From contig JANQQS010000134.1 in assembly GCA_028284955.1 (NCBI GenBank), forward strand, positions 1 to 32,855: a stretch of DNA of 32,855 bases. The letters run 5' to 3'. The notes under the pieces are model-generated. The model saw only the letters and a program-made list of their open reading frames with translations. It had not been told where the DNA came from and searched no databases. Position numbers and translations under genes: made by a program. Below, in pieces: positions 1 to 32,855 of the stretch. Each line of letters starts with the position of its first letter. Position 1 is the first letter of the stretch. The DNA is from Myxococcota bacterium (GTDB taxonomy: Bacteria > Myxococcota_A > Polyangia > Polyangiales > Houyiibacteriaceae).

Positions 1-60
1 GCTTACCTCCGTTCCTCGGGCCTCGGAGTACCGAACTGTACGCCTTCGGCCCTGCGGTAC

Positions 61-79
61 GGGGGCGCTCGCAATCAGA
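61..79 (+). repeat. Repeat B copy 1 (core)
   Basis: The 19-nt core GGGGGCGCTCGCAATCAGA is found again, reverse-complemented, at 10060-10078. It is preceded by a GTAC-GTAC inverted repeat (27-42) that resembles the GAGGTAC/GTACCTC hairpin beside copy 2. Downstream similarity (a CAAA tract) continues for a few bases and then fades. This copy faces the opposite way to copy 2. Confidence 0.6.
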
Positions 80-132
80 ACAAAGCATCGCTGCTCTACG
101 ACATCGACGACAACCGCGATCAACGCTGGGTT

Positions 133-169
133 CCAGACCCTCAAATAGCAAACGGCCAGACCCTCAAAT
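133..169 (-). repeat. Two copies of the 23-bp repeat A arm unit
   Basis: CCAGACCCTCAAAT occurs at 133-146 and again at 156-169, a 23-bp period. On the minus strand each reads TTTGAGGGTCTGG, the first arm of repeat A hairpin 1. The same unit is iterated upstream of repeat A copy 2 at 21640-21687. No full repeat A follows here, so this is either a solo array or the edge of a decayed copy. Confidence 0.75.
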
Positions 170-276
170 TAACGGCGCGCGGGTTGCGTTGAGTTGGCTT
201 TTGGGGAATACCTCGCCCTCCGAACTTGGGGATAGCTTGGGAGGGCTCGGTGTCGGGGCCTCGAGGAGGGAGTATC

Positions 277-1128
277 ATGACCAGGCGTTCGTGCGCTGGC
301 TTGGCAGTATTCGGGGCGGCATGGGTGGCTTTTGCGGCATCGGCGAGTGCTCAAACGTTGGTCGCCGACGATGATCGCGAGCGGGCGACCACCGAAGCTC
401 CGGAAAAGGACGAGTTGAATTGGGCGGCGTCGGCGGGTGGCGTCATCAGCACCGGCAATACCGAGTCGTGGCAGCTAACCGCGGGGTCGACGTTTCGCTC
501 CGTGTTCGGTTCACACGGAATCGGAGCCGAGGCAGCGTTCAACTACGGCCAGGCGAATCTGGAAGACGACATGGGGGTTCGCGACGGGTTCGACGAAACC
601 GCTAAGAATTTCAATGGCCGCCTTCGCTATGACTACTTTCTCACGCCCAACGATGCGCTCTTCATCGCGGGAGTGTACCGGTGGGACCCGTTCGCCGGTC
701 TCGATGCACGAGTTCAGGTGCAGGCTGGTTACTTGCGTAACCTGTACGCCGTAGAAAACCACCGGCTCTGGGGTGAGGCCGGTTACGACATCACCTACGA
801 CAACTTCGACCCCGATCCGCTGCTTGATGAAAACGATCCGACGATTATTTTGGACGGGACCGCAGTGGTTCACGCGGCGCGGCTCTACCTCGGCTACGAC
901 AACCAGCTCAACGAAGCGGTCCAGTTCCTCGCGGGATTGGAAGCGCTCGTCAACGTCGAGGACGCGGAGGACACTCGTCTCAACGGGGACGCTGCGTTGC
1001 GGTCCTCGGTAGCCGACAATCTAAAGCTCGAAGTCAAGTTCCGGCTTCAGTTCGATAACGTTCCGGTTCCTGGCGCCGAGAACCTCGATACGACGACTAC
1101 GGTGAGCGTGATCTACACGCTGATCTAG
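277..1128 (+). CDS. DUF481-family outer-membrane protein
   Basis: This 283-residue protein has a clear Sec signal peptide (MTRRS, a hydrophobic stretch to AASASA, cleavage before QTLVADD). The body alternates short polar and aromatic strands (GGVISTGNTES, GRLRYDYFLTPNDALFIAGVYRWDPFAGL, RLYLGYDNQLNE) and ends in a strand with terminal SVIYTLI. This is the pattern of the DUF481 (YdiY-like) outer-membrane beta-barrel family, whose function is poorly known. The ATG at 277 was chosen over one at 226 because GAGGAGGG lies at 263-270 with a 6-nt gap and the signal peptide begins there. It is followed 52 bp downstream by an MscS gene on the same strand, so it may head the envelope cluster. The family assignment is fairly firm and the role is unknown. 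Confidence 0.8.
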   Translation: MTRRSCAGLAVFGAAWVAFAASASAQTLVADDDRERATTEAPEKDELNWAASAGGVISTGNTESWQLTAGSTFRSVFGSHGIGAEAAFNYGQANLEDDMGVRDGFDETAKNFNGRLRYDYFLTPNDALFIAGVYRWDPFAGLDARVQVQAGYLRNLYAVENHRLWGEAGYDITYDNFDPDPLLDENDPTIILDGTAVVHAARLYLGYDNQLNEAVQFLAGLEALVNVEDAEDTRLNGDAALRSSVADNLKLEVKFRLQFDNVPVPGAENLDTTTTVSVIYTLI

Positions 1129-1180
1129 GGCCGCCGCCGCAATATCGTTACAACAACCGTTTCACACAGCGGAGTCGATC

Positions 1181-2020
1181 ATGAAAGAGCTTGAATCGTT
1201 GATGGGATCTGCCGGTCATTTGGTGGCGACCTGGGGCGTGCGGATCGCTGGCGCGCTGGTGGCCCTATTCATTGGCTGGGTCGTGGCCGGATGGGCTCGG
1301 CGCAGCGTGCAGCGAACGCTCGAAAAGCGGAATTTTGACCTGACCTTGGGCCGATTTTTCGCGAACATGGTTCGCTACCTGATTTTGGTCGGGGTGGTAC
1401 TCGGCGTCTTGGGCGTGTTCGGGATTGAGACGTCAAGCTTCGCCGCCCTGATTGCAGCAGGCGGTTTGGCCATTGGTTTGGCGTTTCAGGGGACGCTGAG
1501 CAACTTTGCGGCGGGCGTCATGCTGCTCGTATTTCGACCGTTCAAGGTTGGCGACGTCGTGAGTGCGGGCGGAGTGACGGGGAAGGTTGTGGAAATCGAG
1601 CTGTTCACTTGCGAATTCGCGACGCCGGACAATCGGCGGATCATTGTGCCCAACAGTGCAATCTTCGGCTCAACGATCGAAAACGTGACGCACCACCCGA
1701 CACGAAGGGTCGACGTGAGCGTGGGCTGCGACTACGGAGCAGACATTGACCAGACACGCAGCGTGCTGGAATCCAGCGTGACGGAGGTCCCTGGTGTGCT
1801 TTCAGATCCTGCTCCGCAGATTTTTCTGGATAGCCTAGGGGCTTCGTCGGTCGATTGGCAGGTCCGAGTTTGGTGCAAAACCGAGGACTACTGGGACGTC
1901 CGCCAGGCGGCGACTCGCGCGGTGAAAGTCGCTTTGGACAAGGCGGCTATCGGCATTCCGTTCCCTCAGATGGATGTGCATTTGGACAAGGATGCGGTAC
2001 AAGCACTCGGACGGCGCTGA
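1181..2020 (+). CDS. mscS: Small-conductance mechanosensitive channel (MscS family)
   Basis: This 279-residue protein is close to the 286 of E. coli MscS. Three membrane helices are visible: about 19-40, 62-82 and 86-118. The third is the Gly/Ala-rich pore helix (AALIAAGGLAIGLAFQGTLSNFAAG), followed by the family signature LLVFRPFKVGDVV. The beta domain (TGKVVEIELFTCEFATPDNRRIIVPNSAIFGSTIENVT) and the C-terminal alpha/beta domain complete the fold. MscS channels open under membrane tension and release solutes during hypo-osmotic shock at the inner membrane. The ATG is preceded by GGAG at 1171-1174. The gene lies between outer-membrane protein genes, consistent with an envelope stress role. 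Confidence 0.95.
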   Translation: MKELESLMGSAGHLVATWGVRIAGALVALFIGWVVAGWARRSVQRTLEKRNFDLTLGRFFANMVRYLILVGVVLGVLGVFGIETSSFAALIAAGGLAIGLAFQGTLSNFAAGVMLLVFRPFKVGDVVSAGGVTGKVVEIELFTCEFATPDNRRIIVPNSAIFGSTIENVTHHPTRRVDVSVGCDYGADIDQTRSVLESSVTEVPGVLSDPAPQIFLDSLGASSVDWQVRVWCKTEDYWDVRQAATRAVKVALDKAAIGIPFPQMDVHLDKDAVQALGRR

Positions 2021-2058
2021 TCGCGCGCTCTGTCCCCCAACATGAAGGAACTGCCGAA

Positions 2059-2235
2059 ATGAAAGAAATGATTGTCGAACAGCTCAAATCTCGTGTCGGT
2101 CTTTCTCAGGAACAAGCGACGAAAGCCGCGGAAGTGGTTGTCGAAATTGTCGAGAGCAAAGGGGGCGAACTCAAAGACAAGCTCGGCGGGCTGGGCGACA
2201 TGGCTGGAGGTCTGCTCGGCGGAAAGAAGGACTGA
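2059..2235 (+). CDS. Small helical protein of unknown function
   Basis: The 58-residue product begins MKEMIVEQLKSRVGLSQEQ, continues with a charged amphipathic helix (ATKAAEVVVEIVESKGGELKD) and ends in a Gly-rich tail (GLGDMAGGLLGGKKD). Short proteins of this shape, a helix-turn pattern plus a GGLLGG tail, are common beside envelope genes but I cannot name a family with confidence. GAAGGAA at 2044-2050 is a good ribosome-binding site 8 nt before the ATG, and a second in-frame ATG at 2068 is possible. It ends 5 bp before the OmpA gene starts, so co-translation is likely. There is no signal peptide or membrane segment, so a cytoplasmic role is inferred. Confidence 0.7.
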   Translation: MKEMIVEQLKSRVGLSQEQATKAAEVVVEIVESKGGELKDKLGGLGDMAGGLLGGKKD

Positions 2236-2240
2236 GGCGC

Positions 2241-3581
2241 GTGACTCGTCGCCTACTTCCTCTGATTGCGCTGGTTGCGGGCGCGTCGTCGTTGCCGGCG
2301 CCAGCGCTCGCGGAAAGCGGTCAACTGAACTTGCATCTGGATTTAGGAGTCGGCGCGCCGTTCACGGGGCCGACTCGTCCGCAAGCGCGCGATTCAGAAA
2401 CCGCGGCAGGGGGGGTCGGCTGGGTCGGTTTGGACTGGCAGTTCGAGCGGCCGTGGGCCATCGAGGCGCTCTTGGGCATCGGTGGATTTGCCCAGAGTCT
2501 GCCGACCAGCAATCGCGACGGAACGCGATACACGTCGTTTGGCGTGGGGGCGCGTTGGCGGCCTTTAGACAATCGGAAGGGATACGCCGCGCGGAATCCG
2601 CGGGGGGATATCTGGGGCAACCTCTGGGTTTCGAGTCACGCGGGTTTTCACAAGTACGATAGCCGCCAGTTCGGATTTGACGTCGCCGCGGGTTACGAGT
2701 TTTCGGTGATCAAGCCGTTGCAGGTTGGTGTCTTCGCGCGGTCGGTATTTGCGCTGGGCGGTGACAACGACGGTATGGACGCATTCATTGTTGGCGGAAT
2801 AAGTCTGTCCATTGATGTGATGCGGGAGCCGGCTGCACCCGACGCGGATGGTGACGGACTGTCGGACGAGAAAGAAGCCGAACTCGGGACGAACCCCAAC
2901 CATCCCGATACAGACGGCGATGGCTTGCTTGATGGGTTGGAGTTCAACACCGGGACGGACCCACTGCAGTCGGATTCAGACGCGGACGGCCTCAATGACT
3001 CGCTGGAGGACGCCGACCGCGACGGTCGCCTCGACGACATGGAGACCGATCCGCGACATGCGGACACCGACAAAGGGGGACTGCCGGATCCCGACGAGGT
3101 TCGAGACCCACGTCAAGATCCGCGCTTCGCGGGGGATGACGATTCCGACTCGGATGGTGTTGCGAATCCTTTTGATGAATGTCCTGGAACCACCGAGAAT
3201 CGTCCGGTCGACGCGGCGGGGTGCCCCCATATGCCAGAAGGCCGTTTTGCGCTTGAGGGCGTGAGTTTCGAAACGGGTAGTGCGCAGATCCGGCCCGAGT
3301 CCGAGAAAACGTTGAATGAGGCGCTGGAGATGCTTCGCCGCCATCCGAACGTTCGCGTGGAAATCGCCGGGCATACCGATAATGTCGGGTCGGCCGCGGG
3401 AAACCGTCGGCTTTCGCAGAAGCGGGCGGAGGCGATTCGTTCCTGGATGGTGGGGAAGGGCTTGTCCGCGAAGCGATTCACGGTGCGCGGTTACGGCTCT
3501 TCGGAGCCCGTGGAGACCAACGAAACCGAAGCCGGGCGTGCGCGCAACCGAAGGATAGAATTCCGGCGGCTGGACCAGTAG
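2241..3581 (+). CDS. OmpA-family protein with thrombospondin type-3 repeats
   Basis: This is a 446-residue protein with a signal peptide ending PALA before ESGQ. Residues about 25-195 look like an outer-membrane beta barrel. Then come Asp-rich calcium-binding TSP3 repeats (DADGDGLSDEKEAELGTNP, DTDGDGLLDGLE, DSDADGLND) to about residue 310. The C-terminal OmpA peptidoglycan-binding domain contains GHTDNVGSAAGNRRLSQKRA, the RGYGSSEP turn and the final RNRRIEF. The TSP3 linker probably holds the barrel away from the wall-binding domain. The start is GTG with only a weak site upstream, and the gene follows the small gene by 5 bp. Architecture is clear; the partner or ligand is unknown. Confidence 0.92.
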   Translation: MTRRLLPLIALVAGASSLPAPALAESGQLNLHLDLGVGAPFTGPTRPQARDSETAAGGVGWVGLDWQFERPWAIEALLGIGGFAQSLPTSNRDGTRYTSFGVGARWRPLDNRKGYAARNPRGDIWGNLWVSSHAGFHKYDSRQFGFDVAAGYEFSVIKPLQVGVFARSVFALGGDNDGMDAFIVGGISLSIDVMREPAAPDADGDGLSDEKEAELGTNPNHPDTDGDGLLDGLEFNTGTDPLQSDSDADGLNDSLEDADRDGRLDDMETDPRHADTDKGGLPDPDEVRDPRQDPRFAGDDDSDSDGVANPFDECPGTTENRPVDAAGCPHMPEGRFALEGVSFETGSAQIRPESEKTLNEALEMLRRHPNVRVEIAGHTDNVGSAAGNRRLSQKRAEAIRSWMVGKGLSAKRFTVRGYGSSEPVETNETEAGRARNRRIEFRRLDQ

Positions 3582-3607
3582 GTCTTGTCCGCCACGGCGC
3601 GCGAAGC

Positions 3608-4225
3608 ATGAAAACTGTGTTCAAGCTAGCGGGGTGGGTCGCCGCGCTCGGTTTGGTTGGGGCTGGCGTGCTTAGGGCGTTTTTCGTGCTTGATGTCGTT
3701 GTAGGCCACGATGCCATGGCGCCCACGGTGCTTGCGGGCGAGCGCGTCTTGGTGTGGCGCAGTGCGTCCATCGAGCTCGGCGACGTGGTCTTGTGTCATC
3801 ATCCGTCGCGCCCGGGGACCTACGTTTTGGGGCGTGTGATCGCGCGAGCGGGGATGACGATATCCACCAATGGCGGCGATTTGGTCGTCTCCGGAACTTC
3901 GGCGGAGCGTGATATTCAAGGGACGCTCGACTTTCACGACAGCATTTCCGGGGTGAGCAAGCGGGTCGAGACGGGAATCGAGAAGTTTGGTAATACGGAT
4001 CACGAGTATTTTGTCGATGCGCACCGACCGCTCTCGATACGGCGGCCGATTGAAGTAAGAAGAGGACTCTATTTGATCGGTGACTACCGGAGTGCGCTAG
4101 GCTTTGATAGTCGGTCGTTTGGCGAGGTCGACCCGGCGTCGTGTCTAGGAACCATTTTCATGCGATTATGGCCGGCGGAGAATCGGGATGATTTCGGTCA
4201 TCGTATGTTCGATATCATTCGATAG
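3608..4225 (+). CDS. Signal peptidase I-like protein lacking catalytic residues
   Basis: The 205-residue protein has one N-terminal membrane helix (about 7-31) and the S26 (LepB) fold motifs. The box that normally reads GSMxPTL reads HDAMAPTV here (34-41), so Ala36 stands where the nucleophile Ser should be. The general-base box, normally KRVxGxPGD, reads GRVIARAGM (75-83), so Gly75 replaces the Lys. The structural C-terminal box is kept: GDYRSALGFDSRSFGEV (158-174). It should therefore be a membrane-anchored periplasmic pseudoprotease rather than a working signal peptidase. It sits 15 bp before the FHA sigma-54 activator gene, suggesting co-transcription. A sensor or chaperone role is only an inference. 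The ATG has no strong ribosome-binding site. Confidence 0.8.
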   Translation: MKTVFKLAGWVAALGLVGAGVLRAFFVLDVVVGHDAMAPTVLAGERVLVWRSASIELGDVVLCHHPSRPGTYVLGRVIARAGMTISTNGGDLVVSGTSAERDIQGTLDFHDSISGVSKRVETGIEKFGNTDHEYFVDAHRPLSIRRPIEVRRGLYLIGDYRSALGFDSRSFGEVDPASCLGTIFMRLWPAENRDDFGHRMFDIIR

Positions 4226-4240
4226 CGAGGGGCGGCCGAC

Positions 4241-5593
4241 TTGAAGGAAGGATTGACCACATTGCGGGATGACTCGGCCGAAGCCGAGCGGATGGTGCGT
4301 GCGCTTCGAGGGCTGCGGGTACGCGTGGAATCGGGTGCAGAGGCAGGCCAGGAGGTCACTACCGAGGCAGGCGGAAGCATTGCGGTGGGAGCGGCGGCGG
4401 ACAATGAGCTTCAGCTCAGCGACGCCACGGTGAGCCGCTATCATCTCGAGGTACACGCCACGCCTGACGGGATTCGGGTGCGAGATCTGGGTAGCCTGAA
4501 CGGCACCTGGCTTTCGGATGTCCGGGTGGAGAGCGCGTTGGTTCCGTATGGCACGCGACTGGGGGTGGGCAAAACCGTCCTTCGCGTTGAGCTCGGTGGC
4601 GACGCGTCGCGTTCTGCGCGTGCGGACCATGTGTCGGTTCCGGGGCTCATCGCTCAGAGTCCGGTGATGATGAACGTAGCGCGGACCGTTCAGCGTATCG
4701 GGCCCACCATTGTCTCGGTTCTTCTTCATGGCGAGACAGGTACCGGAAAAGAGGTCGTTGCGCGCGCTATCCATGATTGCTCAGAGCGCGCCAGCAAACC
4801 GTTCATCGTAGTCGATTGCGGCTCGATGGCCCCTACGCTGATCGCGTCCGAGCTTTTTGGCCACGAACGTGGCGCATTTACGGGGGCGGACCGGCGCCAT
4901 ATTGGCGCATTCGAACGAGCCGACGGCGGCACGATTTTTCTCGATGAAATCGGCGAGCTACCGCTCGACGTTCAACCGTCTCTACTGGGTGTACTCGAAC
5001 GGATGCGGTTTCGCCGGGTTGGTGGCGACCGGGAGATCGGAGTCAATGTTCGTGTGATTTCCGCGACGCATCGCGACTTACGGCAAGCCGCAAACACCGG
5101 TGCGTTTCGGGCGGATTTGTATTTTCGACTCGCCGTGACCCGCATCGCCGTGCCTGCGCTAAGGGAGAGACCGGGCGATATCGAACCGCTGGTGCGTCAT
5201 TTTGCCGAGCAAATAACAGGAGATCCGGGCGCGATGCCCTTTGACCCAGCGACGCTTGCATCCCTCCGCGAATACCATTGGGCAGGAAACGTGCGCGAGT
5301 TGCGCAATGTCGTCGAAAGCGCGATTGCAGTGGGCCAAATCCTGCTTGATGGGCGCCCCATCTCTCAGGGGCCGGCCCCCGCTCAGCCGGGCACAAAGGT
5401 CCCCTCAGAATCTGGCCCCGTCGCCAGACTGCCTTATCGAGACGCGCGCGCCGAAGCGATCGCGGCGTTTGAGCGAAGCTATCTCGGATCTTTGATTTCC
5501 GACTGCAGTGGCAATGCCTCAGAAGCCGCACGACGAGCGAAAATGGATCGCGCGTACCTCGTCAGCCTGCTGAAAAAACACGGCATGCGCTGA
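4241..5593 (+). CDS. FHA-domain sigma-54-dependent transcriptional activator
   Basis: This is a 450-residue regulator. An FHA phosphothreonine-binding domain (about 25-117; SRYH at 65-68, GSLNGT at 84-89) precedes a sigma-54 AAA+ domain: Walker A GETGTGK at 164-170, the sigma-54 contact loop GAFTGA at 211-216, Walker B ending LDEIGEL at 234-240, and arginine-finger region [10 protein letters not shown] Fis-type helix-turn-helix closes it ([23 protein letters not shown]). It would bind DNA upstream of -24/-12 promoters and use ATP to open sigma-54 polymerase, gated by a phosphorylated partner. The TTG start is supported by GAGGGG at 4227-4232, 8 nt upstream; an ATG at 4292 would cut only the non-domain N-terminus. 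The FHA input is typical of Myxococcota, and the kinase at 8722-9957 is one possible partner. Confidence 0.95.
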
Positions 5594-5611
5594 GCAGTGA
5601 GCTCTGTTTTT

Positions 5612-5820
5612 AGGGTCTGGCACCCAGACCCTCTCGGCCGGGATACGATCCCGGCCGATTCACCCAAGCTCCCCCGCCAGGCTGCACGTGGCCTGGTTAC
5701 GTGGGGGTGAACTGCCGGGGCCCCGCCGCTACGCGGTGGGGCGGACGCGACAGCGGCCGGAGTCGGGTGGGGGTTCCCCGCGGGGCGTACCCGCGGGGGG
5801 GAGGGTTTGCATCAAACTCT
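5612..5820 (+). repeat. Repeat A copy 1 (full, six hairpins)
   Basis: Six consecutive hairpins: H1 5612-5632 (AGGGTCTGG, loop CAC), H2 5635-5657 (CGGCCGGGAT, loop ACG), H3 5720-5742 (GCCCCGCCGC, loop TAC, one G-T pair), H4 5743-5758 (GGACGC, loop GACA, one mismatch), H5 5776-5798 (CCCCGCGGG, loop GCGTA), H6 5802-5820 (AGGGTTTG, loop CAT). Between H2 and H3 lies a linker beginning ATTCACCCAAGCTCCCCC. In this copy TTCACCC (5659-5665) can pair with GGGTGAA (5705-5711) and CCAGGC (5677-5682) with GCCTGG (5691-5696). It fills the gap between two convergent genes, and H6 overlaps the stop codon of the minus-strand gene. Confidence 0.9.
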
Positions 5821-7531
5821 ACTTCGATCTTGGAATGGGCTGAGGCTTATGCGCACTCAGGCTCCGGTCGTCGACGCCAACTCCGGGAACCGCGGGCAAC
5901 GCACCCGGAGGCTTGGGGGTTGCTTCGGGAGGGGCTACCGATTTTCGCGCCGGCAATGAACTTCGCGGCGCGGGAAGGTCCGGAAACCAACTGAAGAACT
6001 GACGCAGCTTGTCCTTCTGGGGCGGAGGGAGGTAATCGAAGTTCACTCCGCGGTCGCTGATTTCCCAAAACTCCGCCGACTTCACGCTCAAGAGCTCGTC
6101 GCGAATGGACGCCATGCGTTCACGCCGCTCCCCGGCCATATCCCGAAATACCTCCTCGGCAAGTTCACGATTGCCCTTCAGCAGGTAGTGCGTGGCGAGT
6201 TTGACCTGCGCTTTGCGCACGCCTCGCAAGCTCTGCTCTTGCACCTCGCCTTCACTCTCCTTGTCGACTTCGAGGAAAATACGCAGCAGCTCGGGTGCGG
6301 CTGGGCTGCCGCGGTCAAACGCGTATTCGTTCAGCGCACAAAGATCGTAGGCCACGGTTTCGAGAATGAACGGGAGCTTCGCATGAAACGAAACCAATCC
6401 ATAGTATTGAAAGTGGCGAGCGATATCGATGGCGAGCGCTCCATCTTCCAAGTCGAGCACGCTTTCGGCGAGCAAGCGATATTGGTTGAGGACGTTGTAC
6501 GCGGTGCGCACGTCGCGAGCATTGATCGTCGAGCGCAGATAGGTGTTAAAGAATTTCACGACCAGCTCGTACAGCTGACGATTGCCGACATCGATGGCCG
6601 CGTTTGCAATGTGCCGAGTATTGATCGCGATGAGGTAGTTGATATCGCGCATGCGATTCAGTGCTTCGTTGTACAGCGTCTGGTATTTGCGCAGGATTTT
6701 CATTTCAAACCAGATCTGCCGGTCGGTGACCGCACGCAAAACATCTTGAGACATCGACACGAAATCGGGGTTGTGGCTGAGCTCTCCTTCAATACGAAAC
6801 CAATCCGCGCTGAGATCTCGCCGCACCGATTGGTAATCGATAATCATTGCTCGGAGCGCATCGACGCTCGCCATCGAGACACCTTTGTCTTTGTGCTCCA
6901 TGGCGTTAAGACCGACGTCAGCGAGCTGTTCAACACCTCGGCTGGCCTCCGCCTGACGCTGTTCCACCGACATCCGCCGCCGTCGACGACGAATGGTATC
7001 GATGGCGTGAAGACGCATGCGATGCACAATCTGAATAGGGTTCAGAAACGAAAATACGAACGCAAAATACGGCAACAAAATCAGCAAGCATAGCGCGAGC
7101 ATGACCATCGAAATCGTGATGCCGAAGTACGGTACGAAACCGCTCGCCGTTTCGCCTGAGCCGTCGAAGGTAATCGCGACAAATACGGCCTGCAGCGCGG
7201 TCACCACAAAGAAGCCCATCACCGCAAAGTTGATAGGCTCCCCGACGAACAGCTCGGTGATCCGATGGGTATAGCGGTTGGACGCGAGCTCAACGATGAT
7301 GGCAACAACAGTAATCGCGATGGCCAGCACTGCAGCGACGACCTCGCCGGCGTTCGAAATCGTGTTCGCGGCCGCTTCTGGATTGGGGTGGTAGAGCAGC
7401 TTGAGATGTGCCAACTCGCCCGTGCTATCGATCCAAAAGCCAAAAAGGAATACGAGGAGCGAAGCGCCTAGCAGAATAAGAAAAGGCAATAGCCAAATGC
7501 GCCACGCGCGCGCTTGATGAGGAACGGACAT
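5819..7531 (-). CDS. DUF2254 predicted membrane protein
   Basis: This 570-residue protein has four N-terminal membrane helices (for example IWLLPFLILLGASLLVFLF and EVVAAVLAIAITVVAIIVEL) and then a long soluble, mostly helical region to the C-terminus. The first two helices with the intervening loop and the second-helix motif followed by RYTHR resemble the DUF2254 family of inner-membrane proteins, whose function is not established. The ATG at 7531 was chosen because GGAG lies just upstream on the minus strand and a charged-then-hydrophobic N-terminus follows. A GTG at 7597 would add 22 polar residues. The last codons run into repeat A copy 1. It is transcribed divergently from the HD-domain gene. 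Confidence 0.75.
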   Translation of the reverse strand: MSVPHQARAWRIWLLPFLILLGASLLVFLFGFWIDSTGELAHLKLLYHPNPEAAANTISNAGEVVAAVLAIAITVVAIIVELASNRYTHRITELFVGEPINFAVMGFFVVTALQAVFVAITFDGSGETASGFVPYFGITISMVMLALCLLILLPYFAFVFSFLNPIQIVHRMRLHAIDTIRRRRRRMSVEQRQAEASRGVEQLADVGLNAMEHKDKGVSMASVDALRAMIIDYQSVRRDLSADWFRIEGELSHNPDFVSMSQDVLRAVTDRQIWFEMKILRKYQTLYNEALNRMRDINYLIAINTRHIANAAIDVGNRQLYELVVKFFNTYLRSTINARDVRTAYNVLNQYRLLAESVLDLEDGALAIDIARHFQYYGLVSFHAKLPFILETVAYDLCALNEYAFDRGSPAAPELLRIFLEVDKESEGEVQEQSLRGVRKAQVKLATHYLLKGNRELAEEVFRDMAGERRERMASIRDELLSVKSAEFWEISDRGVNFDYLPPPQKDKLRQFFSWFPDLPAPRSSLPARKSVAPPEATPKPPGALPAVPGVGVDDRSLSAHKPQPIPRSK

Positions 7532-7614
7532 GGTCTCCGCACCGAGGGTAGTACGTCGGTCTCGAGCCTGGCCAGAAGGTTCCGTGCCCCCCTGCACCCA
7601 CCACTGCGATGGAC

Positions 7615-7643
7615 TTGCACGGATAGGGCGCTGCCTCTATGTT
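7615..7643 (+). promoter_or_regulatory. Candidate sigma-70 promoter for the HD-domain gene
   Basis: TTGCAC (7615-7620) and TATGTT (7638-7643) are separated by 17 nt, a plausible -35/-10 pair in the divergent gap. Transcription would begin about 7650, almost at the ATG at 7655, implying a leaderless or nearly leaderless mRNA. That fits the absence of any ribosome-binding site before this ATG. The match is modest (4 of 6 in the -10 box). Confidence 0.35.
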
Positions 7644-7654
7644 TTTCGGCCGAC

Positions 7655-8611
7655 ATGGACCCTGCACTCCGAGTTTCTGCGACCCATCTCCCTTCGCCGA
7701 CGAATCCAGGCGCCGACCGGGCCATTCAGGCCTTTCGGTGGGCCGCAGACGTCGCGCATGGCGAAGCGAGAATTGACGACTCTCCCGCGCGACCGAGCCC
7801 AGACGAATGGCGCAGCGTGTCCATCGTCGACGCCCGCGAACACTTCGACCGCCTTCTCGTGTCCAAACATCCCGAAAGCGGACTCGATGCCATTCATCTC
7901 GTGCGCGGTCTCGACGTATGGCTGCCAGAAGTGGCCGCAATGGAGGGGTTTGGTGACGGCGAATGGCGCCACAAGGATGTGTGGAAGCACACCAAACAGG
8001 TCGTACGCCAATCGGTTCCGAGGCTCGAAGTTCGTTGGGGAGCACTTCTTCACGACATTGGAAAACTGCGCACGCGTCGTATCGAAGACGACGGTCGGGT
8101 CACGTTTTATGGGCACAGCGAGGTGGGCGCGGCGATGTTCCGCCGCAAAGTCGCTCGCAGGCTAGGGTTTGAGGGATTTCTCTACGAGCGAATTCACTTC
8201 TTGATCCTCCATCACCTTCGCGCCAGCGCTTACGACGGCACCTGGACCGATGCTGCAGTCCGCCGTTTTTATCGACAGATGGGCGATGGGCTACGTGATT
8301 TGCTCGACCTCAGCCGAGCCGACATCACGACCAAGCGGCCCGAGCGGCGGCGCCGAGGGGTGCATATGATCAGTGCCCTCGGCAAACGCATTGAAGCACT
8401 CCGCGCACAGGACACCCAGGTCGCGCCGCTTCCCAAAGGGCTCGGCACGCTCATTATGGAGGCGTTCGAGGTTCCCCCGTCGAAACAGCTCGGGACGATT
8501 CGCGAGAGGCTGGAGCAGGAGGTCGAAGAAGGACGGATCGACGCGGGGCAGGAAGGTCGCTACTACATCGAGTACCTTCGCGCACACCCGCACCTCCTCG
8601 CGAGCGAATAA
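7655..8611 (+). CDS. HD-domain protein related to the CCA-adding enzyme tail
   Basis: The 318-residue protein carries an HD metal-dependent phosphohydrolase domain: HKDVWKHT (106-113), LLHDIGK (131-137, the HD pair at 133-134), GHSEVGA (153-159) and RADIT (221-225). The segment just before (HFDRLLVSKHPESGLDAIHLVRGLDVWLPEV) resembles the helical region joining the nucleotidyltransferase head to the HD domain in bacterial tRNA nucleotidyltransferases. The head itself, with its GxxxD motif, is absent. It could be a phosphatase or phosphodiesterase acting on RNA ends or cyclic nucleotides; the substrate is not evident. The ATG at 7655 is chosen because the open frame further upstream is low-complexity and overlaps the divergent gene. 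Confidence 0.75.
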   Translation: MDPALRVSATHLPSPTNPGADRAIQAFRWAADVAHGEARIDDSPARPSPDEWRSVSIVDAREHFDRLLVSKHPESGLDAIHLVRGLDVWLPEVAAMEGFGDGEWRHKDVWKHTKQVVRQSVPRLEVRWGALLHDIGKLRTRRIEDDGRVTFYGHSEVGAAMFRRKVARRLGFEGFLYERIHFLILHHLRASAYDGTWTDAAVRRFYRQMGDGLRDLLDLSRADITTKRPERRRRGVHMISALGKRIEALRAQDTQVAPLPKGLGTLIMEAFEVPPSKQLGTIRERLEQEVEEGRIDAGQEGRYYIEYLRAHPHLLASE

Positions 8612-8665
8612 AAACGTATCCACGCATACGTAAGACAAACGGATCCACGGCGGGCCGGGTTAGGC

Positions 8666-8671
8666 TATACT
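8666..8671 (+). promoter_or_regulatory. Possible -10 box of the kinase gene
   Basis: TATACT matches the -10 consensus at 5 of 6 positions and lies 50 bp before the kinase ATG. No good -35 is found at the right spacing. The same 110-bp gap holds three TCCACG motifs (8619-8624, 8644-8649 and near 8710), one inside a short inverted repeat CGTAT/ATACG (8615-8630). These could be an operator but may be chance. Confidence 0.3.
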
Positions 8672-8721
8672 CAAGCTCTGGACAAACGTGTTCGCGTTCG
8701 TCTGGATTCGTCCACGATACG

Positions 8722-9957
8722 ATGCGAACCCAACCGGGTAATTTCGTGGCAGCAGCGTACCCTCCCCAACAACCCACCGGCACACCACTGGTGTTTGGAA
8801 ACTATGAAGCGCTCGCCCTGATCGGGTCGGGAGGCATGGCGGAGGTGTTTGCGGCGCGTCCGAGAGGCGAGGTTCGCTCACCATCGATCGTGGCTGTGAA
8901 GTCGATTCGATCAAGCTTGGTCACCGAACCCAAGTTCGTGACGATGTTTCTCGACGAGATGAGCATCGCAGCCCAGGTGCAAAGCCCGAACGTCGTGCGG
9001 ACCATTGACCAGGGCGTGACCGAAACGGGCGCCCCTTTTCTAGTCATGGAATTGGTTTCCGGCCCTACCCTGGCCAAGCTCCTGCGCGCGGCCGCGCCGC
9101 TCCCGATCCCTATCGTGGCCCAAGTCGCCGCGCACGCCGCCCGGGGGCTGCACGATGCACACGAGGCCAAAGGAAAAACGGGAGCGTCTTTGGAAATCGT
9201 ACACCGCGATATGTCGCCTCAAAATATCTTGATGGGCATGGATGGTTTCGTGCGCATCATGGATTTCGGCATCGCCCGCGCCACCGAACGCTTCACCCAA
9301 ACACAGCAGGGAGAGTTCAAGGGCAAGCTCTCATACTTTTCGCCGGAACAGGCGCATGGGCCGGGTGTCGATCGACGGTCGGATATTTTCTCGCTCGGTA
9401 TCGTGCTTTGGGAAGCGCTCACCGCCAAGCGCTTATTTCGCGGCAAAGACGTCGCCCAAACATTCACCAACGTACTCAAAAAGCCAGTGCCCTCCCCGCT
9501 CGACTACCGGCCCGACGTTCCGTTGGAGCTCGCTAACGTGGTCCTTCGCGCACTAGAGCGCGACCCCGAACGCCGCTTTGCGACCGCTGCCGAAATGGAG
9601 CAAGCCGTGCTTCACGCGACCCGCGACATCGAAATTCCCGAGCCCACCGAGTTTGGTGTGTGGATCGACGAGCTCGCCGGAAACCCCGGCGCAGCGCTCA
9701 ACGGGCGTATCGCCGCCGCGAACGAACTTCCTCTAGGTCTCATGGCCGACGCAGACGACCTCCGGGTAAGCACCGAAATGACATTCTCCTCCACCGAAGC
9801 ATGGAACGACGCCGCCCCCACCATCGTCACCAACACACCGATGGGTGAAGACCGAGATCCGGATTTCGCAAACAGCTCAGAAAGCGAATCGCGCACCCGC
9901 CTCAAGCCATCCTTCTGGGCTCGCTTGGCCCAAGGATGGCGCTCCTTCTGGCGCTGA
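8722..9957 (+). CDS. Ser/Thr protein kinase, PknB-like, cytosolic
   Basis: This is a 411-residue Hanks-type kinase. The domain spans about 25-298: glycine loop GSGGMAEV (35-42), VAVK with Lys60, the helix-C Glu at 79, catalytic HRDMSPQN (161-168), DFG (181-183) and SPEQ (207-210). All catalytic residues are present, so it should be active. The HRDxSPQN variant is typical of myxobacterial kinases. The remaining C-terminal 110 residues are acidic, Thr/Ser-rich and without a membrane helix or known sensor domain, so it is probably cytoplasmic. FHA proteins such as that at 4241-5593 are natural readers of its products, but this link is inferred. It converges on ftsZ across repeat B copy 2. The ATG has no clear ribosome-binding site. 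Confidence 0.93.
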   Translation: MRTQPGNFVAAAYPPQQPTGTPLVFGNYEALALIGSGGMAEVFAARPRGEVRSPSIVAVKSIRSSLVTEPKFVTMFLDEMSIAAQVQSPNVVRTIDQGVTETGAPFLVMELVSGPTLAKLLRAAAPLPIPIVAQVAAHAARGLHDAHEAKGKTGASLEIVHRDMSPQNILMGMDGFVRIMDFGIARATERFTQTQQGEFKGKLSYFSPEQAHGPGVDRRSDIFSLGIVLWEALTAKRLFRGKDVAQTFTNVLKKPVPSPLDYRPDVPLELANVVLRALERDPERRFATAAEMEQAVLHATRDIEIPEPTEFGVWIDELAGNPGAALNGRIAAANELPLGLMADADDLRVSTEMTFSSTEAWNDAAPTIVTNTPMGEDRDPDFANSSESESRTRLKPSFWARLAQGWRSFWR

Positions 9958-10252
9958 GTTGTTCGGAGGGGCTCTGGAACGAACCGAGTCGACCAGCGCT
10001 CCCACTTTTCGTTCTTGCTCCGCTTCCAGTTGCGTACCATAGAACGCTGAGATTTTGAGTCTGATTGCGAGCGCCCCCACAGCGAACGACTGAGAGGTAC
10101 AAACGTACCTCGCAGGGAGGGAGCGAGGAGGTTGTTGCGACTGGAGCTGTGCAAGGCGGAGCGGACGTAGTCCGTGGAGCTGCACAGCTCTAGACGCAGT
10201 ACGGGTCCGAAGGACCCTAGTCCAGCCGCAAGCAGGCCAAAATATCAGCGTT
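9958..10252. repeat. Hairpin-rich gap with repeat B copy 2
   Basis: This gap separates the convergent kinase and ftsZ genes. The repeat B core is at 10028-10078: AGTTGCGTA (10028-10036), a 23-nt block at 10046-10068 matched exactly (reverse complement) at 32538-32560, and the 19-nt block 10060-10078 matched at 61-79. Hairpins follow: GAGGTAC/GTACCTC with loop AAAC, a long stem GAGCTGTGCA/TGCACAGCTC enclosing CGGAC-GTA-GTCCG, and GGGTCC-GAA-GGACCC. A block at 10111-10130 is 18/20 identical to 32591-32610. No gene is apparent in any frame. Confidence 0.7.
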
Positions 10253-11503
<1,251 letters not shown>

Positions 11504-11566
11504 GACTCCTCCCGCGGGGGCTCCTTCGCCCGCGCCTCACATCTCAAACCCGAACTTCCCGATCCG

Positions 11567-12796
11567 TTAAAAAACTTCTCGAAACCATTGACCAATGCGG
11601 CCGCCAATGCCGCTTCCCACAAGCGCTGGTGGCGGAATCATCTCGAGCGCCGGCTCGCGAAGCTGTCCGATTCCATACTTGATGAGCCCGACCCCCGTTG
11701 CGTAAGCGGGGCTCTTGACCATATCGCAAAGACCTCCGACTCCGGCTGGACCTCCGCGGCGCGCAGGCAACCCAAGCACCGCTTCGGCCAGTTCGGGCGT
11801 GCCGTCGAGCAGCGTTGTGCCACCCGTGATCACTGCCCCTGACGCGAGCATGTCGGCATATCCGGTTTCATCGATCACATGTCGACACGCCGCGAAGATC
11901 TCCTCAACCCGCGGCTCAATGATATCGCAGAGCACGCGCCGGGGCAGCGCGCGCGGCTGCCGTCCACCCACCGAAGGCACCTCAATGATTTCTTCTTCGT
12001 CGACCATGGACGTGAGCGCACACCCGTATTTGATCTTGATGCGCTCCGCTTCCGCCATGGGGGTGCGCAAACCGGTCGCCACATCGTTGGTAAGGTTGAT
12101 TCCGCCGATGGGAATGACGCTGGTGTGTACCGCGGCTCCGTCAACGTAAATGATGATGTCCGTGGTGCCGCCTCCGATGTCGATGAGCACCGCGCCGATT
12201 TCCCGTTCGTCTTCACTGAGCACGGCTTTGGCGCTCGCGAGCGGCTGAAGCACAACTTCCGACACATATAGATTGCAGCGCTCGGCGCATTTGATGATGT
12301 TGGCGACGCTGGTGTTCGCGGCAGTCACCACATGCACCCGCGCTTCGAGGCGGACACCGCTCATGCCCACCGGCTCTTTGATGCCATCCTGATCGTCGAC
12401 GATGTATTCCTGAGGCAGGACGTGAAGCACCTGCCGGTCGCCGGGAAGGGGGATTGCTTTGGCCTGGTCCAGCACGCGATCGACGTCATCCTGGCTGACC
12501 TCGCGATGTTGAATCGCTGCCACGCCCTCTTTGTTCATGCCGCGCACGTGGCTCCCCGCGACGCCAGCGTAGACGTTGCGAATCTCCACCCCCGCCATCG
12601 TCTCCGCCTGCTCCACCGCGCCGCGAATGGCTTGCACGGTCGACTCGATGTTGACCACCACTCCCTTTTTGAGACCCTTCGCGGGCACCGACCCCACACC
12701 AATGATGTCGAGCCCCTCCTCGGTTTGCTCACCAACGATCGCACACACCTTCGTGGAACCGAGGTCGAGCCCTGCAATGATCTCGTTTTCTGCCAT
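11567..12796 (-). CDS. ftsA: Cell division protein FtsA
   Basis: This 409-residue actin-like ATPase anchors FtsZ filaments to the inner membrane. Phosphate-1 motif IAGLDLGSTKVCAIV, the phosphate-2 region VLIDIGGGTTDIIIY, the adenosine motif GAVITGGTTLLDG, and the C-terminal amphipathic membrane-binding helix (RIGQWFREVF) are all visible. The 1C domain specific to FtsA (NIESTVQAIRGAVEQAE to about residue 170) is intact. GGGAG lies about 9 nt before the ATG. The gene usually found just upstream, ftsQ, is missing; the next gene upstream is a divergent lipoprotein, so ftsA-ftsZ is here separated from the rest of the division and wall cluster, at least upstream. Confidence 0.97.
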   Translation of the reverse strand: MAENEIIAGLDLGSTKVCAIVGEQTEEGLDIIGVGSVPAKGLKKGVVVNIESTVQAIRGAVEQAETMAGVEIRNVYAGVAGSHVRGMNKEGVAAIQHREVSQDDVDRVLDQAKAIPLPGDRQVLHVLPQEYIVDDQDGIKEPVGMSGVRLEARVHVVTAANTSVANIIKCAERCNLYVSEVVLQPLASAKAVLSEDEREIGAVLIDIGGGTTDIIIYVDGAAVHTSVIPIGGINLTNDVATGLRTPMAEAERIKIKYGCALTSMVDEEEIIEVPSVGGRQPRALPRRVLCDIIEPRVEEIFAACRHVIDETGYADMLASGAVITGGTTLLDGTPELAEAVLGLPARRGGPAGVGGLCDMVKSPAYATGVGLIKYGIGQLREPALEMIPPPALVGSGIGGRIGQWFREVF

Positions 12797-12884
12797 GGTC
12801 GCTTGCTCCCAGAATCGAAGCCTTTACGACCCATACACGGTGACTCGGACGAGCCCCAAATTTTGTGCATTCTCGCCGCTCCCC

Positions 12885-12932
12885 CTGAGGCCACGATTAC
12901 GCCTCAGGCGCCGGTGTAAGCTACACGCCGGA
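12885..12932. other. Two inverted repeats in the ftsA/lipoprotein divergent gap
   Basis: CTGAGGC (12885-12891) and GCCTCAG (12901-12907) form a 7-bp stem. Immediately after, CCGGTGTA and TACACGCCGG can pair with a 2-nt bulge. They lie between the divergently transcribed ftsA and the MopE-type lipoprotein gene and could be regulator sites or structures in a 5' leader. No convincing -35/-10 pair was seen in this 257-bp gap (12797-13053). Confidence 0.4.
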
Positions 12933-13053
12933 GCTGTACGATAATGTAACCAATTGGAGCCGGACTGGAAAGAGATTCTTGAGCTAAACATGCGCCCACC
13001 GAGAGACTTTGATTTCGAGTCGGGTCGGTGTAGACAGGCACGCGGGGGTGTTG

Positions 13054-14646
13054 ATGCGCGCTAGCTTGGTTCTGTCCAGCGTTTGCATGCTTCTGGGTTC
13101 GTGCTCATTGCTCGGTTGGGACGACGATCTCGAACCTGCAGAATGCTCGTCGTCCGCCGATTGCCAGGTATTGGAGGAGCGTCACCCGCTCGCCGACGAT
13201 TGCCAACAATGGCTTTGCGTACAGCGACGCTGTGAGCCTGGGCCGCGGGACCAAGATCTCGACGGGTCGCCCGCCGCAGAATGCGCTCCAGACGGCGCTG
13301 AGGTCGATTGCGACGACAACAACGATCGACGCGCACCCGCACTCACCGAACAATGCGATGGCGTGGACAACGACTGTGACGACACGATCGACGAGGAGAC
13401 GCTGTCGAGCGACGATGTTGCATTTACTTCTGCGTTTGAACCCGAAGGAGGTAGCGCGACGCAGGTAGATTATGCCGCAGTGAATGGATTCGACGCTGCG
13501 CTCACTGCGTTCGCCGCGCCAGGAGCAGCGTTCGCCGACGCTCTGAGCTCGGGAAGCAGCGACGAAGCTTTCGGCGCCGTCTCCGCTATGGGCGGTCCAA
13601 CCGACATCGCCGCAAGCCGCGGCGTAGCGCTTGCCGCAACGGGCGATGATGCTGCCGCTGTCGCGCTTATCCCAGCCGGATGCGCACGCGTAGTATTGGG
13701 CACCATCGCCCGCAATGTGATGACGCTCGCCGAAAAACCGGGGGCACCCCCGATGACGCATTTCTCGGAAGGGCTTCCCGACACCACGGGCGCGGTGTGC
13801 GCCGCGGCGACACGAAACCTGCGCACGCCAGCCATCGCCGTAACCGACAGCCAGGTCCTCACGCTCTGGGTCAACGCCGAAGCTTCGGAAAACTGTGGCA
13901 GTGCGACTGCGGGGCCGGTGCTCGCAAACGGTGGCACCCGAGGCTCGGGGACCATGTCCAATGTCATCGTTCCGGGAACCGATCCCGCAAACGAACTCGG
14001 CATGACCGACGATATTCGCGCGCCGGCCTTAATCGGCACCGGAAACGGGGAATTCCTGGTCGCGTTTAGCCTCGCCGGAACCGTCACGCTGCGCCATCTG
14101 CGGGTCGATGAAACAGGCAGCGTGGCGCTCGTTGGTTCGCAAGAGATCGAAATCGACACCGCCAACCCGGTGGGCGACCTGACGCTCGCGGCAGGCCCAC
14201 AAGACGGCGATACTCAATCGCTCGCCCTCGCCTATCGACAAGGTTGCGGCACTCGCTCTCGGGTTGGGGTGGTCGCTCTGAGCTGGAACACGAGTAGCGG
14301 GGAAATTGCGATGAGCAACGCAGGACCCAACAACCTAGACGGAGAGCACGAAGGAGAGCGGCGACCTACCCTCGCGTTCAAGCAGCAGCCGCTCGGCTGG
14401 TTGGTCGCTTGGGATGCAGACAACGGCACCACCCTGCGCGCCCGACAAACCGCGCCCGACGGCACACCCACCGGAAACGCCTTTTTGCTTCTCGACGCCG
14501 CCGGACAAAACGCCACCGAACTTGAGGTTCGCCACGGTTTGCTCGCGCAGCCGCTACAAGCGGAAGACGGCTTCCTACTCTTCACCTACGCGAGCGCGGA
14601 CGGCAGCGGCTCATTCTTCCGCTCGAACCTGACCTGCTCCGAGTGA
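13054..14646 (+). CDS. Secreted lipoprotein with MopE-type metal-binding motif
   Basis: The 530-residue product begins with a lipoprotein signal peptide: MRAS, a hydrophobic core and lipobox LLGS followed by Cys. A Cys/Asp-rich region follows (about 25-115) that contains DCDDNNDRRAPALTEQCDGVDN and then DCDDTIDEE. This is the putative metal-binding motif of MopE-like proteins, very common in Myxococcota surface proteins. The remaining 400 residues are rich in Ala, Gly, Thr and short beta-strand patterns, suggesting a beta-propeller or similar, but I do not recognise the family. The ATG at 13054 is preferred over TTG at 13009 because the signal peptide begins there and GGGGGTG precedes it. The protein is probably surface-anchored; its ligand is unknown. 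Confidence 0.8.
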   Translation: MRASLVLSSVCMLLGSCSLLGWDDDLEPAECSSSADCQVLEERHPLADDCQQWLCVQRRCEPGPRDQDLDGSPAAECAPDGAEVDCDDNNDRRAPALTEQCDGVDNDCDDTIDEETLSSDDVAFTSAFEPEGGSATQVDYAAVNGFDAALTAFAAPGAAFADALSSGSSDEAFGAVSAMGGPTDIAASRGVALAATGDDAAAVALIPAGCARVVLGTIARNVMTLAEKPGAPPMTHFSEGLPDTTGAVCAAATRNLRTPAIAVTDSQVLTLWVNAEASENCGSATAGPVLANGGTRGSGTMSNVIVPGTDPANELGMTDDIRAPALIGTGNGEFLVAFSLAGTVTLRHLRVDETGSVALVGSQEIEIDTANPVGDLTLAAGPQDGDTQSLALAYRQGCGTRSRVGVVALSWNTSSGEIAMSNAGPNNLDGEHEGERRPTLAFKQQPLGWLVAWDADNGTTLRARQTAPDGTPTGNAFLLLDAAGQNATELEVRHGLLAQPLQAEDGFLLFTYASADGSGSFFRSNLTCSE

Positions 14647-14659
14647 CTACTGCGTTACA

Positions 14660-16153
14660 CTAGAGTACGTAGCGCGCTAAATCTTCGTTACTCAGAATCG
14701 GTTCGAGGGTTCGTTTGACGTACTCAGCGTCGATATCGATCTGGGATTCGCTCCGCTCCGGCGCGGTGAACGCGATTTCTTCGAGGAGCGCCTCAAGGAT
14801 GGTGTGAAGCCGTCTTGCGCCTATGTTTTCGGCGCGCCGATTGGCATCGGCAGCGTAACTCGCGATTTCCTGGATCGCGTCTTCTTTGAAGACCAACTCG
14901 ATGCCCTCAGTCTTGATGAGCGCATGATACTGTTTGGTGAGCGCGGTTTGGGGCTCGGTCAAGATCCGCACAAAATCCTCGCTCTTGAGCGAGTCGAGCT
15001 CAACGCGGATCGGAAAACGGCCTTGGAGTTCAGGGATCATGTCCGAAACCGCTGCGACATGAAATGCACCAGCCGCGATGAAGAGAATGTGGTCGGTTTT
15101 TACGGGACCATACTTGGTGCTTACGGTAGAGCCTTCGACGATCGGCAAGAGATCTCGCTGCACGCCTTCGCGAGATACATCGGGGCCAGACACCGTGCTC
15201 TGTCGACCCGCCACCTTGTCGATTTCGTCGAGAAATACAATTCCGCTCTGCTCCGTGCGCTTGATCGCCTCACGCTGCACGCGATCACCATCCACTAGCT
15301 TTTTGGCTTCTTGATCTTCGAGCACCTCACGCGCCTCGGGAACTTTCAGCACGCGTCGCTTGGTTTTTCCACGAAACCCTGGAAGCTGCGACATCATCTC
15401 GCGCAGATTGACCTCCATCTCCTCCATTCCGTGCTGGCCGAAGATGGTCATGAAAGGATTGCTTTGGTCGGCGACGTCCAGGTCCACCGTTTCGTCGTCG
15501 AACTCCCCCGCGCGAAGTCGTTTGCGGATATCTTCTAATTTCTCCGGCGAGTGCTCGGGGGATTGCGCCGGAGGCTCCGGAGCATTTCCGCCGATGACGA
15601 ACGGACCAAACACCTGTCCCGCGCCGGGCATGGAGCCTACCGAGATCGTTCCGGTGGGCACCGGTCCGTTGGTGGACATACTTGCAGACGAGGCGCTTTG
15701 GTCGGTGCTTGGACTGGATTTCGGCTCCCGCGGCCGGTCTCGGTCGGCGAGCAGCTGCACCAACCGCTCTTCGGCGAGCTCCGATGCGCGCATCTTCACG
15801 CTCTCGACTTCTTCTTTTTGCACGAGCTGAATCGCCGATTCGACGAGGTCGCGGATCATCGCTTCTACGTCTCGACCGACGTAGCCGACCTCGGTAAATT
15901 TTGACGCTTCGACTTTAACGAAAGGAGCGCGCGCCAGCTTGGCGAGGCGTCGCGCGATTTCTGTCTTTCCCACTCCGGTGGGCCCAATCATGATGATGTT
16001 CTTCGGGGCGATCTCGTCGCGCAGATCGGGGGAAACCTGCTGTCGGCGCCAACGATTGCGTAGCGCGACGGCGACCGCACGCTTGGCTTTGTTCTGCCCA
16101 ATGATAAAGCGATCGAGTTCGCTCACGATCTCGCGCGGAGTAAACTGACTCAC
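14660..16153 (-). CDS. hslU: ATP-dependent protease ATPase subunit HslU (ClpY)
   Basis: This 497-residue AAA+ unfoldase feeds substrates to HslV. It has Walker A GPTGVGKT (57-64), pore loop GYVGRDVE (90-97), Walker [11 protein letters not shown], sensor region and a C-terminal tail (EDLARYVL) like those that dock into HslV. The I-domain carries a Ser/Pro/Gly-rich insert of roughly 60 residues (from [12 protein letters not shown] to [11 protein letters not shown]), making the protein longer than the 443 of E. coli. The GTG start at 16153 overlaps the hslV stop in the four bases GTGA, so translation is coupled. The open frame extends further upstream, but that part is only an alternate reading of hslV. 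Confidence 0.97.
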
Positions 16154-16770
16154 GATGTGTGTTCTCCGTCGTCTCCGCCGGTGCTGCCGGGGCGCGACTG
16201 TCTGAGTTCTTCGAGCACGATGCTCTGGTTGGTGTACACGCAGATTTCCGCTGCGATTTCGAGCGCTCCGCGGGCAACCTCCGCAGCCGAAAGCTCGGTA
16301 TGGCGCAGCAGCGCACGCGCCGCAGACAGAGCATAAGGCCCCCCCGACCCGATCGCGAGCACGCCTTCTTCGGGCTCGATGACATCGCCCGTCCCGCTCA
16401 CCAGCAGCGTGGATTGTGCATCCATCACAATCAACATCGCCTCGAGACGCCGAAGATAACGATCGGTGCGCCAATCTTTGGCGAGCTCTACCGCGGCGCG
16501 AGGGAGGCTTCCGCCATGCTCCTTGAGCTTGCCTTCAAATCGGTCGAGCAGCGTAAACGCGTCCGCGCTGGCTCCCGCAAACCCCGCCACCACGCGGCCG
16601 TCGGCGATCTTGCGCACTTTGCGCGCGCCACCTTTCATGATGGTTTGGCCAAGCGAAACTTGGCCATCCCCCGCCATCGCAGCAACTTCACCACGGCGAA
16701 CCGCGACGATGGTGGTGGAGCGAAAACGCGCCGGAGAGCTCGCATCGAAGGCGAGTGAATGTTCGTTCAT
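16150..16770 (-). CDS. hslV: ATP-dependent protease peptidase subunit HslV (ClpQ)
   Basis: The 206-residue proteasome-like peptidase contains [20 protein letters not shown], the Lys-containing [30 protein letters not shown] and a complete core. In E. coli the catalytic Thr follows the initiator Met directly. Here the first in-frame ATG gives 18 extra residues ([18 protein letters not shown]) before Thr19, so a propeptide must be removed to expose the nucleophile. A TTG at 16779 would add three more residues. No ribosome-binding site is obvious. It overlaps hslU by 4 bases and follows xerC by 85 bp, in the dprA-xerC-hslV-hslU order. Confidence 0.96.
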
Positions 16771-16855
16771 CGAATTCAAGGCTAGGGGAAGCTAAGGATC
16801 GTTGATGCATCTGTCAAATGGCGTTGAGCGGTGCTCCTTGGCCGTGCCAAAACGT

Positions 16856-17863
16856 TCACGTTTCGCCCGGGTCGCGACGCGTTTTGGCGCGAGCCAAGGG
16901 ATGCGCTCGATCGTACACTTCGCTCAGCCGATCCACGGTCACATGCGTATACCGCTGGGTCGTGGAAAGGCTTGAATGTCCCAAAAGCTCCTGAATGCTT
17001 CGCAGATCTGCACCTGCATCGAGCAAATGGGTCGCACAGGTATGACGCAGCGCGTGCGGATGCAGATCGCGAACTCCCTCCGCGCGCTCGCCGCACCGCC
17101 GGATGATATTTTGCACCTGCCGCACGGTGAGCGGGGATCCCCAGCGCCCGAGGAACATGGCCGATGGATGGGGCGCCTTGTTCTTGCTCCGCAGCGTTGG
17201 GCGCACTTCGAGATAGCGCTCGAGAGCGCGCTGAGCTCCTCCGCCAAGCGGCACCAGGCGCTGCTTCCCTCCCTTACCCAATACAAGGGCAGTGCCGGCA
17301 GGGACGTTCACCGACTCGCGCGTGAGCCCGGCGAGCTCGCTCACCCGCAATCCGCCTCCGTAGAGGACCTCGACAATCGCCTGGTCGCGAATTCGAAGCG
17401 CGGACGGCAGCGGCCCCTCGGCCGCCGCATCCGCGACCCGGAAGGCTTGGTCAACGGTCAAGAATCGCGGCAGCGCTTTATTGGTTTTCGGCGGTCGAAT
17501 CGACGTGGCTGGGTTTTTCTGCACCCATCGGCGCCGCACCAGAAAACGAAATAGCGATCGAATCGCGGCCAGCTTTTTGGCGATTGTCCGGGGTTCACAA
17601 TCGCCAAAAAACGAAGCGAGGAAATTTCGAAGGTGGCTCTCATTGAGCGCACCGGCGTCAAGAGGCCATTTCTGTTGCTCCGCATAATCCAACAGCATGG
17701 CGAGATCGCGACGATATGTACGTACCGTGCTTTCCGCGTAGCGACGCTCGTGGGCCAGATACTCCAGAAAAGAATCGATCTGCTTCGCGAGATCGCGAGG
17801 GGCCTGGGTTTTGCGTTTCGCAGAGGTCTGCACGACGAGAAGTGTAGCGATCGCGCGAAACAA
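16856..17863 (-). CDS. xerC: Tyrosine recombinase XerC
   Basis: This 335-residue site-specific recombinase resolves chromosome dimers at dif together with XerD. An N-terminal SAM-like DNA-binding domain (FLEYLAHERRYAESTVRTYRRDL) precedes the catalytic domain with all active residues: Arg in GGLRVSELAGL, Lys in GKGGKQR, His and Arg in HPHALRHTCATHLL, His in LLGHSSLSTTQ, and Tyr in RYTHV. Assignment to XerC rather than XerD rests on the neighbourhood with dprA, hslV and hslU, as in many bacteria. The start is uncertain: TTG at 17863 gives the full frame, GTG at 17833 would be 10 residues shorter. It lies 11 bp after dprA, so the two are probably co-transcribed. Confidence 0.93.
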   Translation of the reverse strand: MFRAIATLLVVQTSAKRKTQAPRDLAKQIDSFLEYLAHERRYAESTVRTYRRDLAMLLDYAEQQKWPLDAGALNESHLRNFLASFFGDCEPRTIAKKLAAIRSLFRFLVRRRWVQKNPATSIRPPKTNKALPRFLTVDQAFRVADAAAEGPLPSALRIRDQAIVEVLYGGGLRVSELAGLTRESVNVPAGTALVLGKGGKQRLVPLGGGAQRALERYLEVRPTLRSKNKAPHPSAMFLGRWGSPLTVRQVQNIIRRCGERAEGVRDLHPHALRHTCATHLLDAGADLRSIQELLGHSSLSTTQRYTHVTVDRLSEVYDRAHPLARAKTRRDPGET

Positions 17864-17874
17864 AATTGAAGTTC

Positions 17875-18780
17875 TCAGCGCGTTCGCCGCACATAGTACC
17901 CGCCTCCGCGGTCTTGGACATCGCCGAGCAAAAGAAGCTCGAGCAACGCGGTCTGCACCTCGGCAGCGGGCAAACCGAGACTCCCCGCGAGCTCGTCGAC
18001 ATGCCGCGAAACGGAGCTCAGCGCCGCCAGGATGGTTCGTTGCCGGCGCGTATGGGTAGCCTCCATAGAAGACATGGGCGACCGCGGACCCTCGGCAAAA
18101 CGACGGATCGGGCCGAAGTTCAAGGCACGGGCAATGTCACTCGCCCCCGCACACGGCAGTGCACCGCCCGCGAGCAACCGAGCGCATCCCGCACCGCGAA
18201 CGTCCCACGGAGACGCGGGAACTGCGAACACGGGAATGCCGAGCTCTCGCGCAACCGCGGCAGTAGACAACGCTCCCGACCGATGGGGCGCTTGGACGAC
18301 CACCACCGCCCGGGAAAGCGCCGCGATAATCCGGTTACGCTCCAAAAAGCGGCCACGGCGCGGTGGGCAATCGTCATCGTGCTCGGTCACGAGCGCCCCT
18401 AGGGTGGCGATTCGTTCAAAGAGCGCACGATTGCGAGGCGGGTAGGCGCGGCGCAATCCGCTGGCGAGCACCGCGATGGTCGGTCCGCCTGCTTCCAATG
18501 CTCCGTGGTGGGCTGCGCTGTCGATGCCGTGGGCACCTCCTGACACGACCGGGCAGCGCGACGCTGCGAGATCTCGAGCGAGCGTTTGAGCAAACCGTTT
18601 TGCTTCAGGGTCGCAACGACGGGTCCCCACAATCGCGACTGCGCGCGTCAGCCCGGGCAACGCGCCTGCCACCCGCAACCGAGACGGTGGCCTGTCCAAA
18701 CGTTGAAGTCCACGAGGCCATTGGGGTACCTGCGACGCGATTTCGAAGGGGGGTTGGTGGAGGGCGATATCGGTAGACAT
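17875..18780 (-). CDS. dprA: DNA-processing protein DprA (Smf)
   Basis: The 301-residue protein loads RecA onto incoming single-stranded DNA during transformation. The Rossmann-fold core shows VAIVGTRRCDPE, VVSGGAHGIDSAAH, IAVLASGLRRAYPPRNR, FLERNRIIAALS and the APHRSGAL motif. A C-terminal winged-helix domain (RQRTILAALSSVSRHVDELAGSLGLPAAEV to YYVRR) is present. The start ATG is immediately preceded by AAGGGGGA, too close for a normal ribosome-binding site, so initiation efficiency is uncertain. It is first of four genes on the minus strand. Confidence 0.95.
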   Translation of the reverse strand: MSTDIALHQPPFEIASQVPQWPRGLQRLDRPPSRLRVAGALPGLTRAVAIVGTRRCDPEAKRFAQTLARDLAASRCPVVSGGAHGIDSAAHHGALEAGGPTIAVLASGLRRAYPPRNRALFERIATLGALVTEHDDDCPPRRGRFLERNRIIAALSRAVVVVQAPHRSGALSTAAVARELGIPVFAVPASPWDVRGAGCARLLAGGALPCAGASDIARALNFGPIRRFAEGPRSPMSSMEATHTRRQRTILAALSSVSRHVDELAGSLGLPAAEVQTALLELLLLGDVQDRGGGYYVRRTR

Positions 18781-18825
18781 TCCCCCTTATCGCCAGCTCG
18801 CGCCCAAAGTTGCGAGACCGCGCGC

Positions 18826-20760
18826 CTACCCAGCGGACGCTTGCCCAGGAACGATGATGACCACGCGGAGCTCGTCGAGAACCGCTACGCCATCTCCGAT
18901 GACTTGGAGGCGAGCGGTAAACACCTGGTCCACCTCCGTGGGCTGCACGGCGTCGTTGAAGGCTTGCACGCTAAACGAGACCACCGTACCCGGGGTAACG
19001 TCGATGAACGAATCGAAAATAGTGTCGCCGTCGAGGTCCGCAATAGTGGCGGGAGGAGCCCCCGCGGGAGGTTCGGCAGACCGCGGAATAGCCGCCTTGA
19101 TAAAACCTTGCTCGTCATCGACCACGCGAATGTTGACGGTACGGAGCTGGATCGCGGTCACGAGCTCGTCCACCGCGTCCACCAGCGTCTCACTGAGCCC
19201 TGTACCATCGGACCGCGCGTCGAACACCAGGGCGCAAACGTCCTCTCCATTCTGCATCTCGGGGGGTCGCGCCATGCCCATAACGCCAGTGGAGCATAGG
19301 TCGTTCACGGGCGCGACGAATGCACCGGTATCAAGAGCCAGGTCGACAAGCTGGGCGCGCGCGTCGCTTCGCGTGGAGATTCCAATCAACCGCGCCGAAA
19401 TCTGCTGAAGCCCCGTCACCGCTTGCTCGCGGGAATGTGCCTCAGAAATACCCGCCGCAACATAGTCGGACCGCACATGCGAGACATCGTCGGTAACGTG
19501 AATCACGATCGGAAACGAACCTTCCCGAAACCCTACGCCTCCAATTTCTCCGCCCCCCGGAACGCGGGGGTCGCGCATAAATGGGGGCACATTCCCGCCC
19601 GGGAAATCGACGCCATCTCCTGCCGCGATTTGGTAGAGCGATTCGAAACCTGATTCCGCCACGTCACCCCCGCAGCCAAGCGGCATATCGAGCAAACGAA
19701 GCGCGCCGTCGACAAACGGAACGTCGGTGGTGGTTTCGATGAGCAATCGGAAGGGAAGATCGGATCCCCCGGCACAATCGACTTCGCCGAAACCGTTTAC
19801 GGGAAAATCCTCAAACTCGCTTACTCCGAACGCCACATCAGGAATCAGCGCGCGCACCGACGGCACGATCGTTCGCGCGAGGGACGTTTGCAAGTTGTCG
19901 ATCTCTTCGTTCATGGAGCTCGTCGTATCCACGTTCAGGTGAATGTCCGCACGCCGAATACTGGTATCGAACGTCAGCGTGTCGGCATTCAGCCCGCTCG
20001 GATCTCCGAACGGCAACACAAAGAAGAACTCTTCGATCTTGCTATCCGCATCACAGGGATCGCTACCCGCGGTGATTTCCGCAAGGTCGGTCTGACCGTC
20101 GTCATCGGAATCGACATCGGTGGGATCCAGGCAACTTGTTCCGCGCGTTTCTTCTGCATCCGACAGGCCGTCGTTGTCGCTGTCGAGATCTCGAAAATCG
20201 GCGACGCCGTCGCGGTCGGTGTCTACCGGCGGGGTGCCCACCTCGTCGTCGCCGGCCTCAACTGCGTCGGAGAGGCCATCGTCATCGCTGTCCCCATCGA
20301 GATAGTCCGGGTCGCCGTCTGCGTCGGTGTCTGTGGCATCGGACCGACCTTCGTCGCGGTCCGCAATGGTATCCTGATCCTCGTCGGTAAGGTCTTGCAC
20401 ACGTATGCAAGCGCCTTGGCGGCAGACCGAGTCTGCGCCACACGGCGCGCCGCATTGCCCACAGTGAAGCGGGCTCGCGCTCAAGTCGGCACAGTCGTCT
20501 CCGCACACCGTCCAAGGACAGCGGTCCGAACAGACCGCGGAAACGCAAAACTCCTCTTCCGCACAAGCCGCTGAGCAAGAACCACATCGGTCGCGGCGGC
20601 TCTGCACGTCTACGCATTCGCCGTCGCATACAGAGAGACCGGGCGAGCACGGGTCAGAGATACCGGCATCGTTCGTCGGTGCCGAATCGGAGCATGCGCC
20701 CACGCAACAAATCGACAGGATGGCCACCAGCCGGATGCACATTGCTTGCCGGACAAACAT
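18826..20760 (-). CDS. Lipoprotein with Cys-rich, TSP3 and von Willebrand A domains
   Basis: This is a roughly 644-residue surface protein. A lipoprotein signal ends CCVGA before Cys. Two Cys-rich modules follow ([19 protein letters not shown] and the [20 protein letters not shown] type) of a kind common in Myxococcota. Next come Asp-rich TSP3 calcium-binding repeats ([42 protein letters not shown]). The rest is a von Willebrand A-like domain: MIDAS-type DTTSS, then [11 protein letters not shown]. It probably binds protein or surface ligands using metal ions. The start is ambiguous: ATG at 20805, 20760 and 20742 are in frame, none with a clear ribosome-binding site; the middle one is given. 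Its start nearly abuts a divergent lipoprotein gene. Confidence 0.85.
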
Positions 20761-20819
20761 TGCTGGCCGGACCAATATTGCGACGCGAAATCGCTCGCGG
20801 AGCATAGAATCAAGGTAGC

Positions 20820-21629
20820 ATGAGCTTCAGGCTTGACCCGTTTGTTCCGTTGCGGCAAGACGGACAAGCTATGAATCGACGCTCCCTCGCCGGCTTGGGC
20901 CCCTTCGCAGCGTCCCGAGCGATTTCGTCTCGGTCTGGAGATTCGCGGTGGGCCGTGCGTCTCGGGCCGGCTGTTTGCTGGCTGGCGGCAGGTTCCTGGT
21001 TGGCAGCGTGTGGCGGCGCGTCCCCCGGCGGCGAAACGACCCCCGAGGGCGATTCTGTCGGCTCGCCGACCCAACAGAACTCCGCGCCTGCGAACACCGT
21101 GGTCGGCGCCGAAACGCTCGCGACCGCCAAACAAGCTTCGGACGTCGAACGCGTCGAGCTCGTTCTGAACGACGATGGAACGATGTCCAAGTTTGCCGTG
21201 TATCACAAAGACTCGTCTTCGATTCCCGAGGCGGTGCGCGACTTGGCGAAAGAGAAATTTCCTCAAGGAACAATCAAGCACTTCGAGAGCGAATGGTATC
21301 GAAGCCGCGGAGTCGTGTACGAAGTCGAAATCAGCGCTCCCGATGGGAAAGATTGCGAAATCAGCGCACTCGCGGACGGCTCGCTCATCTACACCGAATG
21401 CGCGCGAACCAAAGAAGAACTCAGCGAACGCATCCGCAACACCATCGACTCCCTTTTGCCGGGCGGCAAAATCGTTGAAGCAGAAGAAAAAAAAGGCCCG
21501 GATATCGACGAAACGAGCGTGGAAATCGATCACGAAGGGCGAACACACGCACTCCGCTTCAACGCAAACGATGAACTGACCGAACGCGCCCTCATCCTCC
21601 CCGCAAAACTAAAAATCCCAATCGAGTAG
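20820..21629 (+). CDS. Lipoprotein with PepSY-like domain
   Basis: The 269-residue frame has a lipoprotein signal segment ending [11 protein letters not shown] before Cys, but about 47 residues downstream of the first ATG. The mature part has a Ser/Pro/Thr-rich linker and a region ([38 protein letters not shown]) like the PepSY-like or beta-lactamase-inhibitor-like fold, followed by a second alpha/beta stretch to the C-terminus. Such domains are often periplasmic or surface binding modules. The true start may be later: a GTG at 20955 gives a standard short signal peptide (MRLGPAV). AAGG at 20812-20815 favours the ATG at 20820. It is divergent from the vWA lipoprotein and ends just before the iterated repeat A arms. 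Confidence 0.7.
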
Positions 21630-21639
21630 CAGTTTTTTG

Positions 21640-21687
21640 GAGGGTCTGGCCGTCTGTTTGTTTGAGGGTCTGGCCGTCTGTTGTTTG
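21640..21687 (+). repeat. Iterated 23-24 bp units leading into repeat A copy 2
   Basis: GAGGGTCTGGCCGTCTG begins at 21640 and again at 21664, and GAGGGTCTGG begins at 21687 as the first arm of hairpin 1 of the full element. The period is 24 then 23 bp, separated by T-rich spacers. The same unit occurs twice at 133-169 in the opposite orientation with a 23-bp period. Confidence 0.85.
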
Positions 21688-21944
21688 AGGGTCTGGCACC
21701 CAGACCCTCTCGCCGGGGTACGACCCCGACGATTCACCCAAGCTCCCCTGCCAGGAGGCACGCGATCTGGTTGTCTAACGGGTGTACTGCAGTCGTGTGT
21801 TCCGGCAATCACCGCAACGAACGTGCAACGCCTAACCGGGGCCCCGTCGCGTAGCGATGGGGCGGCCGCGGAAGCGGCCGGCGGCGGGAGGGGGGCCCCG
21901 CGGAATCGTATTCCGTGGGGGGAGGGGCTGCGGCCAGCCCCTCC
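21688..21944 (+). repeat. Repeat A copy 2 (full, longer linker)
   Basis: H1 21688-21708 (as copy 1), H2 21711-21731 (CGCCGGGGT, loop ACG, one mismatch), H3 21841-21863 (GCCCCGTCGC, loop GTA), H4 21864-21879 (GGCCGC, loop GGAA), H5 21896-21920 (CCCCGCGGAAT, loop CGT), H6 21921-21944 (GGAGGGGCTG, loop CGGC). The linker between H2 and H3 is about 47 bp longer than in copy 1 but starts with the same ATTCACCCAAGCTCCCC. It lies between convergent genes (PepSY-like lipoprotein and XRE regulator). Confidence 0.9.
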
Positions 21945-21968
21945 AGAAACTCAGCCCCTCCAGAAACT
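21935..21968 (+). repeat. 17-bp tandem duplication at the end of repeat A copy 2
   Basis: CAGCCCCTCCAGAAACT is present at 21935-21951 and again at 21952-21968. The first copy contains the 3' arm of repeat A hairpin 6. The second reaches the TGA stop codon of the minus-strand XRE gene (21968-21970). Confidence 0.85.
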
Positions 21969-22786
21969 CAGCGACTCGGAGCGAGTACGCGGGTTGTTGG
22001 TACTCCGATCGCCTCCGCAAGCCGAGCCAACGTTTCGAGCGATGGCGTGTGTCGGCCGGCCTCCACGCGCGCGATGTTGGGCCGATGGATTCCCGTTCGG
22101 CGAGCCAGCTCGGCTTGCGTGAGCCCCGCTTTGAGCCGGAGCTCACGAAGGCGGGCACCCAAACGAGGACCGTCGATCGGCGCATGGTCAACTTCGTCGC
22201 CCGAAGCTGCCAGCGCATCCGCATTGAGTTCGAGCTTGGCTCCGGTCGCAAGCTCCAGCGTTGCACGATCGGCATCCTCGGTAAGGGTGATCGTCCGGAC
22301 GTCGCTTCCGTCATCCCGGTCGTTGACTGGACGCGACATCAAAAGTGACGTCCCGTCGCCGAGAATCGCCAGAATCTCTGAGTCGCGTGGGGAGATGGTA
22401 ACAAACTCAAAACGCTTGGTGCGATCTTGGTCAAGCCGGCGAGCGATGGCCGCGGCGAGTCGCGAAACGTCCGAGGCATGGCGCGCGACCTGCCCCGTGC
22501 ACATTTCGTCGAGCACGTCGTCCACTTCCGACATCACCCCGCTCTCGGGAAGCTGCACGAGAGGAACCGCGCCTAGCGCGCGAGCAAACCCTACGGCAGC
22601 AAGCAACTCGTCTTCGGTGTACGCCGCAGAGCCACCATCAAATACGATGACCGAACCCGACTGCACCATCGACGCAAGTTGATCGGGCACACACACGCGC
22701 GCCTCGAGACCGTGTCGAGCCAGGAATGGCCGCCACAGCGACGGGAATGCCGGCCGGTCGGTAGACAACGTGACGGTAATGGTCAT
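21968..22786 (-). CDS. XRE-family regulator with novel N-terminal region
   Basis: The 272-residue protein has a C-terminal HTH_3 DNA-binding domain (about 205-268: LGARLRELRLKAGLTQAELARRTGIHRPNIARVEAGRHTPS). The first 120 residues have alternating strands and helices (MTITVTLSTDRPAF, GSVIVFDGG, AVPLVQLPE) like a degenerate receiver or Rossmann-type domain, but no phosphoacceptor pattern is evident. A middle beta-rich part (FEFVTISPRDSEILAILGDGTSLLMSR) is unrecognised. The ATG at 22786 is firm: GGAGG lies 4-5 nt upstream. It is probably a sensor-regulator of unknown signal. The stop codon falls in the duplication that follows repeat A. Confidence 0.75.
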   Translation of the reverse strand: MTITVTLSTDRPAFPSLWRPFLARHGLEARVCVPDQLASMVQSGSVIVFDGGSAAYTEDELLAAVGFARALGAVPLVQLPESGVMSEVDDVLDEMCTGQVARHASDVSRLAAAIARRLDQDRTKRFEFVTISPRDSEILAILGDGTSLLMSRPVNDRDDGSDVRTITLTEDADRATLELATGAKLELNADALAASGDEVDHAPIDGPRLGARLRELRLKAGLTQAELARRTGIHRPNIARVEAGRHTPSLETLARLAEAIGVPTTRVLAPSR

Positions 22787-22890
22787 GGTTCCTCCGAACT
22801 GAGCGTTCGGGTTGTTGTTCCGCGCTTGGGAGCAAACGTCAACGCCAGAGTGATACGTTTCTGCACCCAATAGCTTTCGACAACAGATTG

Positions 22891-24027
22891 TTACGAGCGA
22901 GCTGCACAAAATCGTCGGTAGCCGTAGGCTACAGCCAACACCGCGCTCCCTCCAACAAACCAAAAAAGTGACCACGCGGAGAAATCGACCGCCGCGCGAA
23001 GAGCTGCGCTCGGCCACCCAAAGACCAGCGGTAAATGAACGCAGTACGCCCACAAAGAAACGCGCCCGAGTGCCTGAATCGAATCACGGATAAGGGTGGC
23101 TCCTTGCGCGGTGACCACCAGACCAGCGAGCGTCAGCGAAATGCCAAGGCGGTAGAGAGTGGCCTGGGCCGCAGCTAAATCAGGGATTCGATGAACGAGC
23201 GCCGCAGCAGGATCGAACGCCAAGCTCGTTACGATTGCGACCGCCGCCCCGCCCACGGACCACGCAATCACCACCAACCCAAGCGGCGTGCGTTCCTCGG
23301 CTCGAGCCCAGAAAACGCCAATCGCGATGCCCCAAACGGCGTACGCACTCCACGGAAAAAGAGGAAATCGAGCGACATGGCGCGAGCTTGTGTCCACCAC
23401 CCAACCCGCCAGGTGCGCGGCCAATCCTCCTGTGCTCGCCATGGACACCGTTCGCTCAAGCCACGGCGTAATGACCAAGATCACACCGCCCACCGCAAAA
23501 AACGTCCACCCCAGAGCTCGCTGGGATTTCGCGATGCGGTGGTGCACGTGTACCAGCAAGGAGCCCAACACCATGGATGCGCCGATGACGTGCAGCGCAT
23601 CTCCTCGAAACGCGAACCCGCGGGGTCGCCCCTCCATCCACCACATCAGCAGAGAGAGCGCGTACCCAAGCGCGATCACGATGCCTCCCCGGCGAACACC
23701 CCGCAGAGGTGGCACGCCAAAAGACACCCGCCAGCCCAGAGTTACCCCTGAAACGAACAAAAAAAGTGGCGCGGCAATGCCGCCCGCGAGCTGTACGAAC
23801 CCGAACTTGGCTCCGCTGCGTTCCGCCGGCTGAAGCCAGCTGTCCGCGGTATGCCACATCATCATCAGCACCACGGCCCACCCCCGAAGTTCATCAAAGA
23901 GCGAAATCCGCGGCGGACGAGGCACGCGGCGCAGTGTGGTCGGGTTCTTTCGTGGCGCAACGCTTTCGCTTCTGGGCCTGCGACCGGTGACCCTGCGGCC
24001 AGAAGAGCGGCGGCCATCGGTTGACAC
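22891..24027 (-). CDS. DUF1624/HGSNAT-like membrane acyltransferase
   Basis: This 378-residue integral membrane protein has about ten hydrophobic helices. The N-terminal signature RISLFDELRGWAVVLMMMWHTADSWL, followed by APLFLFVSGVTLGW, is typical of DUF1624 and heparan-alpha-glucosaminide N-acetyltransferase-like proteins; the His of MMMWHTAD is the family's usual catalytic candidate. Such enzymes move acyl groups across the membrane to sugars. The first 35-40 residues are Arg/Ser-rich and disordered, so the GTG start at 24027 may be too far upstream. It is divergent from prs with a 65-bp gap. Substrate unknown. Confidence 0.75.
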   Translation of the reverse strand: MSTDGRRSSGRRVTGRRPRSESVAPRKNPTTLRRVPRPPRISLFDELRGWAVVLMMMWHTADSWLQPAERSGAKFGFVQLAGGIAAPLFLFVSGVTLGWRVSFGVPPLRGVRRGGIVIALGYALSLLMWWMEGRPRGFAFRGDALHVIGASMVLGSLLVHVHHRIAKSQRALGWTFFAVGGVILVITPWLERTVSMASTGGLAAHLAGWVVDTSSRHVARFPLFPWSAYAVWGIAIGVFWARAEERTPLGLVVIAWSVGGAAVAIVTSLAFDPAAALVHRIPDLAAAQATLYRLGISLTLAGLVVTAQGATLIRDSIQALGRVSLWAYCVHLPLVFGWPSAALRAAVDFSAWSLFWFVGGSAVLAVAYGYRRFCAARS

Positions 24028-24092
24028 CCTGGGGCACGCTTGCTACCCGGAGCCCCTGCTAGCGCTCCTTTTGACGTTCAACCGAGGCATTC

Positions 24093-25034
24093 ATGTTCAA
24101 GTCGACCTGCGTATTCTCCGGAAACGCGCACCCTGAGCTCGCGAAGAAAATCTGCGAGTACCTTGAACTTCCGCTCGGTCGCTGCCGAATCGCTCGATTT
24201 TCGGACGGTGAAGTCTTCGCGGAGATCGAAGAGAATGTGCGCGGGGTCGACGTCTACGTCATCCAGCCCACGTGCAGCCCCGTCAACGACAACCTGATGG
24301 AATTGCTGGTGTTGGCAGACGCACTCAAACGCGCGTCTGCCGGGTCAGTCACCGCGGTGCTGCCTTACTACGGCTACGCCCGTCAGGACCGGAAAGCCGC
24401 GCCGCGCACTCCGATCACGGCGAAGCTGGTCGCCGACCTAATCAGCGCATCGGGAATCAACCGAGTCGTGTCGATGGATTTGCACGCGGGTCAAATCCAA
24501 GGCTTCTTCAACGTTCCCTTCGACCACCTGTTTGCAATGCCCGTGTTTCTGGACCACCTGGGCTCTCGTTTTCCGGACGCTCCGGTATTTGTGTCTCCAG
24601 ATGCAGGGGGAGTGGAACGAACGCGCGCCTACGCCAAACGCATGGGGGCCGACCTAGCCATCGTCGACAAGCGGCGCGGCGCGCGAAACCACAGCGAGGT
24701 GATGCATATCATCGGCTCGGTATCCGATCGTCGATGCGTGATTCTCGACGATATGATCGACACGGCCGGCACCCTCACCAATGCAGCTCAGGCTCTGAAA
24801 AACGCAGGCGCGAGCAGCGTAGCGGCGGCAGCTACCCACGCCGTGCTTTCCGGCCCGGCGATCCAACGCATCCAAGACTCGTGTTTGGAGGAAGTCTTGG
24901 TCACCGACACGATCCCTCTCTCGCCCGAAGCCGCAGCCTGCGACAAACTGCGCGCGCTTTCCGTCGCCCGGCTCCTTGGAGAAGCTATCAAACGGATTCA
25001 CCACAGCGACTCCGTCAGCTCGCTTTTCGTGTGA
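24093..25034 (+). CDS. prs: Ribose-phosphate pyrophosphokinase
   Basis: This 313-residue enzyme makes PRPP from ribose 5-phosphate and ATP for nucleotide, histidine and tryptophan synthesis. Key motifs are intact: FSDGEVFAEIEENVRG, PYYGYARQDRK, the catalytic His in VVSMDLHAGQIQGFF, and the PRPP loop VILDDMIDTAGTL. Length is normal. GAGG lies 5 nt before the ATG. It heads a housekeeping run with rplY 52 bp downstream, the common prs-rplY-pth order. Confidence 0.98.
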   Translation: MFKSTCVFSGNAHPELAKKICEYLELPLGRCRIARFSDGEVFAEIEENVRGVDVYVIQPTCSPVNDNLMELLVLADALKRASAGSVTAVLPYYGYARQDRKAAPRTPITAKLVADLISASGINRVVSMDLHAGQIQGFFNVPFDHLFAMPVFLDHLGSRFPDAPVFVSPDAGGVERTRAYAKRMGADLAIVDKRRGARNHSEVMHIIGSVSDRRCVILDDMIDTAGTLTNAAQALKNAGASSVAAAATHAVLSGPAIQRIQDSCLEEVLVTDTIPLSPEAAACDKLRALSVARLLGEAIKRIHHSDSVSSLFV

Positions 25035-25086
25035 TAGACCGGGTTGACTGACGAATTGGATCGGGTAAATCTCCGCCGGAGAAGAC

Positions 25087-25683
25087 ATGGAAACGATTTC
25101 GCTGCACGCCGAGGTTCGAAACTCCCGGGGTAAGGGACCAACCCGAAAACTCAGACGAGCCGGCCACTTGCCGGCGGTACTCTACGGGCCCCATGAAGAC
25201 CCTACTCCGGTCACGATTGCACCCAAAGAACTACTTGCGGGACTAAAGAGCGAACGAGGCCGCAACTCACTGTTTGAGGTGTTGGTCGGAGATCGGAAAG
25301 AGTTGGCGATGGTGAAGGACGTCGCGGTCGATCCGGTGACGCGCCACCCCCTCCATGTAGACCTCTACAAAATAGACCTCACCAAGCCCGTCCGAGCGCA
25401 CGTCCCTTTCAGCACCACCGGTCGCGCGGTCGGCGTGCAACAAGGGGGAATCCTGAACATTCCCCTGCGGACCGTGCCCGTGCGCTCTACGCCGGACCGA
25501 ATCCCCGTCGTGATCGAAGCGGATGTCTCCAACTTGGGTATTCATGAGACGGTCTCGGTTGCTGACTTGAAGCTACCCGAAGGCGTCGAAGTGATGCTGC
25601 GTCCTCAGCTAACGCTGGCCATCGTGCTGGAAGGCAAGAAGTCGGCGGCGGAGGCGACCGCCGAGGAGCCCGACGCTAGCTAG
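25087..25683 (+). CDS. rplY: 50S ribosomal protein L25 (general stress protein Ctc type)
   Basis: The 198-residue long form of L25 binds 5S rRNA. The N-terminal domain (ISLHAEVRNSRGKGPTRKLRRAGHLPAVLYGP) and the C-terminal Ctc (TL5) beta domain (VRAHVPFSTTGRAVGVQQGGILNIPLRTVPVRSTPDRIP, ending VMLRPQLTLAIVLEG) are both present. The last residues are acidic and Ala/Glu-rich. GGAGAAGAC precedes the ATG. The TAG stop (25681-25683) is also the first three bases of the inverted repeat that bounds repeat A copy 3. Confidence 0.97.
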   Translation: METISLHAEVRNSRGKGPTRKLRRAGHLPAVLYGPHEDPTPVTIAPKELLAGLKSERGRNSLFEVLVGDRKELAMVKDVAVDPVTRHPLHVDLYKIDLTKPVRAHVPFSTTGRAVGVQQGGILNIPLRTVPVRSTPDRIPVVIEADVSNLGIHETVSVADLKLPEGVEVMLRPQLTLAIVLEGKKSAAEATAEEPDAS

Positions 25684-25917
25684 AGCAGCGGTCAGTTTGC
25701 CTGAGGGTCTGGCACCCAGACCCTCTCGTCGGGGTACGACCCCGCCGATTCACCCAAACTCCCCCGCCAGGAGGCACGTGACATGGTGGCCGGGGAGTTC
25801 GTCGGATGTATTTACGCTGCGTGATTTCGAACAACCATACTGACCTCTGCTCTAGTCTATGGGATGCGACCTGAGCTGCAATTGACCCATTTGATCTGCA
25901 ATAGAGCGGCGGTCAGT
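25681..25917. repeat. Inverted and direct 16-bp copies flanking repeat A copy 3
   Basis: TAGAGCAGCGGTCAGT (25681-25696) recurs inverted at 25839-25854 with one mismatch and directly at 25902-25917 with one mismatch. The first and second copies enclose truncated repeat A copy 3, as the ends of a small transposable unit would; the third may be a remnant or a duplicated target. The rest of the rplY-pth gap (25684-26000) shows no gene. Confidence 0.65.
25704..25799 (+). repeat. Repeat A copy 3 (truncated to hairpins 1-2 and linker)
   Basis: H1 25704-25724 is identical to copy 1. H2 25727-25747 (CGTCGGGGT, loop ACG) has one mismatch. The linker ATTCACCCAAACTCCCCC follows, then similarity ends near 25799. 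Here AACTCCCC (25757-25764) can pair with GGGGAGTT (25792-25799). Hairpins 3 to 6 are missing. It lies between rplY and pth, both on the plus strand. Confidence 0.85.
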
Positions 25918-26000
25918 GTGGCTGTTCGATCACTTGAAGCGAGATGTATGCGCTCCGGTAGACTGAGCCTTGCGTAGGCTGGTTAGGCCATCGGAGGACG

Positions 26001-26567
26001 GTGAAGGTCATGCACTTGATTGTTGGGCTGGGAAATCCTGGGGCGCAGTACGCTGGAAATCGGCACAACGTCGGTTTCATGCTGATTGATCGGCTCGCTG
26101 AAGAGCTCGGACAGACTGCGTTTCGTGATAAATTTCGGGGTGAATTCTGTCGCACGGAGATCGGCGAATCGCGAGCTCCGGTCGTGCTGCTCAAGCCCAT
26201 GACGTTTATGAACCTGAGCGGCGAGTCAGTTCAGGCGGCGATGCGCTTTTTTCAGACTAAATTGCCTGCAGTCATCGTCGCGCACGACGAACTCGACCTG
26301 CCGTTCGGCACGCTGCGCATCAAAGTAGGCGGTGGACTGGCTGGCCACAACGGCTTGAAGTCGATCGCCCAGCATTGCGGCGGACAAGATTTTGTTCGCC
26401 TTCGAATCGGTATCGGCCGGCCCAGGGGCGCAGGAAAGTCCCATGTTCTTAGTGACTTTTCGAGCGCTGAGCGCGCGGAACTCCCCGACCTGCTGGATCG
26501 CGGCGTCACCATGACCCAGGCGATGGTCAAATCAGGCCCTCGAGTCGCGATGAATGAATTTCACTGA
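26001..26567 (+). CDS. pth: Peptidyl-tRNA hydrolase
   Basis: This 188-residue enzyme frees tRNA from peptidyl-tRNA released by stalled ribosomes. It has the N-terminal LIVGLGNPGAQYAGNRHNVGF with the catalytic Asn and His, KPMTFMNLSG, the Asp motif HDELDLPFG, and GHNGLKSI with the C-terminal Asn. Two starts are possible: GTG at 26001 (used; GGAGG 3 nt upstream) and ATG at 26010, which is 12 nt from the same site. It follows repeat A copy 3, so it may be transcribed separately from rplY. Confidence 0.97.
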   Translation: MKVMHLIVGLGNPGAQYAGNRHNVGFMLIDRLAEELGQTAFRDKFRGEFCRTEIGESRAPVVLLKPMTFMNLSGESVQAAMRFFQTKLPAVIVAHDELDLPFGTLRIKVGGGLAGHNGLKSIAQHCGGQDFVRLRIGIGRPRGAGKSHVLSDFSSAERAELPDLLDRGVTMTQAMVKSGPRVAMNEFH

Positions 26568-26652
26568 ACTTGTTTTTCGGGGTTGGATTTCACCCAATTT
26601 TCATGCGCACGTGCTTTGCATCCGAGAAAACCATCAGCTATCTAGTTGAGCT

Positions 26653-26691
26653 CCTCGCTCTGGGCTTCGTCTCAGGGCCTTGCCCAGGAGG
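26653..26691 (+). promoter_or_regulatory. Hairpin that would mask the rpsF ribosome-binding site
   Basis: CCTC (26653-26656), a 3-nt bulge and CTGGGC (26660-26665) can pair with GCCCAG (26682-26687) and GAGG (26688-26691). The right arm contains the whole AGGAGG Shine-Dalgarno sequence (26686-26691), 8 nt before the rpsF ATG. Such masking would suit feedback control, as known for S6:S18 on rpsF leaders in other bacteria. The rest of the 132-bp gap holds only a weak GGGT/ACCC stem before a T-run at about 26583-26605. Confidence 0.45.
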
Positions 26692-26699
26692 AAGGACCC

Positions 26700-27392
26700 A
26701 TGGCTAAAGCAACCGCTACCGTAGCGACTCCGCCGTCGCTTCCGCGGCGTTACGAAACGATTTACATTCTCAAACCCGGTGTTGACCCAGACGACGCCGA
26801 CAAAGTCGCGTCTCGATTCTCCGAAATCGTCGACAAGTTCGGCGGCAAAATCACGAAAGTCGACAGCTGGGGTAAGCGCAAGCTCGCTTATCTCATCCAA
26901 AAGCACTCCCGCGGCATTTTTATCCACGTCGATTTTGTCGGCGCCAACAAGTTGGTCGCCGAACTCGAGCGCAATCTTCGGCGCTTTGACGACGTCATCC
27001 GATATCAGACCATTCGCATCGAAGATGACATCGACATCAACGCGCTCGAAATCAACCCTGAAGAAACCAAATTCGAGCGCATTGAGCCCGGCGAAGAAGA
27101 AGTCGAACTGACGCGCGCGCAGCGATTGGGCATCGATATCCGCACCCCGTCGCCAAGCCAAGACGCCGCCCCGGAACCGGCGAGCAACGCCGCCCCGGAA
27201 CCTGCCGCAGCCAGCGCCAGCAACGGCGAGAGTGCCGACAGCTCGAGTGCCGAAGGCGCTACGGACAACTCCGCGCCCGCAGCTTCAGCAGAAGGCGCCG
27301 CACCAACCGACGACCAAGCGTCTGCGGACGCCACCAACGAGAAGAGCCCAGAAACCACCCCCGACGCCGGAGAATCTGATGAGCAATCTTGA
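26700..27392 (+). CDS. rpsF: 30S ribosomal protein S6 with long acidic tail
   Basis: The S6 fold spans about residues 18-110 ([58 protein letters not shown]). It is followed by about 100 residues of low-complexity Ala/Glu/Ser/Pro/Asp sequence ([28 protein letters not shown]), so the protein is 230 residues against 131 in E. coli. S6 pairs with S18 on the 30S platform. The ATG at 26700 is supported by AGGAGG at 26686-26691. An upstream frame starting at 26646 is not used. The last 14 bases overlap rpsR, implying translational coupling. Confidence 0.96.
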
Positions 27393-27714
27393 CGTCCAGG
27401 AAGTTGGTTCGCGCGAGGGAAAGCGAGAATCATCCACACGCGGATCGGTAGTCCGGGAAGCACGTACCGATGCGGATCCGCTTGGCATTCGGCGCCGCCG
27501 GTCGGCCAAAAAGCGCGCCCCGTCGTTCACGTCCGATCCGGACTTCCACTTCAACTACAAAGACCCACAGCAGCTGCGCTATTTTCTTACCGAGCGCGGC
27601 AAAATTGTTCCGCGAAGAATCAGCGGCCTTACCGCGAAACAGCAGCGAGAACTGACGCTGGCGGTCAAACGCGCGCGGAACATCGCGCTGCTCCCCTACA
27701 CCGCGGTCAAGTGA
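27379..27714 (+). CDS. rpsR: 30S ribosomal protein S18 with basic N-terminal extension
   Basis: The 111-residue protein has the S18 core in about residues 50-108 ([51 protein letters not shown]). The first 45 or so residues are an extension ([20 protein letters not shown], then [11 protein letters not shown]) that the E. coli protein (75 residues) lacks. The start ATG at 27379 lies inside the rpsF end and is preceded by GGAGA. It binds S6. The next gene, rplI, starts 8 bp after its stop codon. Confidence 0.96.
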
Positions 27715-27721
27715 GGCAAGC

Positions 27722-28180
27722 ATGGCACGCAATATTCAGGTAGTGCTCCGGCAAGACGTCGACAACCTGGGCGAAAGCGGCGAGATCGTTCGCGTTCGAC
27801 CGGGTTTCGCGCGGAACTTTCTGATTCCGAGAGGGCTCGCAACAGCAGCCACTCGCTCGAACATCAAGCAGTTCGAGCACGAACGAGCCGCCGCGTTGGC
27901 GCGCGCAGAAAAACGGCGCGGCGACGCGCTTGCGCTAGCCGCGCAGCTCGAAAAAGTTCGCATCCAGGTTGCCAAACAAGCTGGAGACGAAGGCAAGCTG
28001 TTTGGGTCGGTGACGTCGGCAGATATCGTCAAAGCGTTTGCTCTGAAGGGCCACGAAATCGACAAACGGAAGATCGACCTGCCGGAAACCATCAAGGAAA
28101 CCGGCACCCATGAGATCAGCATCAAACTCGCGTCAGGAGTCACCGCGCGGGTGAAACTCGACGTCACCACCGCGGCATAG
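27722..28180 (+). CDS. rplI: 50S ribosomal protein L9
   Basis: This 152-residue protein has the N-terminal L9 domain (MARNIQVVLRQDVDNLGESGEIVRVRPGFARNFLIPRGLA), a long connecting helix and the C-terminal domain (GKLFGSVTSADIVKAF ... KIDLPETIKETGTHEISIKL). Length is normal. It binds 23S rRNA near the L1 stalk. GAGG, shared with the rpsR stop codon region, serves as its ribosome-binding site. dnaB follows 11 bp downstream. Confidence 0.98.
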   Translation: MARNIQVVLRQDVDNLGESGEIVRVRPGFARNFLIPRGLATAATRSNIKQFEHERAAALARAEKRRGDALALAAQLEKVRIQVAKQAGDEGKLFGSVTSADIVKAFALKGHEIDKRKIDLPETIKETGTHEISIKLASGVTARVKLDVTTAA

Positions 28181-28191
28181 CCGTCGGACAG

Positions 28192-29616
28192 GTGGCGCCA
28201 ACCCTCGCGAAACCACTCAACGGCGGAACCGCTCCGCGGGGCGGCCAAGTGCCGCCCAATTCGCTCGACGCCGAACGCGCCGTGCTGGGCGGCATTCTCC
28301 TCGAAAATCAGGCGATGAATATCGTCGTAGAAATCCTCTCCAGCGAGGATTTCTATAGCGAGGCGAATACCCGTATTTTCGAAGCGATGGTCGGGTTATT
28401 CGCGCGCAATCAACCCGTCGACCACGTGACGTTGCGAGACGACCTGGCGCAGGGAGGAAAGCTTCAAGCCGTAGGCGGGGACGAATACCTGCTGTCTCTG
28501 ACCAACACCATCCCCACCGTGGCCAACATTCAGGCACACGCGAACATAGTTCGTGAAAAATCCGTGGTGCGGAGCTTGATTACTTCCTGCCACGAAATCG
28601 CCGCGCGTGGGTATGGCGACTACGGGGCAGTCGAAGAGTACCTCGATGAAGCCGAAGGCTCGATCTTCAAGATCGCCAAGGAACGCCAGCGCAGTCCGTA
28701 CGAACACGTGAAAGACGTGGTGATGCGGACGTTCGAAGAGATCAATGAGGCGGCCAAGCGCGGCCATTCCATCACCGGGGCCCCCACCGGTTTTGACCGA
28801 CTCGACGGTATGACGGCGGGCATGCACCCCGGCGATCTCATCATCATCGCAGGTCGACCGGGCATGGGAAAGACATCGTTCGCGCTCAACGTTGGTCTGA
28901 ACGCATGCGCGGCGAGGCAAACTCCAGTCGCGGTTTTTTCTCTCGAGATGCCCAAAGAGCAACTCGTTCGACGCATGCTGTGCAGCGAAGCGAGAGTGGA
29001 CGGCTCACGAATGCGAACCGGAAAACTGGTTCGTGATGATTGGCCGAAACTCGCCAACGCCGCCGGGGTGCTCAGCGAGATGCCCATCTGGATCGACGAT
29101 ACCCCGGCGATCACCATGCTCGAGCTGCGCGCCAAGTCTCGACGACTCATGAGCGACAGCGGTCTCGGACTTATTGTCGTGGACTACCTCCAGCTCATGC
29201 GCTCAGGCTCGCGCAACGACTCCCGCGAGCAAGAAATCTCTGAAATCAGCCGATCGCTAAAGGCACTCGCCAAAGAGCTGAGTATCCCCGTGATTGCGCT
29301 GTCTCAGCTTAACCGCGGCGTGGAGTCACGCGGCGTGAAAGACAAACGCCCCCAGCTTTCAGACCTACGTGAATCGGGCGCCATCGAGCAGGACGCCGAT
29401 ACAATCTGGTTCATCTATCGTGATGAGGTGTACAACAAGGAAAGCGAAGACCGAGGCGTCGCCGAAATCATCATCGGCAAGCAACGGGCAGGCCCCGTAG
29501 GCACTTGCCGCGTTCGGTTCTTCAACGAATACACGCGTTTTGACAATCTCGCAGAGGATGACTACTACGGTGCCGACGCGGGGGGACCTGCCTCGTACGA
29601 CGACTTCGCAGACTAG
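28192..29616 (+). CDS. dnaB: Replicative DNA helicase DnaB
   Basis: The 474-residue hexameric helicase unwinds DNA at the replication fork. The N-terminal domain begins after a short Pro/Gly-rich leader (PNSLDAERAVLGGILLENQAM). The RecA-like domain has Walker A GRPGMGKT, Walker B LIVVDYLQLM, motif QLNRGVESR and DLRESGAIEQDAD. No intein is present. The GTG start lies 11 bp after rplI. The rpsF-rpsR-rplI-dnaB order is widely conserved. The tail is acidic. Confidence 0.98.
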   Translation: MAPTLAKPLNGGTAPRGGQVPPNSLDAERAVLGGILLENQAMNIVVEILSSEDFYSEANTRIFEAMVGLFARNQPVDHVTLRDDLAQGGKLQAVGGDEYLLSLTNTIPTVANIQAHANIVREKSVVRSLITSCHEIAARGYGDYGAVEEYLDEAEGSIFKIAKERQRSPYEHVKDVVMRTFEEINEAAKRGHSITGAPTGFDRLDGMTAGMHPGDLIIIAGRPGMGKTSFALNVGLNACAARQTPVAVFSLEMPKEQLVRRMLCSEARVDGSRMRTGKLVRDDWPKLANAAGVLSEMPIWIDDTPAITMLELRAKSRRLMSDSGLGLIVVDYLQLMRSGSRNDSREQEISEISRSLKALAKELSIPVIALSQLNRGVESRGVKDKRPQLSDLRESGAIEQDADTIWFIYRDEVYNKESEDRGVAEIIIGKQRAGPVGTCRVRFFNEYTRFDNLAEDDYYGADAGGPASYDDFAD

Positions 29617-29678
29617 CGACCGCACAGACCACCGACTGTGCAGTCTAATCCTCTGCGCAGACCAACACGGAGCACCCG
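29617..29678. other. Short dnaB-FadL spacer with small inverted repeats
   Basis: CACAG/CTGTG and GACT-GTGC-AGTC inverted repeats lie just after the dnaB stop codon. Neither is followed by a T-run, so no intrinsic terminator can be called. GGAG at 29669-29672 is the likely ribosome-binding site for the next gene. Confidence 0.3.
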
Positions 29679-31244
29679 CTGAGAACTCCGCGACAGCGAA
29701 CGCAGCAACTTCTCTTCCTAGGTGGGTGGTGTCTTTGTCTGAGCGCGTCAAACACCGCCCGGGCTGGCGGCTACGAGTTTTCGCTCGCGGGAACTCGCGC
29801 GCTCGGGCGCGCTGGCGCCTACAGCGCCCAAGTCGACGGCCCTTTGGCCCTTCTCTACAACCCTGCAAACCTTGCCGTAATTTCGGGCATGCAGCTGGAG
29901 GTGGGCTCGCACCTCGCGTGGTTTCGAGGATGCGGCACGCGATCCGGTACATACACACAGTACGCGACAACCCCCAACAACGATCCCCAGGGCGCGAACA
30001 CCCAAGACCGGATTGTAAGCCCGAACGTCCCCAGCGTGTTTGGCACCTCGGGAGACATTGATGCACAAAACATTACGGCGCCCGAGGTCTGCAGCGATGG
30101 GTTCCCCGCAGTTTTACCCAACCTCGCATTTGGCTGGCATCCCCTGCCCAAATGGGGTTTTGGCGCAGGACTATTCGTGCCCACAGCGATCGGGCGCGCA
30201 CACTGGGGCAGCAAAGATCGCGGCACTGTGCGGGTGGACGGCCAGGAGCTGCCTTCGCCACTGCGTTATGACTTGGTAGAAAAGAATATTGTTCTGGTCT
30301 ATCCCACTCTCGGCGTCGGATACGCGCCGCATCCGGCAGTGCGATTGGGAGCCGCGATAGGTTTTGGCGTCGGCAACTTCGCGTTTTCGAACGCCGTGCG
30401 ACCCGTACGCGGCGAGGAGTTCGGCCGAGATGTGTTTGCGACGATCGACGTTCGCGACAACTTCGTGCCCCGAATCACCCTCTCGGCACTCGTTCGTCCA
30501 CACAAGAACCTCGATCTTACCTTGGTGTGGAACTGGCAGGATGATGTCCGCGCGAGCGGAACCACGCGTCTCATTTCGACAATCTATCGAGAGACTCCAG
30601 CCGACGATGTTCGATTGAATGATATTCGCTTTCGCGCGCCTCAACCCTGGCAGTTGACGCTGGGCGCCCGATACGCGCAGCCTCGCGCTTCAGATGGCGA
30701 CCCATCGACGAACGCTCGCGATACGTTGAGCCAAGAGCGCTGGGATATCGAACTCGACGTGGTGTACGAACGCAACTCCCAGGTGGACGCTTTTGTGCTC
30801 GACATCCCTGCCGGGAACACCATTCGCGTGGAGGACAATCTCGAGCCCCCTATTCCCACCGAGATTCGTCTGCCCATGGAGTGGCGTGATCAAATCGCGA
30901 TTCGACTGGGAGGAGACTACAATCTCTTGGCGGATCGATTGGCTCTGCGGCTCGGCTTCTCCTACGAAAGCCCCGGGGTTGAGACGGGCTACGCGCAGCT
31001 CACGTTCATGCCGTTTGAACGCTTGGGAGCCCACTTGGGGGCTACATTGCGCGTTGGGAAGGTCGACTTGTCGCTGGCGTACGCATATATCCGAGCGCTC
31101 CGAACCACTGAGACTGACGCCGAAGCGAATCTCACCCAGGTCATCGCGGTGGATACGCTAGGCGGGCCTACGGTGTTCAACGCTGGCTCCTATACGGCAC
31201 AGGTCAACGTGCTGTCGCTCTCCGCAAACGTTCACCTGCGATAA
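29679..31244 (+). CDS. FadL/OmpP1-type outer-membrane transporter, CTG start
   Basis: FadL-family barrels bring hydrophobic molecules across the outer membrane. The frame reads AGGYEFSLAGTRALGRAGAYSAQVDGPLALLYNPANLA, the family's N-terminal hatch, then GFGAGLFVPTAIGR, WNWQDDV, LGFSYESPGVETG and a beta-strand C-terminus. Extending upstream there is a stop (TAA at 29646), and the open part includes a good signal peptide: RTPRQRTQQ, LLFLGGWCLCLSA, cleavage after TARA. No ATG, GTG or TTG lies in frame between that stop and the hatch. CTG at 29679 follows GGAG by 6 nt and precedes the signal peptide, so it is the likely start (521 residues). The first conventional start, TTG at 29844, would remove signal and hatch. 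The 3' end overlaps the convergent gene by 13 bp. Confidence 0.8.
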   Translation: MRTPRQRTQQLLFLGGWCLCLSASNTARAGGYEFSLAGTRALGRAGAYSAQVDGPLALLYNPANLAVISGMQLEVGSHLAWFRGCGTRSGTYTQYATTPNNDPQGANTQDRIVSPNVPSVFGTSGDIDAQNITAPEVCSDGFPAVLPNLAFGWHPLPKWGFGAGLFVPTAIGRAHWGSKDRGTVRVDGQELPSPLRYDLVEKNIVLVYPTLGVGYAPHPAVRLGAAIGFGVGNFAFSNAVRPVRGEEFGRDVFATIDVRDNFVPRITLSALVRPHKNLDLTLVWNWQDDVRASGTTRLISTIYRETPADDVRLNDIRFRAPQPWQLTLGARYAQPRASDGDPSTNARDTLSQERWDIELDVVYERNSQVDAFVLDIPAGNTIRVEDNLEPPIPTEIRLPMEWRDQIAIRLGGDYNLLADRLALRLGFSYESPGVETGYAQLTFMPFERLGAHLGATLRVGKVDLSLAYAYIRALRTTETDAEANLTQVIAVDTLGGPTVFNAGSYTAQVNVLSLSANVHLR

Positions 31245-31939
31245 GAAGAAGGGCTCGAAGGCCATTCGACGACCGCGCGATATCCAAATGCGCGAACCAA
31301 CTGAGTGAGCGTGGTCTCTGCGTTTCGCTTAGCGCGCTCTAGGATGGCTCCGTCGAGAGCCGCTTGGCGGGCTTCTCCCTCTGCGCGAAGCCGCGCCTGC
31401 TGTTCCAGGTTGCGACGTTTTTTGGCGAGCAAATCGGTATGTCGGCTGTGGACATAGGTGCGTCGGCTGTCGAGCCGCGCCCACAGAATCTTCGGCGGAG
31501 GAAGGCGTATGCGCGCGGTTCGCGACGTCTGATCGAGCACGATATCGCCATCTCGCATGTCCGTGAAGTCGACCCCCGCGGTGACGTCCACCGCGGCCAC
31601 CAAGAGAATCGCATCGCGAACCTCAACCAGACCGAAGAGGTGCTTTTGCGAATCCTGAAGGTCGATCACGCGTTCGAGGTGATATGTCACCGACTCGAGT
31701 TTCGCGAGGTCTTGAACCGCCACGAGAATGTTCGTAGCGTCGCGCAGAGCCAAGCCTTTCTCATCGGTGTGGGTCGATGAAGCGCCCTCGGTCCACGCCA
31801 AAGCCGCCCATGTCGCAAGCGCCCCCATGCCGAGACCCAAACCCAGCACCATCCATACGTTGGCGGATGCGAAGCGGCGACCCCGCGGAGGCTCTTGCGG
31901 CGGCGTCTTCTCGGGTTCAGGCACGTCTAAAACGCGCAT
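31232..31939 (-). CDS. DUF4230 membrane-anchored protein
   Basis: The 235-residue protein has a Pro/Arg-rich cytoplasmic start, one membrane helix (VWMVLGLGLGMGALATWAALAW) and an outside domain. The features LVAVQDLAKLESVTYHLERVID, FGLVEVRDAILLVAAVDVTAGVDFTDM and ITARIRLPPPKIL-like strands (as TARIRLPPPKIL) match DUF4230, a family of unknown function. A coiled helical stretch (LLAKKRRNLEQQARLRAEGEA) follows. The start ATG overlaps the end of the upstream lipoprotein gene by 13 bp, so the two are probably translated together. It also overlaps the FadL-type gene on the other strand by 13 bp. Confidence 0.75.
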   Translation of the reverse strand: MRVLDVPEPEKTPPQEPPRGRRFASANVWMVLGLGLGMGALATWAALAWTEGASSTHTDEKGLALRDATNILVAVQDLAKLESVTYHLERVIDLQDSQKHLFGLVEVRDAILLVAAVDVTAGVDFTDMRDGDIVLDQTSRTARIRLPPPKILWARLDSRRTYVHSRHTDLLAKKRRNLEQQARLRAEGEARQAALDGAILERAKRNAETTLTQLVRAFGYRAVVEWPSSPSSYRR

Positions 31940-32514
31940 CCTGACGGCTGCGGAGGCTCGCGCTCGGCCGCAGCTGCAAAATCGGCGTCGACGCGGATCG
32001 ATGCAAACTCTCCATCCACCGAGCCGCGTATGGCTTGAGTTCCATATCCGCCCGGGTGCATGTGGGCCCGTACGGTCACGGTGTCAGTCGGTTCGATAGC
32101 CACCGGACCCCCCGTTCGCGTGAAGGGCTGCTCGTCTACATGGCTGTGCGCAAGAATGCGACGATAGAGAAGGGTTCCGTCCGCGCGAAGCACTTCCCAC
32201 CAGTCTGCGTACTGATCGCAGCCCGTATCAGGGCTCGCGATAGTCACGCCAAAAGTGTACCGCTCGCGTTGGCCAGTAATGCGCACCTCGGTGACTACGG
32301 CTTCGGTTGTAGTTTCTCGCGCAGCGTCCGCGGCAAGCGCACCACCATCGGCTCCATCGCTCTCAGGGCTCGCACCACTCTCCGCCGAGCCCTCCACGTC
32401 TGGAGAATCAGTAGGCCGCGTGGACGATGAACCACAAGCCAAAATCGCGAGCGCACAACCGAGAACCGCAGCTGCACGACCCCAGCGGGCAAATTCGTAT
32501 GCAAAACAACCCAT
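31927..32514 (-). CDS. Secreted lipoprotein of unknown function
   Basis: The 195-residue product has a signal peptide with lipobox LAILA before Cys, an acidic Ser/Gly/Ala/Asp-rich linker of about 50 residues, and a beta-rich domain (VTEVRITGQRERYTFGVTIASPDTGCDQYADWWEVLRADGTLLYRRILAHSHVDEQPFTRTGGPV) containing two His and a Cys pair candidate (with the C-terminal GCAF). I do not recognise a named family. The ATG at 32514 is preferred over TTG at 32541 because the signal peptide begins there. Overlap with the DUF4230 gene implies a functional pair. Mature protein is likely on the outer or inner membrane surface. Confidence 0.7.
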   Translation of the reverse strand: MGCFAYEFARWGRAAAVLGCALAILACGSSSTRPTDSPDVEGSAESGASPESDGADGGALAADAARETTTEAVVTEVRITGQRERYTFGVTIASPDTGCDQYADWWEVLRADGTLLYRRILAHSHVDEQPFTRTGGPVAIEPTDTVTVRAHMHPGGYGTQAIRGSVDGEFASIRVDADFAAAAEREPPQPSGCAF

Positions 32515-32537
32515 GACGAAACTCAGTCTACCGCAAA

Positions 32538-32642
32538 GCAATCAGACTCAAAATCTCAGCACTCATACGCAACTTGGCCTTCTGATCTTTCGCAAGGAGA
32601 GAGCGAGGAGATCGTCCGCGATCAGGCCAAAAGGATGCTGCT
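32538..32642 (+). repeat. Repeat B copy 3
   Basis: A 23-nt block at 32538-32560 is the exact reverse complement of 10046-10068, and TACGCAACT (32566-32574) is the reverse complement of 10028-10036. A second block, 32591-32610, is 18/20 identical to 10111-10130 but in the same orientation, so the two blocks are rearranged between copies. CTTGGCC-TTC-TGATC and GATCAGGCCAA form a stem around the second block. Confidence 0.75.
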
Positions 32643-32653
32643 TTATGTTGTCT

Positions 32654-32855
32654 GGAGGGTTTGAGGCAAACCCTCCCCCCACGGAATACGATTCCGCGGG
32701 GCCCCCCTTCCGACTCCGGCCGCTTTCGCGGCCGCCCCACCACGACGCGGCGGGGCCCCCGCAGTTCAACCCAACGTAACCTGGTCTCGTGCTTCCTGGC
32801 GGGGGAGCTTGGGTGAATCGTTCGGGATCGTATCCCGAACGAGAGGGTCTGGGTG
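32654..32855 (-). repeat. Repeat A copy 4 (reversed, cut by the window end)
   Basis: Read on the minus strand: H1 is cut by the window end (32844-32855); H2 32819-32841 (CGTTCGGGAT, loop ACG, perfect); linker with ATTCACCCAAGCTCCCCC; H3 32734-32756 (GCCCCGCCGC, loop GTC); H4 32718-32733 (GGCCGC, GNRA-type loop GAAA); H5 32677-32701 (CCCCGCGGAAT, loop CGT); H6 32654-32676 (GGAGGGTTTG, loop CCT, perfect). It follows repeat B copy 3 directly, and no gene lies between it and the lipoprotein start at 32514. Confidence 0.9.

Follow-up and report, generated by a model that had tools for sequence, protein, structure and literature searches.

Repeat A copies in the window

The DNA analysed (the window) is a stretch of 32,855 nt from an assembly, G000, of 6.07 Mb in 223 contigs that is 96.55% complete. 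An initial annotation had described a six-hairpin element, here Repeat A, in four copies, and four copies are present essentially where it had placed them. Copy 1 (5611–5823, + strand), a full-length profile match, lies between the 3' ends of convergent genes with stop codons at 5593 and 5819. Copy 2 (21688–21947, +) is also full length and has a longer centre, as determined with the profile and with models of its two end units (R1, 21686–21752, +; R2, 21874–21955); two extra leader units, GAGGGTCTGGCCGTCTGTTT(G), which are half hairpins, stand ahead of it (21641–21687, +). Such tandem half-hairpins without a second arm also occur at 126–173; they stand either ahead of full copies or apart from them. 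Copy 4 (32649–32855, −; profile and R2 model) is inverted, and the contig end cuts through it. Copies 1, 2 and 4 have all hairpins in common, but copy 3 has the first three only.

Copy 3 proved to be one R1 unit (25702–25768, +; R1 model, 93.1 bits; profile match 25704–25798, +) inside a separate element of 174 bp, the short form (25681–25854, +). Scanning and pairing of its terminal inverted repeats (TIRs), together with Pfam matches and the stop position, define this element: the TIRs are of 19 nt, TAGAGCAGCGGTCAGTTTG..CATACTGACCTCTGCTCTA, and the left neighbour is a C, giving the target CTAG. The short form sits between a ribosomal L25 gene (25087–25683) and a peptidyl-tRNA hydrolase gene, both assigned with Pfam, and its first three bases, TAG, serve as the stop codon of L25. 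At 25902 there is a single left TIR (TAGAGCGGCGGTCAGTGTGG), 48 bp past the short form and before the peptidyl-tRNA hydrolase gene. A further repeated stretch (GCAATCAGACTCAAAATCTCAGC, GGGGGCGCTCGCAATCAGA) at 46–79, 10046–10093 and 32538–32560 is likely another dispersed element. A Pfam scan of the genes neighbouring Repeat A in the window found no transposase, in agreement with the initial annotation.

Paired two-hairpin units

Rather than six independent hairpins, the long form of Repeat A is an inverted pair of homologous units placed back to back. The R1 unit, of about 67 nt, consists of two hairpins and a 20-nt linker (hp1-hp2-GATTCACCCAARCTCCCCCGCC), and the R2 unit repeats this design in the opposite orientation. 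In copy 1, R1 comprises hairpin 1 (AGGGTCTGG-CAC-CCAGACCCT, 5612–5632, +), hairpin 2 (TCGGCCGGGA..TCCCGGCCGA, 5634–5658, +) and the linker TTCACCCAAGCTCCCCCGCC (5659–5678, +). The central hairpins 3, 4 and 5 (5676–5759, +; sequence, fold and an alignment of 20 copies) separate it from R2 (5753–5822, −), which has the linker GGAGTCGGGTGGGGG, hp6 (5775–5799) and hp7 (5800–5822) and is supported by covariation and by a match to the R2 model (5753–5834, +, 80.6 bits). The R1 covariance model also matched the opposite strand of the 3' unit (window 5756–5822, −, and 21883–21944, −; elsewhere 38 bits at most), and the R2 model matched the R1 unit on the opposite strand (for example, window 5601–5681, −, at 37 bits). 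The leaders of the two ends also agree in the alignment of 20 copies, with CTGTTTTTTGAGGGTCTGG at the head and, read inward, CTGTGTTGTTCGGAGGGTTTG at the tail; these related leaders stand at both ends of the long form, which lacks the TAGAGC TIR. The R1 linker is nearly invariant, as had been noted before, and its conservation extends to two other genomes. Since the units are inverted homologues, one conserved linker pairs with the other in the manner of a REPIN: in the fold predicted for the entire copy, CACCC..CTCC of the R1 linker pairs with GGAG..GGGTG of the R2 linker (z −4.6), and hp1 plus hp2 of copy 1 gave a DNA fold with z −5.7. Paired linkers and inverted units are the plan of a REPIN (PMC3116915).

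Pairing of hp1 and hp2, and of hp6 and hp7, is backed by compensatory change. Alignment A1 holds the first 67–69 nt of 40 copies from G000 and two other genomes, and A2 the last 82 nt of 28 copies. In A1, 10 pairs had changed on both sides, with 61 compensatory cells versus 21.6 in shuffles; in A2 the figures were nine pairs and 83 cells versus 32.8. Both covariation scores exceeded every shuffle, and covariation was lost in both alignments when the partner was slid by 1–3 columns. In hp1 (A1 columns 3–23), 99.4% of cells were paired, with compensatory U-A/G-C and C-G/U-A changes, and in hp2 (columns 25–49) 7 of 10 pairs had changed on both sides. Matched changes of the hp1 arms include GGGTCTGG/CCAGACCC, GGGTTTGG/CCAAACCC, GGGGCTGG/CCAGCCCC and GGGGTTGG/CCAACCCC and, across genera, TCTGG/CCAGA, TTTGG/CCAAA and GCTGG/CCAGC. 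In both units, compensatory change was seen within the genome as well as between genera. We take this covariation as evidence of pairing and not as proof of an RNA function, because intrastrand template switching in quasi-palindromes gives matched changes without selection. Copies from two other genomes, G008 and G015, show symmetric T.C mismatches in the hp2 stem (A1 columns 27–31 with 43–47), that is, tandem G.A on the opposite strand. An attempt to orient the single strand from G.A versus T.C mismatches was dropped, as the hairpins contradict one another.

Copy number, gene ends and empty sites

With copy 1 as query, BLAST against the whole assembly scored 40 of 269 first-look candidates and gave at least 95 matches (E ≤ 1e-3), many of them tandem and many at contig ends. 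Like the DNA fold of hp1 plus hp2 and the covariation scores, this exceeds chance by a wide margin. A profile built from 20 copies detected 47 pieces in 26 islands over an 810-kb sample of the genome, to which 20 further stretches were added; 23–24 of the islands lay away from a contig start. Extrapolation from the 810 kb suggests about 200 islands per genome. Many G000 contigs end within the short form or Repeat A (C153, C183, C29, C56, C107, C136 and others), so Repeat A breaks the assembly and its copy number is underestimated.

Genes were called with a simple codon-usage caller to place the islands. The R1 end, or head, faced the 3' end of a gene in 54 of 60 islands (20/23 and 34/37), compared with the 41% expected for random placement over spacers (p ~3e-15), and in codirectional spacers it did so in 18 of 20 (p 4e-4). 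Convergent spacers accounted for 12/23 islands versus 40/258. The stop codon commonly precedes hp1 by 2–35 nt; in the TIR form it is mostly at exactly −23, and in all eight heads with a stop at −23 the inverted repeat supplies it, as TAG or TAA. CTAG is under-represented in the genome (0.85 per kb versus 3.6 expected), and the long form has CTAG at its tail in just 3 of 68 cases and at its head only sometimes. The adjoining genes vary in identity. The element is, as first described, not tied to any one gene by identity, but its position is tied to gene ends, just past stop codons. REPs of E. coli also cluster within 15–20 nt of stop codons (PMC12306157), so Repeat A shares its stop-codon proximity with REPs.

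A covariance-model search beyond the locus, as the initial annotation had proposed, detected relatives in 36 of 184 genomes of the order (R1 model in 17, R2 model in 27); over 379 genomes of the phylum, the R1 model gave weak matches in two genomes outside the order. Judged by these matches, R1/R2 relatives occur across Polyangiales. The exact linker pattern had no match in the genome collection, which possibly does not include the genome itself; a looser, gapped R1 pattern matched only the MAGs HCUG1432-5 and UBA1660 (matching G008 and G015), and the viral contigs searched for the pattern gave no match. A search of the available literature found no described Polyangiales repeat of this kind. 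Some R2 relatives lie directly after tRNA genes and after SRP RNA with a T-run (gene identities by eye). At one locus (L085:12856–12923 and 14551–14625), R1/R2-like units stand right behind two tRNA genes and are followed by tandem repeats with GATTCACCCCTACCGTTTGGCTCGCGTTCGCTCGCGTTTGG. Two direct units around 1.7 kb (C211:12.8–14.6 kb) were considered as a possible autonomous element and rejected, as what they enclose is a pair of tRNA genes and a gene of ordinary appearance, and no transposase was seen.

Occupied and empty sites could be compared for the R1 relative in G155, a genome of another genus with a 13.2-Mb main contig and five congeners, by querying three sites with their flanks in sister species. 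All three (L213, L215 and L217) were empty there: an empty site has one CTAG, and a filled site has the element between CTAGs, the left one being degenerate at L217. At L213, ATCTACGC-CTAG-..-CTAG-GGCC when filled corresponds to ATCTACGC-CTAG-GGC when empty; at L217, ..GCT-CTAG-ACTGCG corresponds to ..CTAG-ACTGCG. At L215, the filled site reads CAGGT-CTAG-TCCCGAGG..GATGCT-CTAG-CTGG and the empty site CAGTT-CTAG-CC, and at both the upstream frame (read by eye) ends in this TAG as its stop codon. In the sister genome G154, however, the L215 site holds short remnants of both element ends, indicating deletion there rather than a site that was never filled. The filled sites fit either a duplicated CTAG or one borne by the element. 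G155 has very few CTAG sites (0.17 per kb), but 8 of 12 copies have one at positions +44 to +47 past the unit, versus 0.008 expected. Together with the empty sites, this indicates that relatives of Repeat A move and that they target CTAG. At L210, L212 and L213, the unit is preceded by extra hairpins with CTAG on either side (CTAGAGCATCGAGCGG..CCGCTCGATGCCCTAG) and followed by AGAGCATCGAAC..GTTCGATGCTCTAG.

Probable mobility and comparison with known systems

We interpret Repeat A as a non-autonomous, REPIN-like mobile element with a two-hairpin core that inserts at or just after stop codons and, in the short form and the G155 relative, in CTAG; we give this reading a probability of about 0.7. 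The mobile core would be the two-hairpin unit followed by the conserved C-rich linker. In the long form, two inverted units would close the element by pairing of their linkers, and in the short form a single unit would travel in a TIR-bounded carrier. Insertion would occur at or just past stop codons, with the head pointing to the gene upstream; the target of the short form and of the relative would be CTAG, often where its TAG ends the upstream gene, which would remain intact, and copies may then duplicate further in tandem. The moving enzyme presumably recognises the hairpins and may be encoded elsewhere or have been lost. High copy number and inverted pairs agree with the non-autonomous mobile element suggested initially; as empty sites are known for the relative in the other genus, it is by analogy that Repeat A itself probably moved in the same way.

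The short form raises another possibility, namely that of a classical TIR MITE, in which a DDE transposase that targets the TA in CTAG, as IS630 does, cuts at the TAGAGCAGTGG inverted repeats and the hairpin units are passengers. IS630 prefers TA in CTAG, according to a reference cited in PMC2170065, and the short form of the window, with its TIRs and its CTAG, fits this. In several G000 copies, likewise, the R1 unit lies in 148–175 bp whose ends are inverted (TAGAGCAGTGGTCAGTTTG..CATACTGACCACTGCTCTA); of these short forms, four in the sample are complete, and more have the left end alone in view. Moreover, the genome contains 117 occurrences of the TIR core versus five of the reversed control, and the TIR recurs in a second palindromic family. 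This family, of 126–127 bp (TAGAGCAGTGGAATTTTGG..CCAAAAGGCCACTGCTCTA; L098–L103, C29:42911–43037 and 24141–24266; L092–L097, C155:78952–79078), is often nested beside Repeat A. However, the IS630-type DDE_3 domain had no match in the window genome, in G008 or in G157, and IS630 was set aside as the mover; the long form and the R1 units of G008 and G015 have no TIR, and the shortest G155 form (L215) begins CTAG-TCCCGAGG and finishes GCTCTAG, ends that are not inverted repeats. We therefore regard a TIR MITE as unlikely.

The placement and orientation relative to stop codons, together with the strong covariation in both units, could also be accounted for by a structured RNA in 3' UTRs that stalls ribosomes, stabilises RNA or terminates transcription and is kept by selection just past stops; in E. 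coli, REPs lying no more than 15 nt from a stop codon do stall ribosomes (PMC12306157). Yet comparison with Rfam, at gathering and at permissive thresholds, gave no convincing match, and the neighbouring genes vary. No T-run follows the hairpin; the T-run lies before hp1 on the head strand, mirrored at the tail, and Repeat A is therefore not an intrinsic terminator. The related element is missing at the tested sites of the sister species, and template switching can yield the compensation within a genome. A selected RNA thus appears improbable.

The initial annotation had pointed to RAYT or IS200/IS605 transposases as candidate movers. The window genome has one Y1_Tnp gene, RAYT-like (C158:16674–16928), which scored 73.6 with the NCBIfam REP_Tyr_transpos model, below the cut-off of 80. 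No unit was found beside this gene or the other Y1 loci of the family, nor did the gene have a convincing flanking TIR, and of 35 transposase loci tested three (L271, L189 and, marginally, L194) had a unit within 1.5 kb, all in unit-rich genomes. Y1 is absent from five unit-carrying genomes (G155, G156, G044, G182 and G054), and over 184 genomes its presence did not correlate with units (18/36 with units, 68/148 without; p 0.71), although, because repeats often drop out of MAG assemblies, absence is no proof. Given this lack of linkage and of correlation between Y1 and the repeat, we consider a REPIN in the strict sense, with this enzyme as its mover, the least probable reading, despite the inverted, extragenic, high-copy doublets that Repeat A shares with REPINs and the near-threshold score.

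The REPIN-like mobile element that we favour adds to the REP/REPIN world a Polyangiales-wide repeat superfamily with an unusually clear anatomy of paired two-hairpin units, with presence and absence in sister species for a relative, and with a target, the stop codon, whose use leaves genes unharmed. Tentatively, these repeats may form a class of hairpin-ended, CTAG/stop-codon-targeting non-autonomous DNA across Polyangiales whose mover is neither a RAYT/IS200 Y1 nor an IS630 DDE enzyme. As Y1 is missing from several hosts, the question of what moves transposase-less palindromic repeats becomes directly testable.

Among known systems, IS200/IS605 non-autonomous elements share subterminal hairpins, insertion beside a fixed tetranucleotide and, with the shortest G155 form, non-inverted ends, but several hosts of the units lack the Y1 enzyme. 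CGTC-tagged REPs and Rickettsia palindromic elements (PMC3733652) are likewise palindromic families without a dedicated transposase, but Repeat A has no CGTC tag at that place, has paired units and forms an order-wide Polyangiales family. IS630/Tc1-type MITEs resemble the short form in TIRs and a TA/CTAG target; they differ in that the long form has no TIR, the hairpins are subterminal and the window genome has no DDE_3 gene. Because no transposase was found and the shortest relative lacks TIRs, we do not file Repeat A under IS630 MITEs. REPINs and BIMEs, which are RAYT-associated REP doublets, come closest: they too consist of homologous palindromic units paired in inverted orientation, number hundreds of copies outside genes, occur as tandem mosaics and are often found just past stops. 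Repeat A shows the high-copy extragenic palindromes in inverted doublets by which REPs and REPINs are recognised. Its unit of two hairpins and a linker is, however, longer (about 67 nt versus 20–40), insertion in the tested relative is CTAG-associated, and neither GTAG nor CGTC stands beside the hairpin in A1 or the heads, which have instead a T-rich leader, TTTGAGGG or TTTTAGGG. We do not file Repeat A as a REPIN, as tests for the tag and for a link to RAYT found neither. Nevertheless, it works like a REPIN or MITE.
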